Shown here: positions 1 through 64,000 of the stretch, piece after piece
Position numbering within the stretch: the first letter of the stretch is position 1
How the letters are laid out: every line of letters begins with the position of its first letter
Source of the DNA: a virus
DNA length: 64,000 nucleotides
Virus record (IMG/VR): IMGVR_UViG_3300028610_000804
Span: 1-64,000 of that record
Strand: one strand, 5' to 3'
Position numbers and translations under genes: made by a program
Notes under the pieces: generated by a model
What the model was told of the DNA's origin: nothing
Seen by the model: the letters and a program-made list of their open reading frames with translations, nothing else
Database searches by the model: none

Positions 1-20
1 CCCATAGGGAGGGACTGAGG
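1..20 (+). repeat. Copy 1 of an interspersed CCCTATAGGGAG-type repeat
   Basis: The window opens with CCCATAGGGAGGGACTGAGG. It matches the repeats at 19491-19510 (same orientation) and 14754-14780 (inverted), except that one T of the central CCCTATAGGG palindrome is missing. The left part may be cut by the window edge. All three copies lie outside genes. The function is unknown; an origin, boundary or regulatory role is possible. Confidence 0.5.
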
Positions 21-108
21 GACTAGGGGTGCAATGCTGTAGACTAAGGGTAAATGCAGTAAAGAGGTATGATTGTATTAGTTGCAGGGATTATGTATTA
101 TATTTTAT

Positions 109-828
109 ATGACAGATAAAAATATTAAGAAAAGTACTAAGAAAAAAATAATTGGTAAGTTAGTTATTAAAAAAGAAAAACGTAAACCTACGGCAGCTGA
201 TAAGTATAAGAAGAAAAAGAGTACGAAAAAGAAAACTACTAAGAAAAAAGCCGTTACTAAAAATAAAAATAATAAGAATAGTGTTGTAATTAGTACCCCC
301 CCTTTTAGAAGAGTAGGTAGACCACCAGCACATGATGTGACAGGTGAAATTTATAAACATTGGCCTGATTGGGCTGAACAATATTTAGAACTATACGCAA
401 CACACTACACGAAAAGTATTGCTTGTGCTGAGTTACCTATACACGCAGACACACTGCGTAGGTACATGCGTGGATGCCGAGAATTTAGAACAGCCTGTGA
501 AGATGTTAGGGATAGCATCACAGATAAAATTGAAAAGTCAGCCACACACAGGGCGATACATGGCACTGATGAATTGTACTTATGGGAAGGTGAACCTGTT
601 TTTACTGAAGACCCGAAAACAGGTGAGAAATGTTTTTTAACTAAGAAAAAATGGGAAACTCAGCTGACTACTTTTATGCTTAGAGGCAGAAGACGAGAAA
701 CATACTACCCAGAAAACCAGGGTACAGGCGGCACCACAGACGATAAAGCGACAGCGGTAAGGGAAGTTTTAGCCGAGATAACAAAGGTTATGGCCCCGCC
801 CCCAGACTGGGATGAGGAGATAGAATAA
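109..828 (+). CDS. Probable terminase small subunit
   Basis: The first 70 residues are an extremely Lys-rich basic tail. A helix-turn-helix-like region follows, in which a site-selection motif (IHADTLRRYMRG) precedes a long helix. The C-terminal TFMLRGRRRETYYPE resembles the 'LLKARRPEKY' motif common in phage small terminases. Such proteins recognise the packaging site and load the large terminase. I chose the ATG at 109; a TTG at 82 is also in frame but unlikely. It is odd that the large terminase lies 9.8 kb downstream instead of next door. Another DNA-binding protein is possible. Confidence 0.6.
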   Translation: MTDKNIKKSTKKKIIGKLVIKKEKRKPTAADKYKKKKSTKKKTTKKKAVTKNKNNKNSVVISTPPFRRVGRPPAHDVTGEIYKHWPDWAEQYLELYATHYTKSIACAELPIHADTLRRYMRGCREFRTACEDVRDSITDKIEKSATHRAIHGTDELYLWEGEPVFTEDPKTGEKCFLTKKKWETQLTTFMLRGRRRETYYPENQGTGGTTDDKATAVREVLAEITKVMAPPPDWDEEIE

Positions 829-834
829 AAGCCC

Positions 835-865
835 TTGACATACCACTAGTGTAATGCTTTATAAT
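835..865 (+). promoter_or_regulatory. Sigma70-like promoter for the minigene operon
   Basis: A perfect TTGACA (835-840) and a perfect TATAAT (860-865) are separated by 19 bases, slightly longer than the ideal 17. They lie in the short gap between the small terminase gene and the first minigene at 904, so they probably drive the long array of overlapping small genes to about 10.3 kb. Confidence 0.75.
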
Positions 866-903
866 AGTTTGCTTAATGGAAACAAAAAATAAAGGTTACT
901 CTT

Positions 904-1233
904 ATGGGAGATCAATTAAAAACATTTTACTGCGATGATGCAGATAAAATCTCAATAACAACAGATAAACGATGTGCAGATAGTAAAATTTGTATCTGTG
1001 CTGTAGAGCTTGGTTACGATGAACCTTTTGAATCTGAACAAAAGTATTACGCTAACTTATTTAAGAATGCACCCGTTATGCTTGCAGCATTAGAAGCTGC
1101 TGTACGTATAAAAGATTTATGGACTTTTAAGCCACACGAACAGATAGATGATGAGCACGCAGGAGAGGCACAAGCTTTATCTAAAATGCTTGAAGACTTT
1201 GAAAATGTTATTAGAGAGGTAAGTAAAAAATGA
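904..1233 (+). CDS. Hypothetical protein, 109 aa
   Basis: I do not recognise this protein. It is the first gene after the 835-865 promoter and has an AAAGG ribosome site before the ATG. It is acidic and soluble with a Cys-rich start (CADSKICICAVELG). A helical second half contains APVMLAALEAAVRIKDL, reminiscent of the 'LLEALE' helix found in many small phage proteins of unknown role. Its stop overlaps the next start as ATGA, so translation is probably coupled. Confidence 0.75.
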   Translation: MGDQLKTFYCDDADKISITTDKRCADSKICICAVELGYDEPFESEQKYYANLFKNAPVMLAALEAAVRIKDLWTFKPHEQIDDEHAGEAQALSKMLEDFENVIREVSKK

Positions 1234-1532
1234 GGCATTCAGATAAGGCTCTACTTGCTTTTGGTTTAGTTGTTGTCTCATCAATTATATTTTTAGATAG
1301 ACAGCTTGGAAAAAATCGTGATGCACGCACTGCAGAAAAAGTACAGCAATACCACTTTGATAAAAAAGCAGGCATTGTAGTAAAAGACTTACCTGGAAAA
1401 GCTGTTGATGTTAGTGTTAATCGTGGTGGTAGTAAAGTGGCAGCTTTAGAAGATGGTTCTGTGTGGGAAAGCCATATATTTAATTCATGGCGGTGTATCT
1501 CTAAAGCACCAGAAAGCAGTAGTGATGAGTAG
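1230..1532 (+). CDS. Membrane-anchored hypothetical protein
   Basis: This 100-residue protein has one N-terminal membrane segment (ALLAFGLVVVSSIIFL, about residues 7-22). A basic stretch and a small soluble domain rich in Val, Gly and Ser follow, probably extracytoplasmic. No family was recognised. It overlaps its neighbours on both sides by a few bases, as expected for a translationally coupled operon. Confidence 0.7.
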   Translation: MRHSDKALLAFGLVVVSSIIFLDRQLGKNRDARTAEKVQQYHFDKKAGIVVKDLPGKAVDVSVNRGGSKVAALEDGSVWESHIFNSWRCISKAPESSSDE

Positions 1533-1815
1533 TATTTTAGTTAGCAATCCTAATGTCACAGTGAGTATGTGTGAAAACTGTGAAGGCGCTGATTATATAG
1601 CGTTAATATTTAACTTGATGACTGATGAACAAAAGGCGAAACCTAATTCTGAACAAGCATTAAAATTGGGTGATTACTGGCATACCGTTACAGAGAAAAA
1701 GCCCGCTATGTATGCTGGTGTGTTGTGTAACAAACTCAAAGATGAGGAATATACATTAGTATATAGCGAAGAGATAACAAGAGAAGAATACGAAATACTA
1801 AAGGAGCAAATATAA
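1525..1815 (+). CDS. Hypothetical protein, 96 aa
   Basis: I chose the ATG at 1525, which overlaps the previous stop; an upstream start at 1453 would overlap the preceding gene by 80 bases. The protein is acidic. It has a CENCEG pair of cysteines near the N-terminus and a C-terminal helix (ITREEYEILKEQI). The family is unknown. Confidence 0.65.
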   Translation: MSSILVSNPNVTVSMCENCEGADYIALIFNLMTDEQKAKPNSEQALKLGDYWHTVTEKKPAMYAGVLCNKLKDEEYTLVYSEEITREEYEILKEQI

Positions 1816-1871
1816 TGGGTAAAGAACAAATGGTACTATGTATAACTATAGATCCTGATAAGGGTGAATAG
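1815..1871 (+). CDS. Possible 18-aa minigene
   Basis: A tiny frame starts at an ATG overlapping the previous TAA and follows an AAGGAGCAAATATA ribosome site. It may be a decayed gene or a coupling peptide. The evidence is only the strong ribosome site and the overlap. Confidence 0.25.
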   Translation: MGKEQMVLCITIDPDKGE

Positions 1872-1899
1872 GTTTAGACATATACGAAGAAAGACAGTC

Positions 1900-2004
1900 A
1901 TGAAAATGAAATGGTGTAAGACCTGTAATCGTTATGTAAAGCGTAATGAGTGTAGGCACAACAAACCCAAACTACCAAAGAAAACAAAAGGAAGAATACA
2001 ATGA
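1900..2004 (+). CDS. 34-aa zinc-ribbon-like miniprotein
   Basis: The sequence begins MKMKWCKTCNRYVKRNEC, so CxxC is followed by a third Cys and a His (CRHNK), and the tail is basic. This pattern fits a small zinc ribbon that may bind nucleic acid. Its TGA overlaps the ATG of the next gene at 2001. Small zinc-ribbon products recur throughout this operon. Confidence 0.55.
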   Translation: MKMKWCKTCNRYVKRNECRHNKPKLPKKTKGRIQ

Positions 2005-2414
2005 GCACATATGAAAAAGCACTAGGGTTATGTCTACGATATCATGAGGGACAATATAGGATGGATGGTGTTACACCTGCATCAGTACACCCTATCATGG
2101 TATCTAACCAATTCACTGATGAGTCATTAAGGATACTTGCCGTATTCCATGACATCTTTGAAGATACTAAAATTACTGAAGGTATTTTATATTCTAATGG
2201 GTTTAGTGAAGGTATGATCTTCCGAATTAAACTTCTCAGTAAAGATAAAAACATGGACTACCTTGACTACATACGGTTAGTTGCCTCGGACAGTTCAACC
2301 CGTTTGATTAAGATTGCAGATATTGAGCATAACACGTCTACCATGCCTGACGATCCTAAGTATGATGACCGTAGAAATAAATATAAACGTGCATTGGAGA
2401 TATTAAACAAATGA
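2001..2414 (+). CDS. HD-domain alarmone hydrolase-like protein (MESH1/SpoT type)
   Basis: This compact 137-residue protein carries the signature residues of the SpoT/MESH1 hydrolase family: a histidine in LRYHEGQYR, PASVHPIMV, the HDxxED motif in FHDIFEDT, and KIADIEHN near residue 105. Known relatives remove pyrophosphate from (p)ppGpp using Mn2+. I infer that it may lower alarmone levels during infection or counter small alarmone synthetase toxins. It has no synthetase or regulatory domain. A different HD phosphohydrolase substrate remains possible. It is coupled to both neighbours by overlaps. Confidence 0.8.
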   Translation: MSTYEKALGLCLRYHEGQYRMDGVTPASVHPIMVSNQFTDESLRILAVFHDIFEDTKITEGILYSNGFSEGMIFRIKLLSKDKNMDYLDYIRLVASDSSTRLIKIADIEHNTSTMPDDPKYDDRRNKYKRALEILNK

Positions 2415-2536
2415 ACCTATTTGAAGAATACCTTACCCAAAAGGGCTTTAGTGAACTACAAATTAAACAGATTAATCTGGCTATTACGTATGTCTGTAAT
2501 AGTTGTTGGGATGAAGTTTACCCCCTGTCATTGTGA
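2411..2536 (+). CDS. 41-aa CxxCWD miniprotein A
   Basis: This peptide begins MNLFEEYLTQKGF and has Cys29, Cys32, Trp33 and Asp34. The product at 3604-3741 has the same LxxxGF start and the same Cys-Cys-Trp-Asp at identical positions, so the two are paralogs. They may be a metal-binding mini-domain. The function is unknown. Confidence 0.55.
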   Translation: MNLFEEYLTQKGFSELQIKQINLAITYVCNSCWDEVYPLSL

Positions 2537-2541
2537 GAACG

Positions 2542-2628
2542 ATGGATAAGTATCGTAAACGTTCTGCCCTGTCCCTTATCTTTGTACTGATAAATATTAT
2601 TATCTTTATATATCGTCACCTATCATGA
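2542..2628 (+). CDS. 28-aa single-pass membrane peptide
   Basis: A short basic start (MDKYRKR) is followed by a hydrophobic run of about 17 residues (SALSLIFVLINIIIFIY) and a basic end. Its TGA overlaps the start of the next membrane protein (ATGA). The function is unknown; small membrane peptides are frequent in phage early regions. Confidence 0.45.
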   Translation: MDKYRKRSALSLIFVLINIIIFIYRHLS

Positions 2629-2774
2629 CTAAAAAAGAAAAGGTATTCTACTACGGGCTAATCTTTGTAATTGCCTATCTTACAATTGCAGAAGCATCGT
2701 ATGCATTCAGTCACCCAGAGATGACACAGACCCAGATAATGATAAATATAGTTGATGCGTTGTTATGGCGATGA
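2625..2774 (+). CDS. 49-aa membrane protein
   Basis: A basic N-terminus (MTKKEK) precedes a hydrophobic helix (YGLIFVIAYLTIAEASYAF, about residues 10-28). A short tail with a second amphipathic helix follows. It overlaps both neighbours. No family was recognised. Confidence 0.5.
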   Translation: MTKKEKVFYYGLIFVIAYLTIAEASYAFSHPEMTQTQIMINIVDALLWR

Positions 2775-3022
2775 GGCAGCAGCTATGCAAAGATTTGGAA
2801 GAAAGAATTAATTTAGTACAATTACCCCAGGCTACAGGGCACCCTAACCCTACGCATTATTTAAACCAGTGGGCCAAGTACTGCCACGCTATGGCGCTAC
2901 TGATTAGTATGCGCATCTTTGCTAAACATGAATTTAAATATAAATCAAACGGTATTTTTAATGTAGGCGAATTTTGTATACACTGTGGTACGAAGAGAGA
3001 GGTTTACCATGACGAAATTTAA
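2771..3022 (+). CDS. Hypothetical protein, about 83 aa
   Basis: The ATG at 2771 overlaps the previous TGA and is preferred; an ATG at 2765 would add two residues. The C-terminus carries CIHCGTKRE, a CxxCG knuckle, and there is a CHAMALL helix in the middle. It is probably a partial zinc-binding fold. The function is unknown. Confidence 0.6.
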   Translation: MRQQLCKDLEERINLVQLPQATGHPNPTHYLNQWAKYCHAMALLISMRIFAKHEFKYKSNGIFNVGEFCIHCGTKREVYHDEI

Positions 3023-3227
3023 ATATTTAGGGGCTGCCTGCACTGACAAGATATTGACTGTTAAAATTGAAGTACCTAGCGGGTTAAGTACAGTGGAATT
3101 AAAAGAAGTGGTTGACCATATAACAAAATTTTGTGATGATGCTGATAAGGTTGCAGGGGGTTCAGGTATGGAGTTAGCCGGTATTGAAGTTTACAGCCCT
3201 GCTAAAAAATGGTGGAAGTTTTGGTAA
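3009..3227 (+). CDS. Hypothetical protein, 72 aa
   Basis: The start at 3009 follows GAGAGAGGTTTACC, a good ribosome site, so an upstream in-frame start was rejected. The protein looks like a small alpha/beta fold with VELKEVVDHITKFCDDADKV as its main helix and an aromatic tail (KKWWKFW) that could touch a membrane. The family is unknown. Confidence 0.65.
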   Translation: MTKFKYLGAACTDKILTVKIEVPSGLSTVELKEVVDHITKFCDDADKVAGGSGMELAGIEVYSPAKKWWKFW

Positions 3228-3239
3228 AGGTAAAACAAT

Positions 3240-3476
3240 ATGGCTAAATTAATAAGAATTACTATAGAAGATGATTACAAAGTATTTACTAACTGTGATA
3301 TGGCCCCAGAGTTTGAACAGATAATGGGCGAGGTAAGCAAGTTAAAGTACACAGGAGCAGTGCCACTAATGGTTAACCTGGGCAGAGTTAAGATTGAACT
3401 ACAGCCAGGGGCAAAACTGCAGATACAGGAAACAGTGACAGATATCAATGAGGTTATAGGAGTTTGCAAGCAATGA
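3240..3476 (+). CDS. Hypothetical protein, 78 aa
   Basis: This protein is predicted to be mostly beta with alternating hydrophobic residues (LIRITIEDDYKVF, RVKIELQPGAKLQIQ). An AAAGGT ribosome site precedes it. Its length and its KLxIxExxxDI ending resemble other small products in this operon. The function is unknown. Confidence 0.65.
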   Translation: MAKLIRITIEDDYKVFTNCDMAPEFEQIMGEVSKLKYTGAVPLMVNLGRVKIELQPGAKLQIQETVTDINEVIGVCKQ

Positions 3477-3607
3477 TTAAAATTTTTATAGAAATATGCA
3501 TAGTTTTATTAATAGGCGCTGTTACCTTTTTTATCTATAAAGAAGAATATGATAAGGCTATGATAGATTTATTGTTTGCTATTTTTTTGAGAATAAGCCT
3601 GAAATGA
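3473..3607 (+). CDS. 44-aa membrane protein
   Basis: The first half is strongly hydrophobic (IFIEICIVLLIGAVTFFIY, residues 4-22). A charged loop and a second hydrophobic stretch (MIDLLFAIFLRISL) follow. It may span the membrane twice. It overlaps both adjacent genes. The function is unknown. Confidence 0.5.
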   Translation: MIKIFIEICIVLLIGAVTFFIYKEEYDKAMIDLLFAIFLRISLK

Positions 3608-3741
3608 AACCATTTGATAAAAAACTTGCAGACGAAGGCTTTAATAATGTAGCCATAGACATTATTAAAAGAGTAATCGAAGATATTTGTACTGTATGTT
3701 GGGATAATGCTAAAGGTTGCCAGTGTTGGAACGATGAGTAA
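3604..3741 (+). CDS. 45-aa CxxCWD miniprotein B
   Basis: This is a paralog of the 2411-2536 product, with the same LxxxGF start and Cys29, Cys32, Trp33 and Asp34 in register. It has an extra CQCWNDE ending that adds two cysteines, so four Cys are available for a metal. It overlaps its neighbours at both ends. Confidence 0.55.
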   Translation: MKPFDKKLADEGFNNVAIDIIKRVIEDICTVCWDNAKGCQCWNDE

Positions 3742-3814
3742 TTTTATTATTATTGTTTGTATTGCCTTTATGTTCGCAGGTGTTATTGTGCGTACTAATA
3801 GGTTAATGAAGTGA
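3734..3814 (+). CDS. 26-aa single-pass membrane peptide
   Basis: A hydrophobic run (FIIIVCIAFMFAGVIV) makes up most of the peptide and is followed by RTNRLMK. The TGA overlaps the GTG start of the next gene at 3811. The function is unknown. Confidence 0.4.
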   Translation: MSNFIIIVCIAFMFAGVIVRTNRLMK

Positions 3815-4020
3815 GTGACGCAAAAGAACGTTTTTTAAAGCAACAAAAAGATGCTGTGGAAGCTCTAAAAAGATGTGAATGGTGTGCATATCAAACCAAA
3901 GCCTGCACAAATAGCGTGCAAGGAGTAGGTGAGATTAGGCAAAGTATTGATGAAACTATAAACCTTATTAATGATAAGATATCTCTAATTAAAAAATCTT
4001 TGGAAAAGTACGATGAGTAG
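3811..4020 (+). CDS. Hypothetical protein, 69 aa, GTG start
   Basis: The GTG start overlaps the previous stop. The protein is helical, with ERFLKQQKDAVEALKRCEWC early and a C-terminal helix (TINLINDKISLIKKSLEKY) that could form a coiled coil. It has three cysteines. The family is unknown. Confidence 0.6.
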   Translation: MSDAKERFLKQQKDAVEALKRCEWCAYQTKACTNSVQGVGEIRQSIDETINLINDKISLIKKSLEKYDE

Positions 4021-4234
4021 GAAGATAGTTTTATCAATAGAAGGTGAGTTTGCTTGGGAGCATAGGCCAGAAATATCTAAGCTATTTGATATTCATCGTA
4101 AAGGTGGGCACGTAGAATTTGCAGAGTACATTGCGGCTGATCCACTAACAATAGAACTGGGTATTAGTGCTATAGTGATAAAACCAGGGACAAAAATAAT
4201 TGTGTTAGATGAGACATCGAGTAAACATGAGTAA
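4013..4234 (+). CDS. Hypothetical protein, 73 aa
   Basis: The start overlaps the previous stop by 8 bases. The N-terminus is beta-like (KIVLSIEGEFAW) and a central His-rich segment reads FDIHRKGGHVEF. The ending IVIKPGTKIIVLDE resembles the GAKLQIQE ending of the product at 3240-3476, so the two may be distant relatives. The function is unknown. Confidence 0.6.
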   Translation: MSRKIVLSIEGEFAWEHRPEISKLFDIHRKGGHVEFAEYIAADPLTIELGISAIVIKPGTKIIVLDETSSKHE

Positions 4235-4382
4235 CAAACCCTTTAACCATAACAGTATAGGCTCTGGTAAATATGGGATTGGTAAAGGCCCTGCAAATAT
4301 AGGGCTTACACGATTGAATAGTATTTACCACCATTGGTGCAATGATGAACTGGAAGAGATGAAAAAAGATGATCGATCTTAA
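4227..4382 (+). CDS. Hypothetical protein, 51 aa
   Basis: This peptide is Gly- and Asn-rich at the start (NHNSIGSGKYGIGKGPANIG) and has a helical acidic end (CNDELEEMKKDD). It is supported mainly by the tight overlaps with both flanking genes. The function is unknown. Confidence 0.45.
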   Translation: MSNKPFNHNSIGSGKYGIGKGPANIGLTRLNSIYHHWCNDELEEMKKDDRS

Positions 4383-4860
4383 AAAAGATGCTGATAGGAT
4401 TTGTACAATTTGTAATGAGCCAGTGCATAAGCATACTGTATGGCCTAAAGGGGCTAATGCAAATGATTTACTGTACTGCCCCGATGATAGTTATTGTGTG
4501 CCTTTCCCTGATGTAGAATTAGAGCCTATTTATAATACTGAAAATTTAAAAAATGAGCTGAGAAAATACGATTTACTAAAAGCTATAATACCTGACCCGT
4601 ACCCTTGCCCTAAGTGCGGTAAAGCTCAGGTTTATAGCCCAGTACTAAATGAACTTTGTTATAGATGCAGGTTTCTACAAGGTGTACAGGCACGCACACC
4701 CTGGGAAAACTTAAAGCGTGAGTGGGCTAACTTTGTACGTGTAGTTAAGAAAGAAACTTTATGTAAGATAGGGCTACACCAAAATGCAAAAGACCCTGAA
4801 AATTATATAGCAGTGTTTATGAATGATAAAATTTGTAAGAATTGTTACAGGAGAAAATGA
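4369..4860 (+). CDS. Multi-zinc-knuckle protein, 163 aa
   Basis: Three cysteine clusters suggest several small zinc sites: CTICNEPVHKH (residues about 12-22), CPKCGKAQ with CYRCR (about 79-104), and a C-terminal CKIGLH with CKNCYRRK. The last pattern, CxxGxH with CxxC, is found in several short phage proteins. Roles in nucleic acid or protein binding are inferred only. Confidence 0.65.
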   Translation: MIDLKKDADRICTICNEPVHKHTVWPKGANANDLLYCPDDSYCVPFPDVELEPIYNTENLKNELRKYDLLKAIIPDPYPCPKCGKAQVYSPVLNELCYRCRFLQGVQARTPWENLKREWANFVRVVKKETLCKIGLHQNAKDPENYIAVFMNDKICKNCYRRK

Positions 4861-4863
4861 CTA

Positions 4864-5208
4864 ATGGATAGACCAATAGGATTTGTTTTTAATAGAGTAG
4901 GGCAGATATTTAGAGTACAGTCGTACACTTATGAGTTAGTAGAGCATGAAGATGCAGTTAAACAAGCTGCTGCACCAAACGGTAAACTTAATGGTGTTGT
5001 TTTACATGAGCTATTAAATAAAACTAAAGTAACTACAGTAAATATTGAACAATTTAAAAATGGTGACTATAAAGAATTTGAAGTGTCTACATGTGACCAC
5101 CCACTAGTCGTAGCAAAATATGCTGCATGGTTGGCTAGAAAAAATCATACCAAGTTTAATAAACTACATAATGCAACTGGTCCTATACACGGGTATGATG
5201 GCACATGA
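4864..5208 (+). CDS. Hypothetical protein, 114 aa
   Basis: This soluble protein has a beta-rich first half (FVFNRVGQIFRVQSYTYEL) and a helical end (ARKNHTKFNKLHNATG). No conserved family was recognised. It starts 3 bases after the previous stop and overlaps the next gene by 4 bases. Confidence 0.65.
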   Translation: MDRPIGFVFNRVGQIFRVQSYTYELVEHEDAVKQAAAPNGKLNGVVLHELLNKTKVTTVNIEQFKNGDYKEFEVSTCDHPLVVAKYAAWLARKNHTKFNKLHNATGPIHGYDGT

Positions 5209-5486
5209 TTGAATGGGACCCCAAAAGAAAGCCTAGATTGTGGTACCACCTTTTTGAGGCTTTTAGGATTAATGAGGACCACCTACCTTTAAGTTGGCGA
5301 TGGGCGATTGTAAAGCAGCAGGTACCAGTTATTCTTTGGTATTATTTTAGGTGCAAATGGTTTGGGCATGATACGTATGTATCCGAGAATAAAGAAAAGA
5401 TTAGTAAAGTAAGGGTTACCATTTACTGCGAAAAATGTTTAGTTATTATTATGCAGGTAGAGCGCGAAAGGTATAGGTTTGATTAA
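5205..5486 (+). CDS. Hypothetical protein, 93 aa, with CxxGH-type zinc site
   Basis: The protein is rich in Trp. It carries CKWFGHD (residues about 49-55) and later CEKCLVIIMQ, the same Cys-x3-Gly-His plus CxxC arrangement as the 4369 product's C-terminus. It could be a minimal zinc ribbon. It is coupled by overlap to both neighbours. Confidence 0.6.
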   Translation: MIEWDPKRKPRLWYHLFEAFRINEDHLPLSWRWAIVKQQVPVILWYYFRCKWFGHDTYVSENKEKISKVRVTIYCEKCLVIIMQVERERYRFD

Positions 5487-5667
5487 GCACCAGGATATCA
5501 CTAAACGCATGATAATTACTTACTGCGACAATGGGGAGATTATTAAACAAAAAGTAGTGACCGAGAAAACCCACCCTGAATTAGTTTTCCATTGCTCAGT
5601 TAATTATGCAGGTGATATGGAAAATGCTACATGGTATGATTTAGGAAAAGAGGTAACAAATGTATAA
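5479..5667 (+). CDS. Hypothetical protein, 62 aa, TTG start
   Basis: The frame opens with TTG, 8 bases inside the preceding gene and after an AAAGGTATAGGT ribosome site. It reads as a beta-rich domain (RMIITYCDNGEIIKQKVV). The function is unknown. Confidence 0.5.
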   Translation: MIKHQDITKRMIITYCDNGEIIKQKVVTEKTHPELVFHCSVNYAGDMENATWYDLGKEVTNV

Positions 5668-5947
5668 CTCAGGCTGTGTAGTAGTCTTACACCGTGTGTT
5701 TGATTTATTGAAGCTAACAGGTATGGATTCAAAACAAATTACACTTACTGTAATGTTAGCTAATAACGCCCCTGTTATTTTTGACCATGATAGTAAAAAA
5801 CTTAAATGGGATAGTGACTACGAAATAATAGATCAACCAATAGCGGATAATGTTGAAAAATTTAGATATGATTGGTCTATAAAAAGTGTTGAAGAACGTG
5901 ATAAACTATGGCAACTAAGAATGAAAGAATGGCAAAATGGACAATGA
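5660..5947 (+). CDS. Hypothetical protein, 95 aa
   Basis: A strong AAGAGGTAACAA site precedes the ATG at 5660, so I kept this start although Met22 is also possible. The C-terminal third is a charged helix (VEERDKLWQLRMKEW). No family was recognised. Confidence 0.6.
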   Translation: MYNSGCVVVLHRVFDLLKLTGMDSKQITLTVMLANNAPVIFDHDSKKLKWDSDYEIIDQPIADNVEKFRYDWSIKSVEERDKLWQLRMKEWQNGQ

Positions 5948-6416
5948 TTTAATAAAAGTAGCAGCGGCCCTTAAGATACACGACAATGGTACAACAATGG
6001 CAGAGCGTGTAGCCCAACTAATTAGAGATGCCCGTATTGAGGCTGTGGGCTGGGCATGGTCTGAAGCTTGTGTTGATGTTGCTAATGACATGAATATTAG
6101 AGAGCGTGATATGAATACATTAATTGAGCGTGTACAGAATGATTTAGTTGATAATGTAGTGAATGTGACATGCAGTGAGCCAATACCTGCAGAAGACAAA
6201 CAACAAGAAGGCGGGGGTACTGGTGGCAGTGCTAGACAAACTTTTTATGATAAACTTACTGAGCTACTAAATTGCACAAGCCAAGAGAATTTTTCAGACA
6301 CCCCTGATTATGTTTTGTCTGAATATTTGATAAACTGTTTACATGCATATGAATTAGCAGTAAAGACTAATAGGCGACACCACGAAGATGCAAACCAGTT
6401 AATAAAAACTAAGTAA
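5937..6416 (+). CDS. Hypothetical helical protein, 159 aa
   Basis: The first 80 residues are helical (MAERVAQLIRDARIEAVGWAW), resembling small phage proteins of unknown role. A Gly-rich linker (QQEGGGTGGSARQ) leads to a second helical segment with HAYELAVKTNRRHHEDA. The start overlaps the upstream gene by 11 bases. Confidence 0.65.
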   Translation: MDNDLIKVAAALKIHDNGTTMAERVAQLIRDARIEAVGWAWSEACVDVANDMNIRERDMNTLIERVQNDLVDNVVNVTCSEPIPAEDKQQEGGGTGGSARQTFYDKLTELLNCTSQENFSDTPDYVLSEYLINCLHAYELAVKTNRRHHEDANQLIKTK

Positions 6417-6444
6417 GTACACAAGTAACAGGAGATTAATAAAG

Positions 6445-6837
6445 ATGGATCAAGTAGATGAGAATGGCAAACCTTTAAAAGGGGCACAGCCTGGAGGCAT
6501 AGAAAGCCAAGACGACAATATCAAAGAAGCCAAGACGCCAGAGGAAGCAAGCGCACCGTGCCCAGATTGTAACGCAGTATTTATGACACCCCATAAGAGC
6601 ACATGCCCACAAATACTAATGGGCAAAGAAATACAACGCAGGCAAAAAGAAGCCGAGAATGCTGCACCTAAAGAATTAAGTTGTACCCAGGCCATAGACA
6701 ACTGCAAAGAACACATGATAACTTTAGGTAAGTACCTAAGTGATGAAGTACTGTCTGGGCTGCATCATGATAATTACCTTAAGCTGATGGATGGCATTAG
6801 GGGCGCAGTGCGTAATGATGGGCCTAAGAAGAAATGA
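6445..6837 (+). CDS. Hypothetical protein, 130 aa, with a zinc-knuckle motif
   Basis: It is preceded by a strong AGGAGATTAATAAAG site and a 28-base gap, the first real gap for several kilobases. A Cys/His cluster at about residues 39-54 (CPDCNAVF, then HKSTC) suggests a zinc knuckle, and a helical C-terminal half follows. The function is unknown. Confidence 0.65.
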   Translation: MDQVDENGKPLKGAQPGGIESQDDNIKEAKTPEEASAPCPDCNAVFMTPHKSTCPQILMGKEIQRRQKEAENAAPKELSCTQAIDNCKEHMITLGKYLSDEVLSGLHHDNYLKLMDGIRGAVRNDGPKKK

Positions 6838-7058
6838 AAATTGAAGTTAAAAGAATAGAGGATGAAGGAGTAGATGAACTTTACCAAGCATGTGTGGTTG
6901 GTGCACCTAGTTTTAAAAACACTGCATATAGGGAACGTGACCCAGGCCGTACAGTTACAGGGTTACTGGCTACTTTATCTGTAAGTTTTCCTAACTGGCC
7001 TTCAAAGCCTTGGGCAAAAAATATAGAAATAGAAATGATTGATGAAAATACAAATTAG
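6834..7058 (+). CDS. Hypothetical protein, 74 aa, tandem paralog 1
   Basis: This protein shares a pattern with its immediate neighbour: it starts MKIEVKR, has an LYxAxV strand, then Asn-Trp-Pro, and ends NIEIEMI. The two genes look like a tandem duplication. It is coupled to the previous gene by an ATGA overlap. The function is unknown. Confidence 0.65.
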   Translation: MKIEVKRIEDEGVDELYQACVVGAPSFKNTAYRERDPGRTVTGLLATLSVSFPNWPSKPWAKNIEIEMIDENTN

Positions 7059-7254
7059 AAAAGCCATAAACAAAAGTACTGCGCCTTATCTGTACGAAGC
7101 CTTTGTACTAGATATAGACCACTTTAACGGACTGCAGGGAAAAGGTATGTGTGAGGCTACAGCTTTTACTGATTTAACTTTGTGTATGACTGAACGCCTG
7201 GAAGGCTGGCCAAGAATACACAGAGGTAATACTATAGAAATTGAGGTTATTTAA
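7042..7254 (+). CDS. Hypothetical protein, 70 aa, tandem paralog 2
   Basis: The start is the ATG at 7042, inside the end of the preceding paralog. Its MKIQIRK start, LYEAFVL strand, GWP motif and TIEIEVI end align with the 6834 product. Divergence is high, so the duplication is old. Confidence 0.65.
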   Translation: MKIQIRKAINKSTAPYLYEAFVLDIDHFNGLQGKGMCEATAFTDLTLCMTERLEGWPRIHRGNTIEIEVI

Positions 7255-7301
7255 AATGACTGACTACGAAAAAGCACTGAAAATATTAGGAGCTTAAATA
7301 C

Positions 7302-7541
7302 ATGAATATTATTGATGATTATTTTAATAGAGAAGGTGATTTTAAGTACATGAATATATTTGAACTTGAGACACAAGTTAGAGCCATAAATAGATTTATT
7401 AAAAAGCATAATTATAGCCAGAATGTACACCCATGGCAGTTAGAAAAATTAAAGATGTGGCAAGATATTCAAGATAGAGTAGAGAAAGAAGGTTTAACTG
7501 TAGGCAGAGTATTTAGAGAAGGGGTAGAAATTGAAAATTGA
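7302..7541 (+). CDS. Hypothetical helical protein, 79 aa
   Basis: An AGGAGCTTAAATAC ribosome site precedes the ATG; the site lies in a possible 13-codon leader frame (7256-7297). The protein is helical and charged (FELETQVRAINRFIKKHNY). No family was recognised. Confidence 0.6.
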   Translation: MNIIDDYFNREGDFKYMNIFELETQVRAINRFIKKHNYSQNVHPWQLEKLKMWQDIQDRVEKEGLTVGRVFREGVEIEN

Positions 7542-7578
7542 AATTGAAAATAATATAAAATGGCATTAGAGATTTTAA

Positions 7579-7791
7579 GTGCCTAAAGTAACCTTACAAA
7601 TTAAAGTACTATGCGACAACACAAAGCCTTTAGGTTATGTTAAATCTGATGGTAGAGTTATTACAGTAGGCACAAACATACTAATGATGTCGCGGTGTTG
7701 CGATGATTGTTTTACACCAATAACTGAAGAAACAGATTATAGGAATAATGGGCTGTGTGATAGCTGTAAAATAAACCACCCATTTGATTGA
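7579..7791 (+). CDS. Zinc-ribbon protein, 70 aa, GTG start
   Basis: A beta strand region (KVTLQIKVLCD) is followed by a two-knuckle ribbon: CCDDCFTPI and, about 20 residues later, CDSCKINH. This is the classical CxxC...CxxC arrangement. It probably binds zinc. Its target is unknown. Confidence 0.6.
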   Translation: MPKVTLQIKVLCDNTKPLGYVKSDGRVITVGTNILMMSRCCDDCFTPITEETDYRNNGLCDSCKINHPFD

Positions 7792-7940
7792 TGATTATGC
7801 CCATACCAAAACCAGAGGAAAAACCAAAAGGCTTATCTGGGAGTATTACTATAACTGGCACTATGGAAGTTTATTATGAAAGCCCTGCATTGATGGAGTG
7901 GGTAGAGAAACATTTAAAGGAAATGGAAGAAGATGGATAA
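7791..7940 (+). CDS. Hypothetical protein, 49 aa
   Basis: This peptide is Pro- and Lys-rich at the start (MIMPIPKPEEKPKG), then has a short beta segment (GSITITGTMEVYY) and an acidic helix at the end. It overlaps both neighbours by one to eight bases. The function is unknown. Confidence 0.45.
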   Translation: MIMPIPKPEEKPKGLSGSITITGTMEVYYESPALMEWVEKHLKEMEEDG

Positions 7941-8106
7941 AATAGATAAAATAGAAGAAATAAAAGATTTATTAATTAAGTGTCACACAGAACAGACCGA
8001 GATGAAAGATAAAATTATAGAAAAGCAATGTGAGATACTTAAACTTTATGAAGAAACTATTAAAGTAATGGAGCCCTACTACAATAAAGGTAAAAATGAA
8101 AATTAA
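7933..8106 (+). CDS. 57-aa coiled-coil peptide
   Basis: Nearly the whole product is a charged amphipathic helix (DKIEEIKDLLIKCHTEQTEM and on to about residue 48). It overlaps the preceding and following genes. The function is unknown. Confidence 0.5.
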   Translation: MDKIDKIEEIKDLLIKCHTEQTEMKDKIIEKQCEILKLYEETIKVMEPYYNKGKNEN

Positions 8107-8992
8107 TATAACAGAACATACTGACCATTTTAGGGCAAGCTTTCCAGAAGTACATTTATTACGGCATGTAGGATCAGGGGACACAGCAGAACTAGCCATA
8201 GCTGATTTATTCAGGACTACAGAGTACCATTACCCTGATAGGTGGTCACGATATTTTGAAATGGTAGGGCCTATAAAAATAGTACATACTGAAGACCCTA
8301 TTAGATCTATGGCCAACATGCCAACAGCACCTGCAACGAATACAAGTATTGCCCAAAAGCTAACAGATGAGTATTATGCTAAATTACGCAGTGGTGAAAT
8401 AAAGCGCCCTGGGGATATCTGCCCAACATGTAAAAAAGATTATGAACTTAAGGTAGATGACCAGATTGTATGTGCCTGTAATATACAAGAGGTTATGCTT
8501 AAAAATGCAGGTAAAAAAGTTATGGAAGAAGCCGTAGCCAAAGCACCCCATATGCCTGGGTTTAGACAAAAAATATTAGACAGCCTTAAAAATTGTGACT
8601 GTGGTGCTGATGCTGTTGCAGAATTAGAGCCTGCAGATTTTTTAAAATTTGGCCATACAAAAAACTGCAAAAGTAGATTAGCTAGTGGTGGTATTGTTAA
8701 ACTTAAAGGCCCTGTTATTATGGGGGAAGCTGGCAGCCCTGGCTGCGCACTACCATTAAAGCACCCGTTGATGAATCCAGTGTTGGCAAATATCGCCAAA
8801 AAAACTAAAGCGTTAGTGCAGCCCATGATTGGCCCTAGTGATTTGTACAGCACAGAAAGCCCTTACCATTTAAAAAATGCAGCCCCTTTAGATAAATGGG
8901 TGAATGAACTTAAATGTATGTTGTGTGATAAAAAATTTAAAGACCACGATAAGCTACAAAACCACAAATGCCCAGAGCTGGAGATTGAATAA
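8096..8992 (+). CDS. Zinc-finger protein, 298 aa
   Basis: The N-terminal 60 residues form an alpha/beta region. A knuckle CPTCKKDYEL...CACN lies near residues 103-124, a DCGADAVAEL segment near 165, and a clear C2HC finger ends the protein: CMLCDKKF...LQNHKC. Classical C2H2-type fingers are uncommon in phages. DNA or protein binding is inferred. It is the largest product of the minigene operon. Confidence 0.7.
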   Translation: MKINITEHTDHFRASFPEVHLLRHVGSGDTAELAIADLFRTTEYHYPDRWSRYFEMVGPIKIVHTEDPIRSMANMPTAPATNTSIAQKLTDEYYAKLRSGEIKRPGDICPTCKKDYELKVDDQIVCACNIQEVMLKNAGKKVMEEAVAKAPHMPGFRQKILDSLKNCDCGADAVAELEPADFLKFGHTKNCKSRLASGGIVKLKGPVIMGEAGSPGCALPLKHPLMNPVLANIAKKTKALVQPMIGPSDLYSTESPYHLKNAAPLDKWVNELKCMLCDKKFKDHDKLQNHKCPELEIE

Positions 8993-9220
8993 ATGAGATG
9001 GGAAGATTTTGAGAAGCATTTAAAAGCTATTGATGATTGCCTGCAGCCTGCGTACCTAGTGCGTATTATTAGTATGGATATCGAGGGCATCGCTATTAAA
9101 CTGGGAGAAGGTATAGGTGGGCCTTATGGTTCGGGTGACTGTGTTATATTTTGGGCTGATGGTGATAGCGGTGTGTGTAATGAAGACCAGGAATTAGAAA
9201 TTATAAAAAGGTTATTTTAA
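8993..9220 (+). CDS. Hypothetical protein, 75 aa
   Basis: This small acidic alpha/beta protein has a helix (DFEKHLKAIDDCL) followed by strands and a Gly-rich turn. No family was recognised. Its TAA overlaps the next ATG by one base. Confidence 0.65.
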   Translation: MRWEDFEKHLKAIDDCLQPAYLVRIISMDIEGIAIKLGEGIGGPYGSGDCVIFWADGDSGVCNEDQELEIIKRLF

Positions 9221-9663
9221 TGGATAAACCAGAAGTAATAAAAATAGTTAAACGAGAAGTCCCACGTTATCAAAAGCTTTTAAATTTACCCCATTGGATA
9301 TTTAACTTTCAATACGGATGGATAGACGACGCTGAAGATAGTTTTTATGGTAAGTGTTGGCCTGATCCAGACTACAATACTGCAACTATAAAAATTAACT
9401 TTGAACTACATGAAAACGAAGAAATTTTAGTGCGCACAATACGTCATGAAATGCTGCACGTAGTACATGCAGAATTTGAAACATACAGAAAGGCTGCTAG
9501 CCTGCTCATGACTAAGCCAGAATTTATGGCAATGGATGTAGTGTTTGGGGCCTGTTGTGAAAAGACTGTTAAACAATTAGAATTTATGCTAAAGAGCTTA
9601 GGCATACCATTAGTAAAACCTAAGCCTAAAAAGAAAGAAAAGAAAGTTAAAAAGAAAAAATAA
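9220..9663 (+). CDS. SprT-like zinc metallopeptidase
   Basis: The HExxH zinc motif is present at residues 76-80 (RHEMLHVVHAEFE), with a further Glu at 85. The surrounding pattern, a preceding beta-rich domain with IKINFEL and a helix carrying the motif, fits the SprT/WSS1-like fold seen in phage peptidases. The C-terminus is a Lys-rich tail (KPKPKKKEKKVKKKK) that could bind DNA. A DNA-protein crosslink protease or a structural homolog without activity are both possible. Confidence 0.65.
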   Translation: MDKPEVIKIVKREVPRYQKLLNLPHWIFNFQYGWIDDAEDSFYGKCWPDPDYNTATIKINFELHENEEILVRTIRHEMLHVVHAEFETYRKAASLLMTKPEFMAMDVVFGACCEKTVKQLEFMLKSLGIPLVKPKPKKKEKKVKKKK

Positions 9664-9804
9664 CATATGGTAGTGTGGCCTTTGGTATGGGGCCATGGCT
9701 TAGAGGGTGGGTTTTGTTTAATCATTTTACCACCTCATTTATTACCCGCAGTGGGGAAATGCTAATGCAAACTGACACTACCACCATTTAGAAAGCACAT
9801 ACAA

Positions 9805-10008
9805 ATGACAATAACAGATGAGACTGATTTAAAATACAGTGAAGATATTTACCAAGAGTTATTTGCAGAAAAAGAAACTAAAAGACGAACTGGTAAAATT
9901 GGATTTATAAAAATAGATGAGGTTGGTAACTTACACTGTAAAACTTTTACCGTGCACGATAATACTTTTTTAGAATTTAGTAGAATGGGACACTATGAGT
10001 ACAACTAA
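9805..10008 (+). CDS. Hypothetical protein, 67 aa
   Basis: This protein follows a 140-base gap. The gap holds a GGCC...GGCC hairpin and a doubtful 32-codon frame (9666-9764). The protein has a charged helix (EDIYQELFAEKETKRR) and a beta segment. The function is unknown. Confidence 0.6.
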   Translation: MTITDETDLKYSEDIYQELFAEKETKRRTGKIGFIKIDEVGNLHCKTFTVHDNTFLEFSRMGHYEYN

Positions 10009-10177
10009 CGAAAGCGGCTTCAGGCCACATGACCCTGAATGCCTTTGTGTAGAATGCGGCTTAAGAACACCTAAGCAGTTTTGGGTAGACAACAAAAAGC
10101 GCTGCACCACGTGTACTGCAGAACTTAAGCAGGCTAGAAAATCTAAAAAGCGTAAGAAGAGTAAGAAGAGAAAATGA
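9995..10177 (+). CDS. Zinc-ribbon protein with basic tail, 60 aa
   Basis: CLCVECGLRTPKQFW and CTTCTAELKQ form a CxxC...CxxC ribbon, and the last 17 residues are almost all Lys and Arg. The combination suggests binding to nucleic acid. It overlaps the previous gene by 14 bases and the next by 4. Confidence 0.6.
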   Translation: MSTTNESGFRPHDPECLCVECGLRTPKQFWVDNKKRCTTCTAELKQARKSKKRKKSKKRK

Positions 10178-10302
10178 ATAAGCACCCTATACGGTTTATT
10201 ATTGCAGTATTATTTTTATTGGTAGGCTCAATACAGGGTAATATTGTGTTTGTTGGTTCTGCAATAGTAATGCTTATGAGCTTGGTAATACGAGGTGCTT
10301 AA
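10174..10302 (+). CDS. 42-aa two-helix membrane peptide
   Basis: Two hydrophobic segments (FIIAVLFLLVGSI and NIVFVGSAIVMLMSLVI) are separated by a short turn. The layout is compatible with a miniature holin or another membrane effector, but nothing else supports that. Confidence 0.5.
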   Translation: MNKHPIRFIIAVLFLLVGSIQGNIVFVGSAIVMLMSLVIRGA

Positions 10303-10648
10303 CCTTGCAGTAGTTGGTGGTCGTGATTTTTGTCGACCTAGATTTATGATTAATGAGATTAAGCAACGTTACGATTTGGACTGTATTAAAATTATTACCG
10401 GAGATGCCAAAGGGGCTGATGATTGCGCAGTGAAGCTGGCTAAAAAAGTTTGGCACATACCCTACGAAAAATTAAAGGCTGACTGGGACCTGTACGGCAA
10501 GGATGCAGGCTTTATCCGTAATGCTGAGATCGAAGAACGCGCTGATGAATGCATAGCTTTCTGGGATGGCCAATCCCCCGGCACCCGGCACACTATAGAT
10601 TTGTTCAAGGAATCTTGCAAAGCTGTTGTTATAATTAAGTACGTATGA
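10295..10648 (+). CDS. SLOG-fold protein (DUF2493/YspA-like)
   Basis: The N-terminal LAVVGGRDFCRPR and the following IITGDAKGADDCAVKLAK are hallmark motifs of the SLOG superfamily branch annotated as DUF2493. The later ADWDLYGKDAGFIRN and IAFWDGQSPGTRHTIDLF also fit it. Members bind nucleotides or nucleotide-derived ligands, but the exact reaction is unknown. The start is a GTG overlapping the previous gene, and its end overlaps terL. Confidence 0.8.
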   Translation: MLNLAVVGGRDFCRPRFMINEIKQRYDLDCIKIITGDAKGADDCAVKLAKKVWHIPYEKLKADWDLYGKDAGFIRNAEIEERADECIAFWDGQSPGTRHTIDLFKESCKAVVIIKYV

Positions 10649-12138
10649 CCACAAAATCAGTAAATTTGAAGAAATCGGTGCGCTTGGTCAAAGGGCAGAA
10701 GGCCTTAAAACACCCAAAAAAAGCCAAAAAAGACCCTATTGGTGAGAATGAGATCAAGGCTGCATCCCTCAAGGAAGCCGATGACGCCATACAGCAGGCC
10801 GTAAACACCACCCTGGGGCATCGCTGGTACCCTCTCAGGCCACACAAGGAACGTTTAGCGCTGTACCACACCATCGTGTCGGGAATAAAGCGTTTTGTCG
10901 TTGTACCGTCCGGCAGGCGCTCTGGTAAGACGGAATACTGCAAAAGGGCACTTATTATCAAAGCCTTGCGTTGTATGCACGCTAACGGGTGGTTTGTGGC
11001 TGCAGCGCCCACCAGAGCCCAGGCTAAGCAAATCTACTGGGAAGACCTGAAACAGCTGGTGCCTAAATCCTGTGTTGACAAAATATCAGAATCTGACTTG
11101 ACAATTACATTGGTACATGGTCCTAAAATCCAGGTGATGGGGATGGACAAACCGGAGCGTATTGAGGGCTCACCTCTGGATGGCATCATACTTGACGAGT
11201 TCGGCAACATGAAAAAGACTGCATGGATAGACCATATCCGTCCAGCTTTGGCCACCATAGGCCGCCCTGGGTTCGCTTGGTTTATCGGTGTACCTGAAGG
11301 GCGCAACCATTACTACGATTTGGCAATGAAGGCCAAAGGTAAGCGTAATAAAAATTGGGGGTACTTCCATTGGTCAGCTGAAGACATTTTAGACCCGAGT
11401 GAAATTGAAGCCATGAAAGCTGACATGGATGAGCTGTCATATCGGCAGGAGGTCCTGGGGCTCTTTATTAATTTCCAGGGCAGGGCCTATTATGATTTTG
11501 ATTCAGAGGTGCACGCCGTTGAATCTTTAGATTACGACCCAGACAAAGATATTATCTTAGCCTTTGATTTTAATATCGCTCCAGGTGTTTGTGCAGTTAT
11601 GCAGGAGCAATTGTATAAAGGCAAAAACCCAAAGGTGTCCCGACGATTCACTGCAGTAATAGGTGAAGTTTATATTCCCAGGCATTCAAATACATTGATA
11701 GTCTGTGACCGAATAATCAAAGACTGGAAACACCATACAGGTGATGTATATTTATATGGTGATTCTACAGGGGGTAATCAGGGCAGCGCAAAGGTAGCCG
11801 GGTCTGACTGGGATTTGATACGCAAGAAATTAAAACCTGTGTTTGGCACTCGATTAAAATATAGAGTTGCAAATAAAAACGGACCAGAGCGTGTGCGTGT
11901 TAATGCTATGAATTCACGTATACAAACTATGGACGGCCAGATAAGGTTTTTAGTTGACCCCGATAACGCACCACATGTGGTAAAAGATTTTGAAGGTGTT
12001 TCTGTGGTCGAGGGCGGCAGCGGCGAGATTGATAAAAAGTCAGAAAAGCATTTAACCCACATTTCCGATGCAGTAGGGTACTATGTGGTCAATAAATTCC
12101 CAATTGAAGAAGGTGGTATTGCGATTACTGATATTTAG
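10645..12138 (+). CDS. terL: Terminase large subunit (packaging ATPase-nuclease)
   Basis: The protein has 497 residues. The ATPase half has a Walker A (PSGRRSGKT, about residues 88-96) and a Walker B (GIILDEFGNM, about 180-189). The RNase H-like nuclease half shows ILAFDFNIAP (about 304-313), GDSTGG (about 374) and HISDAVGYY near the C-terminus, which supply the acidic metal ligands. It cuts concatemeric DNA and drives it into proheads. The first 45 residues are a basic tail. It is followed directly by a gene-free structured region. Confidence 0.95.
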   Translation: MTTKSVNLKKSVRLVKGQKALKHPKKAKKDPIGENEIKAASLKEADDAIQQAVNTTLGHRWYPLRPHKERLALYHTIVSGIKRFVVVPSGRRSGKTEYCKRALIIKALRCMHANGWFVAAAPTRAQAKQIYWEDLKQLVPKSCVDKISESDLTITLVHGPKIQVMGMDKPERIEGSPLDGIILDEFGNMKKTAWIDHIRPALATIGRPGFAWFIGVPEGRNHYYDLAMKAKGKRNKNWGYFHWSAEDILDPSEIEAMKADMDELSYRQEVLGLFINFQGRAYYDFDSEVHAVESLDYDPDKDIILAFDFNIAPGVCAVMQEQLYKGKNPKVSRRFTAVIGEVYIPRHSNTLIVCDRIIKDWKHHTGDVYLYGDSTGGNQGSAKVAGSDWDLIRKKLKPVFGTRLKYRVANKNGPERVRVNAMNSRIQTMDGQIRFLVDPDNAPHVVKDFEGVSVVEGGSGEIDKKSEKHLTHISDAVGYYVVNKFPIEEGGIAITDI

Positions 12139-12149
12139 GTATACTGTTA

Positions 12150-12600
12150 AGCAGATGTTATTTTTAATGGATAGCCAATAGTGATAAGAGATCACCGCCT
12201 AACCGATAAGCAATCTAGGCTAGAATATCACCATTAAAATTAAGTGACGAGGCAAACGAGCATCAATTTTTACATGGAAACGGGTAGGGAACATCGAGGG
12301 ACACCCTCACCTAGCCGCGTCCACCATATTTTTTTTATAGGAAGTGATGCTGAAGAATCGAGGCAGCGGATAGCCGTATTTCCCTAAACGCGATGAGGGG
12401 ATTTAAAAGGGGGTGCAAGTCCCTCCCCTTCCTCCCATATTATGGGCGTTCAAGGTTAACAGCCTTTGCGGTGATTAGAAAGTCACGATGCTGGAAACAT
12501 CTGGCAGATCCCACCATTTTGTGCAGGAATTAATTATTGAGAGTATCTTCCAATGCTAGGATGTAATTAAGGGAAGGGTCGGTATGCCCTTCCTCCTGTA
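12150..12600 (+). ncRNA. Candidate multi-domain structured RNA downstream of terL
   Basis: About 550 bases here have no credible gene but are full of helices. Domain I is closed by TTTTAATGG (12162-12170) with CCATTAAAA (12231-12239) and encloses GTGAT/ATCAC and GCCTA/TAGGC hairpins. Domain II pairs 12244-12253 with 12314-12324 around GAGGG-ACA-CCCTC and ends in eight T. Domain III (12339-12437) resembles a tRNA with acceptor, D-like and T-like arms. Later hairpins are GTGATT/AGTCAC (12471-12486), GATG/CATC, TTAATTA/TAATTAA and a terminal GGAAGGG/CCCTTCC (12572-12593). Most loops are short. No known RNA family was identified. Confidence 0.55.
12340..12437 (+). other. tRNA-like fold within the structured region
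   Basis: GGAAGTG (12340-12346) pairs with CCCTTCC (12426-12432) with one mismatch. GCTG/CAGC (12349-12367) imitates a D-arm. GGGGG-TGCAAGT-CCCTC (12409-12425) has the 5-bp, 7-base geometry of a T-arm, and TCCCA follows. The 41 bases between do not form a normal anticodon arm, so I do not call a functional tRNA. It may be a tRNA mimic or a tRNA relic. Confidence 0.4.
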
Positions 12601-12676
12601 CTTTTATTTCCCCATAACCCCCATTATTTTACAAAAAACGCACTATTATATTTATTTTAATATTTTTTTAATAAAG

Positions 12677-12708
12677 TACTGTACACGCATACAGTGATAG
12701 ACGATAAT
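12677..12708 (+). promoter_or_regulatory. SOS-like promoter 1 (LexA-type palindrome over the -35)
   Basis: CTGT-ACACGCAT-ACAG (12679-12694) matches the gammaproteobacterial LexA pattern CTGT-N8-ACAG. A -35 (TGTACA, 12680-12685) lies in its left half, and a -10 (GATAAT, 12703-12708) follows after 17 bases. The same arrangement recurs at 13842 and, inverted, at 46683. Confidence 0.7.
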
Positions 12709-12738
12709 ATTTATATGACAACTGACAAAGGAAACAAA

Positions 12739-13062
12739 ATGAAAGATATTTTTGAATCAATAGAAACACTCATCAGTAAGAGCCACATTATTGATACAGT
12801 GAGGGATAACCAAATAGAAGGGCAAGTAACTAACCAACATAAAGTAGGTGTTGACTGGAAAGCGCAAGTAGTGCTGGGTTCTGGCTTGCGTAGAAAAGTT
12901 GAGCTAATCATAGGTGGTCGTGACTGGATAACTCACGAATTAAAAGATGACATGATAGACACATGGTTTAAGATTGTTAAAGCCACACATAGTAAACGTG
13001 AGGGTGTTAGTGATGGCCGCAAGGCTAAATGGGTAGCAAATGTGGAGGATGTTTTAAGCTAA
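12739..13062 (+). CDS. Hypothetical protein, 107 aa, SOS-like promoter
   Basis: The ATG at 12739 has an AAAGGAAACAAA site and lies about 24 bases after the expected transcription start, so upstream ATGs at 12694 and 12715 were rejected. The protein is charged, with helices at both ends (FESIETLISKSHIIDTV and DTWFKIVKATHSK). No family was recognised. The operator suggests a role in stress or induction. Confidence 0.7.
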   Translation: MKDIFESIETLISKSHIIDTVRDNQIEGQVTNQHKVGVDWKAQVVLGSGLRRKVELIIGGRDWITHELKDDMIDTWFKIVKATHSKREGVSDGRKAKWVANVEDVLS

Positions 13063-13113
13063 ATAAAACAAAACAACTAACCGGCCAAAAGGCCAGAAAG
13101 GAGGGTACCGCCT

Positions 13114-13326
13114 ATGGTACAAAAAGACAAAGAAGAAATGCTTAAGGCACTGGAGGAAGCAGTGCAGAAGCATGGAGAACTAAAAGCAAAAGCAGAATTA
13201 GCAGCTAATGAAGCTGTGAAGGCTGCAGACGATGTGAAAAAAGAAAAAGCAAACACAGAAGTAGTTTTTCATACCGTTGCTATACAAAAGATCGAAGCTA
13301 TTATGCAAGGTATCAAAGATCTTTAA
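13114..13326 (+). CDS. 70-aa coiled-coil protein
   Basis: AAAGGAGGGTACCGCCT gives a strong ribosome site. Nearly all residues fall in one amphipathic helix rich in Ala, Lys and Glu (LKALEEAVQKHGELKAKAEL). It is followed at once by an intrinsic terminator. The function is unknown; an oligomeric regulator or a decoy protein is possible. Confidence 0.65.
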   Translation: MVQKDKEEMLKALEEAVQKHGELKAKAELAANEAVKAADDVKKEKANTEVVFHTVAIQKIEAIMQGIKDL

Positions 13327-13347
13327 AAAGTAAGTCTTTTAGTTTGT

Positions 13348-13382
13348 GGTCCTGTTAACTTAACTGTTAACAGGGCCTTTTT
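13348..13382 (+). terminator. Intrinsic terminator
   Basis: GGTCCTGTTAAC (13348-13359) pairs with GTTAACAGGGCC (13365-13376) over 12 pairs including one G-U, with a 6-base loop and TTTTTCT after it. It ends transcripts from SOS-like promoter 1. Confidence 0.9.
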
Positions 13383-13404
13383 CTAGTAGAAAGGAGTATA
13401 CATT

Positions 13405-13551
13405 ATGCTACTATTAATTGCAAAAGACTTTCCAGGAGAGGCAAGACAAGGAGATATTGGCTATATCATATGGTCAGCTATCATACTTACTGTGATATTA
13501 AATATCACAGTTTGGCTAATCTCTAAATTTTGGCCAAAGAAAAAAGATTAG
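13405..13551 (+). CDS. 48-aa membrane protein
   Basis: GAAAGGAG precedes the ATG. A short polar start is followed by one membrane helix (IIWSAIILTVILNITVWLI, about residues 21-39) and a basic end (KFWPKKKD), so the N-terminus is probably outside. It stands between two terminators. It could act on the host membrane; the family is unknown. Confidence 0.6.
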   Translation: MLLLIAKDFPGEARQGDIGYIIWSAIILTVILNITVWLISKFWPKKKD

Positions 13552-13564
13552 CAAATACTTTTTA

Positions 13565-13591
13565 CCCTAGGTACTTTGTGCCTGGGGATTT
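13565..13591 (+). terminator. Probable intrinsic terminator
   Basis: CCCTAGGTA (13565-13573) pairs with TGCCTGGGG (13579-13587) with two G-U pairs and a CTTTG loop. ATTTTA follows. It lies just after the 48-aa membrane protein gene. Confidence 0.6.
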
Positions 13592-13629
13592 TACATAAGT
13601 AACAGGACTTAGCAAAAGGAGTTTTTATT

Positions 13630-13818
13630 ATGAATAAGCCACAACCTATATTTTTGCAGGAATTTGTTAAGCAGAAGTTATCAGACAAATTCCCTATGGT
13701 AGATACGGCCATATTTTTTAATGACCACAGGCCAAAAAGTGATAAAAGGGCACGTAAATTTGCCAAGGCTTTAATAAAATGTGTTAACTATGCAGCAAAA
13801 TTCAAACATTTAAACTAA
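13630..13818 (+). CDS. Hypothetical protein, 62 aa
   Basis: AAAAGGAGTTTTTATT gives a good ribosome site. The protein is basic and helical (FLQEFVKQKLSDKF; RARKFAKALIKCVNYAAKF). No family was recognised. Confidence 0.65.
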   Translation: MNKPQPIFLQEFVKQKLSDKFPMVDTAIFFNDHRPKSDKRARKFAKALIKCVNYAAKFKHLN

Positions 13819-13839
13819 TTTTAAAAATATATACTATTC

Positions 13840-13871
13840 TGCTGTACATCTGTACAGTAGTTTAGTATTAT
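13840..13871 (+). promoter_or_regulatory. SOS-like promoter 2 (LexA-type palindrome over the -35)
   Basis: CTGT-ACATCTGT-ACAG occupies 13842-13857. TGTACA (13843-13848) in its left half serves as the -35, and TATTAT (13866-13871) follows after 17 bases. The layout is the same as at 12679. Confidence 0.7.
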
Positions 13872-13904
13872 AGTTATATGGAAATGACAAAAGGTGAAAA
13901 GATT

Positions 13905-14135
13905 ATGAAACTTAATTTTGAAGGTAACGGTGAAATTAAAACAATAGATCAAAGTATTTTATCTGAAGTTGCGGGTTGCGAATCCCTTGTATCAGAACTA
14001 ATAAATATAGACTATTTTGATTTTGATTTCGAAAAAGAAGAAGGCACGCCATTATATAATTTACATGGATATTTATTTCTGCAGTTTAAAAATGATGTTG
14101 AAATTACTAATGTTTGGTCAGAGCCATGCAAGTAG
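13905..14135 (+). CDS. Hypothetical acidic protein, 76 aa
   Basis: The start at 13905 follows AAAGGTGAAAAGATT; an ATG at 13878 would fall at the expected transcription start and was rejected. The protein is acidic (YFDFDFEKEEGTPLYNLHGY) with beta strands. DNA-mimic behaviour is conceivable but not shown. It is transcribed from SOS-like promoter 2. Confidence 0.65.
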   Translation: MKLNFEGNGEIKTIDQSILSEVAGCESLVSELINIDYFDFDFEKEEGTPLYNLHGYLFLQFKNDVEITNVWSEPCK

Positions 14136-14302
14136 TAAAATTTATAACAGCGCGGCAAACAAGGCACACATGCCCACAAGACCACTTAAATATTTTGGCA
14201 CTTGAAAAATATAAAAAAGCAAAAGATGGGGTGTACGTACCGGCCCCAGATTTAAAAGAATACGAGGCGGGACGCTGGCCATTGATTAGCAGAAATGCTT
14301 AA
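14126..14302 (+). CDS. Hypothetical protein, 58 aa
   Basis: This start overlaps the preceding stop by 10 bases. The protein is small and basic at the N-terminus (MQVVKFITARQTRH), and a loop with VPAPDLKEYEAGRWP follows. The family is unknown. Confidence 0.55.
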   Translation: MQVVKFITARQTRHTCPQDHLNILALEKYKKAKDGVYVPAPDLKEYEAGRWPLISRNA

Positions 14303-14318
14303 GAAAGATTTGAAGATT

Positions 14319-14438
14319 ATGAAATACACATTGAAGGAAATAGAATTGGCATACGATATCTACAAACAAAGAAAAATTAACTTAAATCTAGGGTACTTAA
14401 GTTTTGAGTGTTTTAAAAATTCAGTCAACTCTAAATAA
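14319..14438 (+). CDS. Hypothetical protein, 39 aa
   Basis: This peptide is helical (KYTLKEIELAYDIYKQRK) and has a TGAAGATT leader like that of the 14501 and 46600 genes. The function is unknown. Confidence 0.45.
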   Translation: MKYTLKEIELAYDIYKQRKINLNLGYLSFECFKNSVNSK

Positions 14439-14466
14439 CCCCTATCGAAACGACTTCTTAACCACC

Positions 14467-14503
14467 AACAGCCCAACAAGGGCAGAAAGAATTGAAGATT
14501 ATG
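14467..14503 (+). repeat. Shared translation leader, copy 1
   Basis: AACAGCCCAAC, a short spacer and CAGAAAGAATTGAAGATT precede the ATG at 14501. The same blocks precede the ATG at 46600 on the other strand, and a variant lies inside 46275-46314. This implies a duplicated leader carrying a ribosome-binding or control element. Confidence 0.6.
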
Positions 14504-14662
14504 GAAAAAGAAGAATTAAAAAAGATTTATCAAGATGAATTCAAAAAACACTGTGATGAGTACATTCACGCTCAGAATGCAAACGATAGGAGTAAAACAA
14601 TTTTCCACCACAGCCAGTACAAAGCCTTAGAAATTTTAATGGAAGGATTGAACAGAGTATAA
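14501..14662 (+). CDS. Hypothetical helical protein, 53 aa
   Basis: This charged helical protein starts MEKEELKKIYQDEFKKHC and ends YKALEILMEGLNRV. It uses the repeated leader and is followed by an intrinsic terminator. The family is unknown. Confidence 0.55.
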   Translation: MEKEELKKIYQDEFKKHCDEYIHAQNANDRSKTIFHHSQYKALEILMEGLNRV

Positions 14663-14711
14663 ACCAGATAAGAAATCTGCTATAATATTAAGCACATAAT
14701 AATTACTTTTT

Positions 14712-14743
14712 ACCCCATTTGATTATGTCATTTGGGGTTTTTC
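14712..14743 (+). terminator. Intrinsic terminator
   Basis: ACCCCA (14712-14717) pairs with TGGGGT (14733-14738), with an inner TGA/TCA pairing, and TTTTTCT follows. It closes the accessory gene block before the head genes. Confidence 0.8.
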
Positions 14744-14753
14744 TATTTATTTA

Positions 14754-14780
14754 CCTCCCTCCCTCGCTCCCTATAGGGAG
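14754..14780 (-). repeat. Copy 2 of the CCCTATAGGGAG repeat, inverted
   Basis: CTCCCTATAGGGAG (14767-14780) is a perfect 14-base palindrome with a CT-rich tract on its left. On the minus strand it reads as the palindrome followed by a GA-rich tract, as do copies 1 and 3 on the plus strand. It sits between the 14712 terminator and the holin-like gene. Confidence 0.65.
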
Positions 14781-14869
14781 CAGGCTGCTAAATCATACTT
14801 AAATAACCTCATGTGGTAAAAATAAATTCTTTTGCTATTATTGAAATACTTTTAGCAAAGGAATGGGAT

Positions 14870-15082
14870 ATGAAGAAACCTAAATTTTTAACTAATTGGA
14901 AAACTACTGCTGCAGGTGTTGTCACTGCAGGTGCTATTATTTTTCCACAAGTGCAGTACTACATTGACGATGACCCCACAACTAACCCAGAGTGGAAAAT
15001 AGTTTTGGGGGCTGTTGGCGTCCTGCTTGGTTTTGCAGCTTCACGTGACGGCGATAAGTCATCTCAAGGAAAGAAGATATAA
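14870..15082 (+). CDS. Holin-like two-helix membrane protein
   Basis: The start at 14870 follows AAGGAATGGGAT; an upstream in-frame start at 14813 lacks a ribosome site. The 70 residues hold two moderately hydrophobic helices (TTAAGVVTAGAIIFPQVQYY and IVLGAVGVLLGFAAS) and a polar tail (RDGDKSSQGKK). Short proteins of this layout, beginning with a K-NWKTT motif, are often annotated as phage holins. A distinct membrane role is possible. Confidence 0.6.
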   Translation: MKKPKFLTNWKTTAAGVVTAGAIIFPQVQYYIDDDPTTNPEWKIVLGAVGVLLGFAASRDGDKSSQGKKI

Positions 15083-15333
15083 TGCCCAGAACATCAGAAG
15101 TTAACGGCCATAGCCATGCGTTTGTGCCAATGCAAGAAGACGGTAAAAGGCTTGATGACAATGCAACACATGCATTTGGCAAAACTACTTTAGACGGTAC
15201 ACGCACTTCAAGATTTCATGATCATAATTGGTCTATGTGGTGGGATGGTGATAAAAAGAAGTTTGAAGTGACATTTTCCCCAGGTGGTGAAGACCGCCAT
15301 ACACATGATGATATGACCATAGATAATTTTTAG
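15082..15333 (+). CDS. His-rich hypothetical protein, 83 aa
   Basis: The protein has eleven or so histidines in spaced motifs: NGHSHAF, NATHAFG, SRFHDHNW and DRHTHDD. They suggest binding of metal ions, perhaps as a small virion or fibre component. It overlaps the holin-like gene by one base. No family was recognised. Confidence 0.6.
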   Translation: MPRTSEVNGHSHAFVPMQEDGKRLDDNATHAFGKTTLDGTRTSRFHDHNWSMWWDGDKKKFEVTFSPGGEDRHTHDDMTIDNF

Positions 15334-15334
15334 T

Positions 15335-15475
15335 ATGTGTGCTGCACTTGGCGAATTCATTTTCTCAATACTTAAAGGGTTATTGCCTGAATGGGATAAT
15401 TTCAACGAAGTAGAGATAGAATCAGAACTAGATTTTTTAGATCATCCTAAAGAAATGGATCAACCGAATGCTTAG
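15335..15475 (+). CDS. Hypothetical acidic protein, 46 aa
   Basis: A hydrophobic N-terminal helix (CAALGEFIFSILKGLL) with a Cys near the start is followed by an acidic tail. It might be membrane associated. It overlaps the next small gene by 8 bases. Confidence 0.45.
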   Translation: MCAALGEFIFSILKGLLPEWDNFNEVEIESELDFLDHPKEMDQPNA

Positions 15476-15587
15476 ATACTCAGAAGATCAATACATTAGT
15501 GTTAAGTGGTGTGTAGGTAGTGCCTGGGGTGTTGGGGGTTACTTAAGCTGCACTTATATTGTTGGAGAAAAGCGGAGTAAAAAATAA
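15468..15587 (+). CDS. Hypothetical protein, 39 aa
   Basis: This short Gly- and aromatic-rich product (VKWCVGSAWGVGGYLSCTY) is coupled on both sides: the start overlaps the previous gene and the TAA overlaps the portal ATG. The function is unknown. Confidence 0.4.
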   Translation: MLRYSEDQYISVKWCVGSAWGVGGYLSCTYIVGEKRSKK

Positions 15588-17095
15588 TGGTGAACACTGT
15601 AAGTACTCCTAAAAAAGCTGATGTATCTACACCTTCAGTACGCTATGATACCATGCGTGAAAAGTTCTCTTGGGATTTAATATCAGATTTACTTGATGGC
15701 ACAAAAGCAATGCGTAAAGGTGCTACCAAGTGGCTACCTAAGCAGGAAGCCGAATCACAAACTGCATATGAAAACAGGTTAGATAGATCATTTTTGTTTG
15801 AAGGTTTGGGAAACACTATTGATAGGCTGTCTGCAAAACCATTTAAAAAACAGGTTACATGGGCTCCTACTGAAGGTTTAGACCCTGCTTTAGAAGCTGT
15901 TTTTAAAGATGTGGATAAAAAAGGCAGGAGTGTAACTCAGTTTGGGTATGACCTTTTTAGAACATCTTTAAAGTGGGGCCTTTCACATGTACTTGTAGAT
16001 TTTAACACAATGAAATTTTTTGATAAAAATGATGTGCCAAGAACAGCCACAATAGCAGAAGAAAAATCTGCAGGGGCAAGGCCTGTATGGTCTGAGATTT
16101 CGCCGTTAAATTTGTTCTTCTGGAAGGTGGGAGAGGACACAAAGTTAGATGAGATAAGGTATTTTCAAAGTTTTATTTCTAGTGAAGGTGATTTTGGGGA
16201 CGAAGTAGTTAAACAAATTAAAAGATGGACACGTACAAAATGGGAACTATGGCAAGAAAGTAAAAATGCTGATAGCTCTAGTACTTGGGTTCTAAAGGAA
16301 AGTGACACACATACATTTGGGGAGATACCTTTAGTTACTTACTACACAGATCAAGATGGAGACCTAACAGCAAAGCCACCATTTTTAAAACTAGCTTGGT
16401 TAAACCTTACACATTGGCAATCATACTCTGACCAACGCAGCTTACTTAATGTTGCACGTGCAGGTGTACTTTTTATTAAAGGTGTCACACAAGAACAAGT
16501 AGATAATGGTATTACTATAGGACCTCGTGCACAATTTGCTACAGCGAACCATGAGGCTGATATGAAATGGGTAGAACATTCAGGAAATTCAATTAAAGTA
16601 GGTCAAGATGATATCATGGATATCGAAAATAAAATGACTGTGGTAGGTACTGAACCTTTGGTTATTACAAGCCCTTCTGTAAGTGCTACTGGTAGGGCCA
16701 TTGATGCTAATGACAATGAGAGTGCTGTACAAGCTTGGATTAGGCGAGAAGAAGAAGCCCTAAATAAATCTGCAGAATTTTCTGCGCGGTGGTTAAATAA
16801 AAAATTACCTAAAGATTTTTCATTTGATATTTTTAATGACTTTGGTGTGGTGTTTAGCAATAAAGAAGATTTAACAATTCTTTTTAACATGAGAGCTGCT
16901 AAAGAAATATCACAAACTACATTTTTAACTGAGTTGAAACGCCGAAGTGTGTTATCTGAAAATGTAAATATTGAAGATGAGATAGAAGCTATTTTAGCTG
17001 AAGGCCCAGCTTTAGGACTTATTACAGGGGACGATGATGACCCCGATGATGATGGGACAAACCAAGATGATAGCGAACTTGAAATGGACGAGTGA
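15587..17095 (+). CDS. Portal protein (DUF4055-like)
   Basis: This 502-residue protein has features of DUF4055 portals: an early aromatic-charged segment (KFSWDLISDLLDGTKAMRKG), NRSFLFEGLGNTIDRL-like text near residue 65, and LAWLNLTHWQSYSDQRSLLN in the middle. It also has a long helical C-terminal region ending in a very acidic tail (DDDDPDDDGTNQDDSE). It forms the ring through which DNA enters. Its position before the MuF, scaffold and coat genes supports the call. Confidence 0.85.
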   Translation: MVNTVSTPKKADVSTPSVRYDTMREKFSWDLISDLLDGTKAMRKGATKWLPKQEAESQTAYENRLDRSFLFEGLGNTIDRLSAKPFKKQVTWAPTEGLDPALEAVFKDVDKKGRSVTQFGYDLFRTSLKWGLSHVLVDFNTMKFFDKNDVPRTATIAEEKSAGARPVWSEISPLNLFFWKVGEDTKLDEIRYFQSFISSEGDFGDEVVKQIKRWTRTKWELWQESKNADSSSTWVLKESDTHTFGEIPLVTYYTDQDGDLTAKPPFLKLAWLNLTHWQSYSDQRSLLNVARAGVLFIKGVTQEQVDNGITIGPRAQFATANHEADMKWVEHSGNSIKVGQDDIMDIENKMTVVGTEPLVITSPSVSATGRAIDANDNESAVQAWIRREEEALNKSAEFSARWLNKKLPKDFSFDIFNDFGVVFSNKEDLTILFNMRAAKEISQTTFLTELKRRSVLSENVNIEDEIEAILAEGPALGLITGDDDDPDDDGTNQDDSELEMDE

Positions 17096-17243
17096 AGAAC
17101 TAGCGTTTTTATTATATCTTGAATACAAGCGCGGTATACGTGGGCGTGAAATGATGGAAAGAATTTTTATCCATTTAGATAAAGGCATGCGGCAACACTA
17201 TATAGATAAAATAATGGGAGACACTGATGCCAAAACACCTTAA
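17067..17243 (+). CDS. Hypothetical protein, 58 aa
   Basis: The start at 17067 lies within the acidic tail of the portal gene. The protein is helical (EELAFLLYLEYKRGIRGREM). No family was recognised; a small head-assembly factor is possible from its position. Confidence 0.5.
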   Translation: MIANLKWTSEELAFLLYLEYKRGIRGREMMERIFIHLDKGMRQHYIDKIMGDTDAKTP

Positions 17244-17334
17244 AAAAACTACTGCACCTAAAAAATCTGTAACCAAAAGATCTATAACTAAACGTACTGT
17301 TAAAAAGAAAAATAAACCTAATGGCAATAAATGA
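17227..17334 (+). CDS. 35-aa Lys/Thr-rich basic peptide
   Basis: It consists of repeated Lys-Thr, Lys-Lys and Lys-Arg groups (KKTTAPKKSVTKRSITKRT). It overlaps both neighbours. Such peptides may bind nucleic acid; the function is unknown. Confidence 0.4.
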   Translation: MPKHLKKTTAPKKSVTKRSITKRTVKKKNKPNGNK

Positions 17335-19408
17335 CGACATACAAGATGAGGCCATAAAGCATGCTATTTTTTTAGAGCGCCTGCGTAATAAAGAAGTCAA
17401 TAAAATTTTAGCCACGCTTAATGATGATGTGCTGCCTGATGTCGAAAAAGAGATAAACCGCAGACTGCGCAGAAATATGTCAGCGGATAGATTTATCAGA
17501 ATGCGAAAAGCATACACAATACTTTTGCGTGAAGGGTACAAGGGTTTAGGTGTTGACCTTAAGAGTGATCTTTTAGACATTGCAAATAATGAAGCAGAGA
17601 ATCAAATACGTATTATTAATAAAAATTCCCCTATTTCATTAGCACTAACTGTACCCTCTCAAGCAGTGATGCGGCAAATTGTAAATGGTAAAGTAAGAGG
17701 GCAAACTATTAAAAAATATTTTAATCAGTATGCAGACCGGGACGCCAATGAAATTACAAGACGGCTTAGTATAGGTTTAGCAGAGGGTGACAGTATCCCG
17801 GATATGACGCGTAGGATTGTCGGCACAAAAGCACAAGGTTTTTCAGATGGTGTTTTTAATGGTACTCGCCATAACGCGCAGACGTTAGTGCGCACATCTG
17901 TGACCGAGGTAACTGTAAAAGCAAGAGAAGCAACCTACGAAGCAAATTCTGATGTGATTGATAAAGTAAAATATGTCGCAACACTAGACAGCCGTACAAC
18001 ACCTATCTGCGCTTCTCTTGATGGTGAGGTATTCCCAATTGGTGAAGGCCCCAGGCCTCCCCAACATTTTAATGCGCTTGTGGGGGGTACTCTAATAACT
18101 ACAAAAAAAGGTTTAACACCTATTGAAGATGTTAAGGTAGGTGACGAGGTATTGACACATTTAAACAGATGGAAAAAAGTTTATACAGTTATGGCTAAAT
18201 CACATAACGGTAAAATTAAAAAACTAAAAACGTCTTTCAATACCTGTGTTAGCCTCACGGACGACCACCCGATACTTACCAAAACCAGAGGATGGCTTAA
18301 TGCTAGGGATGTTTGTACAGGTGATGTACTTTTTCAAAACTTTGAAAAGTTTACTAAGATGCCAATGGCCGTTGGGGTGTCGTCTGTAATCACGCAGGCT
18401 GTCTTGACTAACTCGCACAACATGCCAACCAAGTGTATTGAGGACCTTATCCCGTATAGCATCAGCAGTTTTTCTGCTGGCATGTCCTCTACCGTCAATC
18501 TCAAGGATAACTTTACCAAAAGTAAAATCAGCAATACCACCCCTGACAGATTTTTGAAAACAAAATATTATACCCCTGCGTTGAAATATTTTAATAAGTG
18601 CCGCTTCATGTCTTGTTGGATTTTTACTATAATTATCAGCACGTGTTTTAAGAATTTTTTCTTTAGTGCCTTTATCAAACATTGGGTTAGACTTCTTCAT
18701 TCTTGCAGAACTTTGTTTAGCAAGCTTTTTACTTTTTTTGATATTCTGTTTTCTCCAATGGTCAGCACCAGATGCCCCCTTAAGATGGCCATTAGCGTGC
18801 CCACTTCTAATACTCTCGGTTCTGGTGCGTGTCTTAATTCCCAAGCGTTTGCAACTACTTTGCACAACAGTTTTACCTACCCCAAGTTCTCTTTCAATTT
18901 GTCTAAGAGGTTTACCCAATTTCCAGTGCTCTCTTTTAATAATTTTTTCAAGTTCTTTTTTAGTGAACGTAGCCATAACTCCCCCTCTAATTGGTTTGCC
19001 TCATCAAGCATATCAAATGTAGATGAGTACTACAACGGGTATGTTTACAATCTAGCTGTTGTGGATGACGAGACTTATTTAGCTAATGGGTTATTAGTGC
19101 ATAATTGCAGGAGTACCACGGTACCTGTAATAAAATCATTTGAGGATTTAGGCATACCAGGGCTTAATGAATTACCACCATCTACCAGGGCATCAGCAAG
19201 CGATACCTTTAAAGGGCAGGTTCCGGCTACTCAAACATACCCCCAGTGGTTACGCAATCAGTCAAAGGCTACCCAGCAAATGGCTTTAGGCAAAGAAAGG
19301 TCTGCGTTATTTCGGCGCGGGAAGCTGAACGATAAGTTCTTTTTTAATGATAAAACTAAGCAGCTTACCCTTCCACAGATGCGTGCAGCTGAAGCAAAAT
19401 TAGATTAA
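17321..19408 (+). CDS. MuF-like minor head protein interrupted by an intein
   Basis: The host protein is a phage Mu gpF-like (MuF) minor head protein. Its N-extein is residues 1-251, ending in the family motif GEGPRPPQHFN. The C-extein is residues 596-695, starting CRSTTVPV. Together they rebuild the MuF motif PPxHxNCRST. Excision of the 344-residue intein would leave a 351-residue protein. MuF proteins link the portal and capsid and may enter the cell. Earlier segments TPICASLDGEVFPI and ARTSVTEV-like RTSVTEVTVKAREATYE also match. The intein carries an antisense endonuclease gene. Confidence 0.9.
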   Translation: MAINDDIQDEAIKHAIFLERLRNKEVNKILATLNDDVLPDVEKEINRRLRRNMSADRFIRMRKAYTILLREGYKGLGVDLKSDLLDIANNEAENQIRIINKNSPISLALTVPSQAVMRQIVNGKVRGQTIKKYFNQYADRDANEITRRLSIGLAEGDSIPDMTRRIVGTKAQGFSDGVFNGTRHNAQTLVRTSVTEVTVKAREATYEANSDVIDKVKYVATLDSRTTPICASLDGEVFPIGEGPRPPQHFNALVGGTLITTKKGLTPIEDVKVGDEVLTHLNRWKKVYTVMAKSHNGKIKKLKTSFNTCVSLTDDHPILTKTRGWLNARDVCTGDVLFQNFEKFTKMPMAVGVSSVITQAVLTNSHNMPTKCIEDLIPYSISSFSAGMSSTVNLKDNFTKSKISNTTPDRFLKTKYYTPALKYFNKCRFMSCWIFTIIISTCFKNFFFSAFIKHWVRLLHSCRTLFSKLFTFFDILFSPMVSTRCPLKMAISVPTSNTLGSGACLNSQAFATTLHNSFTYPKFSFNLSKRFTQFPVLSFNNFFKFFFSERSHNSPSNWFASSSISNVDEYYNGYVYNLAVVDDETYLANGLLVHNCRSTTVPVIKSFEDLGIPGLNELPPSTRASASDTFKGQVPATQTYPQWLRNQSKATQQMALGKERSALFRRGKLNDKFFFNDKTKQLTLPQMRAAEAKLD
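18074..19105 (+). other. Ala1 intein in the MuF protein
   Basis: The intein covers codons 252-595 and begins with Ala instead of Cys or Ser (ALVGGTLITTKKG, block A). Block B has the TxxH motif (SLTDDHPILT) followed by GWLNARDV. Blocks F and G read VYNLAV and TYLANGLLVHN, with the +1 residue Cys. Ala1 inteins of the KlbA-like class 2 splice by direct attack of Cys+1. Block F lacks the Cys of class 3. The central 200 residues are only the mirror image of an antisense gene and hold no LAGLIDADG motif. Confidence 0.9.
18224..18976 (-). CDS. Antisense homing endonuclease of Vsr-like/EDxHD type inside the intein
   Basis: This 250-residue gene lies wholly within the intein on the opposite strand. 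It has its own ribosome site (AGAGGGGGAGTT before the ATG). Residues 4-50 form a helix-turn-helix (PLRQIERELGVGKTVVQSS). Residues 120-195 are a Vsr/DUF559-like nuclease: Glu124 (RHEAAL), Asp150 (GGIADF), Glu159 and Asp161 with His165 (LEIDGRGH), and Asp176. The last 40 residues overlap intein block B and are probably an extension. Its codons are exact complements of the sense codons. It should cut intein-free MuF alleles and promote homing. Confidence 0.85.
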   Translation of the reverse strand: MATFTKKELEKIIKREHWKLGKPLRQIERELGVGKTVVQSSCKRLGIKTRTRTESIRSGHANGHLKGASGADHWRKQNIKKSKKLAKQSSARMKKSNPMFDKGTKEKILKTRADNYSKNPTRHEAALIKIFQRRGIIFCFQKSVRGGIADFTFGKVILEIDGRGHASRKTADAIRDKVLNTLGWHVVRVSQDSLRDYRRHPNGHWHLSKLFKVLKKYITCTNIPSIKPSSGFGKYRVVVREANTGIERRF

Positions 19409-19488
19409 TTTGTGTAGATACTTTGAAATATTTTAAAATATTTGTAACTATTTAGGACTATTTAAAACTTTTTCTAAAAACCACATTT

Positions 19489-19510
19489 CCCCCTATAGGG
19501 AGGGAGGGAC
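19489..19510 (+). repeat. Copy 3 of the CCCTATAGGGAG repeat
   Basis: CCCCCTATAGGGAGGGAGGGAC contains the CCCTATAGGG palindrome (19491-19500) and a GA-rich tail, as in copy 1. It lies upstream of the scaffold-capsid promoter. A perfect AT palindrome (AAATATTTTAAAATATTT, near 19425) lies just before it. Confidence 0.65.
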
Positions 19511-19533
19511 CAGAAACGCCAAATTTTAAGGGT

Positions 19534-19562
19534 TTGAAAAGTCTGTTTTGAGACCATATATT
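19534..19562 (+). promoter_or_regulatory. Sigma70-like promoter for scaffold and coat genes
   Basis: TTGAAA (19534-19539) and TATATT (19557-19562) are 17 bases apart. The expected transcript starts near 19569 and would carry two hairpins in its leader. Confidence 0.65.
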
Positions 19563-19602
19563 ATTTAGTAAGCAGTTGAGCGAAACCTCAGTATTTTAAA
19601 AC

Positions 19603-19636
19603 GTGGCGAGACGCCACCCAACAGGGCGAGACGCCC
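19603..19636 (+). promoter_or_regulatory. Tandem AGA-triloop hairpins in the scaffold leader
   Basis: GTGGCG-AGA-CGCCAC (19603-19617) and GGGCG-AGA-CGCCC (19624-19636) lie 6 bases apart just before the AAGGA ribosome site of the scaffold gene. A third of the same design is found at 20499. They may control RNA processing, stability or translation. Confidence 0.6.
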
Positions 19637-19647
19637 AAGGATTAAAT

Positions 19648-20463
19648 ATGACACTAGCAGCAGTAATTAACAAAGAAGCATACGACACTCTAGAAGATGT
19701 GATTAAAGCAGAGTACATTGAAAACCCAAAAGAGCCTGGGAAATTCATCCCAGATATCAAACCTATGGACGGTTTTGAATTTGCAAACACAGCCGCATTA
19801 AAATCAGCTCTCGAAACTGAAAGGCATACTGGCGCTGAAAGCGTTAAAGCCTTAAAAGTTTTTGATGGTATTGATGCAAAAGCCGCAAAGGTAGCCATAG
19901 CCAAGTATGAAGAATTTAAAAACTTGGACCCGGACGCTAAGGCTAAAGAGCAGTTTGAAGGAATGAAAGGTGATCTTATTACAGCGCATACTACCGAGAT
20001 GGCAACTATGCAGCAAGTAGTGGACGCCTCTATGGGGCAATTGAGAACAAACTTGATTGATGCCCAGGCAACAAAGGCTATTCAAGAAGCTGGGGGTTCT
20101 ATTGAGTTACTTTTACCGCACGTTAAACAACATGTAAAGATGAAGCAGGTAGACGATAAGTTTGTAGCAGAAGTTGTTAATGCAGAAGGTGTGGCACGCA
20201 TTGCAGGTAGTGCAGGTACGGCAATGACAATAACTCAATTAGTCGAAGAAATGAAAAGTAAAGATAGTTTTGGTGCTGCTTTTAGTGGTACTGGAAATTC
20301 CGGCAGTGGTGGAGGGTCTGGCGATTCATCCGATAAAAATGCAGGAAACACAGGGGGTGGCAATAAACCTGTAGTTAAAGGTGAAGTTGATGGTAATGAT
20401 CAAAATGCTATCAATAATAGCTTAGAGGCAATTGCAAAAGGGAACACTAAGGTCGTACGCTAA
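19648..20463 (+). CDS. Probable capsid scaffold protein
   Basis: The start at 19648 follows AAGGATTAAAT; a GTG at 19603 would put the leader hairpins in the coding region. The 271 residues are largely helical and charged (SALETERHTGAESVKALKVF), with a Gly/Ser-rich linker near residue 215 (GTGNSGSGGGSGDSS) and a short end. Size, composition and position directly before the coat gene fit a scaffold that shapes the prohead. Sequence similarity to a named family was not recognised. Confidence 0.7.
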   Translation: MTLAAVINKEAYDTLEDVIKAEYIENPKEPGKFIPDIKPMDGFEFANTAALKSALETERHTGAESVKALKVFDGIDAKAAKVAIAKYEEFKNLDPDAKAKEQFEGMKGDLITAHTTEMATMQQVVDASMGQLRTNLIDAQATKAIQEAGGSIELLLPHVKQHVKMKQVDDKFVAEVVNAEGVARIAGSAGTAMTITQLVEEMKSKDSFGAAFSGTGNSGSGGGSGDSSDKNAGNTGGGNKPVVKGEVDGNDQNAINNSLEAIAKGNTKVVR

Positions 20464-20498
20464 CGATTGAAGTTATCCTAAAAATCCCCTAGATAAAT

Positions 20499-20515
20499 CG
20501 CGGCGAGACGCTGCG
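20499..20515 (+). promoter_or_regulatory. AGA-triloop hairpin between scaffold and coat genes
   Basis: CGCGGCG-AGA-CGCTGCG forms seven pairs with one G-U. It shares the GGCGAGACGC core with the two hairpins at 19603-19636, so a common protein or RNase may act on all three. The coat gene's strong AGGAGG site follows 60 bases later. Confidence 0.6.
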
Positions 20516-20588
20516 TAGCTTCCGAGATGGTAGCTTTCTGTTAAACATGAATCGTAAACAATTAAGCTCTATCTAGGAGGCTATAACA

Positions 20589-21839
20589 ATGGCAAATAAT
20601 TTGGATGATATCCTACCAAAAATTCTCGCACGGGGACTTTTGGCATTACGCGAGGCTGCGGTTATGCCTCGTTTGGTCAATGGTGACTACGCACAAGAGG
20701 CTGCAAAAAAAGGCGACACAATTAATGTGCCCATTCCTTCTGCAGTATCTACTTCTGATGTAGCACCATCAAACACACCCCCAGTACCTGCAAGCACCAC
20801 GATTGAAACAGTGCCCATCCCTTTGAATTATTGGAGGCAGAACGACGCTATCCATTTGACCGATAAAGATTTGGTTGAAATTGACGCACGTGAAGATTTT
20901 TTACCTATGCAAATGTCAGAAGCTATCAGAACACTAGCCAATGATGTAAACCGTTCTATTCATGAAGAGTACCGTGGCCCAGTGCGTGGTGTTTTTGGTG
21001 TTACCGGAACAGCTGGCACAACTCCATTTGGTACAAGCGTAGGCGTTAAATCAGCTACTCAAGTACGTAAAATTTTGAATCAGCAGGTTTGCCCTAAAGA
21101 TAACAGGCGCGGTGTACTTGATTTTGATGCAGAAGCCCAAGCGCTTGAGCTTGAACCGTTCTTTTCTGCAAACAATACTTTGAGTGCAGACGTTATTCTT
21201 GAAGGTGAGATTGGCCGGAAATTTGGTATTGACTGGGTTGCTGATGACGAAGTTATCACACACATAGCCGGTACTATTCTTGCGGGTGCCACACGTACAG
21301 CTGCAGTTAATAATGGTGCTGGTTATGCTATTGGCATCGACACCATCAATATAGACAATGGTGCTGAAGTGTCTGTTGCTGGCACTTTGCTTAATGGTGA
21401 CATTTTCACTTTTGCTGGTCATGCACAATCTTATGTGGTTGTAGATAACGCAGCCTCTGCTGAATTTGCTAATGTTACTGATAACCAAGCAGGTACAGTT
21501 GGCACGTACACATTTGCTGCAAATGCTATCACTGCACTAAAATTTTTCCCAGCTTTGCAAACTGCTGTTGCTGATGACGAAGTGTTGACTGTTATTGATG
21601 ACCACGTAGTTAACCTTGTGTTCCATCGTGACGCATTTGCTTTTGCGACACGCCCACTTACTCAAAGCACTCAAGATTTGGCTTTGGGTTCTAAAATCAT
21701 GTCAATGCAAGACCCTAAAACAGGTATTGTTTTACGTCTTGAAGTATCAAGGCAACATAAACAAGTTGTTTGGGAATTTGATATCTTATGGGGTACCCGC
21801 CTTATTCGTGCAGAACTTGCTGCACGTTTGCTTGGGTAA
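20589..21839 (+). CDS. Major capsid protein (P22 coat-like)
   Basis: This 416-residue protein resembles the P22 coat protein family (gp5-like). The N-terminus has LDDILPKILARGLLALREAA, the middle FVANDVNRSIHEEYRG-like text (LANDVNRSIHEEYRG), and the C-terminus VNLVFHRDAFAFATRPL and WEFDILWGTRLIRAELAARL. An insertion of beta-rich, Ala/Gly-rich sequence (about residues 225-330) would be the surface domain. A near-perfect AGGAGG ribosome site predicts very high expression. Confidence 0.9.
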   Translation: MANNLDDILPKILARGLLALREAAVMPRLVNGDYAQEAAKKGDTINVPIPSAVSTSDVAPSNTPPVPASTTIETVPIPLNYWRQNDAIHLTDKDLVEIDAREDFLPMQMSEAIRTLANDVNRSIHEEYRGPVRGVFGVTGTAGTTPFGTSVGVKSATQVRKILNQQVCPKDNRRGVLDFDAEAQALELEPFFSANNTLSADVILEGEIGRKFGIDWVADDEVITHIAGTILAGATRTAAVNNGAGYAIGIDTINIDNGAEVSVAGTLLNGDIFTFAGHAQSYVVVDNAASAEFANVTDNQAGTVGTYTFAANAITALKFFPALQTAVADDEVLTVIDDHVVNLVFHRDAFAFATRPLTQSTQDLALGSKIMSMQDPKTGIVLRLEVSRQHKQVVWEFDILWGTRLIRAELAARLLG

Positions 21840-21856
21840 CACGCACTAATTTGTAG

Positions 21857-21957
21857 CCCTAGTGGAGAGCTTTCTAAACTTTTCGCTGGGGTTACTTCAC
21901 ACTACTGAGCTGGTAGGCTCAGAGGTAGTTGGTGGGTGGGTATTTTTAAAATAGAAT
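21857..21957 (+). terminator. Stem-loops and T-rich tract after the coat gene
   Basis: CCCTAGTG (21857-21864) pairs with CGCTGGGG (21884-21891). A second hairpin pairs ACTACTGAGC (21901-21910) with GCTCA and GTAGT (21917-21929). A TATTTTTA tract and a run of seven T follow. They may weaken downstream tail-gene transcription relative to the coat gene. The T tract is not adjacent to the stem, so termination may be partial. Confidence 0.45.
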
Positions 21958-21983
21958 TTTTTTAACTAAGCAGAAAGGTAATA

Positions 21984-22367
21984 ATGACAAACCATACAGA
22001 AGAACATGTAAATAAAGCAATCACTAAGCTAAATAATAATATGAGGCTAAAACCAACAACTACTACTAAACTGGTAGCCGTCAAAGGTCCAGGAGGTATT
22101 TGTAAAGTAAGTCTAGAAAAAGCAAAAGAACTATGTGAACGTGACGGTTTTAAAATTCATAAAGAGCCTACTATAAAAACTTCAAATGTTGAAACTGGAG
22201 AAACTTCTAGTAAAGAGGTTACTGCAGAAAGTATTCGTGATATCAGATCAAATAAAGATATGGATGTATTCGTAAAAGAGTATAGCATTGATGCAGGTTT
22301 TGTTGATGGCGATACTCTTTCAATGAAAAAAGATAAAGTAATTTCTATTCTTGAATTAGAAGAGTAG
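21984..22367 (+). CDS. Hypothetical protein, 127 aa
   Basis: AGAAAGGTAATA precedes the ATG. The protein has a beta-like segment with KVSLEKAKELCERDGFKIH and a helical end (KKDKVISILELEE). Its position between coat and connector suggests a head accessory or decoration protein. The family is unknown. Confidence 0.6.
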   Translation: MTNHTEEHVNKAITKLNNNMRLKPTTTTKLVAVKGPGGICKVSLEKAKELCERDGFKIHKEPTIKTSNVETGETSSKEVTAESIRDIRSNKDMDVFVKEYSIDAGFVDGDTLSMKKDKVISILELEE

Positions 22368-22384
22368 AGAAGGACTTTTAGAAA

Positions 22385-23257
22385 ATGTTCATAGTCGAAG
22401 ACGGTAGCGGTGTAGTCGGTGCAAACAGTTATCTATCTGTTGCAGATGCTGATGCATATTTCGTTAACCACGGAAGCCCTGCTGCTTGGGTTGATGCTGC
22501 AGCGTCTACCTCTTTGACTTTGGGCACTTTGCCCCTGGATGGTGAAACTATAACCATAGGGGCAACAGTGTACACTTACAAAACAACAGTAACCCCTACA
22601 GACGGTGAAATACCCATAGGGGCAGATGTTGCTGCATCTTTGAAAAATACTAAAGATGTGATTAATGGTGATGTTGTGAGAAATCCCGACATACCACCGA
22701 CGACAACACCACACCCAGATGTCGCTGCAGCTTTAAGCGGTACGGCTGCTGTTTTGGTTACTGCAAAGGTGGGCGGTACTGCGGGTAATTCTATTTTAGT
22801 TACAGAAACTTTTTTAAGTGCTTTAAATATTTTTTCATCTGATTTTTTAATAGGTGGAGAAGATTCTAAAGAGCAGGCGTTAATTTTTGGTACACAGTAT
22901 CTAGATTCAACATACGTACCTCGTTATATAGGTAGCAGGTTTTCTAATGAGCAGGGCCTCCATTGGCCACGTGCTGGTGTAGTTTTAAATGATGGCCGTT
23001 CTTTAGGGACAAATGAACTACCAATAGAGTTATTAAATGCTACTGCTGAGATGGCTTTAAAAGGTGTTGATGGTACAGATATATTTGATTCAGATTCAGA
23101 TAATAATGGTGTTATTGCAGAAACAGAAGTAAGAGTTGCATCACTACTTGAGCGTATTAGGTATGTTGGTGGTTTTGAGCCTATAAAAAGATATCGCAAA
23201 GTAACCGATTTACTTTGGAACATTTTACGACCAGCCGGTGAGGTACGAAGAGGATGA
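22385..23257 (+). CDS. Head-tail connector (DnaT-like/P22 gp4-like) with inserted beta domain
   Basis: The outer parts match connector proteins annotated as 'DnaT-like ssDNA-binding': the start GANSYLSVADADAYFVNHG, and the end with EQALIFGTQYLDSTYVPRY, GLHWPRAGV and NATAEMALKG. Between about residues 39 and 158 sits an extra domain (GETITIGATVYTYK...GTAGNSILVTETF). This domain also occurs four times in the tail tube protein at 33149. The connector closes the portal and joins the tail. Confidence 0.8.
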   Translation: MFIVEDGSGVVGANSYLSVADADAYFVNHGSPAAWVDAAASTSLTLGTLPLDGETITIGATVYTYKTTVTPTDGEIPIGADVAASLKNTKDVINGDVVRNPDIPPTTTPHPDVAAALSGTAAVLVTAKVGGTAGNSILVTETFLSALNIFSSDFLIGGEDSKEQALIFGTQYLDSTYVPRYIGSRFSNEQGLHWPRAGVVLNDGRSLGTNELPIELLNATAEMALKGVDGTDIFDSDSDNNGVIAETEVRVASLLERIRYVGGFEPIKRYRKVTDLLWNILRPAGEVRRG

Positions 23258-23640
23258 CACGACTTGACACTGTGTTTTTACCACTTGCTGAACGGCTTAT
23301 TAATGAGTTTGGTAAAGTAGTTATCTTTACCTCAGCTCCTCTGCCTGGGGAGTATGATCGTAATACAGGTGTAACTACACCGACATCTCAAACCACACAC
23401 ACCGCAAAAGTATCTCCCCCAGATCCATATAAAAAATTCTTTATCGATGGCGATTTAATCCAGGCAGGTGATGCAAAAGTGTTACTTGGAAATCAGGGTA
23501 ATGATTTTACACCTGTTAAAGGTGGAACTTTAAATGGTTGGAATATTGATATTGATAGTATCTGCTGGGAAGTCATTAGTACAAACCCTATTTATAGTGG
23601 TGAATCTATTGCAGCGTGGGAATTACAGATAAGGAGTTGA
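23254..23640 (+). CDS. Head closure/neck protein
   Basis: This 128-residue beta-rich protein starts MTRLDTVFLPLAERLINEFG. It contains a PDPYKKFFIDGDLIQAGDAK segment typical of phage neck proteins placed after the connector. The start overlaps the connector stop (GATGAC). The call relies on gene order as much as on sequence. Confidence 0.65.
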   Translation: MTRLDTVFLPLAERLINEFGKVVIFTSAPLPGEYDRNTGVTTPTSQTTHTAKVSPPDPYKKFFIDGDLIQAGDAKVLLGNQGNDFTPVKGGTLNGWNIDIDSICWEVISTNPIYSGESIAAWELQIRS

Positions 23641-23644
23641 GCCG

Positions 23645-24043
23645 ATGACTAGGATAGGTAGTCTTGAAAGGTTCAATAAAGAAGTAGATGCGTTCTCTAA
23701 AAATCTAACTCAAGTACAAATAGTAATATTTCAAAAAGCAATTGCAATTGAAGCCTTTAGCCGTATTGTGCAGAAAACTCCAGTTGATACTGGCCGTGCG
23801 CGTGGTGGTTGGCAAATGACAATAGGTGCGCCTGCTGAAGAAGAAACATTTAACTTAGGTGAGCCACCTGTACCTGAACTTAATTTAGGACCTTTTGAAA
23901 TCGTTTACATTGCAAACAACGTACCCTATATTATTTTTCTTGAAGAAGGTAGACCAGGACCAGGAAGCCCCCAGGCACCTAACGGTATGGTTGCAGAAAC
24001 ATTTGAAGAATTGTTATTACTTTTTCCAGGGGGGCAAGCATGA
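23645..24043 (+). CDS. HK97 gp10-like tail completion protein
   Basis: The motifs TPVDTGRARGGW (about residues 45-56) and VPYIIFLEEG...QAPNGMVAET (about 97-120) are characteristic of the HK97 gp10 family. That family helps join the tail to the head. The length of 132 is usual. Confidence 0.85.
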   Translation: MTRIGSLERFNKEVDAFSKNLTQVQIVIFQKAIAIEAFSRIVQKTPVDTGRARGGWQMTIGAPAEEETFNLGEPPVPELNLGPFEIVYIANNVPYIIFLEEGRPGPGSPQAPNGMVAETFEELLLLFPGGQA

Positions 24044-24183
24044 TTGCAAATCTTGAAACGGCTGGTACTGGATTTAATGTTGATACTATTATTACACATA
24101 AATTCGATGGCGTGGGTGAAGAGCTACCTAATGGGCCTTTAGTGGTAGTAGACCTTAACGGCAACGTAGTAAGGGGCATTTAA
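24040..24183 (+). CDS. Hypothetical protein, 47 aa
   Basis: This short acidic product overlaps the previous stop and ends 2 bases before the fibre gene. It has beta-like stretches (GPLVVVDLNGNVVRG). The function is unknown. Confidence 0.5.
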   Translation: MIANLETAGTGFNVDTIITHKFDGVGEELPNGPLVVVDLNGNVVRGI

Positions 24184-24185
24184 TA

Positions 24186-27100
24186 ATGGGCTTCCATCAT
24201 TTATTAGTAGGTGAAGATCTGCATGAACCATCAAACGTGCAGGTACGTAATATCTCAGGAGTTACTTTAACTTCTTTGAAAGTCGTTAAGTATTCTGGTT
24301 TTGATTCTGGGCTACCAACTGTTACTGCTATCACTGCAGAAACAGACGAGCCTGCTGGATTAATTAATGCTGAAATATTAAATAATTCTAATGGTTCTAT
24401 CACTGCATTAGGATTTGTTGAAGGGGTGAACACTGCTACATTTTCAAATTTAGATTTAATATTTTCTGATGCTAATGGTAATTTAACCATAACTGAAACT
24501 GGTTTAAAGGTAGGGCAAATATTACTATCAGATATAACTAATGGGGTTATTTTCGTAGACCCTGCAGGCATTGCTGGTGACGCTGGTTTAGTTACTGCTC
24601 ATGATGACGTAGATAGTGCAGGTAGTGGGTCAATAATAACTGATGCAGAAAGGCTAGGTTTGCATGCTCAAGATTCTGACACTAAACTTGATAATGGTCA
24701 GGTTAATGAAGTAACAAGTGCTGATTTAAGATTGCATTTAGATGATGGTGTACCTAATGTAAACCACTTAACAGACTTAGAATTAACTGATGTGCAAGCT
24801 ATTGATCAAGTTTTTACTGGGGCTGAAAAAACCAAATTATTTAACATTGAAGAAAATGCTAAAGATGACCAAAATGCTGCAGAGGTACCATTTGATAATA
24901 CTGCATCAGGAATGGCCGCAACAAATGCACAAGATGGCATAGATGAAAATGATGGACGTATTGACAGCCTGGAAGGTTCGACACACACACAAAATACTGA
25001 TACTAGTTTAGATAATGGGCAACCTAACGAAGTGACCGCTGCTGATTTACGAGCACATTTAGATAATACCTCAGAGCATTTTACTGAAGCAAGTATTGAT
25101 CATACAAACATCCAAAATATCGGTACTAATTCTCATAGTCAGATTGATGGCCATATGTCTGATCCAACAATTCATTTTACTGAAGGTTCAATCAGCCATT
25201 TAAATATTCAAGACATTGGTACAAACTCACACGCACAAATTGATTCGCATATTGCTGACCTTGACCCTCACCGTGAGATAGATGATGTAACCGCTTCTTT
25301 AACTACACTGTACTCGGGTACAAAAATACAAACTGAATTAGATAATATTGCTGCAGATATAGGTTCAAGACTTCTTCCACCTGTTCAAGATATTACGGCT
25401 TTAAAAGCAATCGATACTACTGTTGCAGTAGATTTCCCAGATAAGACATTAATTAATGTTGAGGATAACGGTCTGTATAGACTAGACCGGGACGCAACAG
25501 ACACAGAAGACATAGATAGAATTGTTCAGCCAACGGTGGGGGTTGGTCGGTGGTTTAAAATGACCTCTTCAATCAATGACCATAATAATTTAAGTAATAT
25601 TCAAGGCGGCACAACTGGGGAAAGAAATCACTTAACAGACGCACAGGTTATAAATCTTGATAATCAATCTGGTGTAAACACGGGTGACCAAATAGCCGCT
25701 AATGTTCCCTACGATAATACTGATTCTGGTCTAGACGCTGTTTTTGTAAAAGGTGCCCTTGATGAACTTTCAAATGCAGGTGGGGCAACGCTCGGCACAA
25801 CGTGGCGTTTTAGCACAACGATAACGGACGCCGACCCCGGAAATAAAAACTTTAGACTAAATAATGCAACACAGTCAGCATCAACATTTATGTTTATAAG
25901 TAATATTGCTGAAAGTGGTGTTGATGCTTCAAACATAATTGCTCAACTTAAAAATAATGATCGTTTGTACATTCAAGAATCAGCTGAATCAGATAATTTT
26001 CATTTAGCCAGGGTTACGGGTGACCCTACCGATGCCACAACTTATTTTAAAATTCCAATAGTAATTGAAAATTCGGGAGTTGATTTAGGAAATAATAGAG
26101 TTTGTGGAGTTATTATATTTTTTACAAGAACTGTTGCGGAACCTCTATATGATGGTGTAGATACAGAAGCTAATATTCTTGCATCAGATCCTTCTTCTTT
26201 CCCGAACCAAATATGGTTTGCTAGTGACACCAAAAATAAATTTGAATCTATAGTCCCTATACTAGGGGGTAATGCTTGGCAAAATATTACGCTACAATAT
26301 GATGCACTTACAGATGCTTTTTGTTTACCTCAAACACAAGATGGCCAAACTCAAAACTTAGGTCGAGAAACTTTTTTTCTAGCTTTTAATAATGATGTTG
26401 CAGTAACAGCATTGAACCCAAAAGTATTTAGAGCTACGGGGGCAAAAATAGGCGATGAAGATTTTCATGATGTTGTTAAGGCGCTTGCTTCAGACCCAAC
26501 GATTATTGAGGGTGGGTTATGGGGAATAAACACTACTAGTTTATTAAATAATGCAAAGGGTAAAATTACTACTTATGGTGAAGTTAAAGATACAAACACT
26601 TCCCTATGGAGTATTAATGACGTTCTGTATGTTGATCCAGTAACTACAGGAGACTTAACAAACATTAAACCAACTATTAATGCTTTTGTTGTTGGGAAAG
26701 TTTCTAAAGTAAGTGCAACTGAAGGAATAATTTTTGTTAACACAGTATCTAGTAATCAAGTAGGTGATACTCTTGTGCCTGTTGGTGTTGATAGAGTTTG
26801 GTTAACTGCTGATGAGGAAATAACTACAACACCTGAGACTGTATTTTTAGCAAAGAGAAGTGACCAAGGAACTATAACTAGCGCTACTGTTGTAGTTCCT
26901 GTTAATGATAATTCTACAATTGGATCAGATCAAGACCACCTTACAGAAGTTCTGGCTAACTCACTGAGCGCTTCTCAGGGTGAACATACAAGTCAACTAG
27001 AAATAACTGTTAATAATAGCAATGCTCAAGAGAGATTGCATATAGAAGTTTATGATTCTGATGACCAAGGAGTAGTTATTGATTCGGGTATACTCTCTGA

Positions 27101-27854
27101 ACCCGTTGGCGACTTAGGAGTACGTCCAGTTTTTACAATGCTTAGTGCTGAATTGAACATGGATGCTAACGACCAATTCTTTATAAGGTTAGTTGGCTTT
27201 CTATCACAAGATTTTATTTTTGCAGTGGGTAATCGTGTTAGATACCATGTACTTTGTGAAAAAATAGGTACGGCTGGCGGAGTAAAGAATTTCACATTAT
27301 TTTTCGGGTCCTCAAGAAGATCATTTGTTGACGCTCTAAGTCTTATAACTATAAACGATGTTGTGGGGTTAACTGAAGCAATAGATATACCAAAACAATT
27401 TGTAAGAGCTATAAATATAGACGTAACGACAAACCTAAATGTAGCTTCAGCCGATTTTGACACAGATGTTCCAGTGTTTGGTATTTCAACAACAACTATA
27501 AACGGTCTTTTTACAAGGTTAAATGATACTCAAATACAATTCGATTTTACGGGCGATGTAGAAGTTAGTAGTACCAGTGATTTAATCGGTGTAGGTGTGA
27601 ACAGAAATATTATACAAACAAGATTTCAGATAAATAACGCTTCCTTAGGTCCTGTTGGGGCGGCTTACGTTAGGAATTCTTCTGCAGCAAATCAGGGCAC
27701 CTCGTCAATATCTGATATTTTATCAGTAAATATTAATGATATTTTAACATTGGGCGCACGTAGGGAGCCTGGGCTTACTGACCCTGCTAATGTAACAATG
27801 ACAACTACAAGCGGTACAGGCACATCAGGCTTGACGATTAAGAGGATTACATAA
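24186..27854 (+). CDS. Large tail fibre or virion structural protein
   Basis: This protein of 1222 residues is rich in Asn, Asp, Thr and Val. Repeated motifs occur between residues 130 and 380: LDNGQxNEVTxADLRxHLD twice, and HFTExSIxHxNIQxIGTNSH twice. The common fibre motif AAEVPFDNTASGMAATNAQDG (broken by variation) is also seen. This repeat style occurs in phage adhesins and long tail proteins. It lies unusually early, between the tail completion and tail terminator genes. Confidence 0.75.
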   Translation: MGFHHLLVGEDLHEPSNVQVRNISGVTLTSLKVVKYSGFDSGLPTVTAITAETDEPAGLINAEILNNSNGSITALGFVEGVNTATFSNLDLIFSDANGNLTITETGLKVGQILLSDITNGVIFVDPAGIAGDAGLVTAHDDVDSAGSGSIITDAERLGLHAQDSDTKLDNGQVNEVTSADLRLHLDDGVPNVNHLTDLELTDVQAIDQVFTGAEKTKLFNIEENAKDDQNAAEVPFDNTASGMAATNAQDGIDENDGRIDSLEGSTHTQNTDTSLDNGQPNEVTAADLRAHLDNTSEHFTEASIDHTNIQNIGTNSHSQIDGHMSDPTIHFTEGSISHLNIQDIGTNSHAQIDSHIADLDPHREIDDVTASLTTLYSGTKIQTELDNIAADIGSRLLPPVQDITALKAIDTTVAVDFPDKTLINVEDNGLYRLDRDATDTEDIDRIVQPTVGVGRWFKMTSSINDHNNLSNIQGGTTGERNHLTDAQVINLDNQSGVNTGDQIAANVPYDNTDSGLDAVFVKGALDELSNAGGATLGTTWRFSTTITDADPGNKNFRLNNATQSASTFMFISNIAESGVDASNIIAQLKNNDRLYIQESAESDNFHLARVTGDPTDATTYFKIPIVIENSGVDLGNNRVCGVIIFFTRTVAEPLYDGVDTEANILASDPSSFPNQIWFASDTKNKFESIVPILGGNAWQNITLQYDALTDAFCLPQTQDGQTQNLGRETFFLAFNNDVAVTALNPKVFRATGAKIGDEDFHDVVKALASDPTIIEGGLWGINTTSLLNNAKGKITTYGEVKDTNTSLWSINDVLYVDPVTTGDLTNIKPTINAFVVGKVSKVSATEGIIFVNTVSSNQVGDTLVPVGVDRVWLTADEEITTTPETVFLAKRSDQGTITSATVVVPVNDNSTIGSDQDHLTEVLANSLSASQGEHTSQLEITVNNSNAQERLHIEVYDSDDQGVVIDSGILSEPVGDLGVRPVFTMLSAELNMDANDQFFIRLVGFLSQDFIFAVGNRVRYHVLCEKIGTAGGVKNFTLFFGSSRRSFVDALSLITINDVVGLTEAIDIPKQFVRAINIDVTTNLNVASADFDTDVPVFGISTTTINGLFTRLNDTQIQFDFTGDVEVSSTSDLIGVGVNRNIIQTRFQINNASLGPVGAAYVRNSSAANQGTSSISDILSVNINDILTLGARREPGLTDPANVTMTTTSGTGTSGLTIKRIT

Positions 27855-28409
27855 ATGAGCAGTGAAAAATTTAGGACTGGTGAAATTATACCTATCGAGG
27901 CTGTTATGGAATTGGGCGCATCGGGTGTAGTATTTATACGAGAAAAATTAAATGATGAGTATTTTGATGGGTTAGTTTTTGTAGGTACCCGTGTGTCTGT
28001 GGCTATGCTTTTAGTAGAAACTACTGTTGATAGGACATTTTGGAAATTTGATTTTAATACATCATTAGGTTTAGATACAAATAATTATGTTATTGAACCG
28101 AGAAATGAAGCGTTAACTGCAACGATACAGCCTGAAGTTTTATTTGCATATGTTGACCCGTTCTTTAATAGCCTTGAAGAAAAGGTATCGCGCATACTTG
28201 GGTTATCGCATGAAAATATTGTAATTGAATCGACAGCCTATGACCCTGTAAGCAGTCAGCCTACAGTCAGTACCGCAAAAGTTTATGATACTGCGGCAAA
28301 CGCTGCAGCGAATACGGCTTTAGGTTTGCAGGACACATACGATGTTTTGGCAACATACGACACACAGGGCAGGTTAGTTAGCTTTACTCAAACAAGAGTA
28401 GGTGGCTAA
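27855..28409 (+). CDS. Hypothetical virion-associated protein, 184 aa
   Basis: It starts one base after the fibre gene. The first half is beta-rich; near residue 95 it becomes helical with FFNSLEEKVSRILGLSHENI. The segment DPVSSQPTVSTAKVYD with AAANAAANTAL and a short Tyr/Thr-rich end resembles small baseplate or fibre-associated proteins with a coiled middle. The function is inferred from its neighbours. Confidence 0.55.
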   Translation: MSSEKFRTGEIIPIEAVMELGASGVVFIREKLNDEYFDGLVFVGTRVSVAMLLVETTVDRTFWKFDFNTSLGLDTNNYVIEPRNEALTATIQPEVLFAYVDPFFNSLEEKVSRILGLSHENIVIESTAYDPVSSQPTVSTAKVYDTAANAAANTALGLQDTYDVLATYDTQGRLVSFTQTRVGG

Positions 28410-28885
28410 TGGGTACAGGTCTTTTAACAAATGGCTATATTTGCCCACCTGGGGGTTTATCGGATTCGTTGGTCGTTGTTGTGCCAACTATGTCTGCAAT
28501 CCATAACCTTATCAGAAAGAAAATAGGAAATATTGATTTTGGTGCAGTGCCTTGTTTAATTCAATACGACAACGCACCATTTATAAAACCAAAGAAAACA
28601 CATTGGATAAGGGCTGAAATAAAAACGCTTGAATCTAAGCAAGTGATGTTTGGCAGTAAACGTACTTATCGTACTGCAGGTATCACACGTTTTCAATTGT
28701 TTGCACCCATAGAAATAGGTGATGGTGGCATGAATGAAATAAGCGATATCATCATGGATAATTTTAGAGCAATAAATGTTTCAGGTATTAGATTTAGAAC
28801 ACCCTTTACAGGTGATAGGAAAAGATTTGATTCTGAATGGATGATTTTAATTAATTGCCCGTTTCAGGCAGACCAAGTAGGTTAG
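28409..28885 (+). CDS. Tail-terminator-like protein, paralog 1
   Basis: From about residue 33 it aligns with the 32719 product: QYDNAP, then WxRxxI, a SKQVMFGSKRTYRTAG segment, GDG, FRTPFTG and EWMILINCPF. The pattern fits small phage proteins that cap the tail tube (DUF4128-like). It sits between fibre-type genes rather than next to the tail tube, so it may have been copied with them or taken a new role. Confidence 0.65.
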   Translation: MGTGLLTNGYICPPGGLSDSLVVVVPTMSAIHNLIRKKIGNIDFGAVPCLIQYDNAPFIKPKKTHWIRAEIKTLESKQVMFGSKRTYRTAGITRFQLFAPIEIGDGGMNEISDIIMDNFRAINVSGIRFRTPFTGDRKRFDSEWMILINCPFQADQVG

Positions 28886-28894
28886 GAGAATTTC

Positions 28895-30952
28895 ATGAGT
28901 GCATTAAATGCCGGACAAGCAGCCCTAAAAGTAGTTTACTGTTACGACCCAGGTACAGGAGTACCTGAAACTAAAGGCGGTGTGGCTTGGAAACTTGGTA
29001 ATGACACAACAGGAGATGGCCGCAGTGGTGATGTTGCAGGGGCTCCTTATGCTACGCCTGAACAAGCTTGGGAAGAGATACGGGCTTTTGAAGGTCAAGA
29101 GCTTGTAACTCAGGACTGGGAACTTAGATTTTTAACTGATGATGATGAAGCAAGTGCTTATGGGACCATTACCCATAACTCTGATACTACATACCCTTCT
29201 ACGGATCAATTTATATTTACATTTCGTGGATGGCTAAAAGAATGGGGTGACCAACTCTACGGGGACCAGTCTGGAAGATGGGCAAGCCAAGCCCATAAAC
29301 CAGAGTTTAGTAATTTCCAAAGAACTATAACCTCAAATTTGCATGGCCCTAAGCTGATGGAATGGAAAGATATTAGATTTGTAAATAATTCAGCTAATCT
29401 TGCAGATGTTGCTATCAGAGTTACTCTAACACAGGCAATACTAGATAGTGTCAGAATTAGATATTACGGATGTAGTCATAGTGGTACATCGACTAAAGCA
29501 GGTAATACACATGTTGGTACAACTTCACACCCAATAGCAACAAGCGCTGCTGAGATAAGTTATTCACACTCACAATTTTTTGATTGTTCAATACACCCAT
29601 TTGATAATATATTTGCAGCTGACAATGACACTTACTTCCATGTTAATTGTTATTATCACAATACTACAAAAAATATTTTAGTACATAACTGGGCTGGAGC
29701 TATAAACACAAGAACAGAAACTTTGAATTGTATTTTTAATTTAGATGGAGTAGGGCTATTATGCCATGACAATAATGTTGGGTCTTCAGATATTAGTAAT
29801 GTTTTGGTGCGTGATAATAATAGGTACTGGTTAAGAAATAGTGCTGATTTTGCAAAATGGAACTCTGCACTGCCCGTAGAAAGCTCATTTAGCCCTAGTG
29901 CAAATTATGATTTACTTAGTAGTGAAGGCGACCCTGATATAGTTTCTGATGCTGACCCATCATTAAATAACTCATCTCTAATACTTGATAAAGGTAGTAT
30001 TCCTGAAGTACTTTCTTTTCATACTGATGCATTAAGTAGTAACGACTATCAAGATTACGATTGTTTAAATTTCTTGTGGGGTGATAGTGTTGATCCCAGT
30101 ACAGCAACATCAGCAAATGGTAATGCTTTATTCTCACAGCGTGGGGTAGGGCCATGCCAAAATGCTTTAGGTATGTTGCCTCCTATTGCAGAAGTTGCGT
30201 CACCGAAAAATGTTATTACTTTTAGCCCAGTCTACTTAGCCGCAAAAGTTACTGATGATCCTGATGGTGTAGGTACAGTACAGCCTAGATTTTTACAGGC
30301 TTCAAATATTGATATGGATACTGACTTAGTTATTCTTGATGCATGGCCTTTAAATATCACGACTTCTGATAACAAAATTAATTTTACTGAAGATGGTGGT
30401 GCAGAACGTACAGCTACACTAACTGTAGGTGTCTATAATACTGTAACCGTACTTGCTGAAATTAAGACACAGATGGAAGCCGCACCAAGTGCCACAGGTA
30501 CGTACACACCCACATATAATTCCGGTACTCAGAAAATGAGTATTGCCGTTTCAGGCGCTATAACTAACTTCGTTATTCTTGCAGGTACAGGTACTGATAT
30601 TGCTAATTTCTTTTATAGATGGTCTGGGTTTAGGCCTGTTGATACAGGTAGTGCCGCAAGCCATGAAGCTGATGATACAGTATTAGAAAATTTTTACGAT
30701 GCAGCACGTGTTTACGAATTTTCAACTGATTACGATGGAGTATCTGACCCAGCTGTTAGCGGTATTTGGAATGACCTAGGCACTGGAGACCCTAGTGATT
30801 CTGGTGTCGAAGGCACTGGAGGTGTGGATGCTGAAGGGATCGATAGATGGGTACGTACTGATTTTAATAATAAATCACCAATGAATGACAATTACCATGA
30901 TGTTAAATTTAGCAGTGGTACATTCAAAAGCTCACCAGTAGGACCTACATAA
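28895..30952 (+). CDS. Large virion protein, possible beta-helix tail adhesin
   Basis: This 685-residue protein has no obvious membrane segment. Residues 150-330 show repeated short strand patterns with Asn and His (FFDCSIHPFDNIF, NTRTETLNCIFNL), like parallel beta-helix folds of tailspikes. A Gly/Thr-rich C-terminal third follows. GGAGAATTTC is the ribosome site. It probably binds the host surface. An enzyme active site was not recognised. Confidence 0.55.
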   Translation: MSALNAGQAALKVVYCYDPGTGVPETKGGVAWKLGNDTTGDGRSGDVAGAPYATPEQAWEEIRAFEGQELVTQDWELRFLTDDDEASAYGTITHNSDTTYPSTDQFIFTFRGWLKEWGDQLYGDQSGRWASQAHKPEFSNFQRTITSNLHGPKLMEWKDIRFVNNSANLADVAIRVTLTQAILDSVRIRYYGCSHSGTSTKAGNTHVGTTSHPIATSAAEISYSHSQFFDCSIHPFDNIFAADNDTYFHVNCYYHNTTKNILVHNWAGAINTRTETLNCIFNLDGVGLLCHDNNVGSSDISNVLVRDNNRYWLRNSADFAKWNSALPVESSFSPSANYDLLSSEGDPDIVSDADPSLNNSSLILDKGSIPEVLSFHTDALSSNDYQDYDCLNFLWGDSVDPSTATSANGNALFSQRGVGPCQNALGMLPPIAEVASPKNVITFSPVYLAAKVTDDPDGVGTVQPRFLQASNIDMDTDLVILDAWPLNITTSDNKINFTEDGGAERTATLTVGVYNTVTVLAEIKTQMEAAPSATGTYTPTYNSGTQKMSIAVSGAITNFVILAGTGTDIANFFYRWSGFRPVDTGSAASHEADDTVLENFYDAARVYEFSTDYDGVSDPAVSGIWNDLGTGDPSDSGVEGTGGVDAEGIDRWVRTDFNNKSPMNDNYHDVKFSSGTFKSSPVGPT

Positions 30953-30953
30953 A

Positions 30954-31700
30954 ATGGCTAACTTTTTGTTCACTAGGAAATTTTCAAGTTCTAACCCTGC
31001 AGTGTGGGCTTTAGATGAGAACTATTCTAAACGTACACGTAAATTCTCAAGCTCTAATCCGGCTGTATGGGCATTAGACGAAAACTACTCATTTAGAACT
31101 AGGAAATTTGCCAGTTTTCAACAAGGCGTAAATTTTACAATAAATGAACCGCCTATAGTGGCTAACCCTATCCCTGATCAACAAAATTTAGAAGATGAAA
31201 TATGGGATTTTATTTTTGCTGAAGACACTTTTGAAGATCCTGAAATGCAGCCGTTAACATACACTGCAACAAAAGGTGATGATTCACCTCTTCCAGCCTG
31301 GATAACTTTCACAGGGGCCACCCGTAGATTTGTAGGTACCCCTACTAATGATGATGTGGGTTTTTTAGATATCAAAGTTATTGCTGAAGATGATGTAGGT
31401 AGCACTGTTTCTGACACATTCCAACTTGAAATAATAAATGTGAATGATGGCCCTACTGTAGACCAAGGGATATCAGACCAGATAGCTACAGCTGACACAG
31501 CCTTTAATTTCCAATTTCCTAGTGATGCTTTTGAAGATATCGATGGGGACACGCTGACCTATACAGCCGAACTTGAGAATGGCGACCCGCTACCAAACTG
31601 GCTTATGTTCGATTCATCAACCAGGACATTTAGCGGGGTACCCGCCACAGATGACATAGGAAGTTTGAACATCAAAGTTATTGCAGAGGATGGGAACTAA
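30954..31700 (+). CDS. Cadherin-like (He_PIG/CADG type) virion protein
   Basis: Residues 60-248 hold two Ig-fold domains of the dystroglycan/cadherin-like type: each has FEDxxxxxLTYTA, LPxWxxF, a T/SRxFxGxPxxDDxG motif and a final DIKVIAEDD or NIKVIAEDG. These domains often bind sugars or calcium. The N-terminus has two 21-residue repeats (RKFSSSNPAVWALDENYS) with identical protein but different codons, and a third degenerate copy. It is probably a surface adhesin or fibre linker. Confidence 0.7.
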   Translation: MANFLFTRKFSSSNPAVWALDENYSKRTRKFSSSNPAVWALDENYSFRTRKFASFQQGVNFTINEPPIVANPIPDQQNLEDEIWDFIFAEDTFEDPEMQPLTYTATKGDDSPLPAWITFTGATRRFVGTPTNDDVGFLDIKVIAEDDVGSTVSDTFQLEIINVNDGPTVDQGISDQIATADTAFNFQFPSDAFEDIDGDTLTYTAELENGDPLPNWLMFDSSTRTFSGVPATDDIGSLNIKVIAEDGN

Positions 31701-32719
31701 TGGCCCAGGTGTCAACACTATTTAATTTAGATGTTCAGGCAGGCTTTGATGAGCCACTATTCCCTGATAATATAAGCTTTGGTTCAAGGGGTGGCCCTGG
31801 GTACAATACGGCCATTGTGACCACAGATTCAGGTGCTGAACATCGTACCGCACGTTGGACGGATGCCCTGAGGCAATATAACGCCCGTTACGGGGTGCGG
31901 GATCAAGATGACCTTAGTGCTGTAATGGAGTTCTATTTAGCCCGTGAGGGGGCCCTGGGGTCCTTCAGATTCAAAGATTGGGGTGATTACGCCACAACAA
32001 GTAACCATATTACCTTTGGGGATGGGGCAGCGCTCCCAGATGCTGAAGATGTGGTATTTGGTGTGGGTGATTCTTCTCAAACAGAATTCCAACTTATCAA
32101 GCGATACCAGGATGGTCTGAATACCAAAATACGCAATATCACCAAACCCAGAAGTGGTACTGTAAAGATAGCCTTTGATGGTACGCTGCAAACAGCTGGA
32201 TTCTCAGTTGACACGACTACAGGAAAAGTAACATTCACTATTGCCCCTGCTACAGGAGTACAGCTAACCTGGGGTGGTGAATTTGATGTGCCCTGCAGAT
32301 TTAGTACTGAAGCTGACAAACTATTAAGTATCACGTGGAATGCATTTAAAGCAGCCAGTGCAAGTATCCCTATTGTCGAAATTCGTAATGAAAGTTTTAC
32401 TGAATCTGAATTTTTTTATGGTGGTGGCAAAGACTTTAGCATCATCGCAGACTTCCGTATATCAGTAGCCATGGGTCGAGTATTGCGTATGACATCTGGT
32501 GTTATTCCAAATCTTGAAATAATCCTACCGCTGGTTGATGACCTTGAACCTGGAGGCCCATATTTCTATTTAGAAAATAGTGGCTCAAACCTTTTAAGAA
32601 TTGTACCGGAACAAGGTATAGGGTTAGGCGGTGAGTTAGGTAACTTGCTGCAAGATGAAACAATGATTGTGCTGCTTGCAGATAATGCAGGCACTAAAGA
32701 ATGGGTAGGGTTACTGTAA
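31700..32719 (+). CDS. DUF2460 distal tail protein
   Basis: This 339-residue protein shows DUF2460 features: the FPDNISFGSRGGPGYNT start, RWTDALRQYNARYGVRD, REGALGSFRFKDWGDY and LTWGGEFDVPCRF. In gene transfer agents and related phages (gp12-like) it forms the distal tail ring. An extra C-terminal domain (about residues 255-339) resembles the short protein at 39395. Usually the gene follows the tape measure gene; here it lies before the tail terminator. Confidence 0.85.
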   Translation: MAQVSTLFNLDVQAGFDEPLFPDNISFGSRGGPGYNTAIVTTDSGAEHRTARWTDALRQYNARYGVRDQDDLSAVMEFYLAREGALGSFRFKDWGDYATTSNHITFGDGAALPDAEDVVFGVGDSSQTEFQLIKRYQDGLNTKIRNITKPRSGTVKIAFDGTLQTAGFSVDTTTGKVTFTIAPATGVQLTWGGEFDVPCRFSTEADKLLSITWNAFKAASASIPIVEIRNESFTESEFFYGGGKDFSIIADFRISVAMGRVLRMTSGVIPNLEIILPLVDDLEPGGPYFYLENSGSNLLRIVPEQGIGLGGELGNLLQDETMIVLLADNAGTKEWVGLL

Positions 32720-33135
32720 TGGCTACTGTGTATGTAGACATATTCAATACTATCCGCTGTAAATTCGGTACAGATATAGAAGATGCTTTACCTATATTTG
32801 TGCAGTATGACAATGCCCCTGATCCCCAGCCAGACGATTGCGTTAATGGTTGGGTGCGTCTTAGGATTACACCGGAATCTAGTCGTCAGGTAGATGTTGG
32901 TGCAGCCAAAAGACGCTTCAGGGTACGTGGTGTTGCAATAGCGTTGGTTCACTTCCCAATACAAGCTGGAGACGGTGAAAACTTGGAAGTGGCTGATGCT
33001 ATTGTAAACGCTTTTAGGGGGTTAACGTTCCAGGGCGTTACATTTCAAACCCCGGTGGTGCGTAACTTAGGGCGCAAAGGTTCCGAATGGCAAACTGAAA
33101 TAAGTTGCCCATTCTTTAAAGACAACTTATTATAA
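32719..33135 (+). CDS. Tail terminator protein, paralog 2
   Basis: The ATG at 32719 forms TAATG with the preceding stop; an upstream start at 32701 is less likely. The 138 residues share QYDNAP, SRQVDVGAAKRRFRVRG, GDGENLEVADAI, FRGLTF and EWQTEISCPF with the 28409 product. Its place immediately before the tail tube gene is the standard one for a tail terminator. Confidence 0.75.
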   Translation: MATVYVDIFNTIRCKFGTDIEDALPIFVQYDNAPDPQPDDCVNGWVRLRITPESSRQVDVGAAKRRFRVRGVAIALVHFPIQAGDGENLEVADAIVNAFRGLTFQGVTFQTPVVRNLGRKGSEWQTEISCPFFKDNLL

Positions 33136-33148
33136 AGGAGATTTAGAA

Positions 33149-35875
33149 ATGTCTGATGCAGATAGAATTAAAGTGTCTTACCTAAAGGAAAATGGTTTTG
33201 CTAATCCACCTACTGCGCAGGCAGCACAAGGTGCTTTGACAATTGCTGTAAACCCTATAGGCGAGGCCAAAGCACAAAACGTATTACTTATTGCAACTAT
33301 GCCAACTGATGCCGACACTGTAACAATTGATGGTAAAGTTTATACTTTTCAAACAGCGCTTACTGATTTTGATGGTAATGTCGCTATTGGTGGGTCACTT
33401 GCACAAGCACAATTAAACTTAGAAAATGCTGTTGACCTTGCAGGAGGTATCCCCGGTACTGATTATGCTTTGTCAATGACTGCACACCCTACTGTAGATA
33501 TAGATGCCTTTGGGGCATTGGTTGTAAATGAGGCTGTAGTACGGGCTCAAACTGCAGGTACAGCAGGTAATAGTATTGCTACAGTCAGTAGTCTTACTGC
33601 TGGTGGCGATGGGTTCTCAACTGCTACATTATTGGGTGGTACTACTGCAGACACTATGACTATTAATGCTAAGGTGTACACATTTAAAAATACGTTAGAT
33701 AACTTGATTGATGGTGAAATTAAAATAGGTGCCACAGTTACTGACACACAAAACAACACAGCCGCTGCAATTAATCTTACAGGGGTAGCTGGTACGCAAT
33801 ATTCAACAGCTACTACAATAAACCCTGATGTAAGCACTACTAGTTTTGTAGCGAATGTTGCCACATTGACTGATAAAAATAATCTTGGTACTGCAGGAAA
33901 TGCGATACCCTTAAGTGAAACATTTTTTGATGCAGGTAACTTTTTTGATGCTGTCACTTTGGGTAATGTCACCCTGGGTACTGATATACAAATGAAAGAG
34001 ATAAGGCTAACTAGTGAGAGCCTTATTCAAAGTACAGACACCACTGCCTCTGCAGAACTTCGTGATGACAGACAGCTTTCAGATTTGATTAGAACAAACA
34101 TCCAAGCTGAAGGCGATATTAATACAGAACTGTCTTATGAATCACATGAAGAGTTTATTGAAGGCGGTTTGTTTTCTGATCCGTTTGACACTGCGGTAAT
34201 AGTTAGTGGTTCAACTTATTTCATGCTGGATTCAGATAACTCATTGAATGATGAGAGTAACGGTTTGGTTACTGCAGGTTTAGTGGTCGGTAAATGGATC
34301 AATACTAAAGACTGGGTGAATGTAGAAAATAATGGGTTTTTTAAACTTATTTCTGTAACTCCAGGTAAAGCTGTTTTACGCGGGTTTACTGATGTAGTTG
34401 ATGAACAGGATACCGGAGTACAGGCGCAAGGTACTTTAACTATGCCTGTACAACCTACAGCATCTACAGAATCCCAGGGTACACTTACCTTAGACACTAT
34501 CCCAACTGACGGGGATACAATGACCATAGGTAGTAAAACTTACACTTTTAAAGATACCTTAACTAATGTTGACGGTAATATTGAAAATGCAATCACACTT
34601 GCACAATGCAAAGTCAACATTGAAAACGCTGTTAATCTTACGGGTACTCCTGGTGTAGGCTATGCTGCTGCAATGACAGTTAACGGGCAGGCAAGTATTG
34701 CATCATTCATCGTTGATGATGCAATCTTAACTTCAAAACTACCTGGAACTTTAGGTGATTCTGTGAGCACTACACAAACTTTTACAGCAGGTACTAACGT
34801 TTTTGATGCTGTAACACTTGGCACAACTACAGCAGGTGTAGATGGTGACACAATAACTATTGATGCAAAAACCTATCAATATGTTAGTGACGCATCAATA
34901 CTTAATTTTGATGGTGCTATTGATGTAGGTGCTTCAGCTGCTGATGCTCAAAATAACACAGTTGCAGCCATTAACCTAACAGGTACTCCAGGTACTGATT
35001 ATTCTTTAGCAACTACTGAGCACCCAACTACAGGTGCTGGTGCTTTTGCTACTGATGATTCTATCATTACAGCTGACCTCGCAGGTGTTGGAGGAAACAG
35101 TATTGTAACTACTTCAGTATTTGTGTCTGGTAGTAACTTTTTTGATGCTGCGACACTAGGTACAACTACTGCAGGAAGTGGTAACAGTGACACGACAACG
35201 TTTGAACAACTTAGTGAAGTTACAAATGGTGTGACTACAAGTTTCTTTAGTATTGAGAAAGAGTTTACTGATGTACCCGGCGCATTTAACTTATACCAGG
35301 GTATGGTGGTTAGTACTATGTCTTTAGAGATAGCTGCAGGAGCAGTGGCCACTGGGTCATTTAGTTTTATTGGTAAAAATGAGCAAAGTAACATAGTGTC
35401 ACTAGGTACTGTTGATGCACTTGAACTTTCAACTAATCCGGTTATGACTGGTATCGAAGACACAAACGCTATTCTAGAAAATGGTGTTTTATTTGCAGCC
35501 ACCCAATTATCTCTGGCTGTAGAAAATAACTTAAGAGCACGGCCATTAATTGGGGTGCTTGGTGCAGATAGTATTGGTGCTGGTGTTGTGACAATCACTG
35601 GAACTCTTCAAAGTTATTTCAATAACATTGGAATCATTCAAAGGTACCTGGATTTTGAAACAAGTAGTATTGCATTCTTGGCTACAGACGCTGGGGGTAA
35701 CGTTTATGTTTACGACTTACCAAAAGTTAAATACTCTTCAGGTCAAAAAGTTGCAGGTGGCCAGAACTCAGACATCATTGCTGACATGGAATTTACCGCT
35801 GTCCGCTGCCCAAGTGAAGACATTACTTTACGTGTAGCTAAGTTCACAGGCCCAGGTATTGTTGGTGACTGCTAA
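33149..35875 (+). CDS. Tail tube protein with four inserted beta domains
   Basis: AAAGGAGATTTAGAA precedes the ATG. This protein of 908 residues is several times longer than usual. Core tail-tube segments lie near residues 275-420 (SESLIQSTDTTASAELRDDR) and 680-908 (LSLAVENNLRARPLIGVLG). Two pairs of a repeated domain interrupt them: about 37-160, 162-275, 425-545 and 548-665. Each has GDTxTIxxKxYTF, a middle helix with NxxxAINLTG and a GTxGNSI motif. They would decorate the tail surface. Confidence 0.8.
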   Translation: MSDADRIKVSYLKENGFANPPTAQAAQGALTIAVNPIGEAKAQNVLLIATMPTDADTVTIDGKVYTFQTALTDFDGNVAIGGSLAQAQLNLENAVDLAGGIPGTDYALSMTAHPTVDIDAFGALVVNEAVVRAQTAGTAGNSIATVSSLTAGGDGFSTATLLGGTTADTMTINAKVYTFKNTLDNLIDGEIKIGATVTDTQNNTAAAINLTGVAGTQYSTATTINPDVSTTSFVANVATLTDKNNLGTAGNAIPLSETFFDAGNFFDAVTLGNVTLGTDIQMKEIRLTSESLIQSTDTTASAELRDDRQLSDLIRTNIQAEGDINTELSYESHEEFIEGGLFSDPFDTAVIVSGSTYFMLDSDNSLNDESNGLVTAGLVVGKWINTKDWVNVENNGFFKLISVTPGKAVLRGFTDVVDEQDTGVQAQGTLTMPVQPTASTESQGTLTLDTIPTDGDTMTIGSKTYTFKDTLTNVDGNIENAITLAQCKVNIENAVNLTGTPGVGYAAAMTVNGQASIASFIVDDAILTSKLPGTLGDSVSTTQTFTAGTNVFDAVTLGTTTAGVDGDTITIDAKTYQYVSDASILNFDGAIDVGASAADAQNNTVAAINLTGTPGTDYSLATTEHPTTGAGAFATDDSIITADLAGVGGNSIVTTSVFVSGSNFFDAATLGTTTAGSGNSDTTTFEQLSEVTNGVTTSFFSIEKEFTDVPGAFNLYQGMVVSTMSLEIAAGAVATGSFSFIGKNEQSNIVSLGTVDALELSTNPVMTGIEDTNAILENGVLFAATQLSLAVENNLRARPLIGVLGADSIGAGVVTITGTLQSYFNNIGIIQRYLDFETSSIAFLATDAGGNVYVYDLPKVKYSSGQKVAGGQNSDIIADMEFTAVRCPSEDITLRVAKFTGPGIVGDC

Positions 35876-35917
35876 GTAAAAGTAAAAGTAAAAGTAAAAG
35901 TAAAAGTAAAAGTAAAA
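35876..35917 (+). repeat. Hexanucleotide repeat (GTAAAA)7
   Basis: Seven perfect GTAAAA units follow directly after the stop of the tail tube gene, 32 bases before the next start. Copy number could vary by slippage. The tract may be a spacer, a decayed terminator or an expression-level control. Confidence 0.9.
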
Positions 35918-35949
35918 AAGTATGAGCCTACCAGAAAGGAAAATCACAA

Positions 35950-36381
35950 ATGAGTGATGATAACAAAACAGACGTAAAGGGGTTTAATATCGCCTCTTTA
36001 CGTACTGACAAATCAAAAGATGTTGAGGGAGTTTGGCAAGACCATAACGGGCTAGAACTGCTTATAGCCCGTTCCAATAACCCTAAAGCAAAAGCGTACA
36101 GAAATAAGCTTTATAGAAAAAACAGAATAGCCATACAAGCTGGTGAGGTTGAGATTATAGAAGAACTAAATAATAAAGTCACAGCAAAGCATGTTCTACT
36201 TGATTGGAAGCATCTACAGGATATAGGCAAAGATGGAAAAGTTTTTGATGTTTTGTATTCAGAAGCAGTTGCACTTAAATACTTAAATGAAATGGATAAG
36301 TTCGCAGAAATTATTACTGAGTATGCAGGTGATTTTGAAGCTTACCAAGTTGAAGGGCAAGAAGAAGACGTAAAAAACTAA
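35950..36381 (+). CDS. Tail assembly chaperone, G-type
   Basis: This 143-residue protein sits between the tail tube and tape measure genes, the standard place for the lambda gpG analog. It has IASLRTDKSKDVEGVWQDH and a helical second half. Its last codons GTA AAA AAC TAA contain the slippery heptamer A-AAA-AAC (36372-36378). A fraction of ribosomes should shift to -1 and make the GT fusion. Confidence 0.85.
   Translation: MSDDNKTDVKGFNIASLRTDKSKDVEGVWQDHNGLELLIARSNNPKAKAYRNKLYRKNRIAIQAGEVEIIEELNNKVTAKHVLLDWKHLQDIGKDGKVFDVLYSEAVALKYLNEMDKFAEIITEYAGDFEAYQVEGQEEDVKN
36372..36378 (+). promoter_or_regulatory. Programmed -1 frameshift site A-AAA-AAC
   Basis: The canonical slippery sequence is in the right register just before the G stop codon. 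The -1 frame is open from here through 36773 without a stop and has no good start of its own nearby. This is the conserved G/GT arrangement of long-tailed phages. Confidence 0.9.
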
Positions 36382-36773
36382 CTGACCGCCTTAGATGGCA
36401 TTTAGAATGGGGTAAGTATGCGAACAAACTTAAAAAACATAATGAAAGGCTTAAAGCTAAGGGTAAAGAAATTACAGCCCTTAAACAGCCAGAGCTTGAA
36501 GAACATGTTTTTTTCATTTGGGAAATGTGGACTATGTTACACAACATACGACCACACACCGAAGGCATCACCCCTATTCTATTCTCTGAGGCGGTTAGCT
36601 GGATTAATTTCTACTGTGATAATGACTACACTTTTGATGACCGTGTCACTCTTATGGAAATGTTTCAATCAGTTGAAAGTTCATATCTCCAGTACATTAG
36701 AAAAAAATCTGAAACAGATGAAGATGGTAATGATTCAGACAGACTTTTACCATCTACATCAAAGAAGAAATAA
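36378..36773 (+). CDS. Tail assembly chaperone, T extension of the GT fusion
   Basis: About 131 residues are reached by -1 frameshift from the G gene. The sequence starts LTDRLRWHLEWGKYANKLKK and contains FFIWEMWTMLHNIRPHTEG, a dense Trp- and Phe-rich helix, and an acidic, Ser-rich end. The fusion of about 274 residues is thought to recruit the tape measure protein to the tube. An internal ATG at 36525 is probably not used. Confidence 0.85.
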   Translation, partial: LTDRLRWHLEWGKYANKLKKHNERLKAKGKEITALKQPELEEHVFFIWEMWTMLHNIRPHTEGITPILFSEAVSWINFYCDNDYTFDDRVTLMEMFQSVESSYLQYIRKKSETDEDGNDSDRLLPSTSKKK

Positions 36774-36782
36774 GGTTTTGAT

Positions 36783-39398
36783 ATGCCAGTACTAAGTGTT
36801 GCCATTGATGCACGACCAGCCACTACAGGGGCCTCAAAAGCCGATAGAGCTTTTAAGAAATTAAAAACAGGTGCAAAAGGTGCCCGTGGTGAGCTGGATA
36901 AATTCGATAAGAAGAACAAAGAGCTTGAAAAATCAACCAAGTCTGTAACAAGCTCATTAGGTCAATTTGTTACTGTACTTGCTGCAGTGGCTGCGGCAAA
37001 AGATGCTATCAGGACCATAGCGGATTTTGAGCAATCGATGGTGACACTTGGTGCTGTGGCAGGGGCTACTGGAGATCAACTGGAAGCCCTTGAAGTAACT
37101 GCGAGGAAACTAGGGGCCACAACACGTTTTAGTGCTACAGAGGCTGCTGATGGGCTCCTGTTCTTAGCTAGGGCGGGATTTGAGACTGAAGAAGCCATAG
37201 CCGCTTTACCAGCTACTTTAGATCTAGCCACTACGGGAGCCATTGAACTAGGCGAGGCTGCAGATGTGGCTAGTAACATCTTAAGCGGGTTTGGCTTAGA
37301 AGCAAAAGAAACTTCACGTGTGGTCGATTCTTTAGTTAACGTATCCAATAGAGCAAACACAAGTGTTGCACAACTCGCGCAAGCATTTGTAGATGTGGCC
37401 CCTATTGCCAAGGCTGCCGGGCAAAGCTTAGAAGAAACTGCATCACAGTTAGGTGTACTTGGTGATTCTGGTATTCAAGGTAGTAAAGCTGGCGTTGCCC
37501 TACGTGGTATATTACTTAGTTTAGAAAACCCATCAGTAAAAGCTAGAAAAGCTTTTAGGTCTTTAGGTCTAGACCTTGATGAATTTAATAAGCAAGGGGT
37601 ATCCGCCACAGAAATATTAAGAAGATTTGTTGCGGCAGGCGCAGACTTACCCAGGGCGGCTAATGTTTTTAATACTAGATTTGCAGGTGCTGCTCTTATT
37701 ATCGGTGAAGCTGCAAACAGAGTTGATGAACTCACAGAAGCCCAAAAAGAAAATAGAGGTGCGGCAGAAGAACAGGCTAGAGTAATGGCTGATACTTTAG
37801 GCGGTGCGTTTAAATCTCTTATCTCTGCAACTGAAGAATTTATTTTATCTATCGGTGATTCAGGGGCGGCGGGTAGTTTAAAAAATATGGTGGAAGCCGT
37901 AACTGATGGCATAAGATTTTTGTTAGGTTTGCAGGATAGTTTATCAGGTACGGCACAAAGGGCTGCGGCTGTTGCCGCAACATTAAAGGCAATAAGTATT
38001 TTTATAGGGGCTATTATTGCATTTAAATTTACTGCGGTAATTATTGGAATGAGTAAGGCTATGTTTGCACTGGCTAAAGGCTCTGCAGCAGCTGCTATAT
38101 CTACAGCACCTTTATTAACTATATTTGCTAGCCTCGTTGCTTTAGCTGCAGGTATAGTTATAGGTAAAACATTATTTAATGAATTTAAAATAGCCCAAGA
38201 AGCCGCAGCTGCTTTTGCTGAATTCTTTTTAAATATTGTTGAGCGTATTAGGTTTGGTTGGAATACTGGCGTGTCACAATTAACTAAAATTTGGGTGACG
38301 TTTACTAGTGGTTTTAAAATTGCGTGGTCTGAAGCAGAGAGATTTATAGAAAATGGTATCTTAGATGTAGCTTCTTTTTTTAATAAAAACTTAGATGTTA
38401 GTTTAGCTAGGAAGTTTGTTGATGACAAAGCTAATCAGGTACTTAAAGATTCTCTAAAAGATATTGTGGATGCTGAGAAAAAAGCCAATGCTGAAATCAT
38501 AGCAGATGCTTTAGAATCTGGAGTAAGACTAAATGCTATAAGAAAAAATGCTAATGAAGAATTTTTAAGAATACAAAAAGAGTTTGGTAAAAAGCAAAGT
38601 AAAGGTGACATATTTAAAGCTGCAAAAAAATCTGTTAAAGAACTTATCACAGGAATCAATGAACTCAATTTAGGTTTAGATTTAACTAGTAAGGCATCTT
38701 TTGATGTTGCTATTAGTTTTGATAAAATGGCTAATTCAGCAGGAAAAATACCTGATTCTATAGAAAAAACAAATAATGGTTTAGATGAAGTTCTTAAAAA
38801 ATTAAAAGATGCAAATGAAACTATGGGCCAGATGGAAAAAACCGGGCAAATTATCGGTAGCGGTATTGCCGATGGTTTGACTACAGCGTTATTCCAGGCA
38901 AAAAGTTTACGAGAAGTTTTAAATGAAACAGGTAGACAGATTACACAGCAGATAGCGAAACAAGCTATTGCACAAGCAATCACAACTGGTATTAGTGCAG
39001 GGTTCTCTGGAGGTACACAAACTAATGCAGAAGCTTTACAGTCTGCAGGAGCACAAACACAAACATTTAGTAGTGCGGGTACGAATTTTCAAAGTGCGAA
39101 CGGTAATGTTTTTAATCAAGGTAATATCCAACAATTTCAAAATGGGGGTGTTGTAAATACTCCAACATTGTTTAATCAGGCGAACGGAAAACTTTCATCT
39201 ATGTCTGAAGTAGGCCCTGAAGCTATCCTACCACTCAAACGTAAGAATGGTAAACTTGGGGTATCATCCGATGGTGGTGGGGGTACTACAGTTAACAATA
39301 ATATTAATTTTACAGTAAACGCTACTGATGCTAATAGTTTTAAACAGTCACGATCTCAAATTTTAGGTGACTTACAAGCAGGATTGGCTAACGCATGA
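36783..39398 (+). CDS. Tape measure protein
   Basis: This 871-residue protein has a TP901-like core (residues about 70-350: QSMVTLGAVAGATGDQL, ATEAADGLLFLARAGF, GVALRGILLSLENPS). Hydrophobic segments near residues 390-460 (ALKAISIFIGAIIAFKFTAV-like) follow. The C-terminal region has the common ending FQNGGVVNTPTLF and SEVGPEAILPLKR. It sets tail length and may form a channel in the host membrane. Confidence 0.95.
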   Translation: MPVLSVAIDARPATTGASKADRAFKKLKTGAKGARGELDKFDKKNKELEKSTKSVTSSLGQFVTVLAAVAAAKDAIRTIADFEQSMVTLGAVAGATGDQLEALEVTARKLGATTRFSATEAADGLLFLARAGFETEEAIAALPATLDLATTGAIELGEAADVASNILSGFGLEAKETSRVVDSLVNVSNRANTSVAQLAQAFVDVAPIAKAAGQSLEETASQLGVLGDSGIQGSKAGVALRGILLSLENPSVKARKAFRSLGLDLDEFNKQGVSATEILRRFVAAGADLPRAANVFNTRFAGAALIIGEAANRVDELTEAQKENRGAAEEQARVMADTLGGAFKSLISATEEFILSIGDSGAAGSLKNMVEAVTDGIRFLLGLQDSLSGTAQRAAAVAATLKAISIFIGAIIAFKFTAVIIGMSKAMFALAKGSAAAAISTAPLLTIFASLVALAAGIVIGKTLFNEFKIAQEAAAAFAEFFLNIVERIRFGWNTGVSQLTKIWVTFTSGFKIAWSEAERFIENGILDVASFFNKNLDVSLARKFVDDKANQVLKDSLKDIVDAEKKANAEIIADALESGVRLNAIRKNANEEFLRIQKEFGKKQSKGDIFKAAKKSVKELITGINELNLGLDLTSKASFDVAISFDKMANSAGKIPDSIEKTNNGLDEVLKKLKDANETMGQMEKTGQIIGSGIADGLTTALFQAKSLREVLNETGRQITQQIAKQAIAQAITTGISAGFSGGTQTNAEALQSAGAQTQTFSSAGTNFQSANGNVFNQGNIQQFQNGGVVNTPTLFNQANGKLSSMSEVGPEAILPLKRKNGKLGVSSDGGGGTTVNNNINFTVNATDANSFKQSRSQILGDLQAGLANA

Positions 39399-39748
39399 TG
39401 AACCGTATGCTTGAATTTATGGGTAATGGCACTTTTATAGCGCTCACTGCCAACACATCTTTGTACCGGGGGGCTCCACGTGTGCAAGTGCTCACACCTG
39501 ATGCTAATGGGTATACTGTAGAACTACCGGACACTGCACAATTAAAAAAAGGTGGGCCACATTTTTATATAATTAATACTAGTGACACCTTTACTTTTGA
39601 TGTTGAATCACCTAATGGATTTGATTTATTTTCATTAGGTACTGAAGAAGGTATTGTTTTAGGTGCGTTTAAAAATGATGGTCAGGAGCGCTGGTTTGGT
39701 AAAATATTTGGGCTAACTAACACAACTGCTGGAGAATTAGCACCATGA
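39395..39748 (+). CDS. Small distal tail protein related to the DUF2460 C-terminus
   Basis: Its residues 28-110 resemble the last 85 residues of the 31700 product: a strand with RVxxLT, a KKGGPHFYIINTS motif versus EPGGPYFYLENSG, then LGTEEGIVLGAF and an aromatic RWFGK versus EWVGL. It overlaps the tape measure stop, occupying the slot where DUF2460 genes normally lie. It may be a relic or a separate ring component. Confidence 0.6.
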   Translation: MMNRMLEFMGNGTFIALTANTSLYRGAPRVQVLTPDANGYTVELPDTAQLKKGGPHFYIINTSDTFTFDVESPNGFDLFSLGTEEGIVLGAFKNDGQERWFGKIFGLTNTTAGELAP

Positions 39749-40617
39749 CAATACCTCTAGATAACGGTACAAGGGAACTTCTGAAAAGAAGAAAACACTG
39801 GTTAGCTACCTTGTGGAAAATTGAACGCACAGATAGTACTGTTTTTAGATTTACAAGTAACACTCAGGAAATAACTTTTGAAAATGAGCTATATACTCCT
39901 GTAGATAGTGTGCAAGTAAGCGCTAGAAGAAAAGAAGCTGATTTAGCTATAGAGAATCTTGAGATGATTGGGCCAATAACCTCAAATTTAATAACTCATG
40001 AAGATTTACGTTCAGGTCTTTTTAATGAAGCAGAAATAACTGAAAGTTGGATTGATTACAGATTCCCATGGATGCCTGCTATAACAACTGCAAAATACTG
40101 GATTACTGAAGTCAAATATTCAGCTGAAAGATGGGAAGCAAAGGTAGAAGGTTTAACACGTTGGATAATACCCAGAGTAGGGCGCATGTACACAAGAGAG
40201 TGTGATAATGATTTAGGTGATGCTGTGTGTAGGGTAGATGTTGTTGGGCTTAGTGAGGCAGGCTCTATACTATCTGTTACAGGGGGTAGCCTTAATAATA
40301 GATCGTTGTTTGAGGCATCAGGACTAACAGAATCAGCTGATTTTTTCACTCATGGCAGGCTTACATGGTTAACAGGTCCAAACACTGCTAAAACATCTGT
40401 AGTAAAGTTACACAGCACACCAGCAGCTGTGCAAACTTTAGAATTGCAACTGCCTACTGATTTTAATATATCTGTGTTAGACACATTTAATGTGCAGCCA
40501 GGATGTGACAAATTGCGTGATACCTGTATAAATAAGTTTAACATTATAGAAAATTTCGGGGGGTTCCCCTTTATCCCAGGCTCAGATGCGATGTTAGAAA
40601 CACCAAAGGCTAAATAA
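39745..40617 (+). CDS. DUF2163 tail protein (GTA gp13-like)
   Basis: The family hallmarks are an N-terminal TLWKIERTDSTVFRFTSN, the mid-protein YTRECDNDLGDAVCRVD with paired cysteines, and the C-terminal GCDKLRDTC...FNIIENFGGFPFIPG. In related phages it belongs to the hub together with NlpC/P60 and the large hub protein, which also follow here. The length of 290 is normal. Confidence 0.9.
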   Translation: MTIPLDNGTRELLKRRKHWLATLWKIERTDSTVFRFTSNTQEITFENELYTPVDSVQVSARRKEADLAIENLEMIGPITSNLITHEDLRSGLFNEAEITESWIDYRFPWMPAITTAKYWITEVKYSAERWEAKVEGLTRWIIPRVGRMYTRECDNDLGDAVCRVDVVGLSEAGSILSVTGGSLNNRSLFEASGLTESADFFTHGRLTWLTGPNTAKTSVVKLHSTPAAVQTLELQLPTDFNISVLDTFNVQPGCDKLRDTCINKFNIIENFGGFPFIPGSDAMLETPKAK

Positions 40618-41051
40618 TGGTCACAAGAAAAAATATTATAGAAAAAGCTAGGGAATATTTAAATACTCCATTCGTGCATCAAGCAAGAAAAAAGGGTATA
40701 GGGGTAGACTGCATAGGTTTAATAGTTGGGATAGCTAAAGAGCTTGAATTATTTAACTATGACCATACAGTTTATAAGCGTTATTCTGATGGTACTTTAT
40801 TAATGGAGCATATGAAAAAAGTTTTTATACCTATAGCTGTGGAAGACCGACAACCAGGAGATGTTATTATTTATTGGGTAAACCATATTTCAAAACATCC
40901 ACAGCATGTAGGTGTGATGACTGATATAGGTATCCTGCACACATATGATAAAGTTAAAAAGGTAGTCGAGACCCACACACACTATAATTGGGATGAGCGG
41001 ATAACACATGCTTTCCAATGGCCAGGAGTTAGTGAGACATGGCAACAATAG
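40617..41051 (+). CDS. NlpC/P60 cell-wall peptidase (tail-associated)
   Basis: Catalytic residues are visible: Cys32 in GVDCIGL, His97 in HPQHVGVM and His108 in GILHTY. Members cut peptide bonds in peptidoglycan. The position between DUF2163 and the hub shows a tail-tip enzyme that opens the cell wall at infection. The start overlaps the previous stop by one base. Confidence 0.9.
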   Translation: MVTRKNIIEKAREYLNTPFVHQARKKGIGVDCIGLIVGIAKELELFNYDHTVYKRYSDGTLLMEHMKKVFIPIAVEDRQPGDVIIYWVNHISKHPQHVGVMTDIGILHTYDKVKKVVETHTHYNWDERITHAFQWPGVSETWQQ

Positions 41052-43729
41052 TTGGTAATTACGTTGGTACGGCAATTGGTAACTATATTGCACCTGGAGT
41101 TGGGGGTGCAATTGGGGGTGCAATTGGGAGCGCGGCAGGTGCGTACATTGATAACAAATATTTATTCCCAAAAATTGCTGGTGATGGTGGGTTAGGGGCT
41201 GAAATTGTATCCCCTGTTGGGCCTCGTGTAGGTGGGCTACAAATACAATCATCTGCTGAAGGCGGGCCTATGGCATTTGTGCTTGGTCCCACAAATCGTT
41301 TTGCAGGGCAAATTATTTGGACATCAGGCTTAATCGAAGAAATCGTAACAGAAACTTCAGAGACAGCCAGACCAAATTCAGATTCTGGAAAACTTATACC
41401 AAGGTCTAAAACAGTTATTGAAAACAATATTGTGGGTTACAATTATTTTGCAGATTTTGCTATAGGTTTATGTGAAGGAATCTGTACTAGGCTTGACAAA
41501 ATAATAGCCAATGGTGAAGTTATATATCAAAACCCAGAACTAACAAATATTGTTTCAGATGGTATTAGGGCTAATGCAGAAAGTGTTGGTGGGGCTAACT
41601 TTGTACGTGTAATTGCTACAGTTGCATCTGGTGTTGACTTAAGTGTGTTTCAAAGTGGTAAAGAAATGATTATGTCAGGATGGACCGCAAGCATTTTAAA
41701 TGACACTTGGGTTATAGGCTCATCAGGAACAAATACAGCTACTAGTGAGACTTTTGTGACTTTACAGAATGAAACTAACTCATCAGGCTCTGAGGCTGCA
41801 GGAAATACTATAACCTTACAGGAAAACACTGATGCCTTTGACCCTAATCAAATTTTTGATGTTAGATTTTATCCAGGTGATTTAGTACAAACTGCAGACC
41901 CATTAATAGAATCTAAAGAAGGTGCTGGTAATGTGCCTGCATTTAGAGGCACTTGTTATGTAGTTATAGAAAAAATACATTTAATAAATTTTGGCAACCA
42001 ATTTCCCCAAATGCAATTTATTGTGCAGCGAACCGCTACAGAAACAGTGGCGGGTGGTATTGACAAAATATTAACACGTGCAGGTTTAGATAGCTCAGAA
42101 TTTGATGCTTCTGTGGCCACAGATGTATTGCAAGGCTTTCATGCATTAGGGCCTCAACCAGCTGTAGAACTATTAATACCACTTATGCGTTTCGCTAATC
42201 TTCATGCATTTGAGCGTAACGGGGCTATTATATTTAAAAAGAAAGATGACCCCACTGTAGAACTAATTAAAGATGGAGATTTTGCAGCTTCTCCAGGTAG
42301 AGACAACACAATACAAAGACCTTTTGAAATTTCAGATACTTTTGGACCTGACTTACCGAGCGAAATTATAGTAAAATTTATTGAGCCAAAACAAGCTTTT
42401 CAAGAAGCAGCCCAAAGAGAACGTAGAGTAGATGTACCTAATAATACATCAGTTATTTTTAATGTGCCTATTGTTATGAGTGCTGCAGAAGCTAGAACTA
42501 TTGCTAGGCGTGAGTTATGGAGCGCATGGCAACGTAGACAAGCCATTACATTTTCTTTACCTATAGCATATATAGATTTAGAAGAAAATGACAAAGTTAA
42601 TCTTAATTTTGAAGATGAAACTTATACAGTACTTACTAAAAAAATAGACCGAGGTAAAGACCATGTTTTGCTAATTGAAGGTGTTGTTGAAGATATTAGG
42701 ACAAACGTACAAGTAGGTGAAGAAGATAATACAAATCAAAACCTTACACGTGCTGTTTTTCAAGGAGGCACATTATTATTTGAAATTATTGATATTGCCC
42801 CATTTACAAATGATCAAAATCATTCACCTGGGGTATACATGGCAGTAGCTAAAATAGACCCTACAGCAGAATTCAATAGTGCGCAAATATTCAAATCAGA
42901 TGATGGGCAAAACTTTTTTTATAAAGGTTCTATTTTTCAGGAATCCACAATGGGTTTTGTGCCTGTAGCTGTTCCTGCAGGCCCAGTAGGTTATTTTGAT
43001 AATGGCACTACTATAGATGTTACTTTGGTTAATGGTACTTTAGAATCTGTAACTGAAGAAGAAATGTTAGAAGGGGCTAACACCTGCATTATAGGTGAAG
43101 AAGTTTTACAATTTCAAAATGCAGTACTCATTGACACTAATATTTATACGATTTCAAAACTTCTCAGAGGACGAAGGGACACTGCAGATGAAGTGGCGCA
43201 CACCCAAACTGATGAAAGATTTATTTTATTGGACATAGGGAGAGTTCAGTTTAATGAAGTAGCCATAAGCGAAATAAATTTTGATAGATTTTTTAAAGCA
43301 GTACCCCCTAATGTGTTACCTGGGCAGGTCCCAGGGTTTTCCCTGTTACCCTTAGAAGCAAACACAATACAAGGTTTTAGCCCCGTACACATTACAGGTA
43401 TTAGAAATACGGCAAACGATTTAAGGATACTTTGGAAGCGTGCAACCAGGGCACTAGTAAAACATTTTGTAGTAGGAACAACCACCCCACTTTTAGAAAA
43501 TAGAGAAATATTCCAGATAGATTTTTTTGATGCAGGATTTACAGTAATTGTAGATACTATTACTGTAGAGGGGCCATGGCCTGTAGATAGACCACAACTA
43601 CCAGAATTTACTTTTACAGCTGCAGACCAAACTGCTGCAGGGCTAGCACCTGGGGCTGATGTAAACATGATCATATACCAACTTACAGAAATTAAACAAA
43701 GAGGAAAAGGAAAGGCGGCTACTTTATAA
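41039..43729 (+). CDS. Tail hub/host-specificity protein
   Basis: This 896-residue protein begins with a Gly-zipper-like hydrophobic region (NYIAPGVGGAIGGAIGSAAG, about residues 15-35). A GTA gp15-like hub sequence follows: GPTNRFAGQIIW, ARTIARRELWSAWQRRQ and a beta-rich second half with TISKLLRGRRDTADEVAHTQ. It probably forms the tip that touches the host. It starts within the NlpC/P60 gene. Confidence 0.85.
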   Translation: MATIVGNYVGTAIGNYIAPGVGGAIGGAIGSAAGAYIDNKYLFPKIAGDGGLGAEIVSPVGPRVGGLQIQSSAEGGPMAFVLGPTNRFAGQIIWTSGLIEEIVTETSETARPNSDSGKLIPRSKTVIENNIVGYNYFADFAIGLCEGICTRLDKIIANGEVIYQNPELTNIVSDGIRANAESVGGANFVRVIATVASGVDLSVFQSGKEMIMSGWTASILNDTWVIGSSGTNTATSETFVTLQNETNSSGSEAAGNTITLQENTDAFDPNQIFDVRFYPGDLVQTADPLIESKEGAGNVPAFRGTCYVVIEKIHLINFGNQFPQMQFIVQRTATETVAGGIDKILTRAGLDSSEFDASVATDVLQGFHALGPQPAVELLIPLMRFANLHAFERNGAIIFKKKDDPTVELIKDGDFAASPGRDNTIQRPFEISDTFGPDLPSEIIVKFIEPKQAFQEAAQRERRVDVPNNTSVIFNVPIVMSAAEARTIARRELWSAWQRRQAITFSLPIAYIDLEENDKVNLNFEDETYTVLTKKIDRGKDHVLLIEGVVEDIRTNVQVGEEDNTNQNLTRAVFQGGTLLFEIIDIAPFTNDQNHSPGVYMAVAKIDPTAEFNSAQIFKSDDGQNFFYKGSIFQESTMGFVPVAVPAGPVGYFDNGTTIDVTLVNGTLESVTEEEMLEGANTCIIGEEVLQFQNAVLIDTNIYTISKLLRGRRDTADEVAHTQTDERFILLDIGRVQFNEVAISEINFDRFFKAVPPNVLPGQVPGFSLLPLEANTIQGFSPVHITGIRNTANDLRILWKRATRALVKHFVVGTTTPLLENREIFQIDFFDAGFTVIVDTITVEGPWPVDRPQLPEFTFTAADQTAAGLAPGADVNMIIYQLTEIKQRGKGKAATL

Positions 43730-44436
43730 TGGTAGATTTTACTCCAAACCTACAGATGCCCTTACTGCGTGAATCACAGGCTAATGCAGAGGTGACCCAT
43801 AACGAAGCCTTAAATATTCTTGATGCCATGGTGCAAACAAGAGTAAAAGACAAAGATCTTACAGCACCCCCAGGGTCACCTGCAGAAGGTGATAGGTATA
43901 TAGTTGCCTCGGTAGCTTCTGGTGACTGGACTGGGCAAGAAGACAACATAGCTTTTTTCTTTGGGAATACCTGGAATTTTATTACACCACTGCAGGGCTG
44001 GAGAGCCTTTGTAGAAGATGAATCTGTTGAGTATAATTTTAATGGTACTGCATGGGTGACTGGGGGAATAGGGTCCGGTAATACTTTACTTTTAGCACGC
44101 TTTAATGCTGCAGGAAGTATTCTATTACAAACTAGTGAAGTAGGGGCGAGTGTGGCTGTGTCTCACCCAAGTGCTGGAATTTATGATTTAACATTTACAG
44201 GTATACTTGTAACAAATGTTTATATAAATAGCCAACTTAATGACAGGTTAGCTGGTGACAAGTCACTTTATATAAAATCTGTGACAGATAAAACTTCTGA
44301 TACTGGGGCTGGTACTCCTACTGGGTGTAGGGTGCAAATGGATGAATTGAAACAATTTTCATGTGCTACCTGTTTAATACTTGAAATTGACCAAGAAGAC
44401 GGTGCGTTTTCTATTGAAGTTAAGGAGATGAACTAA
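43729..44436 (+). CDS. DUF2793 tail protein
   Basis: The first 115 residues match DUF2793: PNLQMPLLRESQANAEVTHN, ALNILDAMVQ, PAEGDRYIVA, and WNFITPLQGWRAFVEDE. A beta-rich C-terminal domain follows. Members occur near the tail tip and are thought to connect to fibres. Confidence 0.85.
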   Translation: MVDFTPNLQMPLLRESQANAEVTHNEALNILDAMVQTRVKDKDLTAPPGSPAEGDRYIVASVASGDWTGQEDNIAFFFGNTWNFITPLQGWRAFVEDESVEYNFNGTAWVTGGIGSGNTLLLARFNAAGSILLQTSEVGASVAVSHPSAGIYDLTFTGILVTNVYINSQLNDRLAGDKSLYIKSVTDKTSDTGAGTPTGCRVQMDELKQFSCATCLILEIDQEDGAFSIEVKEMN

Positions 44437-44921
44437 TGCTACAACTTTATACACCTATAGATGATGATGGTAAATTAGAAATGCCTATTATTACAGTCAA
44501 CAAAGCTTGCCATAAACAAGTACACTGTAGTTTAGGTAAGGATGGTAAATTAAAAACCCCTGATGAAGACCATTTTGCAAAACTGCAATTTAAAAATAAA
44601 AACTATGCGTTAGTTGAATTTGACGAAACAATACCTTTAGGATGTTTTCTTGATTTAGAAGGTGTATCACATTGTTTTTATACAGGCGAAATTATTGACG
44701 GAGTTGCTGAAGTAAATCAGAATACTGTAGATTTAAAAGCTGCGGAAGTATTAGAAAAAGTAAAAAGAGAACAAAGGTATATTTGGATGGGTTTAGTGCA
44801 TGATAACCTTGATGTATCTAATCAAAAAGATTGGGCAATAGTGGAACAGAAGGTAGCATTTAGTAAAATGCCCACTGATGAAGAATTTGAAAGTTATGAC
44901 AGCACTTTCAAATTTGTCTGA
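44436..44921 (+). CDS. Hypothetical tail-associated protein, 161 aa
   Basis: It overlaps the DUF2793 gene by one base. It is acidic with a beta-rich start and a helix near residue 105 (LKAAEVLEKVKREQRYIW). No family was recognised; position suggests a fibre or fibre chaperone. Confidence 0.6.
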   Translation: MLQLYTPIDDDGKLEMPIITVNKACHKQVHCSLGKDGKLKTPDEDHFAKLQFKNKNYALVEFDETIPLGCFLDLEGVSHCFYTGEIIDGVAEVNQNTVDLKAAEVLEKVKREQRYIWMGLVHDNLDVSNQKDWAIVEQKVAFSKMPTDEEFESYDSTFKFV

Positions 44922-45072
44922 TGCTGAAATACTTTTAATTGTGGGAGATAAATGGCCTGCGATGACAACTGCATTAATAAGGTTTAGCGACCACAGAAAA
45001 TGCCAACACAGAAGACTAGCGGCTAGGAAGTTGTTAGAGCAGTTTATAGTTAAAAATAATTTGAAAGGTTAA
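44896..45072 (+). CDS. Hypothetical protein, 58 aa
   Basis: The start at 44896 lies inside the end of the preceding gene; an in-frame ATG at 44878 is also possible. The protein is helical and basic at the end (HRRLAARKLLEQFIVKNN). The function is unknown. Confidence 0.5.
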   Translation: MTALSNLSDAEILLIVGDKWPAMTTALIRFSDHRKCQHRRLAARKLLEQFIVKNNLKG

Positions 45073-45076
45073 TGGG

Positions 45077-45595
45077 ATGACCGAACCAACAGCAGAAACA
45101 AACCTGAGAAGGTTGATAGAATTGGAGGGCGAGATGAAAACTTTCAAAGCCACTGTTAATGGGCAAATGGAATTACAAAGCCAGCACGTAGCCCAAATTA
45201 ATAAGTCAGCTGAGAGTATGGAAAAATGCGTTGATGCTATGGCCACTCAATGCGTTAACCTTACAACAAATCAAGCACAACATGAACGTGATATCGCCGC
45301 AATAAAAGTTAAAGTAAAGAGTAATGAAACATTGTGCGGTACAAATAAAGAAAACCTAGAAGATAAGATACAATCAAATACTAAAAATATGGAAGATAAG
45401 ATAACTAATGGGTTTTCTAATTTAAAAACTGTTTTTGAAACTAGTTTAGAAGCTAAGGAAGCTACAGCCGCAGCAGTGGCTGATGTTGAAGACAAGGCTG
45501 AAGGTAAAGCAGACGCTGATAAAAAATGGCGTTATGGTTTTTACTTAACTTTTTTCATTGCAGTTGTGGGGTGGGTGATAGCTTGGCTATTTTAA
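45077..45595 (+). CDS. Coiled-coil protein with C-terminal membrane anchor
   Basis: Residues 10-145 form a long coiled coil (LIELEGEMKTFKATVNGQM). A C-terminal hydrophobic helix follows (YGFYLTFFIAVVGWVIAWLF, 153-172). The layout suits a tail-anchored protein that could act in lysis or superinfection control. It is the last rightward gene and overlaps the opposing lipoprotein gene by 9 bases. Confidence 0.65.
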   Translation: MTEPTAETNLRRLIELEGEMKTFKATVNGQMELQSQHVAQINKSAESMEKCVDAMATQCVNLTTNQAQHERDIAAIKVKVKSNETLCGTNKENLEDKIQSNTKNMEDKITNGFSNLKTVFETSLEAKEATAAAVADVEDKAEGKADADKKWRYGFYLTFFIAVVGWVIAWLF

Positions 45596-45766
45596 ACGGC
45601 GCTCTAACCTTGCAAATTCTTTTTGGCTTTTATCAAATAAGTCATTAGATAGTTGATCTATGGCCCCCTGGGCTGCGCCTGCAGCAAAATTAGCAAACAT
45701 CATTTTAGTTTTATGGGAACACCCAGTACAAAAGATAATCAACAGTAATAGAGTAACTTTTTTCAT
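45587..45766 (-). CDS. Small lipoprotein, 59 aa
   Basis: A signal peptide (MKKVTLLLLIIFCTGCS) ends in a lipobox with Cys16. A short mature part with a helix (QGAIDQLSNDLFDKSQKEF) follows. It resembles an outer-membrane anchored lipoprotein; a spanin-like role is possible but its partner is not obvious. It is the last gene of the SOS-like operon, and its start overlaps the upstream stop. Confidence 0.65.
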   Translation of the reverse strand: MKKVTLLLLIIFCTGCSHKTKMMFANFAAGAAQGAIDQLSNDLFDKSQKEFARLERRLK

Positions 45767-46029
45767 TTTTGCAATTGTACCTTAAGTTGGTCTATTGTAC
45801 CAATTTTATTTTCTGCAAGTAATAGTGCGACTTCATATACTAATTTTGTATCTTTTCCTAAAGCGTTTGATAACTCGTTAACTTTTCCTGTAGTTGTTTG
45901 TTGGTGTTCTGAGGGTAGTAAGTTGTTCCAGGCTAAATAAGATTCTAGCTCTATGTACGAAAATTTTGAAAAATCTGTTGCACTAGATTTTTGAGCTATT
46001 CTAAGTAACTGTACGTGTAAAAATTTCAT
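45763..46029 (-). CDS. Hypothetical protein, 88 aa
   Basis: The start at 46029 has a GAAAGGTAACA site; an in-frame start at 46059 was rejected. The product is helical with SYIELESYLAWNNLLPSEHQ and a conserved-looking EVALLLAENKIGTIDQLKVQ. It overlaps the lipoprotein gene (ATGA). The family is unknown. Confidence 0.6.
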   Translation of the reverse strand: MKFLHVQLLRIAQKSSATDFSKFSYIELESYLAWNNLLPSEHQQTTTGKVNELSNALGKDTKLVYEVALLLAENKIGTIDQLKVQLQK

Positions 46030-46097
46030 TGTTACCTTTCTAATTAGTTTCATTGTCATCCGGTCTGATAGGGTCTGGGTGGTTAAGAAGCATTATT

Positions 46098-46388
46098 TTA
46101 TCTGTTTAGTTCAGCCTTTTTAGTCAAACCAAACGCTATGGCTTCTTTTAGTTCCCCTAAAAAACTGTCAAAATATTCCGGGTCTTCGTTCATACTTCCG
46201 TGAACTACTTCCACTTGCTTTAGTTTCTCGTGCCAATGGACCGACACCCTTTTAAAATGTTTCTTTTTCCAGCTCATAATCTTCACTTCTTTCTGCCCTG
46301 GTTTCAGTTGGGCTATTTCCTTTGGCCTATTGTCCCAAGGATGACCATTTACTTTTTCAAACAGTGTTCTTTGGTGGTTCAGATTCAT
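46098..46388 (-). CDS. Hypothetical protein, 96 aa (or 59 aa from an inner start)
   Basis: The long form starts at 46388. The repeated leader with GAAGATTATG lies inside the gene before an ATG at 46277, so a 59-residue form is quite possible. The protein has KKHFKRVSVHWHEKLKQVEV and a helical end (GELKEAIAFGLTKKAEL). The function is unknown. Confidence 0.5.
   Translation of the reverse strand: MNLNHQRTLFEKVNGHPWDNRPKEIAQLKPGQKEVKIMSWKKKHFKRVSVHWHEKLKQVEVVHGSMNEDPEYFDSFLGELKEAIAFGLTKKAELNR
46275..46314 (-). repeat. Shared translation leader, variant copy inside a gene
   Basis: On the minus strand AGCCCAAC, a longer spacer, GGGCAGAAAGAAGTGAAGATT and ATG follow each other. They match the leaders of the 14501 and 46600 genes. 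This supports a second start at 46277. Confidence 0.5.
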
Positions 46389-46600
46389 TATCTCAAGTCC
46401 CCTATGTCAGAATCCTGCTCACCAACGATATTGTCCATTCTGTCATACATGGGCTTCAACATGTTCTCCATGTGTCTTACCGCCTCGTCTTTTTGCTTCT
46501 CGGTCAAGCTGTCAAAGTTGTCTCCAAGAGTGTAGGCGGCATTATCGAATACCTCTCTGATACAGTAGGCGGCTATTTGTTTCATGGTTGGCTTTTTCAT
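46388..46600 (-). CDS. Hypothetical protein, 70 aa, SOS-like promoter
   Basis: The first gene after SOS-like promoter 3 starts at the ATG at 46600, after the shared leader. The protein is helical and charged (MKQIAAYCIREVFDNAAYTL; EAVRHMENMLKPMYDRMDNI). No family was recognised. Confidence 0.6.
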   Translation of the reverse strand: MKKPTMKQIAAYCIREVFDNAAYTLGDNFDSLTEKQKDEAVRHMENMLKPMYDRMDNIVGEQDSDIGDLR

Positions 46601-46634
46601 AATCTTCAATTCTTTCTGGGTTAGTTGGGCTGTT
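46598..46634 (-). repeat. Shared translation leader, copy 2
   Basis: AACAGCCCAAC, a 6-base spacer and CAGAAAGAATTGAAGATT precede the ATG at 46600. It is nearly the same as 14467-14503 on the plus strand. Confidence 0.6.
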
Positions 46635-46653
46635 CTTCAAATCTCATAACTAA

Positions 46654-46685
46654 ATATTAATTGATTACTGTACACGTGTCCAGTA
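46654..46685 (-). promoter_or_regulatory. SOS-like promoter 3 (LexA-type palindrome over the -35)
   Basis: On the minus strand CTGG-ACACGTGT-ACAG (46683-46668) is the palindrome with one mismatch. TGGACA (46682-46677) is the -35, and TAATAT (46659-46654) follows after 17 bases. The geometry equals that at 12680 and 13843. Confidence 0.65.
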
Positions 46686-46820
46686 TAAAATAATAAAAAT
46701 AACCATATTTTTAAAATTAATTTAAAAATGCTTATTTTTAAGGAAAAAGAGAGGGGGAAGGGGTAGTGCACTTGACCTTGGTAGCCCATTTAAACCCACA
46801 ATTACCCAACTTAACCCCGC

Positions 46821-46857
46821 CTCAAAAAAATGAGGAGACGACCGGGCAGCCGCCTCC
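46821..46857 (-). terminator. Probable leftward terminator
   Basis: GGAGACG (46834-46840) can pair with CGCCTCC (46851-46857) with one A-C mismatch. On the minus strand a run of seven T follows. It would end transcripts coming from the 46912 gene, leaving the SOS-like operon separate. The remaining bases between 46686 and 46911 show nothing further. Confidence 0.5.
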
Positions 46858-46911
46858 CCTGAGAGAAGAGAGCATTCCATTTGAGGAAAGCTATGATTAA
46901 TATACTACTGC

Positions 46912-47109
46912 TTAATTGATGTTAGGTATATAGGCATTAATACCAATTGTTAAATTTTTACCTTCAAATTTTGTATCGGTTTGGATGCTTCCACTGGTTG
47001 TGGCCACTATAAGACTTTTTCCAGATGCTGATGGGCGGGGGTCCCCGTAAGGTAGCTCAATTTTAAGAACTTTCTTTTTCTTATCTACTTCTACTTTTAA
47101 ACCACTCAT
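46912..47109 (-). CDS. Hypothetical protein, 65 aa
   Basis: This beta-rich protein has a KKKKVLKIELPYGDPRPSAS segment, GKSLIVATTSGS, and GKNLTIGINAYIPN. Phages carry similar short proteins of unknown function in their replication regions. It has a GAAAGGATCGCC ribosome site. Confidence 0.6.
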   Translation of the reverse strand: MSGLKVEVDKKKKVLKIELPYGDPRPSASGKSLIVATTSGSIQTDTKFEGKNLTIGINAYIPNIN

Positions 47110-47128
47110 TAAGGCGATCCTTTCAATT

Positions 47129-47605
47129 TTAAAATAATGCTGCTTGGTTTTCTTTTTTAGGTTTTATTTTCTTTGCACCATCCCTAAGCTGAACGCATAC
47201 AGGGCCTATACCATTTTTTATTGATGCAGGTGTCGTCAACTGTCTACCACAAGCACAACATTTACCCGCATGAATAATATAACATCCTGCAGTGTTTGGG
47301 TGGTTTATATGATTGTCTTTGCGGCCTGCTAATATCTCTGCAGCCCATTCAAAAACTTTTACAGGTTGGGAGGCTACCCCTAACCTACTTTTATTTGTCA
47401 GTTTTAAAAACCTATCTTTTGATAGGGGGATAAAACAGCCCAAGTATGTATAATCTTTTGTATTATCTTTACCAGTAAGATACGACACATAAAAAGGGCT
47501 GTCAGGTTTTTTAATGATCTTAAATGTAAACCTATTACGTGGGCTTCCTACTGTAAAGAGGGCGTGGCCGCCACTTAGAAATTTGAAATTTATATTTATA
47601 TCCAT
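47129..47605 (-). CDS. DUF6011-containing protein
   Basis: The start at 47605 follows GAGAGAATGTAACA; a start at 47632 was rejected. The C-terminal region has HAGKCCACGRQLTTPASI followed by NGIGPVC, a four-Cys zinc site typical of DUF6011. It may bind nucleic acid. It lies downstream of the DNA polymerase gene. Confidence 0.75.
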   Translation of the reverse strand: MDININFKFLSGGHALFTVGSPRNRFTFKIIKKPDSPFYVSYLTGKDNTKDYTYLGCFIPLSKDRFLKLTNKSRLGVASQPVKVFEWAAEILAGRKDNHINHPNTAGCYIIHAGKCCACGRQLTTPASIKNGIGPVCVQLRDGAKKIKPKKENQAALF

Positions 47606-47747
47606 TGTTACATTCTCTCTTCTCATGTTCAAAAATATTTTTAAATAGTTTTTGTTGAGCTATTGTCGGTGTATAAGCACTACAAAGAACACCTGCAAAT
47701 ATATCAATATGCTTACCAATTTGGATTGGTTTTAAAGGCTTATACAT
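47535..47747 (-). CDS. Hypothetical protein, 70 aa
   Basis: The start at 47747 has a GAGAGAGAACATAC site. The last 24 codons overlap the DUF6011 gene in another frame, so the true extent is uncertain. The sequence is basic with KLFKNIFEHEKRECNNGYK. The function is unknown. Confidence 0.45.
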   Translation of the reverse strand: MYKPLKPIQIGKHIDIFAGVLCSAYTPTIAQQKLFKNIFEHEKRECNNGYKYKFQISKWRPRPLYSRKPT

Positions 47748-47796
47748 GTATGTTCTCTCTCGCTGCTTATTACAAATTTGCATCTGTACCTATATA

Positions 47797-47825
47797 AATA
47801 TACTGCTTAATGTAACTTAAAGCAA
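47797..47825 (-). promoter_or_regulatory. Sigma70-like promoter, leftward
   Basis: On the minus strand TTGCTT (47825-47820) and TATATT (47802-47797) are 17 bases apart. It follows the 47881-47924 terminator and would serve genes from 47747 down to 46912. Confidence 0.55.
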
Positions 47826-47880
47826 TACTTTAATTATACGAAAGGGCTACATAATAGGGAGAAATTGTAGTTTTAGTGTT

Positions 47881-47924
47881 AAAAATGCCCCCCTGAGTAG
47901 CAGGCGTGCCAGAGACAGGGAGGC
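47881..47924 (-). terminator. Intrinsic terminator after the DNA polymerase gene
   Basis: On the minus strand GCCTCCCTG (47924-47916) pairs with CAGGGGGGC (47895-47887) over nine pairs with one G-U, and ATTTTT follows. The 20-base loop is long. Confidence 0.65.
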
Positions 47925-47948
47925 GGGGCGTTCACTCAAACACCAAAA

Positions 47949-49940
47949 TTAAACAGCCCATGCAAGATTTAAATCTTTCACGGCATCTTTCTTTTTAGAC
48001 CATCTTTCCGTGACAACTTCTGCACTAGCAGTAATCGGTACAAAGTAATTTTTAAGGTCTTCCATGATTCGCAGGGCCTGGGGAATGACTTTCTTCTCTT
48101 CACTCCTGGGGCATTCTAGAACAATTTCATCATGGATTGTCATTATAAGTTTAGTTTTAAATTTATGCTTGCGTAACCACTTCCACAGCTTCACCATGGC
48201 CTGCTTGATGATGTCAGCTGATGTACCTTGGCACATATAGTTAAGGGCCTTGTAAGCGAATTTTACGGGTATATGGTACCGCCTGCCGAATGGGTTTGTA
48301 AGGAACCCCTTTTTCCGCAGTTGAGCTTCAAAGTACCGTGTTGTTCTGCGCACTGAAGGGAATGATTCATGGTAATTGCGCACCAGATACACGGCATCTT
48401 TTTTAGTGGTTTTAAGGCCCTGTTTAGTCATCGTCTCAGCCATCGTATTAGCCCCTGAGCCGTACAAAACCCCGAAGCCTACCCCTTTACCCCTTTTCCG
48501 CTGTTCTTTCGTTACAGAGGATTTGGCGACCTTGTACACCTGCCCTGCGACATAAGCGTGGATATCATTCTCAATTTCACGGGCCATGTCTTCATCTTTG
48601 GCAAAATGCACAAATATTTTCATTTCCACTTGGTCATAGTCCAGGTACCAATTGCGCCTGGATTTACGAGGTACAAAGCATTCTCTAGGTCCGCTGTTAC
48701 GAGGTATAGTTTGTAGCGGTGGGTTTGTTGCTGAAAATCTACCTGTTACTGCTGTAGTAGGGTTAAACGAACAATGCAACGTCCCGTACTCTATACCGTT
48801 TGGTGCAGTGTACTTATTTAGCGACTTGTTAATAATTGCATTATAGTAAGTACTTATCATCTTTTTAAGATTTTGATGTTTTAAAATAAGGGGCGGTAAT
48901 AATTCTTTAATGTCCAGGTCGTAGCGTTTTACTGCATGTTTAATACGTCTGTAAAACTGATTAGCTTGCCACCCGTTTTCTGAAGCTTTGCGCATTACTT
49001 TAACTAATGGGTCTGATACATAACGAATCATGGAATACTCATCAAATGACCAGTTACCTTTATCGGTCTTATATTCAAGCTCAATACCAACTTTTTTAAA
49101 AGCAGCAGCTAAATGTTTTGAGGACCCTGGGTTAAATTCTTTTGCGGTGATGGGCACTTTTATTTGCTCACCAGCTTTAGTTTTATCTACTATTAAATTA
49201 CCTACTAGTTTACGCAGGTCTTTCATAATAATAGCCATGTCTTTTTCAGCCTGAGATTTTAATTGTTTGGCACGTGTTATATCAACGGGTACCCCATGGC
49301 TTTCCATGTCAACACACACATAAGCTAACTCAAGCTCTGTTTGGTATAGTTTCTCAGCAGCCTTATTTATTGCAGGACGTAGTTTAAGGTACAGCATCAA
49401 AGTAGTTTCAACATCCCATACGGCACGCTTTTTAATTATGCTTGCAGGGGCGTCAGAAAAATTAGGTTTACGGCTAAACTCTCTACGATAATAATTTACA
49501 CGCTTACGATCTTTAACCCATTCTTCAATTTCATCTTTGTCTGCAGTCGGTACGCCCAGTAGCCTAGCACCTAAATCTTTTAACTTGTAACTGTTCCAGG
49601 TAGCATTAAAAAGTTTTGCTAGTCTTAGTGTGCATTCTGTTATTGCTTTAAAATTAAAAATGTTAAAACCTTCTACAAGCATAGCAGTTAAATCGAACTT
49701 TTTATTATGGAAAATAACGTGCTTAGTAGGGTCCATCATTAGGCGCTCTAACCATTTTAAGTTAGCTTTTGTTTTATACATAAAACCTGCTTCAGCTTCA
49801 TCAGTAACATAAGCCCAGCAAAAAATACGGTCCCCATGGTACAGGTCTAAACCTGTGGTCTCAAAGTCAAGTGCAACTAATTTCCCAGATAACTTGTAAG
49901 GCACTTTAGTTTTTTTATAATGGTTTTTTAAAGCTGTCAT
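47949..49940 (-). CDS. DNA polymerase, family A, with 3'-5' exonuclease
   Basis: The protein has 663 residues. The exonuclease domain has ALDFETTGLD (about 23-32), HNKKFDLTAM (78-87) and WDVETT (175-180). The polymerase domain has TGRFSATNPPLQTIP (399-413), motif A LDYDQVEMK (434-442), motif B with KRGKGVGFGVLYG (482-494) and motif C IHDEIVLE (602-609). All catalytic acids are present. There is no 5' nuclease domain. It copies the phage genome. The motif A reads DQVEM rather than the usual SQIEL. Confidence 0.95.
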   Translation of the reverse strand: MTALKNHYKKTKVPYKLSGKLVALDFETTGLDLYHGDRIFCWAYVTDEAEAGFMYKTKANLKWLERLMMDPTKHVIFHNKKFDLTAMLVEGFNIFNFKAITECTLRLAKLFNATWNSYKLKDLGARLLGVPTADKDEIEEWVKDRKRVNYYRREFSRKPNFSDAPASIIKKRAVWDVETTLMLYLKLRPAINKAAEKLYQTELELAYVCVDMESHGVPVDITRAKQLKSQAEKDMAIIMKDLRKLVGNLIVDKTKAGEQIKVPITAKEFNPGSSKHLAAAFKKVGIELEYKTDKGNWSFDEYSMIRYVSDPLVKVMRKASENGWQANQFYRRIKHAVKRYDLDIKELLPPLILKHQNLKKMISTYYNAIINKSLNKYTAPNGIEYGTLHCSFNPTTAVTGRFSATNPPLQTIPRNSGPRECFVPRKSRRNWYLDYDQVEMKIFVHFAKDEDMAREIENDIHAYVAGQVYKVAKSSVTKEQRKRGKGVGFGVLYGSGANTMAETMTKQGLKTTKKDAVYLVRNYHESFPSVRRTTRYFEAQLRKKGFLTNPFGRRYHIPVKFAYKALNYMCQGTSADIIKQAMVKLWKWLRKHKFKTKLIMTIHDEIVLECPRSEEKKVIPQALRIMEDLKNYFVPITASAEVVTERWSKKKDAVKDLNLAWAV

Positions 49941-49950
49941 GTTACATTAT

Positions 49951-50424
49951 TTACCATGTACTACCCTTATGCAAGGGTGTTTCAATACATTTAGCATCAC
50001 ACCATTTGTATCTTTGTTTTCTTTTTACTAGTGTGTCATACGATACCCCAATTTGGTCTGACCACCAATATAAATTTCTTGTCATACCTTGATAAGTCAT
50101 AGTTAATGTGATATCTCTATTATTAGTCTGGGTCCATTTATCCACCCATCTACAGTTATTAGGTGTGTACCCTTTAGAATTTTCTTTTCTATCAATGCTT
50201 AGGTTTTCTTTGTAACCATTGTTTACAGACCATTCATAAAATTCGTCGTAGCTTTCATACCAGCCTAGGGACATTAAAATACCACGGCCACCATATTTTT
50301 CATAGTCTTTATTTTTCTTACTGTAGCAACGTATTTTCATCCCTCTCCAGATACTATAAAGTCTAAAGTACATACGTTTACCATTTTTAAGTTTTATAGA
50401 TGTTGGTGACTGCCATTTATTCAT
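49951..50424 (-). CDS. HNH endonuclease, probably homing type
   Basis: The first half has YSIWRGMKIRCYSKK and YEKYGGRGILMSLGW; then LSIDRKENSKGYTPNNCRWV, a known phage HNH motif; then QTNNRDITLTM. A C-terminal helix-turn-helix-like part (YWWSDQIGVSYDTLVKRKQR) may bind DNA. It lies right next to the DNA polymerase gene, a frequent target of such selfish genes. The start overlaps the upstream gene by 8 bases, so it inserted without breaking its neighbours. Confidence 0.8.
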   Translation of the reverse strand: MNKWQSPTSIKLKNGKRMYFRLYSIWRGMKIRCYSKKNKDYEKYGGRGILMSLGWYESYDEFYEWSVNNGYKENLSIDRKENSKGYTPNNCRWVDKWTQTNNRDITLTMTYQGMTRNLYWWSDQIGVSYDTLVKRKQRYKWCDAKCIETPLHKGSTW

Positions 50425-50746
50425 TTAGGTATACCCAGGAATCAGCTAGTTTAGAAATCTCTTCTTTAAGTTCTTCGGGTAGGCAATCAAACGGGGTGTA
50501 CCCATCATTTACTTTTCGCATACCGCCGCCATATTTACAGCCTCTAGCATCTAAAAATTCAATAGCTTCTTTTTGTTTTTGCTGTAGTTCTTTTTCTTCT
50601 TCCTCTGTTATTTCACGACGATCACCAGAAACAAAAAAGCTATCGGTTTCTCCACAATTCCAACACCAATATTCTTTACCATGGAACGCCATAGTACTTA
50701 TCATTGCTTTACCACAGCAACATATAGGGTATACACTATCTTTCAT
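50417..50746 (-). CDS. Zinc-ribbon protein, 109 aa
   Basis: CCCGKAMISTM and WCWNCGETDSF make a CxC...CxxC ribbon within the first 35 residues. A charged helix (REITEEEEKELQQKQKEAIE) follows, then a small C-terminal region. The role is unknown. Confidence 0.65.
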   Translation of the reverse strand: MKDSVYPICCCGKAMISTMAFHGKEYWCWNCGETDSFFVSGDRREITEEEEKELQQKQKEAIEFLDARGCKYGGGMRKVNDGYTPFDCLPEELKEEISKLADSWVYLNE

Positions 50747-51436
50747 TTAAATACCAACTTTCATTTTTGATTTATATAGTTTTGCGGCCCACGCTAAACA
50801 AAATTTTATTTCAGTTATTTCATCTTCACCAAATTCGTCATACTCTTCTGGGTGGGGCTCACAAGATATCATATATGTGTTACCCAAGCGTGTGCCTTTA
50901 TTAGGGCGTGTGGCCCAAGCTGCGTTTATATAATCTTCAGGTGTTACTATCTGGTTTTGCATATGCACTATACCATTTTTTACTTTATAGGGTGGTAGGG
51001 TTTGTTTAAAGCCTTCTACACCTAAGACTACTGCGATGCTGTGGGGCTCACTATTAAAATTTGTTCTTACTGCAGATTCATTTTCAATACCAGCCCTAAC
51101 AATTAATTTATTTAAGATCTTCCATAAGCCCCTATTTTTATTAGTTCTTGTAACATCCCCAGTGACAATTAATATGCGCTCTTTCTTAACCTGTTTTTTA
51201 AGTTTCTTTAAGTAAAATGCAGCGCGTTTTTCCCAGGTACTGGGTAGCTTAATTGCAAAGTTTGCTTTTATAGTTAAACGTTCAAGAGCGATAACTGTAA
51301 TAGATCCTTTACCATCGTCATACAATTTATTTAGTTCGGTTTTTATTTTGCGTGGTAGTTTATTCCAATGTTTTTTACAGCAGAAAGGTCTACCCTCTAG
51401 TTGGGGTTGAGTGCAGGTGTCAATCTTGCAGAGCAC
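50747..51436 (-). CDS. Hypothetical protein, 229 aa, Cys-rich start
   Basis: It has a GTG start overlapping the previous stop. The first 24 residues (CKIDTCTQPQLEGRPFCCKKH) form a possible zinc knuckle of the kind seen in phage RecD-like or ribosomal-type mini-fingers. The rest is alpha/beta (ERILIVTGDVTRTNKNRGLW and IAVVLGVEGFKQTLPPYKV). No enzyme family was recognised. It is probably linked to replication. Confidence 0.6.
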   Translation of the reverse strand: MLCKIDTCTQPQLEGRPFCCKKHWNKLPRKIKTELNKLYDDGKGSITVIALERLTIKANFAIKLPSTWEKRAAFYLKKLKKQVKKERILIVTGDVTRTNKNRGLWKILNKLIVRAGIENESAVRTNFNSEPHSIAVVLGVEGFKQTLPPYKVKNGIVHMQNQIVTPEDYINAAWATRPNKGTRLGNTYMISCEPHPEEYDEFGEDEITEIKFCLAWAAKLYKSKMKVGI

Positions 51437-51585
51437 TATTTTTTACCCACAATAAAGTTTTCATATACGTACAACCAAAAAGCTGTAGTTTCTCTATAGT
51501 AGCGTGCTTGGTGGTTTGTTATCTTACATTCGAAATGCCTTACTACACCTTCAATTGTAAACACTTGGTCTGGTACTCTACCCAT
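51436..51585 (-). CDS. Hypothetical protein, 49 aa
   Basis: This compact beta-like protein has a His/Cys pair (VVRHFECKITNHQARYY). It overlaps both neighbours by 1-8 bases. The function is unknown. Confidence 0.55.
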   Translation of the reverse strand: MGRVPDQVFTIEGVVRHFECKITNHQARYYRETTAFWLYVYENFIVGKK

Positions 51586-51847
51586 TTCCTCTAATCTCCT
51601 GCATCTTTTTTACAAATTGTCTTAAGTTTAAATCTATAGCCCCCATTTTTATAGCCTCTACCCTGCGTGATTTTGTTAAATCAAAATGTGGAAATGATTT
51701 TTCTTGGTACCAACTTAGTTTCAAGTCTATTATTAAAGCAAAGGCTTTTAATTCTTTTGGTGTGTCTGCAATCATGTGGCAGAACTGGGTGTACGGCCAG
51801 TTTTTATTTGTGGGGCAATTTTGTATGGGGTCAACGTATACAGCCAT
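51578..51847 (-). CDS. DUF4031 protein
   Basis: The family motifs are clear: MAVYVDPIQNC, WPYTQFCHMIADTPKEL, FPHFDLTKSRRVEAIKMGAI. DUF4031 proteins are small and often found in phages and mobile elements. Their role is unknown. It is coupled to its neighbours by short overlaps. Confidence 0.85.
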   Translation of the reverse strand: MAVYVDPIQNCPTNKNWPYTQFCHMIADTPKELKAFALIIDLKLSWYQEKSFPHFDLTKSRRVEAIKMGAIDLNLRQFVKKMQEIRGNG

Positions 51848-51990
51848 TATTTTTTACCTTTACATTTCTTGCAGGTAATACGCACACCGTTTGTGTGCAT
51901 GTCCCATACATCATTACTATCAAATTTATGCTCAGTCTTTTTAACAAAACATGTCATACATTTAATATGCTTACCTTTAGATTTTCCCAT
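51847..51990 (-). CDS. 47-aa zinc-ribbon miniprotein
   Basis: It has KHIKCMTCFVKKT and CKKCKGKK with 27 residues between them, a minimal CxxC...CxxC ribbon with basic ends. The start overlaps the primase-helicase stop. Confidence 0.6.
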   Translation of the reverse strand: MGKSKGKHIKCMTCFVKKTEHKFDSNDVWDMHTNGVRITCKKCKGKK

Positions 51991-54893
51991 CACATACCCC
52001 CTTGGCCTCTGAGCCACATAGAAAAAGCTTGGTTTTTTAAGTAACCGTTTTTAACACGGCTTAAACATTTAGCCTGCACCAATGTACCTATTAATATTTT
52101 GGCCTCTGCTAAGTCACCGTCACAATAGTCTGCTAGGTTATCTGTTGTTATTATATGCAGTCTTAGTAGCCCTTCAATAACTACTGCACGGTTAGCATCA
52201 TTACTGCTGAATATTTTAATAACTTTTTTATCATGCAGGTTGCCACCTGTTGAATGTTTCTGTTCACTGAACATTTTATAATTCATGCTTTCTTTTTCAT
52301 AAAAGCCGTCTACCACTTGGCAGGCTGTGCGCACATGTTTAGACTGTATAATTAATTTTTCTCCAGTGGGGTCAGTACTGAACAGTCTACCTGCAGCCCA
52401 AATGGCCCATTTACAAATCTTGTAGCGTACATTCTCAGTTTGTATTAGTGGTATTTCTGCAGAGTACATTCTACCAAATTTTATCGATTGTTTTATTATT
52501 TCTTTTTCTGCAGCTTCACTAAATTCAATTTGGTCTACAGTGCGAGACCACAACCACATTAAAAGCTGCTTACAAAGTTCTGCAGGGTACTTTCCAGAAT
52601 CAGAATAATCGACTGGATTAAGTGTATTGATAAGTTCGCTTGGTACTTCATCAATGGCTACAGTAAGGGCTACATCAAATCTTCGGATATCCTCGTTAGC
52701 ACCTATCAATTGTTTGATACCTTCAACACCTGTATTTAAACTCATTATGGGTTTACCGTTTTTTTCATTAGCTAACCATAATAGGCGTGTGTATGCCTGA
52801 GTTTTTTCTGAAACAATTTTATTAATTTCAGCCACACCTTCAGAGCGTACCCTGGACATCCTAGACCATTCCTCATGCCCCAGCGCTCCAGCCTCATCAA
52901 TGATCACATGCCCCCCGTTATTAAGTGGGATAGCCCCCCAGGTGACTAAAAACTGCTTACCTGTGGACTGTACCCCGCCTACTAGACCTGCAAAAGTACA
53001 ATTCTCTCCAGACACCACAGAGCCTACCCCGTAGTACCCCCCTAAACGCTCACTAACCCAGCCCTTACCGCAAGCCCCATCACCAAATATAAGCACGTCC
53101 ATCATGCCTTTTTTCATAAGGGAGCCATTAAACCTAAATTCTTTTACGCTGTGGAATGACATGTCAACTGCCATATGTAAGTCAGGACGTTCTATGATCT
53201 CGGTGACATTACGGGCTTGCCAGTCTGCTATCTTCATAAGCTTGCCCAGAGGGGTCTCCTTGCCTTTAGGCTGGAAAACTTTTAACTGGGCATAGATATC
53301 ATCAGTCATTGAAAACGTGTCAATTTCGCCCTCTATAGGCGAAGCTTTGTCAAACAGGTGTATGGCGTGCTGGGTCCTGGGGGATGATGTGGTAGTGCCT
53401 TTAAATTCATAGGCTTTATTGGCCGCCAAACCATGGCCCACGTAATAGGCCATTCGATTCGTGTACACACTGTCAGAATCAAGAGTGGGTATCAGTAAAA
53501 GCTGCTCGACGTTCATGCTAGAGATAGTGTCAACTTTGCACTTACAAGCATCTGTAGTTTTAATAAAACCTGCTTTCCTTTGCAGCATTTCCCGCTGGGC
53601 TTTATCAGAAACATCTAACAATTTTAAAAGTTCCGGGTCGTTTTCCTGCACTGAATTTTCTTGGAATTCTTTGTTGTATTCTCGCAGTGGGCAGGCGTCA
53701 CAACTGTCAAGCTGTGCACATGACACACGGTATTTTCTAGGTATCACATATGGTGAATTTATCTTACCGCTAACAAGTGCTTTTACTTTTATTTGTTTAT
53801 GGTAGTACTTCCCCAGGCTGGCTTTATCTAGAGGTACATGTAAAATTTCTTCATGTATTATATCTTTTTCATCATTTTTTAAAACTAAAGTTGCGCGTTT
53901 TTCAAACTTCTCTAACCACCCTGATTTTTTACGCATTGATTTTTTAGTTAATGCCCAGTCTAAAACATCTTTTGTTTTTTTACCTTCCCCTATGGCCAGT
54001 TTAGGAATTTTTAAAACTTTAATTGATTTCGCATATTTTGAAAGGTTAGGTATCACCCATTTTTTACGGCCAATAAATCCTGCAGAATCATTATCATAAG
54101 CTATAATAACATCTAGACTTCTAAACATGTGGTTGTACTGTACCGGCCACGATTCGCTGCCACCTGTACTTGTTACTGCAGGAATACCAATGGACAATAA
54201 AAACAAAGCATCCCATTCACCTTCAGTGACAACAATGTAACCTTCTTTTTCGGCTAACTTAAAAGCTGAGAAAGGGTAAATCATAACGGGTGAGCCAAAT
54301 TTCATTTTTTCGCCGTTAGGTTTTTTATGATCTTTCTTATCAGAATAATTTAACATCTTAGCTACTGTGAATTTTTTAGTTGACTTTGCTTTAGCAGCAA
54401 AATCATAAAGCTTTGCATTTACAAATAAACCAAATTCGTTCTCTACGGGTATTGTTATGCGGTCCCCATCCCACCCTATATTCATTTCTTTAATAAATTC
54501 AGGAGATAATAATCTTTTGATAACGATATATTTTTTAGCAATAGGTGTTTTTCTAAGAACACGTGCCCAGTGTTTTACAACTGATCTTTTAATAGTAGGA
54601 TGTATAAACTTACTGAATAGTTGTCGTGCCGCAATGATTTGTTTTTCGTCTTCCAGGGCTGCATGAAATGATATGATAGAAGGCCCACCTGATTTTTCGC
54701 CCTTACCGCCACCAGATAAATCATTCCATTTGCCACTGGACCCATTAATCATTAAGGACGGTGTTTTTTCATTTGAGAAAGGAGATAGCACCCGATTCTC
54801 ACCGGATGTTATTGAAGTGTTGGAAAACACCCACTGGTAGTAATCTGCAGGGTTTACATTATCTTGTACAAATTTTGTTAATGATGTGCCCAT
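51990..54893 (-). CDS. TOPRIM primase fused to an MCM-like AAA+ helicase
   Basis: About 967 residues; I start at the ATG at 54893, with an alternative TTG 15 bases upstream. The N-terminal third has a primase-like SPFSNEKTPSLMING and a TOPRIM domain (YIVVTEGEWDALFLL near 225, IIAYDNDSAG near 268). The middle has VSGKINSPYVIPRKYR with Cys397, 403, 406, 455 and 457, like the MCM N-terminal OB fold with zinc. The rest is MCM-like: Walker A FGDGACGKG (about 608-616), TWGAIPLNNGG and IIDEAG (Walker B, about 669), sensor WLANEKNG and Arg finger EDIRRFD. It should prime and unwind DNA. No typical phage DnaB helicase is seen. Confidence 0.8.
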   Translation of the reverse strand: MGTSLTKFVQDNVNPADYYQWVFSNTSITSGENRVLSPFSNEKTPSLMINGSSGKWNDLSGGGKGEKSGGPSIISFHAALEDEKQIIAARQLFSKFIHPTIKRSVVKHWARVLRKTPIAKKYIVIKRLLSPEFIKEMNIGWDGDRITIPVENEFGLFVNAKLYDFAAKAKSTKKFTVAKMLNYSDKKDHKKPNGEKMKFGSPVMIYPFSAFKLAEKEGYIVVTEGEWDALFLLSIGIPAVTSTGGSESWPVQYNHMFRSLDVIIAYDNDSAGFIGRKKWVIPNLSKYAKSIKVLKIPKLAIGEGKKTKDVLDWALTKKSMRKKSGWLEKFEKRATLVLKNDEKDIIHEEILHVPLDKASLGKYYHKQIKVKALVSGKINSPYVIPRKYRVSCAQLDSCDACPLREYNKEFQENSVQENDPELLKLLDVSDKAQREMLQRKAGFIKTTDACKCKVDTISSMNVEQLLLIPTLDSDSVYTNRMAYYVGHGLAANKAYEFKGTTTSSPRTQHAIHLFDKASPIEGEIDTFSMTDDIYAQLKVFQPKGKETPLGKLMKIADWQARNVTEIIERPDLHMAVDMSFHSVKEFRFNGSLMKKGMMDVLIFGDGACGKGWVSERLGGYYGVGSVVSGENCTFAGLVGGVQSTGKQFLVTWGAIPLNNGGHVIIDEAGALGHEEWSRMSRVRSEGVAEINKIVSEKTQAYTRLLWLANEKNGKPIMSLNTGVEGIKQLIGANEDIRRFDVALTVAIDEVPSELINTLNPVDYSDSGKYPAELCKQLLMWLWSRTVDQIEFSEAAEKEIIKQSIKFGRMYSAEIPLIQTENVRYKICKWAIWAAGRLFSTDPTGEKLIIQSKHVRTACQVVDGFYEKESMNYKMFSEQKHSTGGNLHDKKVIKIFSSNDANRAVVIEGLLRLHIITTDNLADYCDGDLAEAKILIGTLVQAKCLSRVKNGYLKNQAFSMWLRGQGGM

Positions 54894-54905
54894 TTCCCCA
54901 TCTCT

Positions 54906-54941
54906 CAAAAAAGGGGGCCAAGCCTACTAAGTTGGCCCCCT
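54906..54941 (-). terminator. Strong intrinsic terminator or attenuator before the primase-helicase gene
   Basis: On the minus strand AGGGGGCCAA (54941-54932) and TTGGCCCCCT (54921-54912) pair perfectly over 10 bases, and TTTTTT follows. It lies only about 15 bases before the primase-helicase start, so it probably limits downstream expression. Confidence 0.85.
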
Positions 54942-54982
54942 AAGTACCTGCTGTGCTTGTAATATTTAACTTAATAAATAAG

Positions 54983-56035
54983 TTACTCTGTTTCCGCAAT
55001 AGCCTTAAGTAGTTTCTTAGGTGAGCTGTACTTACCTGATTCTACTTTGAGGTACACAGCCATATCCGCCAGCATTTCAGAAGAAGTATCATAGTCTTCT
55101 TTGTCAAATTCTAACTTTTTGGCTAACTTTTTAATAGCTTTTTTGTCTTCTGCTTTTAATTTTTTATCATTAAAAGTTATTTCAATTTCACTATCGCCAT
55201 CTTCTTCAGGATCATCCTCTTCGGGATCATCCTCTTCTACTTCATCAGATTCAACGGGCTTGAGTTCATCAAGGTCTACTTTCTCTGTAGTGCCGTCTTC
55301 AAACTTAACGTTAGCTACATCACCTTTAATGCTTTTAATCTCTCCAGTGAAATCTTCACCTTCAAAATCAACAACACACTCCATACCTTTTTCCCATTCG
55401 ATCTCATCTTCTTCAGGATCATCCTCTTCGGGATCTTCTACTTCTACTACTTCTTCTGGGTCGTCTTCATCTTCTTCTTCAGACAACTCTTCTAGGTCAT
55501 CAGTATCAACTTCATCTTCATCCAGGGCGATTTGGAAATAAGTATTTTTATATTCGGTATCACCTTTAGAAGAGGTTTTTATTTGAATTTCTGCATATGA
55601 ACCATCAAGTTCTGGTAAAGTATCTTCAAGTTCTGCAGGGTCATCAGGCATTTCAACACCCAATTTATTCAAATCTTTTTTCAAGAAGCTAAGGCACCTT
55701 GGCATTTTTTCTAAGTCAAGTACTGCATATTTCCAGCACTTACGGTTCACTTGTTCACCGCCTGCAACGGTCATTGCAAATTTAGCCATAGGCAGTTCGG
55801 TTTCTTTTGTCTCAGTCATCACTGCTTCATCGATGCGCACTTGGTACTTACCGTCTGGTAGATCCTCAAAATCATCTATCTCTGGTGCATCTTTCCATTC
55901 TTTTTTCATAGCCCGTAGTTTTTTCTTCAGGCTTGATGATTTGCCGTGTTCGTCTTTTTTATTATCTTTTTTTGCGCCCTTTTTTACGCCTTTTTTTGTT
56001 GATTTTTTCTTCTTCTTTGTTGTCTTTGTCGCCAT
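54983..56035 (-). CDS. DUF669-like protein with Tudor-like and acidic regions
   Basis: The 350 residues begin with a Lys-rich tail. Residues 50-175 resemble DUF669 (DLPDGKYQVRIDEAVMTETK, a probable ssDNA-binding OB fold). A second, Tudor-like domain near 215-262 reads GMECVVDFEGEDFTGEIKSI. Acidic linkers with repeated DPEED surround it. A C-terminal helical domain (ITFNDKKLKAEDKKAIKKL) ends the protein. Such proteins accompany Sak4-like ATPases in phage recombination, as here. Confidence 0.65.
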   Translation of the reverse strand: MATKTTKKKKKSTKKGVKKGAKKDNKKDEHGKSSSLKKKLRAMKKEWKDAPEIDDFEDLPDGKYQVRIDEAVMTETKETELPMAKFAMTVAGGEQVNRKCWKYAVLDLEKMPRCLSFLKKDLNKLGVEMPDDPAELEDTLPELDGSYAEIQIKTSSKGDTEYKNTYFQIALDEDEVDTDDLEELSEEEDEDDPEEVVEVEDPEEDDPEEDEIEWEKGMECVVDFEGEDFTGEIKSIKGDVANVKFEDGTTEKVDLDELKPVESDEVEEDDPEEDDPEEDGDSEIEITFNDKKLKAEDKKAIKKLAKKLEFDKEDYDTSSEMLADMAVYLKVESGKYSSPKKLLKAIAETE

Positions 56036-56855
56036 TGCTTTCCCTTTCTCGAAATGACTTTAAAAATTTTTCTACATGTTTAGTAGTATCAATTAACTCA
56101 TGCGGTTCATCAATATCTGGTTTTATTCTATTTGTTTGGTCTTTAGTAACGAGGTCATCAGTTGTTTGTATTGTTTGCAGTATGCGAACTTTAACAGCAC
56201 GACCCTTTACCTTAACACGTTTCCATGACATCCTACCTATGATATGCATTAACGGTGTAAAAACTTTCCAGGTTCTTTTATCCATGCGGGGCTGGGTACG
56301 CTCAAATTCCTTACCGTCAATCTTTACAGGCTTGTCATCTTCATGGGCAATGAAAACAATTAAAGCGTCAAGCTGTGAAAGCCTTGCTTGTAATCTTCTC
56401 ATTAGCTTTTCATAAATGTCTTGACCAGCTCCCCAGCCTCCATGGACTTCATTTAGTCTTGTCGCAATAGGTTGGTTATCTTTTTTGTTATCGTTGTAGT
56501 CTTCAATTGTTTTTGTTTCGCAGCACAATGCAAATGCGTCTATATGGTCAATACAAACAATTTCATAGGGTAAGCTTCCTGTTTTCCTTTGTTTTTTTTC
56601 AAGCTTAGTTAGTATATCATCTATACCTGCATAATCAACAATCTCTTTACGCATAGTGTTAAGATAACGTGTACCCTTATCGAAAGATAAAAAGTAAGTT
56701 TTCCCTGGGGCCATAGCATTAACTAAAAATGTTTTACCAATACCGGGGACACCAAAGAAGCAAAATATTGCACTCTCCATACTTTGTTCTGGCATACTTG
56801 GTGCTGTTGGTAAATCGTTGTCTTCAGTTGCTTTACGTTTTTTCTTTTTAATCAT
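55962..56855 (-). CDS. Sak4-like RecA-family ATPase (single-strand annealing)
   Basis: Walker A FFGVPGIGKTF (about residues 33-43) and Walker B YEIVCIDHID (about 97-106) lie in the short RecA core annotated as AAA_24/Sak4. MHIIGRMSWKRVKVKGRAVK matches its later beta strands. Members work with a ssDNA-binding protein in recombination. The basic C-terminal tail overlaps the DUF669-like gene by 74 bases in another frame. Ribosome site: AAGGGAAACA. Confidence 0.8.
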   Translation of the reverse strand: MIKKKKRKATEDNDLPTAPSMPEQSMESAIFCFFGVPGIGKTFLVNAMAPGKTYFLSFDKGTRYLNTMRKEIVDYAGIDDILTKLEKKQRKTGSLPYEIVCIDHIDAFALCCETKTIEDYNDNKKDNQPIATRLNEVHGGWGAGQDIYEKLMRRLQARLSQLDALIVFIAHEDDKPVKIDGKEFERTQPRMDKRTWKVFTPLMHIIGRMSWKRVKVKGRAVKVRILQTIQTTDDLVTKDQTNRIKPDIDEPHELIDTTKHVEKFLKSFRERESNGDKDNKEEEKINKKRRKKGRKKR

Positions 56856-56863
56856 TGTTTCCC

Positions 56864-57106
56864 TTACTTAATTACCAATTTGTTATCCCAAATTTCTAAA
56901 ACACTTTCAAGCACAGCAATTTTGCCGTTCGCTCCCGTAGAGTTCCTTATGCTCATTATAGAAACTCTATCAGGGAAATTTTCAGGCGGGTTACTCATTG
57001 TTTCTAGGGCCTGATTTCGTGTCATCGAGCCTATGGCCACAACATCATCAATATTAATTAATGCTATCTGCTTATCTGTTTCAGTTACTTTAAAAAATAC
57101 TTTCAT
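56864..57106 (-). CDS. Hypothetical protein, 80 aa
   Basis: This beta-rich protein has MKVFFKVTETDKQIALINID and IAVLESVLEIWDNK. Phages carry many such small proteins near recombination genes. The function is unknown. It shares one base with the next upstream gene. Confidence 0.6.
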   Translation of the reverse strand: MKVFFKVTETDKQIALINIDDVVAIGSMTRNQALETMSNPPENFPDRVSIMSIRNSTGANGKIAVLESVLEIWDNKLVIK

Positions 57107-57300
57107 TAGTTTTTTTCTCTTTCTGCAATTATAGATACTATTCTATCAGTCATAGCTTTAACTATTTCATGTGCATCTTCTATATTAAAATCATCATCTT
57201 CATTAACATATTTTATTAATGCAGCTGCAGAGATACTGGCCATGCCGTTTATTTTCTCAATCCTTAAATATTTTCTATATGCTCTGTCTTTATTACTCAT
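57106..57300 (-). CDS. Hypothetical protein, 64 aa
   Basis: This helical protein has SAAALIKYVNEDDDFNIEDA and VKAMTDRIVSIIAEREKN. No family was recognised. It overlaps both neighbours. Confidence 0.6.
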   Translation of the reverse strand: MSNKDRAYRKYLRIEKINGMASISAAALIKYVNEDDDFNIEDAHEIVKAMTDRIVSIIAEREKN

Positions 57301-57481
57301 TTTTGTTTAATTCTTTGATAAAACAATCAAAACAATGCGGTGCTGGCTTAACTCTTTTTAAATCAATTATATTATGCAATTTATCACATTTTGGACAACT
57401 TATTAAGACATCTTCTAGTTTTAAAAGATGGTGATCATTAACCCATTTAATAAGGTCTAACAAATCTTTTTTCTTTATCAT
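57293..57481 (-). CDS. Zinc-ribbon protein, 62 aa
   Basis: CPKCDKLHNIIDL and HCFDCFIKEL give CxxC...CxxC. An N-terminal helix (KKDLLDLIKWVNDHH) precedes it. It probably binds zinc. The role is unknown. Confidence 0.6.
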   Translation of the reverse strand: MIKKKDLLDLIKWVNDHHLLKLEDVLISCPKCDKLHNIIDLKRVKPAPHCFDCFIKELNKNE

Positions 57482-57886
57482 TTAGTTATCCTCTAAAGGT
57501 ATAAATTCTGGGTGTTGGTTTTTTATATGCCTATGTAAGTTTTCAAAAAATCTATCGCAGCAAGGGCAGACGCCTTTTTTAACTTTTTCTAATTGATTTT
57601 TCTTTCTAGTTAAGTGCCCTCTCATTGCAGATTTAGAGCGCTCTGATGCGTTGGCTTGGTCCATCCAGAAGTTTTTTCTAGTGTGGGTGTCACTTAGTTC
57701 TTTTTCTAATTTTTTAATTCTTTTTTTATCTTTGTCTTCTGAGTAGCTTTGGTTATGGCCACTAGGACAACAAAATTCATCACCTGTATTTATTAGTCTT
57801 TCTTTATGGTCATTTGTAACACAAAAAACAATGTGGCATTTATAGCAGGTTATTTCAGAAAAAACTATTGTTTTGTAATGTTGCAT
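57482..57886 (-). CDS. Zinc-finger and coiled-coil protein, 134 aa
   Basis: An N-terminal CYKCHIVFCV with CCPSGH forms one zinc site. A coiled coil (KRIKKLEKELSDTHTR) follows, and a C-terminal C2H2-type finger reads CPCCDRFFENLHRHIKNQH. DNA binding is likely. Phage proteins with this layout occur in replication regions; no specific role is known. Confidence 0.65.
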   Translation of the reverse strand: MQHYKTIVFSEITCYKCHIVFCVTNDHKERLINTGDEFCCPSGHNQSYSEDKDKKRIKKLEKELSDTHTRKNFWMDQANASERSKSAMRGHLTRKKNQLEKVKKGVCPCCDRFFENLHRHIKNQHPEFIPLEDN

Positions 57887-57887
57887 T

Positions 57888-58181
57888 TCAGTTAGCCTTC
57901 TTTAATAAAAAATCACCGTGGCATTTTGCAGGGGCACAAAAACACCCCAGGTTTTTACCTTTTAAATCCTTGATATTTTTCCGCATGTTTTTGGCTCTTA
58001 TGGTGCGGGACTTTTTATAGAAATTTATAAATTTAAATATTACTTCATCCCTAGAGCCATCTTTACCTACAACAAAAGGATTACCCCAAAGGCTACCTCT
58101 GCCAATGTATACGTAACTACCAGTAGTGTTGTTGAGTTTATTTATAACCCTAGGTTTTAAAAGTTTTTTAAAATCTACCAC
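57888..58181 (-). CDS. DUF4326 protein
   Basis: The signature is complete: YVYIGRGSLWGNPFVVGKDG, then RDEVIFKFINF, and LKGKNLGCFCAPAKCHGDF. The Cys and His suggest metal binding. The family is widespread in phages with unknown activity. Confidence 0.9.
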   Translation of the reverse strand: MVDFKKLLKPRVINKLNNTTGSYVYIGRGSLWGNPFVVGKDGSRDEVIFKFINFYKKSRTIRAKNMRKNIKDLKGKNLGCFCAPAKCHGDFLLKKAN

Positions 58182-59162
58182 CTACGCATCCTCTAATTCA
58201 CTATGGGCTGTTGTGCGTTGATCAAACATGCCCTCTGTGGTGTAGTCTAAACCACCTGTACAAAGCTCAAAGTACTCACATAGTTTAAAGTATGCATCGC
58301 AGTGTTTGTCATTAGTGCCCCAGGCTTCAGGTATTGTAGGGTCGTAGTTATTTAAAATGTACTGGTATTCTGCATCTGCAATGTGTAAGTTATCCACAAA
58401 GCGTTCTAAGTCGTCTTTGCGGATAACTATTTTTTCTCTATGAAAATAATGGTCGGGCCTTTCAAGATAATCAAGCTCAATGCGCTCATTAAATTCATCT
58501 GGTGTTTCCCCGCTTTTTCTTCTCAGTTGGGCCTTACGTATGACATTGTAAGTGCATGACTTAGGCGTGTAATCGTGTCCCTCTTTTAAGCCTAGCCAAT
58601 AACCCCGTATCTGGTTATCCATTTCTAAACGTTTTATGTAAACATTAGTTACAAAGGATGCCGTTTTTGTTTCTAAAAAGCGTTTGTACTTTGTTGAATA
58701 GAGCATATCTACCTGACCTTCATAGTCAAAGTTTTCAAACTCAATTCTAAAATTTTTCTCCACTTCAATTTTTCTGAATTTCTTACGCTCATTTTTGTAG
58801 TGGGCTGCATAACCTAGACACATTCCTGTAAACACATGCAGTAATTGTGATGCCTTGTCCCAGTCTGAGCTATCATAAAAATTCTGAGTGGCCATAATAT
58901 CTTTTTTTAACTGCTCAAATATCTTTCTGGCTATTCTATGCATGGGTCTGTGTGGGAACTTGTACCAAATTTCTAATGCTTTATGGAAAGCGCTGCCTAT
59001 AAGTAAATTATAATTTTGGTAATTTGGCCGTATCAGCATTAAGTAATTCCAAAAGAATTTTCTTTTACAACTGCGAAATAAACTAACAGAGCTGTGTGTC
59101 CAGGTAAAGCGGGTAGGGATAATGGGGGCTGCGAATTTACACTCTCTTAAAAGTGGCCTCAC
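58182..59162 (-). CDS. PD-(D/E)XK exonuclease with Fe-S-type cysteines (RecB/Cas4-like)
   Basis: Motifs in order: SVSLFRSCKRKFFW (Cys32), GSAFHKALEIW (about 57-67), GQVDMLY (Asp about 151), FLETKTAS (Glu-x-Lys about 162-164), and three C-terminal cysteines (CDAYFKLCEYFELC). One N-terminal and three C-terminal Cys are the AddB/Cas4 iron-sulphur pattern. It likely resects DNA for the Sak4-like system. It is driven by the 59257-59286 promoter. Confidence 0.85.
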   Translation of the reverse strand: MRPLLRECKFAAPIIPTRFTWTHSSVSLFRSCKRKFFWNYLMLIRPNYQNYNLLIGSAFHKALEIWYKFPHRPMHRIARKIFEQLKKDIMATQNFYDSSDWDKASQLLHVFTGMCLGYAAHYKNERKKFRKIEVEKNFRIEFENFDYEGQVDMLYSTKYKRFLETKTASFVTNVYIKRLEMDNQIRGYWLGLKEGHDYTPKSCTYNVIRKAQLRRKSGETPDEFNERIELDYLERPDHYFHREKIVIRKDDLERFVDNLHIADAEYQYILNNYDPTIPEAWGTNDKHCDAYFKLCEYFELCTGGLDYTTEGMFDQRTTAHSELEDA

Positions 59163-59256
59163 GCTGTAACCCTTAAAATTAGGGGTAGCGATACTACAGT
59201 TAAAAAATTCTTCTCTCTCATATTATGCACGCCTCTATCTGCTTGGTTGGATGCTT

Positions 59257-59286
59257 AATATAGGATAGGAGGTGGGAGCGTGTCAA
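59257..59286 (-). promoter_or_regulatory. Strong sigma70-like promoter, leftward
   Basis: On the minus strand TTGACA (59286-59281) and TATATT (59262-59257) are 18 bases apart. The leader to the nuclease gene at 59162 is about 90 bases. The remainder of the 59163-59379 gap is AT-rich with short GCTAAA repeats. Confidence 0.8.
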
Positions 59287-59379
59287 TAACTATTTTAAAG
59301 TTATTTTTCAAATAAGCTAAAGTAAGTTTCAGCTAAACTAAAGTATAATTTATTTAAGTTAAAGCCATTTGTGCGGTAG

Positions 59380-60846
59380 TTACGATGTGATGCTTCTGAC
59401 AGAATGCCCACGATTTGCCAACTGCATAACATATTGTGCGATATCTACTTTCCTGTATAGGGCCTGTCTGATAAGTGGGTCTACTGTTTTTTCTGTCATG
59501 TAATCATAGTACTCAATAAACTCATGTATCTCTGACCCCTTGCGTAAAATTCTACCCTTAGATTGTTTTTCTGCAGTGACTTTGTAACTGCGTGAAAAAT
59601 AGGCTGCTGTAAAAGCAACCATTAATTCGTTCATACCTGTAGCTTTTTCTTGGTTTATTATAAATGTTTTGATTTCTTTTTGGTTTTGGAAGGCTAACCG
59701 GGCTTCCTCTTTTTGTTTCGGTGCAGTCATATCATATTTTATTGCAGTGATATTTAATTTTTGCATAAGGTCGTAAAGCATATCTATTTCTTCACGGTAT
59801 GATCCGTACAAAACTATTTTATCTCTGTTTAAAAAATAATCGGGCGATAGAAAATGTTCTCTTACTAAGTCTAACTTTTTGCAGGGGAAGCGTACAGCAG
59901 TACCATCTTCCTTATAATAAAATCCAGATGCTATTTGTTTTAATTTGTGCATTTTAGACATCACATATTTGTATTCTAGTATTTGGCCGTTATCTAATTC
60001 AAGCTCCCAATCATTTAATACCTGTTCATAAAGCCTGCGTTGTTTACCCATCATGGGTACGCCTTTAATAATGGGTGGGCGCTCAATAACATCTACTTTT
60101 ACTTTTGCGCAGTAACTAAACCTTTGGAATTTTTCTCTTATCTGCTCTTTAGCTTCACGCTTCGGAAACCACCCGCTACCCGGTACATTAATAAAATATT
60201 TCCTTAAGAATTTATAGTGGTCAGTACCAAATGTTTTCCCACGGTCACAGAACAAGCCTATGCTGAATGGGTCCATAAGCTTATTCGTTTGGGGGGTGGC
60301 TGTCATACCTATTCTTCTAGGGATGGGTTTAATAAGGCTGTGAACTACTTTGGTGCGGTAGCTATCCCATGACTTAATCATATGCAGCTCATCGCCTGCT
60401 ACTATTTCAAATTCATGCTGGTTCTCTTCTACCCATTGTCCTGCATCAGTTAAGTTAATTGTTCTGCTTCTTTTCTTTTTCTTTCCGCTTTCGTGCCTGG
60501 GGTACTTACCTTTTACTAAATCGTAGGTGACAAAATTCCAGGCTTTGGGGGTATCTATAAATTCTTGGTTTTTACTGTCTTTATGGTGGATAAAAAACAT
60601 ATCATCTTCAGACCACCCTTCACGCATTAATTCTAATTTCCAGGTTAGGTAATCATCGCGCCTGCAGAATATTAAGGCGGGTAAAAATTGTTTACGTCGT
60701 ACTGGTGCAATTAGCCTTATTGTAGTAAGGGTCTTACCTGCCCCAGCATCCATAAAAAGACCAAATAAATATTTAAAATCGTGGGCAAATCTTACTGCAT
60801 TACTTTGTAACTTGTCTAAGGGCCTGTATGTGGTATCAACTATCAT
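59380..60846 (-). CDS. SNF2-like superfamily 2 helicase/ATPase
   Basis: The 488 residues have a Walker A FMDAGAGKTLTT (about residues 31-42), motif Ia LIFCRRDD, motif II DELHMIK (about 152), motif III GMTATPQTN (about 182-190) and later motifs with FIINQEKATGMNEL and AEKQSKGRILRKGS. It is a DNA-dependent ATPase of the phage SNF2/DEAD-like type, probably used in replication, recombination or transcription switching. It lies upstream of a separate promoter. Confidence 0.85.
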   Translation of the reverse strand: MIVDTTYRPLDKLQSNAVRFAHDFKYLFGLFMDAGAGKTLTTIRLIAPVRRKQFLPALIFCRRDDYLTWKLELMREGWSEDDMFFIHHKDSKNQEFIDTPKAWNFVTYDLVKGKYPRHESGKKKKRSRTINLTDAGQWVEENQHEFEIVAGDELHMIKSWDSYRTKVVHSLIKPIPRRIGMTATPQTNKLMDPFSIGLFCDRGKTFGTDHYKFLRKYFINVPGSGWFPKREAKEQIREKFQRFSYCAKVKVDVIERPPIIKGVPMMGKQRRLYEQVLNDWELELDNGQILEYKYVMSKMHKLKQIASGFYYKEDGTAVRFPCKKLDLVREHFLSPDYFLNRDKIVLYGSYREEIDMLYDLMQKLNITAIKYDMTAPKQKEEARLAFQNQKEIKTFIINQEKATGMNELMVAFTAAYFSRSYKVTAEKQSKGRILRKGSEIHEFIEYYDYMTEKTVDPLIRQALYRKVDIAQYVMQLANRGHSVRSITS

Positions 60847-61115
60847 TTAGTGTTGGGACGGGTGTTCCAGGCTGGTGTAGTCGAGTTCATAGCTATCTTA
60901 AGAAGCCTTTTGTCAAGGTCGGTACTTTTTTCATAAAGCTTTTCAACCATTAAACTTAACATTTTATGGGCAGATAGTTTGTTTCTGACTGCAACATTAA
61001 AACAGTTGTTTAAAAATGGGTCCTCAATTACGGCTTTTGCAATTGGTACAGATAACACTCTATACAACCTTGCTTGGTGATCTTCATAGCTAAGCTCATT
61101 ATCTTTTGCTGTCAT
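60843..61115 (-). CDS. Hypothetical protein, 90 aa
   Basis: The start at 61115 overlaps the preceding stop (ATGA) and follows GGGGGATCAA. The protein is helical with LYRVLSVPIAKAVIEDPFLN and a mid-region SAHKMLSLMVEKLYEK. The function is unknown. Confidence 0.65.
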   Translation of the reverse strand: MTAKDNELSYEDHQARLYRVLSVPIAKAVIEDPFLNNCFNVAVRNKLSAHKMLSLMVEKLYEKSTDLDKRLLKIAMNSTTPAWNTRPNTK

Positions 61116-61279
61116 TTGATCCCCCATAATAAAAACCCAGTTAAAAATCCTATAAGCCACATAATTATTTGTGACAGTTTAAACCACCAAACACTAGCGG
61201 TTGACCTGCTGTAAAGGTATTCGACAATATCGGCAAAACATTCTTTTGCGCCGTACTTATCTTTATTGTTTATTGTCAT
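61112..61279 (-). CDS. Membrane protein, 55 aa
   Basis: A soluble start (MTINNKDKYGAKECFADIVE) is followed by a C-terminal membrane helix (LSQIIMWLIGFLTGFLLWG). It overlaps the flanking genes by 4 bases each. The function is unknown. Confidence 0.6.
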   Translation of the reverse strand: MTINNKDKYGAKECFADIVEYLYSRSTASVWWFKLSQIIMWLIGFLTGFLLWGIK

Positions 61280-61875
61280 TTACCACCCCTTAAATATTCT
61301 TTAATATAATCTACAGAGTGGCCTGTTACTTCAGCAAGTGCTTTTCTGTCTTTACGCAGCGACTTATTATTCATTATCTCATTTGCTATTTTTAAATCAG
61401 TTAGCTTTGTTATTATGGGCACTTTGTTTTCTACACAAAAATCAATACTGTATTTCTGCATCATAAAGCGTACTTGTCTAGGTTCCATTTTTGCAGATTT
61501 AGCTATGTCAATAACAGTTTTAACCCAGTACTCTTTAATAAATTTAAAGGCTAGTTTTTTATTGTTTACTTTTCTATTTACAGTAAAGCTTATACCTAAG
61601 CGGTAACACCTCTGCCTTAATGAGGTAGGGGGTATATCAAGCTCACGTGCAGCAGGGTTTAGCGATGTGTGTTCCTTTAAAACATCTAGTATTTCTTTAT
61701 CTGTTATTAATTTTCGTTCCCTTGCATAATTTTTTAAGTTGTACCTAGTTATAAATTTATACACAGTGGGTATGGCTATACCTAATTTTTCAGCAAGCTC
61801 TGGGGCGCTCTTCGCTTTACGGTATGCTACAGTAAATTTACCTTTGGGTACTAGTTTTTTCCTACCCACGCTCAT
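61276..61875 (-). CDS. Protein with four tandem helix-turn-helix segments
   Basis: Four HTH-like units are visible: APELAEKLGIAIPTVYKFI (about 29-47), NPAARELDIPPTSLRQRC (73-90), VIDIAKSAKMEPRQVRFM (121-138) and RKALAEVTGHSVDYIKEYL (178-196). Such arrays bind long DNA sites. It could be a phage regulator or the DNA-binding part of a lost mobile endonuclease. Ribosome site: AAGGAGGT. Confidence 0.7.
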   Translation of the reverse strand: MSVGRKKLVPKGKFTVAYRKAKSAPELAEKLGIAIPTVYKFITRYNLKNYARERKLITDKEILDVLKEHTSLNPAARELDIPPTSLRQRCYRLGISFTVNRKVNNKKLAFKFIKEYWVKTVIDIAKSAKMEPRQVRFMMQKYSIDFCVENKVPIITKLTDLKIANEIMNNKSLRKDRKALAEVTGHSVDYIKEYLRGGK

Positions 61876-61881
61876 ACCTCC

Positions 61882-62061
61882 TTACTTTAACTTTACTTCA
61901 ATATTAACTATGTATCTTATAGGATTTCCTATACTACGTGCAGGTGTTAGCTCAATACCATCTACTTCTAATTCTGTCTCTAAACAGAAGTCATTTATTT
62001 TTTTGGCTATTTCTTTAGTTAGATCATATTTTAAATCCTGCATACGGCTTATATCCATCAT
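61882..62061 (-). CDS. Hypothetical protein, 59 aa
   Basis: This acidic protein has a helix (DLKYDLTKEIAKKINDFC) and a beta end (PIRYIVNIEVKLK). The ATGATG start overlaps the previous stop. The function is unknown. Confidence 0.55.
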   Translation of the reverse strand: MMDISRMQDLKYDLTKEIAKKINDFCLETELEVDGIELTPARSIGNPIRYIVNIEVKLK

Positions 62062-62432
62062 TCACTACTCTCTTTTTTAACAGGCATTGTTTTACCTGTA
62101 GGGGTTGCCTCAACTGTTTTGTCAAATAGGTCTGCCATATGCTCTTGCTGTAGTATTTGTTTTGCTGCTAACTTGTGGTGCTTTAAAATTAGTGCTTTAT
62201 GTTTTTGCCAGCAGAATTTACACAGGTGGTTTTGTGCTAGTACCCTGGGGGCAGCCACGCCTGTATCTGGGTCTTCCACCACTACCCAAGATTTTAGGTA
62301 CCTTACCTTATGCCCTGTTTTTATTTTTTTATTTATGCAGGTACCTGGGGGGTTCGACATATCACAGGGGTACACATCAGCAAGGCGCACCCATTTGTTT
62401 ATTATGTGTATGGTGTTGTCAGGGTCAGGCAT
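62058..62432 (-). CDS. Hypothetical protein, 124 aa
   Basis: It has possible zinc ligands (DVYPCDMSNPPGTC and HLCKFCWQKH) and a helical tail (ILKHHKLAAKQILQQEHM). The family is unknown. It starts directly at the end of the cupin-like gene. Confidence 0.6.
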   Translation of the reverse strand: MPDPDNTIHIINKWVRLADVYPCDMSNPPGTCINKKIKTGHKVRYLKSWVVVEDPDTGVAAPRVLAQNHLCKFCWQKHKALILKHHKLAAKQILQQEHMADLFDKTVEATPTGKTMPVKKESSE

Positions 62433-63043
62433 TAGTTATCACCATCTACTATTAAACTTCTTATAGTTTTTAAACATTCAGTAAATTCTGCAATATTTTT
62501 AAATTTTTGGTGGATACAATTATGGTGGTTGTCAAATTCAGGTTTTAAGTAATGTGTTTTTTCTACTATGTCTCTGTACTGCTCTAAAAATAGTATTGTA
62601 GTTCTGTCAGTACGAGGAATTATAGTATGCACTTGTCTATGGTCCATATTATAAATATCTACTGATGTGTTGTAGTCATAATTACTTTTTTCTTTTAAAT
62701 TGCACCTAGTGACTATCTCGCTTCCATCACCCCCATTTAGTGGGGTGCTGTACTCACACAATTGCCAGTCACCTAATGTATATGGTTGTACTTCAAAGAT
62801 AACATTTCGCACACCCCCAACTAATATATGTGTTGTAAAATTATATGCGTGATTATGTGGGTTAACTAAATAGCCTTGTTCGTTAAGTTCAACATTATCA
62901 AAAACATAAATTTTAGCAGTGTAATTTTGAGTACGTACTAAATTTATGTACTTTACGCATGGTTTGTGGAACGCTTCATAGGAATTTTTAAAAGCTATGT
63001 CAATATCAATTCCGTCTATTAGTGCCAGCACCTTACTTTTCAT
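62432..63043 (-). CDS. Cupin-like protein, 203 aa
   Basis: Near residue 62, NPHNHAYNFTTHILVGGV resembles the first cupin motif (HxH and a later Gly). A second His pair (DHRQVHTIIP near 134) and FLEQYRD may form the second. Cupins bind metals or small ligands. The enzyme reaction, if any, is unknown. It overlaps the next upstream gene by 11 bases. Confidence 0.55.
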   Translation of the reverse strand: MKSKVLALIDGIDIDIAFKNSYEAFHKPCVKYINLVRTQNYTAKIYVFDNVELNEQGYLVNPHNHAYNFTTHILVGGVRNVIFEVQPYTLGDWQLCEYSTPLNGGDGSEIVTRCNLKEKSNYDYNTSVDIYNMDHRQVHTIIPRTDRTTILFLEQYRDIVEKTHYLKPEFDNHHNCIHQKFKNIAEFTECLKTIRSLIVDGDN

Positions 63044-63815
63044 CTTTACCTTCCTCTTGTTCAGGTGTGGGTTCTGTGTTATTTAAACTAGGTTGATGGG
63101 CTAGTAAAATCTCTTCTGTTACAGCGGCTATGCAGGTGTCGGGGTCGTTGGGGTAAGCTAATTTGTATGTAAGTTCATAAGTTATGTCTGTAATTAAATA
63201 CTCAGTACCCTCAATTATAGGGGTGTCCCCTGCAGCGTACTTGGGTACAGGCATGTCTAATTTGAGTGTTTTACGGTTACCATAATTTGCATATTTAATG
63301 CTGGGGTCATCATCAATGAAACGCTTTGAGGTCACGAAGCCTTCGTTAGCTATGCGCATTATATCGTCCACAGGCATGTCACAATCGCCGCAGGTGTCGC
63401 GGTGCAGGTAGCCGTCATGTTTGCAACTAAAGGGCATCACTGCGGCTATGAACTCGCTGGGTATAGCCATGGTCTTATTTGGTATTTGGTCATTAAGTAC
63501 TCTGGGGGTGTCTGGAGTGTTGGGGTACCAGCCACGCCTGCGGGGTAAAGTAAATTTAATCCATATTCTATTTTGTGCGTCCTGGGATACATCTTCAATG
63601 TGGTTTACAAATAATATACTCTTATCATTAAGCAGGAGTTTGTGCTCATCTACGCCTGTAACTAGTGCTTTGACCCACTCACAAGGCAACAATTTTAAAA
63701 ATTGTTCTAATTTTGTGGGGTCGTGTGTTATGTGATCTTCGATACTTAAAGGGGTGTCACTTTTTGTTACAGTGGTGTCTTCTTTTAGTTCTTTTACTAT
63801 GTCTTCGTTATCCAT
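63033..63815 (-). CDS. Hypothetical protein, 260 aa, first gene of the leftward operon
   Basis: The ATG at 63815 is preceded by GGAGAAACTGGCA; an ATG at 63830 is also in frame. The protein has a helical start, a beta domain with ILFVNHIEDVSQDAQNRI, and a Cys/His cluster (CKHDGYLHRDTCGDC) that may bind zinc. No family was recognised. It is immediately downstream of a strong promoter. Confidence 0.6.
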   Translation of the reverse strand: MDNEDIVKELKEDTTVTKSDTPLSIEDHITHDPTKLEQFLKLLPCEWVKALVTGVDEHKLLLNDKSILFVNHIEDVSQDAQNRIWIKFTLPRRRGWYPNTPDTPRVLNDQIPNKTMAIPSEFIAAVMPFSCKHDGYLHRDTCGDCDMPVDDIMRIANEGFVTSKRFIDDDPSIKYANYGNRKTLKLDMPVPKYAAGDTPIIEGTEYLITDITYELTYKLAYPNDPDTCIAAVTEEILLAHQPSLNNTEPTPEQEEGKDEK

Positions 63816-63879
63816 TGCCAGTTTCTCCATGCTCTAAATAGTTACAGTTGATTTTTTAGTTAGCTGCTTAAAGATAAGT

Positions 63880-63908
63880 ATAATAGTGTTGTAATGTGTA
63901 AAAGTCAA
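63880..63908 (-). promoter_or_regulatory. Strong sigma70-like promoter for the leftward operon
   Basis: On the minus strand TTGACT (63908-63903) and TATTAT (63885-63880) are exactly 17 bases apart. It should drive the genes from 63815 leftward. Confidence 0.8.
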
Positions 63909-63917
63909 CAAGCAAAT

Positions 63918-63940
63918 ATAAAAGGGCCATTAGTAGCCCT
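63918..63940 (-). terminator. Possible leftward terminator
   Basis: On the minus strand AGGGC (63940-63936) pairs with GCCCT (63927-63923) with an 8-base loop, and TTTTAT follows. It may end transcription entering from beyond the window. The stem is short. Nothing else was seen in 63941-64000. Confidence 0.4.
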
Positions 63941-64000
63941 AAAGTAATGTAAAATAATAAAAAGTACCAAGGGGTAGTGATGGGACACTAAAAAGCTGCT

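Follow-up and report, generated by a model that had tools for sequence, protein, structure and literature searches.

A putative homing endonuclease gene nested antisense and in codon register within a phage MuF intein

The window, a 64,000-nucleotide stretch of viral DNA (positions 1 to 64,000 of IMG/VR record IMGVR_UViG_3300028610_000804), carries a muF gene interrupted by an intein, and within the intein lies a second open reading frame on the opposite strand (Table 1). This antisense frame begins with ATG, ends with TAG and is preceded by the Shine-Dalgarno-like sequence AGAGGGGGAG. The sense frame remains open throughout, as a single frame of 695 codons. The initial annotation, made from the letters alone, had proposed a complete endonuclease gene with its own Shine-Dalgarno sequence on the minus strand of a MuF intein whose sense frame stays open, and all of these points hold. 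A scan of the window for tRNA genes found none, and a promoter scan for an antisense transcript returned three sites on the two strands, compared with 4.0 expected in shuffled sequences, and thus no excess.

Table 1. Features of the muF locus in the window (a slash marks a splice junction here and in the text).
Feature	Position	Strand	Basis
muF (head morphogenesis) gene with intein, 695-aa precursor	17321..19408	+	PF04233 E=8e-11; PF14890 Intein_splicing E=9e-9; phrog_241 head morphogenesis E=6e-91
Intein, 344 aa, A1 ... HN/C, muF residues 252-595	18074..19105	+	Motif at the junction; empty-site relatives compared
Antisense gene for a predicted endonuclease (250 aa), with a DUF559/EDxHD-type nuclease following an HTH-like N-terminal part	18224..18976	-	
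Ribosome-binding region of the antisense gene, 5'-AGAGGGGGAGTT before ATG	18977..18988	-	Sequence
Intein block B TDDH, within the 3' part of the antisense gene	18257..18268	+	Sequence; overlap test
Intein block F VYNL	19043..19054	+	Sequence
Intein C-terminus VHN before C+1	19097..19105	+	Sequence

The PF14890 match of the window's muF scores exactly at the curated cut-off, and splicing motifs are present at both ends of the intein (VHN/C at the C-terminal one). Joining the flanks in silico gives a MuF of 351 aa with the junction PPQHFN/CRST, which is the length the initial annotation had given for the spliced product. The first residue of the intein is alanine (N/ALVGGT) rather than Cys1, as it is in the related loci L001 to L003 (N/AC...), and Ala1 occurs together with C+1. 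In class 1 inteins the first nucleophile is Cys1 or Ser1, and in class 2 inteins Ala1 is accompanied by direct attack by C+1. Lacking Cys1, the window's intein needs a class-2-like route for splicing or could be impaired.

The antisense protein matches Pfam DUF559 (E=1.8e-10). Its AlphaFold model has a pLDDT of 78, and most of the nuclease part (residues 101-190) lies at about 90. The closest fold is the catalytic domain of I-Bth0305I (VIA-align Z 12.2 over 93 residues at 2.3 A; Foldseek E 1.7e-4), followed by a Neisseria endonuclease-like protein (Z 11.4), two mitoribosome chains (Z 11.1) and Vsr (Z 9.5). Profile searches against the PDB agree, with profile A4 matching 3r3p (E 3e-8) and profile A1 alone matching 3hrl (E 1.5e-7). 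The N-terminal part of the model aligns to helix-turn-helix regulators with Z 5-8, and its Pfam helix-turn-helix matches all fall below the cut-offs; since the label depends on these two observations, we treat it as putative.

The residues proposed for the active site in the initial annotation (Glu124, Asp150, Asp161, His165 and Asp176) are present and invariant in all four members of the window's lineage. They fit the motif known as EDxHD. In a wider 49-sequence alignment, whose reference lacks the first Met and is therefore numbered one lower (E123, D149, E158, D160, H164 and D175), E124 is kept in 47 sequences and D150 and E159 in all 49; D161, H165 and D176 are not conserved in the distant clade described below. 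The motif name is also used in passages of a 2014 review (PMC3943268), and the window protein is assigned to it by motif name and fold. Together, these data suggest that the antisense product is a DUF559/EDxHD-type, I-Bth0305I-like nuclease that would cleave DNA.

The nested arrangement is a recurrent architecture and not a single case, as it had seemed to be when the window was seen as one locus. Three Vibrio phages (MG592631, MG592457 and MG592630) encode relatives of the nuclease (tblastn alignments cover 95-96% of it at 38.1-43.5% identity), each antisense, in the same register and within a muF annotated as one CDS. Using the sense protein as the query, we also found the MuF inteins of Guernseyvirinae (Snoke and PhiSTP2) and of two more Vibrio phages, each with an antisense ORF in register. 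Snoke is an E. coli phage. The Snoke antisense product matched 107 phage records by tblastn, 65 of them named for Salmonella. We examined 12 further loci, from Salmonella, Pantoea, Gordonia, Aaphi23, Klebsiella, Mycobacterium, Idiomarinaceae, Edwardsiella and Acinetobacter phages, and 11 of them had the nuclease nested antisense with the sense frame open, which brings the nested arrangement to 15 of the 16 further phage loci inspected. In the remaining one, Acinetobacter phage IME285, muF has no intein; the nuclease gene stands alone immediately downstream, convergent with muF and in another register, and the sense frame contains stops. We had expected an open sense frame in every case, which did not hold for this phage, and its free-standing gene served as a control. 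The further loci form a distant clade related to the window's lineage by profile comparison (probability 98.9, E 1e-17). The two distant-clade nucleases scanned against Pfam, those of Snoke and Vib113, miss the cut-offs (best match MTES_1575, E 0.095 and 0.023). None of the 18 nested loci of named phages that we inspected has a CDS annotated over the nuclease frame.

A profile scan of IMG/VR gave 173 relatives, of which the best 80 were kept. Removing 20 near-duplicate loci and L053, which has one stop and a broken frame, left a non-redundant set of 59; L053 was likewise left out of the stop-codon, start, Shine-Dalgarno, pair and junction counts. Because L031, L040 and L096 share exact 60-mers with named loci, the IMG/VR and named sets are not fully independent. 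At E<=0.01, the sense ORF matched Intein_splicing in 53 of the 59 loci, many of which may fall under the Pfam cut-off as that of L031 does, and MuF in 48. Hosts other than MuF exist, as one of the loci encodes a uracil-DNA glycosylase/DNA polymerase A fusion. Cys1 was found in all 48 junctions parsed in the distant clade by a script that searched for a Cys, with 11 of the 59 loci left unparsed and 7 of the 48 C-side marks placed at T or S, several of them visibly misplaced. Scans of IMG/VR for close relatives returned only its own contig for the window nuclease, none for those of L003 and L001, and one contig for that of Snoke; profile A1 added one contig, L007. Among genome contigs, profile A1 gave 325 pattern matches and no relative, and profile A5 gave one, in Aggregatibacter; among plasmids there were two records.

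The intein and nuclease frames lie in codon register on opposite strands, so a sense stop can arise only from an antisense TTA, CTA or TCA codon. The window nuclease uses none of these in its 16 Leu and 18 Ser codons. In 19 other ORFs of the window such codons make up 54% of Leu and 28% of Ser codons, and with this usage, treating codons as independent, the chance of their absence is about 9e-9. Across the 59 non-redundant IMG/VR loci we counted 0 such codons, compared with 299 expected from local codon usage under the same assumption of independent codons. The free-standing Acinetobacter homologue, our control, has 12 stop-complement codons in 298. Over the nuclease match, the intein frame is open in 79 of the best 80 of the 173 IMG/VR loci, and tallies of the other frames (n=320) contain stops in all except one (L096), up to 46 of them. 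Such strict avoidance of stops suggests that the intein is most likely translated through.

We then compared silent changes in the two frames. Between the window and L001, endonuclease codons 1-200 differ at 90, 77 and 117 of their own first, second and third positions; among 55 codons changed by a single base, the change is silent for the endonuclease in 29 and for the intein frame in 8. The comparison with L003 over the same codons gives 33 and 10 silent changes, respectively, of 62. In seven Guernseyvirinae-type sequences, the numbers of variable sites at sense positions 1, 2 and 3 are 108/72/219 in the N-extein, 100/22/50 in the endonuclease core and 117/33/72 in the whole endonuclease body. 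Six of these sequences are annotated as Guernseyvirinae, and the seventh is IMG/VR contig L018, whose nuclease shares 98% identity with that of Snoke. The antisense wobble falls at sense position 1, and the core varies mainly there; the short splicing stretches outside the endonuclease gene show the sense pattern again. This core has 172 single-base codon changes, of which 122 leave the endonuclease sequence unaltered and 31 the intein sequence. Among 20 disjoint IMG/VR pairs, 850 of 1437 changes are silent in the endonuclease and 396 in the intein frame, with the endonuclease ahead in every pair; the N-extein control gives 464 silent changes in its own frame and 118 in the reverse one, of 687. 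Counts over sequences are not phylogenetically independent, and the 20 disjoint pairs agree with them. These patterns indicate selection on the antisense frame. The initial annotation had held that its reading would fall if the minus-strand protein had no homologues and no purifying selection across relatives; homologues were found, and so were these signs of selection.

The C-terminal tail of the nuclease, which lies over block B, behaves differently. Silent changes there number 6 in the endonuclease versus 7 in the intein (of 18, L001) and 4 versus 12 (of 20, L003), and the Guernseyvirinae-type tail has 17 silent in the sense versus 7 in the antisense frame, of 31. On these counts, either the sense frame rules there or both frames matter. 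In the last approximately 50 nuclease codons, which overlap the TDDH of block B, the sense frame is constrained at least as much as the antisense frame. The sense insert had been called meaningless; given this last stretch, that description does not hold for the whole of it.

The two genes also share signals at their ends. In the distant clade, block F (HVYNLQ) read in reverse complement gives the Shine-Dalgarno sequence and start of the endonuclease, for example TTGGAGGTTGTAAAC-ATG. The complement of the block F (HVYNL) His codon is an ATG or GTG in the endonuclease open frame in 46 of the 59 non-redundant IMG/VR loci, and 42 of these 46 starts have a 4-base Shine-Dalgarno match. Another count found a Shine-Dalgarno sequence in 53 of 59 loci, a figure that is biased because starts were picked for having one; the start count just given and the block F codon counts are cleaner. 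In a set of 78 sequences (IMG/VR and named, some overlapping), the block F motif is present in 58, and the 20 without the pattern stand outside the codon counts; His is CAT in 55 and Leu is CTC in 50 (86%), compared with 24.5% CTC among Leu codons overall. At the other end, the endonuclease stop falls within about ten residues of the intein start in 16 of 24 loci looked at. The window's lineage differs in that its endonuclease starts approximately 70 bp further into the intein than block F and has its own Shine-Dalgarno sequence.

Related nucleases also occur in other designs. IMG/VR contig L007 has an in-frame DUF559 nuclease at the same MuF site (HPN/C), which is the canonical design. Twelve weak matches to the window nuclease (E 1e-5 to 8e-3) were all from Vibrio phages and partly annotated as helicases; the two examined, Vibrio phages 24 and 104E43.1, have a helicase intein whose own frame is open while the +1 frame of that strand encodes a DUF559 nuclease (E 1.1e-11 and 9.9e-14). 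Counting the other ARRANGEMENTS, related nucleases thus occupy inteins in three designs: antisense, in frame (L007) and +1-frame (the helicase inteins).

Evidence on mobility came from comparing MuF genes with and without the insert, as the initial annotation had suggested, and precise empty sites were found. The nuclease search matched 2 of the 24 phage records whose N-extein is at least 90% identical to that of L001 (L001 included). Among the other 22 are four V. breoganii phages (N-exteins 92-98% identical to that of L001), and all four, when inspected, have an exact empty site: the flank-joined L001 protein and the four empty ones are each 366 aa long. The flank-joined Snoke protein and that of the empty phage Bas74 are both 347 aa, with 330 identical residues and no gaps. 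For the window's own muF we found no near-identical intein-free allele. L001 and L002 differ at 16 of 1023 bases in the intein, compared with 92 of 783 in the N-extein and 64 of 315 in the C-extein, and the first 240 bp of the L002 C-extein equal those of the empty phage L008. The pair L014 and L015 behaves likewise: 32 of 975 bases differ in the intein, but in the exteins 106 of 762 and 47 of 333 do. The empty sites, together with inteins far more alike than their exteins in these two Vibrio phage pairs, show transfer in relatives, which the endonuclease would drive.

We therefore favour, with a probability of roughly 0.88, a mobile intein in which the splicing domain, rather than being fused to a homing endonuclease, harbours the gene for one in antisense and in register; homology, fold, codon-position selection, the empty sites of relatives and recurrence all support the homing-type reading of the antisense gene made in the initial annotation. 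Sense translation of muF would yield the 695-aa precursor, in which a long loop, for the most part a shadow of the antisense gene, breaks up a Hint splicing domain; protein splicing would excise all 344 residues and thereby restore MuF. From the other strand, the gene's own Shine-Dalgarno sequence would allow a free HTH-EDxHD-type endonuclease to be made. During co-infection the endonuclease would probably recognise the conserved muF site around H-x-N/C-R in intein-free phages and cut it, and repair would copy the intein together with the endonuclease gene.

The antisense ORF could be a chance mirror of an ordinary intein insert, endonuclease-less or decayed. Mirror ORFs do arise by chance: the tape-measure gene of the window has antisense ORFs of 317 and 182 aa, neither with a Pfam match at E<=0.01. 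Against this stand the homologues, nuclease fold and catalytic residues of the antisense protein, the codon-position selection and the free-standing homologue whose sense frame has stops. We rejected a chance origin, which is contradicted by selection on the antisense reading and has a negligible probability. Conversely, the sense insert could be the real product and the antisense reading its shadow, as a conserved FHGD...VDIV in a 41-sequence sense alignment might suggest. In 19 of the 20 loci looked at, however, FHGD and VDIV are the complement of VAVE and YN(I/L)D, two catalytic stretches of the nuclease, and silent changes number 850 in the antisense compared with 396 in the sense frame. 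The AlphaFold model of the sense intein also speaks against it: residues 1-10, 41-90 and 311-344 have a mean pLDDT of at least 90 and residues 11-40 are low, so that most splicing blocks exceed 90 whereas the insert is mostly below 60, a difference to which a shallow alignment could contribute. On these three grounds a sense-strand origin was rejected as very improbable.

Similar nucleases are reported to occupy fractured split-intein loci, where the halves are encoded separately, and the window could be one of these, with halves trans-spliced around a free-standing endonuclease gene. The sense frame, however, is single and open in the window, and it is open in 3 of 3 close relatives, in 15 of the 16 further phage loci with the nuclease and, over the nuclease match, in 79 of the 80 IMG/VR loci. 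A trans-spliced intein would not need an open frame, so the strong avoidance of stops disfavours a split locus, and we consider it highly improbable and rejected it. A real endonuclease that no longer homes, having become a relic or taken another role such as interference with rival phages at muF, is unlikely but deserves more weight. The L049 copy in IMG/VR, which has a stop in the endonuclease match and a sense frame still open, is compatible with it, and attack on a rival and homing share one cut and so are not mutually exclusive. Recent movement between alleles in the two Vibrio phage pairs, sporadic presence and an intact active site speak against a loss of homing.

If the mobile antisense-nested reading is correct, the endonuclease would be decoupled from late structural-gene expression yet remain inside an element open on both strands, a route other than in-frame fusion that very distant phages have retained; the +1-frame genes of the Vibrio helicase inteins would represent yet another. 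The usual description of an intein is of a single polypeptide that combines splicing and endonuclease functions. The inteins of phage MuF, and of at least one other host protein, quite probably include a class of composite element with intein and endonuclease on opposite strands, in which block F reversed supplies the Shine-Dalgarno sequence and start and blocks A-B reversed supply the C-terminal end and stop. In such elements hundreds of bases would be read on both strands under two separate constraints, with a protein motif doubling as an opposite-strand translation start. They make it testable how a selfish gene is expressed apart from its late host gene, they offer a natural data set for the evolution of overlapping genes, and they reveal a gene overlooked by annotation.

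Among the openly licensed PMC papers listed by a literature search, none has a title or opening of its abstract on an antisense homing endonuclease gene in an intein; none pairing an intein with MuF was found, and a paper on mycobacteriophage inteins (PMC5050341) makes no mention of MuF, antisense, reverse or opposite strand, capsid maturation or minor capsid. PMC11855218 cites, for overlapping reading frames, a 2025 preprint on non-canonical actinobacteriophage inteins (10.1101/2025.01.02.630785), which may cover part of the arrangement, for example the Gordonia and Mycobacterium MuF inteins.

The window's element shares a Hint splicing domain, an N/C junction and putatively endonuclease-driven mobility with canonical inteins. 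It differs in having a separate opposite-strand gene, whereas canonical endonuclease domains are fused in frame, and passages of the 2014 review (PMC3943268) describe intein endonucleases as intein fusions. I-Bth0305I and the EDxHD (Vsr-like) homing endonucleases give its nuclease the best fold match and a profile match, but I-Bth0305I is a "mobile intron protein" in its PDB entry and the window nuclease is nested antisense in an intein. Homing endonuclease genes also stand alone within group I introns, and some of those in nuclear rDNA introns are antisense. There, too, the endonuclease gene is separate from the splicing element that shields it; however, intron RNA need not stay translatable, whereas here both strands must stay open. 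The ShiLan-type insertions in phage methylases likewise hide a homing endonuclease in another frame of an insert that is open in the host frame. As described in PMC11855218, these encode an out-of-frame HNH endonuclease on the same strand, with no detectable splicing domain and no Shine-Dalgarno sequence; the window's gene, in contrast, lies on the opposite strand inside an intein, is preceded by a Shine-Dalgarno sequence and encodes a predicted DUF559/EDxHD-type nuclease.

The first intein residue is Ala, not Cys, in the window and in three loci carrying the same MuF intein lineage (L001-L003), and the C+1 Cys is present. Class 3 inteins are expected to carry a Cys in block F, the conserved motif near the C-terminal end. 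Block F of these inteins reads VYNL, VYNI, or VFNI and contains no Cys. Ala1 and C+1 combined with a Cys-free block F suggest, at the sequence level, that the lineage might represent a phage intein of a class-2-like type.

The tape-measure gene of the window also contains two long antisense ORFs. A Pfam search with both returned no matches at E<=0.01; they are probably chance mirror ORFs and provide a useful contrast to the antisense endonuclease gene.

Coordinates of the features compared
Feature	Locus	Positions	Strand
Ala1 codon of MuF intein	window	18074-18076	
Antisense ORF in tape-measure gene	window	37475-38428	-
Antisense ORF in tape-measure gene	window	38435-38983	-
Helicase intein with +1-frame DUF559 nuclease, Vibrio phage 24	L004	2183-2929	
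Helicase intein with +1-frame DUF559 nuclease, Vibrio phage 104E43.1	L005	2327-2938	
MuF site with in-frame DUF559 nuclease	L007	2876-5116	+
Free-standing homologue, Acinetobacter phage IME285	L029	455-1348	+
Copy with interrupted endonuclease match	L049	3159-3995	
Portal-MuF fusion ORF	L052	3216-7406	-
Uracil-DNA glycosylase/DNA polymerase A fusion ORF	L086	729-5003	-

One IMG/VR copy (L049) has a stop within the endonuclease match and an intact intein frame, as expected from endonuclease decay (or sequencing error). The IME285 homologue, convergent to an intein-less muF whose end it slightly overlaps, is possibly an escaped or ancestral state. Other movable genes lie around muF in the intein-free V. 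breoganii phage MG592593: one for a DNA methylase separates the portal gene from muF, and one for a DNA-binding domain lies 3' of muF. Neither is annotated at those places in L008, L010, or L011.

Hosts of the antisense-endonuclease intein are not restricted to MuF, as the glycosylase/polymerase fusion carries one. The portal-MuF fusion matches in-frame Hint and LAGLIDADG domains near its portal part and, separately, an antisense-type intein. Another hidden-endonuclease design is found in the two helicase inteins, where the nuclease lies on the same strand and the intein frame stays open across it (identity, 113/200 residues in the nuclease frame versus 72/197 in the intein frame). The canonical counterpart is L007, whose nuclease is in frame with an intein at the identical MuF insertion site.
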